Origin: a bacterium
Lineage (GTDB): Bacteria > JALSQH01
Direction of reading: 5' to 3'
NCBI GenBank assembly: GCA_026985515.1
Contig: JALSQH010000095.1
Location: 1-6,968 of the forward strand
Length of the DNA stretch: 6,968 nt
Numbering within the stretch: the stretch's first letter is position 1; each line of letters starts with the position of its first letter. A program made the translations under genes and the position numbers. This document shows, one piece after another, positions 1 to 6,968 of the stretch. The notes beneath the pieces were generated by a model. That model ran no database searches and was not told where the DNA came from. It saw only the letters and a program-made list of their open reading frames with translations.

Positions 1-225
1 CCCAGTTCCATCTTCAGTCAAAAAAGCAACCTTTATTGTCTGATCAACTTTTCTCACCAGTCGGGAAACCACGAAATTGCCGCAGTAAACCATTTCTTCT
101 TCTGCTCTGATAATGAGTTTCTTTACCTGATTTTCCTCAAAAATGGATTCCGATGTTATATCCCCGTGGGGAGAATCTTCCATGAGGGCAAGGTCAATTA
201 TTTTGTCCAGGAGAAAGCTGTTCAT
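1..225 (-). CDS. nadC: Quinolinate phosphoribosyltransferase (nicotinate-nucleotide pyrophosphorylase), N-terminal part only
   Basis: Partial gene: 75 codons from the ATG at 225-223 to the window edge, so about a quarter of the usual 275-290 residues. Known role of the family: converts quinolinate and PRPP to nicotinate mononucleotide, CO2 and pyrophosphate in de novo NAD synthesis, in the cytosol. Seen here: the N-terminal signature ALMEDSPHGDITSES (residues 13-27), matching the NadC pattern AL-x-ED-x-x-x-GD-I-T. It is followed by a stretch resembling the family's 'ake-gv-x-aG' strand (IIRAEEEMVYCGNFVVSR, residues 38-55) and then an EDG turn (71-73). The catalytic Arg/Lys/His residues lie beyond the edge. 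The start codon overlaps the valS stop in an ATGA, which implies translational coupling; the upstream Shine-Dalgarno is weak. The related ModD family shares this N-terminal fold and cannot be fully excluded from 75 residues. Confidence 0.8.
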   Translation of the reverse strand, partial: MNSFLLDKIIDLALMEDSPHGDITSESIFEENQVKKLIIRAEEEMVYCGNFVVSRLVRKVDQTIKVAFLTEDGTG

Positions 226-2876
226 TTTATTTTTTCCAGTTTGTTGAGGTGGTCAGTTAGAGTGGTGATTTTTTCACCTAATTCTCTGCTTCTAACTTCT
301 TCCTTTTTTACAATTTCCGGGGGTGCCTTTTCCAGGAAGTTTGGATTGTTAAGTTTGGCCTGTATTCTTCTCAGCTCCTCTTCAGCTTTTTTTATCTCTT
401 TCTGAAGCCTTGCAATTTCCTTATTTATATCTATTACACCTTCAAGAGGCACAAAAATTCTCGTTCCCTCTACCAGGGCTGTTGCTGACTTCTCTATTTC
501 ATTTTTATCTGTGAATTCAATTTCTGATACATGGGCAAGCTGCTGAATATAAATGGAATTCTCTTCAATGAATTCTTTTCTGTCAGTGTTGAAAAGAACT
601 TTTATCTTTTTACCGGCAGGGATATTTGTTTCACCCCTTATGTTCCGGATTGAGTAAATCAATGCTTTCAGAAATTCACCAGACCTGTAGGACTTTTTAA
701 AGCCTGTGGTATCAAACTTTCTGGGAAATTTTGCTATCATGATGCTTTCTGTTTCTCTTACAGGTAGCCTGTGCCATATCTCTTCAGTTATGAATGGCAT
801 AAAGGGATGAAGAAGCTTCAGTGTGTTTTTAAGTACAAAAAGAAGCGCTTTCTGTGTGGCTTTTCTTTCTTCTGGTCCACCCTTTTTGCCATAAAGAACT
901 GGTTTAGTCAGTTCTAAATACCAGTCGCAGAATTCGTACCAGAAAAATTTGTAGATGGAACTGGCAGCTTCATTAAAGTTGTAGGAATCCAGATGCTTTC
1001 TCACCTGAGCTATCGTTTCGTTTAACCTGAATTGGATCCATTGATCAATGAAATTTCCCTCAGTCACCGGTTCCTGTGGATCTTCTCCATCATAATCCTG
1101 CAGATTCATCAGGGCAAATCTTGATGCATTCCATATTTTGTTTGCAAAAGCTTTGTAACCCTGAATTCTTTTTTCAGAAAGCCTTATGTCTCTTCCCTGT
1201 GCCGCAAGGGCGGTAAGAGTAAACCTCAGGGCATCTGCACCATACTTTTCTATCATTTCAAGGGGATCAATTACATTCCCCTTTGTTTTGCTCATTTTTT
1301 CACCCTTCTCATCCCTTATCAGGGCGTGCAGATAAACGTCTCTGAAGGGTACCTCACCTCTGAACTTTAAACCAAACATCATCATTCTTGCCACCCAGAA
1401 GAAAAGAATGTCGAAACCAGTTATTAAAACAGAGGTTGGGTAGTACTTCTTTAATTCTTCAGTTTCGTCGGGCCATCCAAGGGTGCCAAGGGGCCAAAGA
1501 CCGGAACTGAACCAGGTATCCAGAACATCTTCTTCCTGCTTGATGTTGGTGGATCCGCATTTTGGACATTTCTGTAAATCTTCTTCTGAAGCCCCTTCCC
1601 AGCCACAATCCTCGCAGTGCCACACAGGTATTCTGTGTCCCCACCATATCTGCCTGCTTATACACCAGTCCCGGATATTTTCCATCCAGTTGAAGTATGT
1701 TTTTTCCCACATTTTGGGAATAATTCTTGTTTTGCCGGTTTTTACAGCTTCTATGGCGGGTTCTGCAAGGGGTCTGGTTTTGACGAACCACTGCGTGGAG
1801 AGGTATGGTTCCACTGTGGTCTTGCATCTGTAACAGTGGCCAACCATGTGTTTAATGGGTTCAATTTTCTCCAGTAAACCCTGATTCTTGAGATCTTCCA
1901 CAACCGCTTTTCTTGCTTCATATCTCTCCATTCCCTGATATTTTTCGGGAACATTGTTGTTCAGATGCGCTGTTTCTGTGAAAATATTTATCACTTCCAG
2001 ATTGTGTTTCTTCCCTATTTCAAAGTCATTGAAGTCATGGGCGGGGGTTACTTTCAAAGCACCTGTTCCATATTCAGGATCAACGTATTCATCCCCGATT
2101 ATGGGTATTTCTCTTCCGACCAGAGGAAGGATAACTTTTTCTCCTATGAGATCCTTATATCTCTCGTCATCGGGATTTACCGCTACGGCGGTGTCTCCCA
2201 GCATTGTTTCAGGTCTTGTGGTGGCAACGGTTATGAATTTGCTTCTGTCCTTTGCGAGAGGATATTTGATGTAGTAAAGATAACCATCCTTTTCTTCAAA
2301 TTCAACTTCAAGATCTGAAAGAGCTGTAAGGCATCTCGGACACCAGTTAATAATGTAGTTCCCTCTGTATATGAGACCTTCGTTGTACAGAGTTACAAAG
2401 GCTTTTCTGACTGCTCTGCTGAATCCTTCATCCATGGTGAAGCGCTTCCTGTCCCAGTCGCACGATGCTCCGAGTCTCTGGAGCTGGTGAATAATTGTAT
2501 CACCGTACTTTTCTTTCCATTCCCATACTCTCTCCAAAAATCTTTCTCTACCAAGTTCAAAACGGGAAATTCCCTCTTTTGCCAGTTCCCTTTCAACAAC
2601 TGTCTGAGTGGCTATCCCTGCATGGTCCACTCCGGGCATCCAGAGGGTGTTATAACCATCCATCCTTTTATATCTTACGAGTATGTCCTGCAGGGTGTTA
2701 TTTAAGGCGTGACCTATGTGGAGTGAACCTGTAACATTGGGTGGGGGAATTACGATCGAAAAGGGTTCACCATCCTCTTCTGGATCGGCGTGAAAGTATC
2801 TTTTTTCTAACCAGTATCTGTACCATTTTTCTTCAATGACCGCAGGATTATACTCCTTCTCCATTTCAAAATCCAC
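222..2876 (-). CDS. valS: Valyl-tRNA synthetase (ValRS)
   Basis: Complete class I aminoacyl-tRNA synthetase, 884 residues, a normal length for bacterial ValRS. It charges tRNA-Val with valine and edits mischarged threonine, in the cytosol. Visible motifs in order: the ValRS-specific PPPNVTG (44-50) leading into HIGH (53-56); WCPRC (178-182); the editing-domain ATTRPET (218-224) and GTGALKVTPAHD (270-281); a Cys pair HCYRC (347-351); a second pair of CxxC motifs (421-424 and 437-440), probably zinc-binding; the class I WFSSGLWP stretch (455-462); and KMSKT (527-531), a Ser-to-Thr variant of KMSKS. The last 70 residues are a Lys/Glu-rich coiled coil with the 'NNPNFLEKAP' turn typical of the ValRS tRNA-binding arm. 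The start is GTG at 2876, chosen because AAGGAGGG lies 5 bases upstream; the in-frame ATG at codon 5 is too far from it. It lies 40 bp downstream of the receiver-protein gene and overlaps nadC by 4 bp. Confidence 0.98.
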   Translation of the reverse strand: MDFEMEKEYNPAVIEEKWYRYWLEKRYFHADPEEDGEPFSIVIPPPNVTGSLHIGHALNNTLQDILVRYKRMDGYNTLWMPGVDHAGIATQTVVERELAKEGISRFELGRERFLERVWEWKEKYGDTIIHQLQRLGASCDWDRKRFTMDEGFSRAVRKAFVTLYNEGLIYRGNYIINWCPRCLTALSDLEVEFEEKDGYLYYIKYPLAKDRSKFITVATTRPETMLGDTAVAVNPDDERYKDLIGEKVILPLVGREIPIIGDEYVDPEYGTGALKVTPAHDFNDFEIGKKHNLEVINIFTETAHLNNNVPEKYQGMERYEARKAVVEDLKNQGLLEKIEPIKHMVGHCYRCKTTVEPYLSTQWFVKTRPLAEPAIEAVKTGKTRIIPKMWEKTYFNWMENIRDWCISRQIWWGHRIPVWHCEDCGWEGASEEDLQKCPKCGSTNIKQEEDVLDTWFSSGLWPLGTLGWPDETEELKKYYPTSVLITGFDILFFWVARMMMFGLKFRGEVPFRDVYLHALIRDEKGEKMSKTKGNVIDPLEMIEKYGADALRFTLTALAAQGRDIRLSEKRIQGYKAFANKIWNASRFALMNLQDYDGEDPQEPVTEGNFIDQWIQFRLNETIAQVRKHLDSYNFNEAASSIYKFFWYEFCDWYLELTKPVLYGKKGGPEERKATQKALLFVLKNTLKLLHPFMPFITEEIWHRLPVRETESIMIAKFPRKFDTTGFKKSYRSGEFLKALIYSIRNIRGETNIPAGKKIKVLFNTDRKEFIEENSIYIQQLAHVSEIEFTDKNEIEKSATALVEGTRIFVPLEGVIDINKEIARLQKEIKKAEEELRRIQAKLNNPNFLEKAPPEIVKKEEVRSRELGEKITTLTDHLNKLEKIK

Positions 2877-2881
2877 TTTAA

Positions 2882-2889
2882 CCCTCCTT
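2882..2889 (-). promoter_or_regulatory. Ribosome binding site that fixes the GTG start of valS
   Basis: On the minus strand AAGGAGGG ends 5 bases before GTG (2876-2874). The next in-frame ATG would be 17 bases from the Shine-Dalgarno, so GTG is the better start. The whole gap to the upstream gene is 40 bp. Confidence 0.8.
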
Positions 2890-2916
2890 AGATTATAGTG
2901 AGTTAAGTACGCCTGC

Positions 2917-4815
2917 CTATGAAGAAATCTCTTTTTCTAATTTTTCAATTTCTTCTCTGACAATTTTTTCGATTGATTTATATATTATTTCAGGGATAAT
3001 TTTTTGCAAGGTGGATGTAACTTTTTCCTCAACAATTGGCGTAATTTTCTCTGCAATATCCATTCCTTCAATGGTACTCTTCAAGAGATTTTCTACCTTT
3101 TCCTGAATGAGAGTGGTTAATTTTTCCTCCGGGATTTGAAGCTCGGTTACTCTTTCAGTTTCAACTTCATGTTTCTCTTCTTCTGATGGTGGCGTGAATT
3201 CACCGTACGCCTCCTCTGCTTCCAGCAGTTCTTCTTCCTCCTCAGAAGGTTGTTCTTCTATCTCCTTTTCCTCCACCGAGAGAAGGGGTTCTCCTGGCGT
3301 GGCAGTTTCTATTTTCTCTTCCACACCTTCTTCAATTCCTTCAGAAACTTCCTCAGGGAGTCTGTCACTGATTACAATTTCCTGTTCCGCAGCGGGTTCC
3401 TCTTTTTCTTCTGTGAAAATTTCCTCCTCTGCGGGGATTTCTTCCGTTATTTCTTCGGCAGGCTGAAGTTCCTCTTCTGCGGCTGACTCTTCAGAAGGGG
3501 ATGTAACTTCTGTTAAATCGTATGGTTCAGCAGACTTCTCCCCCTCCTGAGTTTCCTCAGCTTCCCCTCCAAGGACAGATTCAAGGTCTGATTCAGTTTC
3601 CACAACTGTAATCTCTTCCTTTTCTTCAACATATCTGGAAAGATCCGGCTCTTCCTTCTCCTGAAAGACCTCTTCTCCTGCGGTTTCAGGGGATTCTTCT
3701 GAAGGAGTTGCTTCTTCTGCAATTACTTCTTCGGAGAATGTTTCCTTTTGTTCTTCAGCACCTGAGAGATCTTCATAGGAAGCTTCGGTAGTTTCTTCAA
3801 AGGTTACTTCCTCCGACGTTTCTAATGCTTCAGTGGTTACTTCTTCAGATATTTCCTCTTCCGTTGTAAGAGAAGTTTCTGCAGTTTCACCGGTGAAGCC
3901 CTCCTCAGTTGCTTCTTCAATTTCGCTTATTTCTTCTTCCTGAAATGTTACCTGACCTTCTTCTCCACCTGGTGAGCTGAGACCCTCCAGATCATACTCC
4001 ACTGTTCCTGTTTCTTCCGCTGTTGCTATTTCTGCAGGTGTTTCAAACTGCTCCGGAACGCCTTCTTCTTCCGCAGCTGATTCTACCTCTTCAACTTCCT
4101 GAAGTTCTTCCTCTTCTGTTACTTCTTCAATTTCTTCTAATTCTTCAACAGGCTGAACTGTTTCAGTTTCCTCCGCTTCAGTTACAGGCTCTATTTCTTC
4201 AAGAGTTTCTGATTCACCAACTTCTTCTATTTCTTCTATTTCTTCAACTTCTTCCAGACCATATTCATCCACTGTTTCTCCCGAGGGTTCTGATGTAATT
4301 TCCTCTTCAGGTGGCTGTATCTCTTCAGGGGGGGTAAAGGTTTCCTGTGCAATTGCCTCAGGAGAAAATTCCACTTCTTCGAATGCAGGTTTTTCTTCCC
4401 GGGGTGTGGTTTCTTCTGTGAGCTGAGGTTTTTTTACCTGATCGGGGGGAAGGGCAAGGAGTTCATTGACTTTGTCTATCAGAGCCCTGGTTTCAAAGGG
4501 TTTGGAAATATGGTCGTCAGCACCTACCTTTGCTGCTTTTTCTTCATCAAATGTTTCGAAGGTCCCTGTCAGAAGGAGAACGGGAATGTTTTCAAAACCG
4601 GGTGTGGTCTTTATGGCGTAGGTGAGTTCATAGCCATCCATTCCGGGCATTGTAACATCAGCAATAACCAGATCAGGCTTTATTTCTCTTGCTTTTCTGA
4701 GAGCCTCCTCACCATTATCCACTATCTCAAGTTCATAATTTTCGTCGGCAAATGTTAGAGTGATTAACTTTTGAATTGTAATGCTATCATCTGCCACAAG
4801 GATTTTTTTTGCCAT
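2917..4815 (-). CDS. Response regulator receiver protein with long glutamate-rich linker and C-terminal helical domain
   Basis: 632 residues. Residues 1-120 are a complete CheY-like receiver: acidic pair D9/D10, phosphoacceptor D53 in the loop IADVTMPGMDG, T83 in LLLTGTFE, and K105 in SKPFE. All catalytic residues are present, so it should be phosphorylated by a histidine kinase; none is encoded in this window. Residues about 125-555 are low-complexity and extremely Glu-rich (17 of residues 181-220 are Glu) and presumably disordered. Residues 557-632 are a more ordered amphipathic segment with repeated I/V-x-E-K patterns (EKITPIVEEKV, IIPEIIYKSIEKIVREEI). There is no DNA-binding, HD, GGDEF or kinase output domain. 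The GTFE-type receiver signature resembles, from memory, deltaproteobacterial receiver proteins with acidic tails; their role is not clear to me. The start is firm: a perfect AAGGAGGT at 4828-4821 lies 5 bases before ATG. First gene of the probable receiver-valS-nadC operon; it ends with TAG. Confidence 0.9.
   Translation of the reverse strand: MAKKILVADDSITIQKLITLTFADENYELEIVDNGEEALRKAREIKPDLVIADVTMPGMDGYELTYAIKTTPGFENIPVLLLTGTFETFDEEKAAKVGADDHISKPFETRALIDKVNELLALPPDQVKKPQLTEETTPREEKPAFEEVEFSPEAIAQETFTPPEEIQPPEEEITSEPSGETVDEYGLEEVEEIEEIEEVGESETLEEIEPVTEAEETETVQPVEELEEIEEVTEEEELQEVEEVESAAEEEGVPEQFETPAEIATAEETGTVEYDLEGLSSPGGEEGQVTFQEEEISEIEEATEEGFTGETAETSLTTEEEISEEVTTEALETSEEVTFEETTEASYEDLSGAEEQKETFSEEVIAEEATPSEESPETAGEEVFQEKEEPDLSRYVEEKEEITVVETESDLESVLGGEAEETQEGEKSAEPYDLTEVTSPSEESAAEEELQPAEEITEEIPAEEEIFTEEKEEPAAEQEIVISDRLPEEVSEGIEEGVEEKIETATPGEPLLSVEEKEIEEQPSEEEEELLEAEEAYGEFTPPSEEEKHEVETERVTELQIPEEKLTTLIQEKVENLLKSTIEGMDIAEKITPIVEEKVTSTLQKIIPEIIYKSIEKIVREEIEKLEKEISS
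3151..4443 (-). repeat. Low-complexity Glu-rich coding region (GAA/GAG-biased tract)
   Basis: Codes for residues about 125-555 of the receiver protein. The plus strand appears as long pyrimidine-rich TTC/TCT runs because the minus-strand codons are mostly GAA and GAG with Thr, Val, Ser, Pro and Ile. The strand asymmetry creates long spurious Ser- or Leu-rich open frames on the plus strand here; these are not genes. Boundaries are approximate. Confidence 0.85.
4219..4254 (-). repeat. Four tandem 9-bp units coding for Glu-Glu-Val/Ile
   Basis: On the minus strand the units are GAAGAAGTT, GAAGAAATA, GAAGAAATA, GAAGAAGTT, directly adjacent. They code for residues 188-199 (EEV-EEI-EEI-EEV) of the receiver protein. 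The unit length is a multiple of three, so gain or loss of a copy would keep the frame. It suggests that the acidic linker grew by local slippage or duplication. Confidence 0.85.
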
Positions 4816-4861
4816 AATATACCTCCTTGATAAAAGGATGCTTCCACTCTATTTTTTTATA

Positions 4862-4890
4862 ATCATACACCAAAATGGGGAGATTGTAAA
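4862..4890 (-). promoter_or_regulatory. Predicted sigma70-type promoter of the receiver-valS-nadC operon
   Basis: Minus strand: -35 TTTACA at 4890-4885 (5 of 6 to TTGACA), 17-bp spacer, -10 TATGAT at 4867-4862 (5 of 6 to TATAAT). Transcription would start near 4855, giving a leader of about 40 bases before the ATG at 4815. Best match on this strand in the intergenic region. Confidence 0.65.
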
Positions 4891-4952
4891 GAACTTTAGG
4901 AGTTATAAGGTACGAAGTCGTGTTAAAGTTTATAATTAATTTAACTATTTGA

Positions 4953-4981
4953 TTGACAACTTTTTTGAATCATGCTAAATT
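4953..4981 (+). promoter_or_regulatory. Predicted sigma70-type promoter of the H-NOX operon
   Basis: Perfect -35 TTGACA at 4953-4958, 17-bp spacer, -10 TAAATT at 4976-4981 (4 of 6), strengthened by an extended -10 TG at 4973-4974. Transcription would start near 4988, about 26 bases before the H-NOX ATG. It is divergent from the promoter at 4890-4862; the two -35 boxes are 62 bp apart. Confidence 0.7.
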
Positions 4982-4990
4982 TTTACCAAA
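4981..4990 (+). promoter_or_regulatory. Possible operator motif TTTTACCAAA at the H-NOX transcription start
   Basis: The 10-mer TTTTACCAAA overlaps the last base of the H-NOX -10 box and covers the predicted start of transcription, a repressor-type position. The identical 10-mer occurs in the other orientation at 5587-5578, in the next intergenic gap of the same operon. No regulator is identified, so this is a conjecture from sequence sharing alone. Confidence 0.25.
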
Positions 4991-5013
4991 GAAGAAATTA
5001 AAAAGGAGTAAAA

Positions 5014-5556
5014 ATGAAAGGTATTCTTTTGTTAGGAGGGTTTGATTACATAGTGACTCAATTCGGTGAAAAACCGTTAAAAGAGGCACAGAAAAAATGT
5101 CATTTGAGAAAAATGATTCTTCCATTTTCCGATGTAGATGAGGAATCTATTAAATGCTTGATAAATGAACTTTCCATTAATTTAGGTTTATCATCAAAGG
5201 AAATTATGGAGAAAGTCGGTTATTACTGGACTCTTAAAAAAGCACCTGAATTTTACCCTCAATTTTATGAAAAATATAATAGAAGTGTTAGGGAATTTCT
5301 AATAAATCTAAATTATATCCATAAAGTAGTTGTTGAGAATGTCGTTTCATCAAAGAAATTGAATCCGCCAGAATTTGAAGTAATCCGCGAAGAGAAAAAT
5401 TACATTTTACTCAGATATATTTCAAAGAGAAATATGATACATGTTGCTATAGGAGCAATAAAAGGACTTGGACAGTATTTTAAGGAAGATATAAAAGTAG
5501 TAAAACAGTCAGATGACACTATGCTTGTTCATTTCATTCAAAATCTTTCCAGTTAA
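5014..5556 (+). CDS. Stand-alone H-NOX (heme nitric oxide/oxygen binding) sensor protein
   Basis: 180 residues, a full-length single-domain H-NOX. The family binds heme b through a proximal histidine, senses NO, and signals to a kinase, cyclase or chemoreceptor partner in the cytosol. Seen here: the characteristic N-terminus MKG; the proximal ligand H103 in the REFLINLNYIHKVV helix; the conserved NPP turn (117-119); and the propionate-binding YxSxR motif Y135-S137-R139 within LRYISKRNM, followed by a helix and YFKEDI that match Thermoanaerobacter H-NOX closely as I recall it. In that ungapped alignment the distal Tyr140, which stabilises bound O2, corresponds to V144, so the site should be NO-selective rather than O2-binding (inference). 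The start is supported by AAGGAG five bases upstream. No transmembrane or chemoreceptor part. It is followed after 65 bp by a diiron protein gene and then a flavodiiron protein gene, pointing to an NO/O2 response role. The usual effector gene is not adjacent. It is more AT-rich than its neighbours. Confidence 0.93.
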   Translation: MKGILLLGGFDYIVTQFGEKPLKEAQKKCHLRKMILPFSDVDEESIKCLINELSINLGLSSKEIMEKVGYYWTLKKAPEFYPQFYEKYNRSVREFLINLNYIHKVVVENVVSSKKLNPPEFEVIREEKNYILLRYISKRNMIHVAIGAIKGLGQYFKEDIKVVKQSDDTMLVHFIQNLSS

Positions 5557-5572
5557 TTTTTGTAAAAAGGTG

Positions 5573-5583
5573 ACCAATTTGGT
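5573..5583. promoter_or_regulatory. Palindrome ACCAA-T-TTGGT in the H-NOX/diiron protein gap
   Basis: Perfect 5-bp arms around a single base, 17 bases after the H-NOX stop codon. It contains the core of the motif TTTTACCAAA (minus strand, 5587-5578) that is also found at the H-NOX promoter. A weak promoter-like pair overlaps it (GTGACC at 5570-5575, 16 bp, TTTAAT at 5592-5597), so the diiron gene may have some independent expression. It loosely resembles ACC-n-GGT sites of NO-responsive CRP/FNR-type regulators such as HcpR, but the central spacing differs. Confidence 0.3.
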
Positions 5584-5621
5584 AAAATTCATTTAATTTA
5601 AAATGATGCAGGAGGTGTGAA

Positions 5622-6710
5622 ATGATAAAGAATCTTTTCAAAATTGGAAAGGATTTTTTCCTCTTAAAAAGTGAGGAAAGTGATTTTCACAGAAATATCT
5701 ACTTCAGAGTATTTAGGGGAGAAAAGAGAAATGTGAATATGATTATGGATCCAGGTACCAAACAGGATTTGAATAATATAATTACCGTTTCCAAGGAACT
5801 TTTTGGTGGGATAAACAATCTGGATCTTATTTTTCTCAGTCATCAGGATCCCGACCTGACCTCAATACTTCCATCAATTGTTGCAATTGCTCCAAAGGCG
5901 AAAGTTATTGCTTCTATTGACACATGGAGATTGGTTAAAATGTATGGAGATATAAGCGAGAAGAGATTTGTTGCAATTGAGAACTTCAAAAGTGATGTTC
6001 TCACCATTAAGGCTACTGGTCACAGAGTCAGGTTTGTCTCTGCAATGTACTGTCACTTTCGCGGAGCTATGATGCTGTACGATTATGAAAACAGGATTCT
6101 CTTCAGTGGGGATTTCCTGGGAGGGGTTGACACGAGAAAGGGAGAAGGTGTCTTTGCAGATGAGAGTAGCTGGGATGGTATAAAGATTTTTCATGAAATT
6201 TACATGCCCATTTCCGGAGCGGTTAAGGAAACAATTGATAGAATATCAACTTTAAACCCTTTCCCCGAAATAATAGCTCCGCAGCATGGAGATGTGATAA
6301 AGGGTGATCTTGTGGTAGAGTTTATGAGCAGGTTGTACGACCTAACTGTTGGTTATGATCTAATAAAGAAAGTTGAGCCAGAGAAAGAATTGACTATTGT
6401 AGCAATCAACGACTTTCTTGAACAGCTTAAAGGAGTATCTCCTCAACTTGGTAGAGAACTGATAGATTCTATAAGTTCTGCAGGTAATTTCACTTCACCT
6501 TTTGTTACCAAAGGTGATGCAATAACTGATTTTAAATTACCTTCATCTGATGCTATAAAGGTTTTGTGGGATAAAATCGAACTCCTTGCTCCGCCTGATA
6601 AGGAGAATGAGATAAAAACACTTTTCATTGCCAGTCTTGAACAGTACAATGTACCGCATAAATTTAAGATAGAGGAAAAAATTGAGGAAATTGAAGATTT
6701 GTTTGATTGA
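5622..6710 (+). CDS. MBL-fold diiron protein, ODP (oxygen-binding diiron) type, without flavodoxin domain
   Basis: 362 residues. Residues 1 to about 240 align in pattern with the metallo-beta-lactamase-like domain of flavodiiron proteins (FDP). The ligand positions can be traced: H74-x-D76-x-D78 in LSHQDPD (FDP: H-x-E-x-D-H), H145 in YCHFRG, D164 in LFSGDFLGG, and H222 in APQHGD. The 19-residue step from H145 to D164 equals that in FDPs, and the other steps are within a few residues. All six side chains could bind iron, but the second ligand is Asp instead of Glu, and L79 replaces the His that ends the motif. The C-terminal 118 residues are largely helical and I do not recognise them; no flavodoxin FMN-binding loop is seen, so it probably binds O2 or NO rather than reducing them alone. 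ODP domains elsewhere are sensor modules of chemoreceptors. Strong Shine-Dalgarno AGGAGGTG at 5610-5617, four bases before ATG. Cytosolic. It sits between H-NOX and an FDP gene, 21 bp from the latter. Confidence 0.85.
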   Translation: MIKNLFKIGKDFFLLKSEESDFHRNIYFRVFRGEKRNVNMIMDPGTKQDLNNIITVSKELFGGINNLDLIFLSHQDPDLTSILPSIVAIAPKAKVIASIDTWRLVKMYGDISEKRFVAIENFKSDVLTIKATGHRVRFVSAMYCHFRGAMMLYDYENRILFSGDFLGGVDTRKGEGVFADESSWDGIKIFHEIYMPISGAVKETIDRISTLNPFPEIIAPQHGDVIKGDLVVEFMSRLYDLTVGYDLIKKVEPEKELTIVAINDFLEQLKGVSPQLGRELIDSISSAGNFTSPFVTKGDAITDFKLPSSDAIKVLWDKIELLAPPDKENEIKTLFIASLEQYNVPHKFKIEEKIEEIEDLFD

Positions 6711-6731
6711 AATTTAAAAGGAGGATCTGTA

Positions 6732-6968
6732 ATGGCAGTACATAAAATAGTTGATGGTGTCTACCATGTGGGGGCACAGGATTGGGATAGAGAATTATTT
6801 GATGAGCTTGTCCCTCTTCCCGATGGTACGAGTTATAACGCATATCTTATAATTGGAACAGAAAAAACGGCACTTATTGATACGGTTGATCCCACCAAGA
6901 AAGAGGTTCTTTTCAGAAATCTAGAAGTTCTTGGAGTTAAAAAAATTGATTATGTAATTTCCAGTCAT
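6732..6968 (+). CDS. Flavodiiron protein (FprA/A-type flavoprotein), N-terminal part only
   Basis: Partial gene: 79 codons, cut at the right edge. Family role: cytosolic four-electron reduction of O2 to water and/or two-electron reduction of NO to N2O, using a diiron site in an MBL-fold domain and FMN in a C-terminal flavodoxin domain; electrons come from rubredoxin, coenzyme F420 or NADH partners. Seen here: [17 protein letters not shown] (residues 10-26), the FDP-type 'VGA-x-DWD' opening; [10 protein letters not shown] (31-40), the conserved 'GT-x-YNAYLI' strand; ALIDTVDP (47-54); and YVISSH (74-79). The last visible residue is the histidine that begins the H-x-E-x-D-H iron motif, so metal ligands and the flavodoxin domain cannot be checked. 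Shine-Dalgarno AAGGAGG at 6718-6724, seven bases before ATG. It begins 21 bp after the diiron gene, so the two are almost certainly cotranscribed. O2 versus NO preference cannot be decided here; the upstream H-NOX favours an NO role. Confidence 0.9.

Follow-up and report, generated by a model that had tools for sequence, protein, structure and literature searches.

Three successive open reading frames on the plus strand of the analysed window code for an H-NOX protein, an ODP-type diiron protein and the first part of a flavodiiron protein (FDP), with gaps of 65 and 21 bp between them. The window is the entire contig C95 (6,968 nt) of a genome of 2.36 Mb that is available in 268 contigs and is 97.6% complete. 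Its minus strand encodes a nadC fragment, valS and a response regulator whose tail is long and acidic. The initial annotation had assigned the three same-strand genes to the H-NOX, ODP-type and FDP families, and this has been borne out by Pfam and NCBIfam profiles, with predicted folds supporting the H-NOX and the ODP; the spacings are reproduced from the ORF coordinates. The features of the locus are as follows.

2917..4815, minus strand: response regulator with long acidic tail, divergent (genomic context of the unit)
4953..4981, plus strand: promoter-like site before H-NOX, TTGACA N17 TAAATT, with TG preceding the -10 (consensus match only)
5014..5556, plus strand: H-NOX (HNOB), stand-alone, 180 aa (Pfam profile, residues, fold)
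5555..5589, plus strand: imperfect inverted repeat in the H-NOX/ODP gap holding a second promoter-like site, TTGTAA N17 TAAAAT, at 5560-5588 (consensus match only)
5622..6710, plus strand: ODP-type diiron protein, 362 aa (Pfam profile, metal ligands, fold)
6732..6968, plus strand: N-terminal 79 aa of the FDP, cut by the contig end (Pfam Lactamase_B, NCBIfam)
Contig C14 (L009) 4553-5455, minus strand: most likely the remainder of the FDP (complementary contig end)

The product of 5014-5556 matches the Pfam family HNOB (E-value 1.1e-29) and its predicted structure resembles solved H-NOX structures with TM of about 0.8-0.88. The proximal heme ligand His103, Pro118 and the Y-x-S-x-R motif (Tyr135-x-Ser137-x-Arg139) are kept. 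In anaerobes H-NOX usually occurs as an O2-type chemoreceptor domain or fusion. In a sample of H-NOX loci from another phylum, every MCP-fused protein has a Tyr at the distal position, and the stand-alone one (L163) has Phe. In the window H-NOX the distal Tyr (Tyr140 of the Caldanaerobacter H-NOX) is absent and Val144 is found at that position. Since Val144 replaces the distal Tyr, the protein is predicted, by the distal-Tyr rule for O2 binding described in PMC8738867, to be an NO-selective sensor with NO bound at its heme. This prediction makes the question of the ligand testable with one purified H-NOX. The soluble protein of 180 residues, with its heme His, Y-x-S-x-R motif and lack of the distal Tyr, is similar to the stand-alone NO-type H-NOX (PMC8738867), but differs from them in adjoining diiron genes and no kinase, GGDEF or EAL gene.

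A second H-NOX encoded in the same genome (C42, L010, 575-1105) is 37% identical to the window H-NOX and has Leu at the distal position. This NO-type H-NOX adjoins a DUF4416 gene in the vicinity of a tRNA and the start of an opposite-strand 16S rRNA gene, and is without a kinase. A weak H-NOX-like paralogue, below the cut-off, has been identified at C37 (L011) 14779-15345 and at L024 1492-2064, and the genes downstream of it are alike in the two genomes of the phylum. A scan of the genome contigs using the H-NOX alone returned nothing, and PLSDB plasmids gave no match.

The second gene of the trio, 5622-6710, encodes a protein that matches the Pfam family ODP (E-value 4e-42) and comprises an MBL/ODP domain (about 1-253) followed by a C-terminal extension (254-352). 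Comparison of its model with the ODP of Thermotoga maritima and Treponema denticola gave VIA Z of 30.3 (6qwo) to 27.7, the extension lying outside these matches. The extension (window 6381-6677) is predicted to form a helix-helix-hairpin-helix-helix arrangement and has no Pfam match. H74, D76, D78, H145, D164, Q221 and H222 are invariant across 24 ODP relatives. All the metal-binding positions of the ODP family are present, and the protein fits the ODP description of PMC7785958, because the His of the second motif is lost (L79) and a Gln precedes the last His (Q221, in PQHG). The ODP domain, the HQDPD motif and the PQHG glutamine are shared with the ODP sensors of T. denticola and T. maritima (PMC7666581; PDB 6qnm, 6qwo), from which the window protein differs by its C-terminal extension of about 110 residues and by having no adjacent chemoreceptor gene.

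Relatives of the subfamily with the extra C-terminal part reach about 50% identity in genomes of WOR-3, Acidobacteria and Aminicenantes and are usually lone genes with varying neighbours. In other ODP relatives the domain is joined to a receiver domain or response regulator, to GGDEF or to a protein kinase; such fusions suggest that it has a sensory role as a signal input. Fusions of the ODP domain to receiver, protein kinase, GGDEF or HEAT-like regions have been observed at L034, L036, L038, L074 and L120.

The 79-residue fragment at the end of the window matches Pfam Lactamase_B, and its best NCBIfam matches are flavorubredoxin models. Contig C14 opens within an FDP gene on the minus strand; the 300 residues encoded there include ODP-like and flavodoxin domains and have Moorella FprA, archaeal FprA and E. 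coli flavorubredoxin as their closest matches. Alignment to a complete relative puts the stretch lost between the pieces at about 18 residues. As the genome shows no other FDP C-terminus, the pieces very probably belong to one gene encoding a two-domain FDP; its MBL-like and flavodoxin parts lie on complementary contig ends. Of the diiron ligand positions, the two fragments show the first His and, further on, a His, an Asp and a His; the missing stretch takes in the E/D/H ligands. Joined in one gene, the MBL-like and flavodoxin domains of the pieces would give the layout of the class A FDPs (Moorella FprA, D. gigas ROO); the window FDP differs in being split over two contigs. The stop codon of the FDP in C14 is directly followed by a terminator-like hairpin and then by a DUF1015 gene. 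The initial annotation had allowed that genes to the right of the trio might reveal an unrelated kinase system; a kinase system downstream of the FDP is rejected on this arrangement.

The signals for transcription are of mixed quality. The strong promoter claimed before the H-NOX gene is a good consensus match (TTGACA-17-TAAATT), but it is weak evidence since this AT-rich stretch has many promoter-like matches, with 16 sites observed in the region against 9.0 +/- 3.2 expected. A search within the trio turned up no terminator-like site. The proposal of one transcript agrees with this and with the close same-strand spacing, and the second promoter-like site before the ODP gene speaks against it. 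With 30.0% GC, the H-NOX gene lies lower than all of the 56 genes sampled on four contigs, whose mean is 41.0% (sd 3.2); the ODP gene has 37.3% and the FDP pieces 37.6 and 40.2%. The AT-rich gene, together with the second promoter-like site, raises the possibility that the H-NOX may be a recent or late arrival at the locus, other causes also being possible.

The initial annotation proposed a search for H-NOX beside ODP and FDP genes across genomes and took a neighbourhood unique to this genome as a refutation; in the present survey the arrangement was seen in this genome only. No ODP or FDP gene lies within about 1.5 kb of the H-NOX in any of the 51 other loci that pass the Pfam cut-off (12, 29 from another phylum, and 10). 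This neighbour test can detect partners, since GGDEF- and kinase-like neighbours of H-NOX do appear, by eye, in the sample. The 80 ODP loci with flanks of up to 6 kb, some of the ODP loci being short contigs or from a genome already represented, include no H-NOX and a single FDP, about 4 kb off on the opposite strand and not adjacent; neither H-NOX nor FDP was found in 29 further ODP loci with 1.5-kb flanks. No fusion of H-NOX, ODP and FDP domains occurs in the loci read, and no paper linking H-NOX with ODP or a flavodiiron protein was found in the literature searched. In the other of the two genomes of the phylum compared, G001, none of the three proteins was matched, which is weak evidence because that genome is 80% complete; its response regulator is cut at a contig start and the site expected for the trio falls beyond. 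The host phylum is barely sampled and the trio could be lineage-specific.

The E. coli norR-norV pair provides a comparison for how such a locus could work. There a gene for an NO regulator, NorR, a sigma-54 activator whose sensor uses non-heme iron, lies beside the gene for flavorubredoxin, a flavodiiron NO reductase. Both loci would combine an NO sensor gene with a flavodiiron NO reductase gene, but the window H-NOX is without a DNA-binding or output domain.

With a probability of about 0.5, we read the trio as an anaerobe's transcription unit for gas stress, specific to its lineage, with the H-NOX signalling in trans. The H-NOX would bind NO at its heme, the ODP would bind O2, or report the iron or redox state, at its diiron site, and the FDP would reduce NO and/or O2 using its diiron-FMN pair. 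Joint expression would make the sensors and the detoxifying enzyme simultaneously, and H-NOX and ODP, without a recognised output domain, would signal in trans to partners encoded elsewhere. We infer NO selectivity, co-transcription, output in trans and shared function. No heme-copper oxidase or NO reductase of the COX1/NorB type, to which the search was confined, was found in the genome, the same search being positive in 8 of 14 control genomes; this absence fits an anaerobe reliant on soluble scavengers. The gas-detection and detoxification module proposed in the initial annotation is accordingly partly supported: the families, key residues and operon-like layout agree with such a module, but the grouping occurs in no other genome examined, the GC content of the H-NOX gene is deviant and a promoter-like site precedes the ODP gene. 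If the trio is co-regulated by NO, the H-NOX would be directly linked genetically to NO/O2 detoxification and not to biofilm or chemotaxis signalling.

The main rival is a chance or recent juxtaposition, in which an AT-rich H-NOX gene with its own promoter would have landed in front of ODP, alone or already paired with FDP, with no functional tie to its neighbours. The low GC of the H-NOX, the habit of ODP relatives to stand as lone genes with changing neighbours, the failure of the trio to recur and the promoter-like site before ODP make this a possible, though doubtful, explanation; yet in a 2.4-Mb genome chance would hardly bring together three genes of low or single copy number and related chemistry, closely spaced on the same strand and with a terminator-like site behind the last one alone. 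It is rather improbable that the H-NOX acts on an unlinked histidine kinase, which in turn phosphorylates the divergent acidic-tailed regulator or another one, with ODP and FDP as mere neighbours. Stand-alone H-NOX do lie beside kinase-like or GGDEF genes in the sample (L184, L188, L190), NO-type ones are paired with a kinase or c-di-GMP enzyme (PMC8738867), receiver domains are numerous in the genome and the regulator is separated from the H-NOX by 198 bp; yet neither H-NOX of the genome has an adjacent kinase or GGDEF/EAL gene, and the regulator-valS-nadC order is retained in G001, where no H-NOX over the cut-off was found. Very improbable, and speculative as to direct control, is a kinase-free gas switch, a self-contained sensor-detoxifier in which the H-NOX would bind ODP or FDP and switch it, or NO-bound H-NOX (and O2-bound ODP) would control the FDP from the same transcript. 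All that speaks for it is that the genes are adjacent and that neither sensor has a recognised output domain, and the unconserved neighbourhood and the absence of domain fusions speak against it.

Two further observations concern the surroundings of these genes. The regulator at 2917-4815 of the window has a Glu-rich tail of roughly 500 residues, and its C-terminus is also kept in G001. At another locus (L013, 1224-3477) an H-NOX is flanked by genes that look, by eye, like TusA and DsrE genes and one for a class V aminotransferase, which points to a possible link with sulfur transfer.

Follow-up and report, generated by a model that had tools for sequence, protein, structure and literature searches.

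The window, a stretch of 6,968 nucleotides, is the entire contig C95 of a bacterial genome that totals 2.36 Mb. Near its end lie a stand-alone H-NOX (haem-NO-binding) gene, an ODP gene whose product carries an additional C-terminal domain (CTD), and the start of a flavodiiron protein (FDP) gene. The coordinates of these genes and of the motifs discussed below are given in Table 1.

Table 1. Genes, domains and motifs in the window (A3, alignment of 76 CTD-bearing ODPs)
Feature	Coordinates	Strand	Details
Stand-alone H-NOX gene	5014..5556	+	65 bp upstream of ODP; PF07700, E 1.1e-29
ODP-CTD open reading frame	5622-6710	+	ATG start, 362 aa, AGGAGG-like ribosome site just upstream
ODP core, residues 1-249	5622..6368	+	Metallo-beta-lactamase fold without flavodoxin; PF19583, phmmer, AlphaFold2, Foldseek
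HQDPDL metal motif (H74, D76, D78; L79 where FDPs have His)	5841..5858	+	HQDPD in both solved ODPs and 76/76 A3 rows
CHFRG motif (C144, candidate ligand H145, R147)	6051..6065	+	Typical of CTD-bearing clade; invariant in A3
D164, putative bridging ligand position	6111..6113	+	Aligned with SGD of solved ODPs
Q221-H222 (PQHG): candidate His ligand and Gln replacing the lost motif-2 His	6282..6287	+	Invariant in A3; SH in FDPs
Unnamed CTD, residues 250-362	6369..6707	+	Predicted helices 244-272, 274-284, 308-322, 328-341; strands 294-297, 300-304
FDP gene start, 79 aa, cut by contig end	6732..6968	+	21 bp downstream of ODP; NCBIfam flavorubredoxin models, E 3.8e-11

The product of the ODP gene matched the Pfam ODP family beta lactamase (PF19583) over residues 36-223 with an E-value of 4e-42 (score 144.7 bits, cut-off 27.2); given this E-value, the resemblance to ODPs is not due to chance. 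In a phmmer search the solved ODPs 6qrq and 6qnm matched with E-values of about 8e-22, in alignments that extended to residue 249-250. The AlphaFold2 model, calculated with 76 sequences, had a pLDDT of 90.7 and a pTM of 0.75. Ranks 1-10 of a Foldseek search were all occupied by ODP chains (6qrq/6qwo/6qnm/6r9n; E-values 4e-19 to 1e-14; TM-scores normalised to the target 0.79-0.83), with FDPs next, and a PDB profile search likewise returned ODPs as the closest solved relatives. Structure prediction and fold comparison thus bear out the ODP-type assignment made in an earlier, sequence-only reading of this DNA. The solved ODPs, from Thermotoga maritima (6qrq/6qwo) and Treponema denticola (6qnm/6r9n), are diiron O2 sensors. 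They are about 26-29 % identical to the window protein over about 250 columns and share with it the metallo-beta-lactamase fold without flavodoxin, the HQDPD motif, and the later His, Asp and Gln-His positions. No flavodoxin domain was found in Pfam searches with the window protein or with residues 245-362 alone. The window protein is a genuine ODP whose metal site is ordinary, and to which an unnamed conserved CTD is added.

Relatives were collected in a one-genome-per-species scan, which used the patterns CHFRGA and ADES-W and returned 115 matching stretches; the best 80 of these were taken as named loci. The metal site was compared across 81 CTD-bearing ODPs, five further ODPs, and a single FDP in a joint alignment. 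The FDPs (ROO, FprA, flavorubredoxin) share the diiron core of metallo-beta-lactamase fold with the window protein; however, the latter lacks the flavodoxin domain, and at the ligand positions it has Asp, Leu, and Gln where FDPs have Glu, His, and Ser, respectively. The sequence-only reading had described the metal motif as altered, and in the joint alignment the HxExDH of FDPs is indeed absent from the window protein, with H-x-D-x-D-L in its place. All non-degenerate ODPs in this alignment follow the pattern H-D-D-V/L/I ... H ... D ... Q-H, whereas the FDP has H-E-D-H ... H ... D ... S-H. An HxDxD followed directly by a residue other than His, together with a Gln preceding the last His, is found in the window protein and in 5/5 ODPs without a CTD, unlike in the FDP. 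A lineage-specific alteration was rejected, as ODPs generally have Asp in place of Glu and Val/Leu in place of His, both in the solved structures and in the joint alignment. H-x-D-x-D is the family signature, the missing His is replaced by Q221, and the metal motif is normal for the ODP family; the new part is the CTD.

According to a review of the superfamily, in ODP a Gln at the PQHG-type motif takes the place of the lost His (PMC7785958). Q221 matches this Gln by alignment position, so that there are seven candidate ligands and not six. Translation and alignment confirmed the six named previously (H74, D76, D78, H145, D164, H222), together with L79, but the seventh position, Ser in FDPs, had been missed. 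Further along the sequence, the His, Asp, and His positions match those of both solved ODPs as well, and all seven positions are intact in the window protein and in 77 further CTD rows of the joint alignment. Judged by sequence, the full putative ODP ligand set (H74/D76/D78/H145/D164/Q221/H222) is present, and in view of the predicted fold and the alignment these residues would converge on one metal site. The CHFRG motif of the window protein corresponds to LHSTG/MHSPG in the solved ODPs, and C144 and R147 differ in the other ODPs of the joint alignment. Their invariance in A3 is partly selected, because CHFRGA served as a search pattern.

The solved ODPs align only to residue 249-250 of the query, so the extension comprises about residues 250-362; they end at about residue 253, whereas the window protein adds a conserved domain of about 113 residues. 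The sequence-only reading had placed about 118 mostly helical residues (245-362) where FDPs have flavodoxin. The absence of flavodoxin stands, but the extension starts at about residue 250 and contains a beta hairpin. AlphaFold2 predicted two helices, the hairpin, and two further helices, mostly with high confidence, followed by a loose tail from about residue 350. The domain had been called unrecognised, in agreement with our finding that residues 245-362 alone had no Pfam match even at an E-value of 5. No Pfam family across the CTD was common to more than 4/76 members (best E-value 5e-4), and the best match to PDB profiles had an E-value of 0.017 and covered only part of a domain. Foldseek found no convincing solved match (best E-value 1.9), although with a pLDDT of 72.5 for the model of the CTD alone this absence of a structural match is weak. 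VIA-align returned mixed helical folds with Z at most 6.9, reflecting only common helical arrangements.

The extension follows PQHG in 80/80 relatives (the best 80 of 115), which come from several phyla, and the CTD region is almost gap-free in a 47-row alignment. The search patterns partly select for the invariance of C144 and R147, but not for the conservation of the CTD. With an HMM built without the window, residues 245-362 scored 48.4 bits (E-value 1.1e-13), compared to 7.2 bits for the best of 2000 shuffles. The possibility that the CTD is a random tail was rejected based on this conservation and on a score far above those of the shuffles. The HMM matched 41 places in 32 genomes. An ODP domain accompanies the CTD in 30/30 checked HMM frames plus five others, and no CTD without an ODP domain was found in these 35 checked frames. 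Phage and plasmid collections contained one match each.

In the phylogeny, a fully supported split divides the CTD clade from three other ODPs; the position of the root is unsettled. The window protein groups with the homologs from loci L025, L026, and L141 at 100/99; its branch is long (1.06), which makes its exact place uncertain. The CTD branch includes Myxococcota, Desulfobulbales with the cable bacteria, Geobacteraceae, Fermentibacterota, and Calditrichota; among the named species with an ODP-CTD gene are Myxococcus xanthus and Trichlorobacter thiogenes. Fusions among the 47 members scanned were to HEAT repeats (7/47), a protein kinase (5/47), and a receiver domain (REC, 1/47). In Desulfobulbales and kin, a separate REC-DUF4388 gene lies directly downstream of the ODP-CTD gene; in locus L005 and in second copies in Calditrichota, REC, DUF4388, ODP, and CTD form a single protein. 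At the Calditrichota loci, REC is encoded two genes upstream and V4R downstream, with genes for histidine kinases in the vicinity, and in the Fermentibacterota loci a CHASE2-cyclase and a GAF-HD protein are encoded upstream. Among 58 immediate neighbors, REC was counted 4 times, DUF4388 4 times, V4R 3 times, and cyclase 2 times. The corresponding list for 58 distal genes contains none of them; as each of the two lists comprises 25 families, a single distal occurrence is possible. Many of the 80 relatives (again the best 80 of 115) have no signalling gene next door.

ODPs outside the CTD clade are fused to GGDEF or cyclase domains. The ODP-GGDEF and ODP-guanylate-cyclase fusions (L007, L011) share with the CTD proteins the combination of an ODP sensor domain with a signalling output; however, in these proteins a different linker leads to a fused enzyme domain as the output, and they have no CHFRG motif. 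A role of the C-terminal module in signalling had been suggested from the sequence. Since response regulators, DUF4388, Ser/Thr kinases, HEAT repeats, and cyclases are fused to relatives or encoded next to them, the CTD most likely couples the gas sensor to these outputs. The T. denticola ODP is an O2 sensor for chemotaxis and is genetically coupled to an MCP homologue (PMC7666581), whereas the CTD clade is linked to REC-DUF4388, kinases, cyclases, or V4R proteins. A short Pseudoalteromonas ODP follows a gene annotated as chemotaxis protein, whose MCP match has an E-value of only 0.028.

We consider it probable that the window protein is a diiron gas sensor of the ODP family, in which residues 250-362 act as a coupling or partner-binding module. 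The iron-loaded core would most likely bind O2, perhaps NO, at the seven candidate ligands. Without flavodoxin it would have no built-in electron source, so that it would hold a state instead of turning a substrate over. The gas adduct would form at the diiron site, and the change would be relayed by the final helix of the core to the CTD, where an output partner would bind; in relatives, the partners would be response-regulator-DUF4388 proteins, Ser/Thr kinases, cyclases, or HEAT proteins. The window protein itself carries no fused output domain, and we infer its iron binding, gas ligand, direction of signalling, and partner. The chances appear evenly balanced for a wider proposal, namely that the CTD marks a separate branch of diiron sensors, that the module links the ODP core to response regulators, kinases, or cyclases and not to chemoreceptors, and that metal-less pseudo-sensors arose from this branch. 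Experimentally, ODP is known from chemotaxis; if the proposal is true, diiron O2/NO sensing extends to two-component, Ser/Thr-kinase, and nucleotide signalling.

The H-NOX upstream keeps the haem His and the YxSxR motif, and in an alignment it has Val at the position of the distal Tyr140 of the solved chemotaxis-type O2-binding bacterial H-NOX. H-NOX proteins without the distal Tyr follow the pattern of the NO-selective members, which assigns this one to the NO type. Downstream, the FDP gene is probably continued on contig C14 (L023 3554-4456, minus strand), with a gap of about 50 bases: this contig encodes a 300-aa fragment that starts about 16 residues further in family numbering and has a flavodoxin domain at its end. 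The clustering of H-NOX, ODP, and FDP suggests a function in O2/NO handling. A conserved H-NOX-ODP-FDP operon was rejected, as the arrangement was not found in relatives: H-NOX had no match in the flanks of the 80 related loci and occurs in only 3/32 related genomes, on other contigs. In the sister genome G001 (80 % complete), H-NOX matched only weakly, and no close ODP was found.

In the product of a divergent REC gene of the window (2917-4815, minus strand), the receiver domain has a tail of about 500 residues that is acidic and rich in Glu. The sister genome likewise has a gene with an acidic tail in front of valS (L162 51-725); the REC gene goes with valS there, and is unlikely to be a dedicated partner of the ODP.

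The neighboring FDP gene raises the possibility, already considered in the sequence-only reading, that the window ODP is an accessory of this FDP, forming a mixed oligomer with it or tuning it, and does not signal to a separate output. FDPs are head-to-tail dimers, which makes a mixed dimer conceivable, and the distance of 21 bp makes co-transcription likely. The neighborhood is not conserved, however: an FDP was found in the flanks of only 1/80 related loci, about 5 kb away, and the fusions in relatives are to signalling domains. We regard this explanation as unlikely. An enzymatic function, as an O2/NO reductase or a peroxidase with an outside electron donor such as rubredoxin, would agree with the fold and with most of the metal ligands, which are shared with the FDP superfamily, but the window protein contains neither a flavodoxin nor a rubredoxin domain, its ligand set is that of the sensor ODPs and not of FDPs, and the fusions of its relatives point to signalling; an enzyme is therefore very unlikely. 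The preference of the earlier reading for an ODP-type sensor over an enzyme is in accord with the nearest solved folds, those of the chemotaxis sensors, and with the signalling fusions and neighbors of relatives.

In some response-regulator fusions of Calditrichota, metal ligands have been lost but the fold is retained. Four REC-DUF4388-ODP-CTD proteins from this phylum (L138 1990-3798; L139 2496-4274, minus strand; L140 2881-4671, minus strand; L142 2088-3830) lack none, one, four, and six of the seven ligands, respectively; the first three share a pterin-gene neighborhood. The degenerate copies have open frames, and they are more alike at codon positions 1 and 2 than at position 3, as under protein-level constraint. 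These ligand-poor copies are possible pseudo-sensors, and the REC-fused copies with and without ligands offer a natural experiment on the role of the metal. They would also fit ODP-CTD being mainly a protein-binding scaffold in which metal binding is dispensable, but with the ligand positions kept in the window protein and the 77 further CTD rows, this is more improbable still. A weak Pfam match to Lactamase_B (E-value 7e-4) might indicate a zinc hydrolase, belonging to the metallo-beta-lactamase superfamily at large, but this can hardly be the case for the window ODP, given that the HxHxDH motif is absent from the protein, that the ligand set is the acidic one of ODPs, and that the ODP family match is far stronger.

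The genome of the window encodes a second stand-alone H-NOX (L150 575-1658), directly followed by a DUF4416 gene. A Coatesbacteria genome carries four H-NOX genes in tandem (G084:C202 6238-8590), its ODP-CTD gene being on another contig. In Calditrichota, V4R-domain proteins are encoded after ODP-CTD (L057 3327-4550, L079 3234-4451, L085 8832-10040). V4R and H-NOX are members of a single structural superfamily, and the V4R next to ODP-CTD in Calditrichota may be a counterpart of the H-NOX next to the window ODP.
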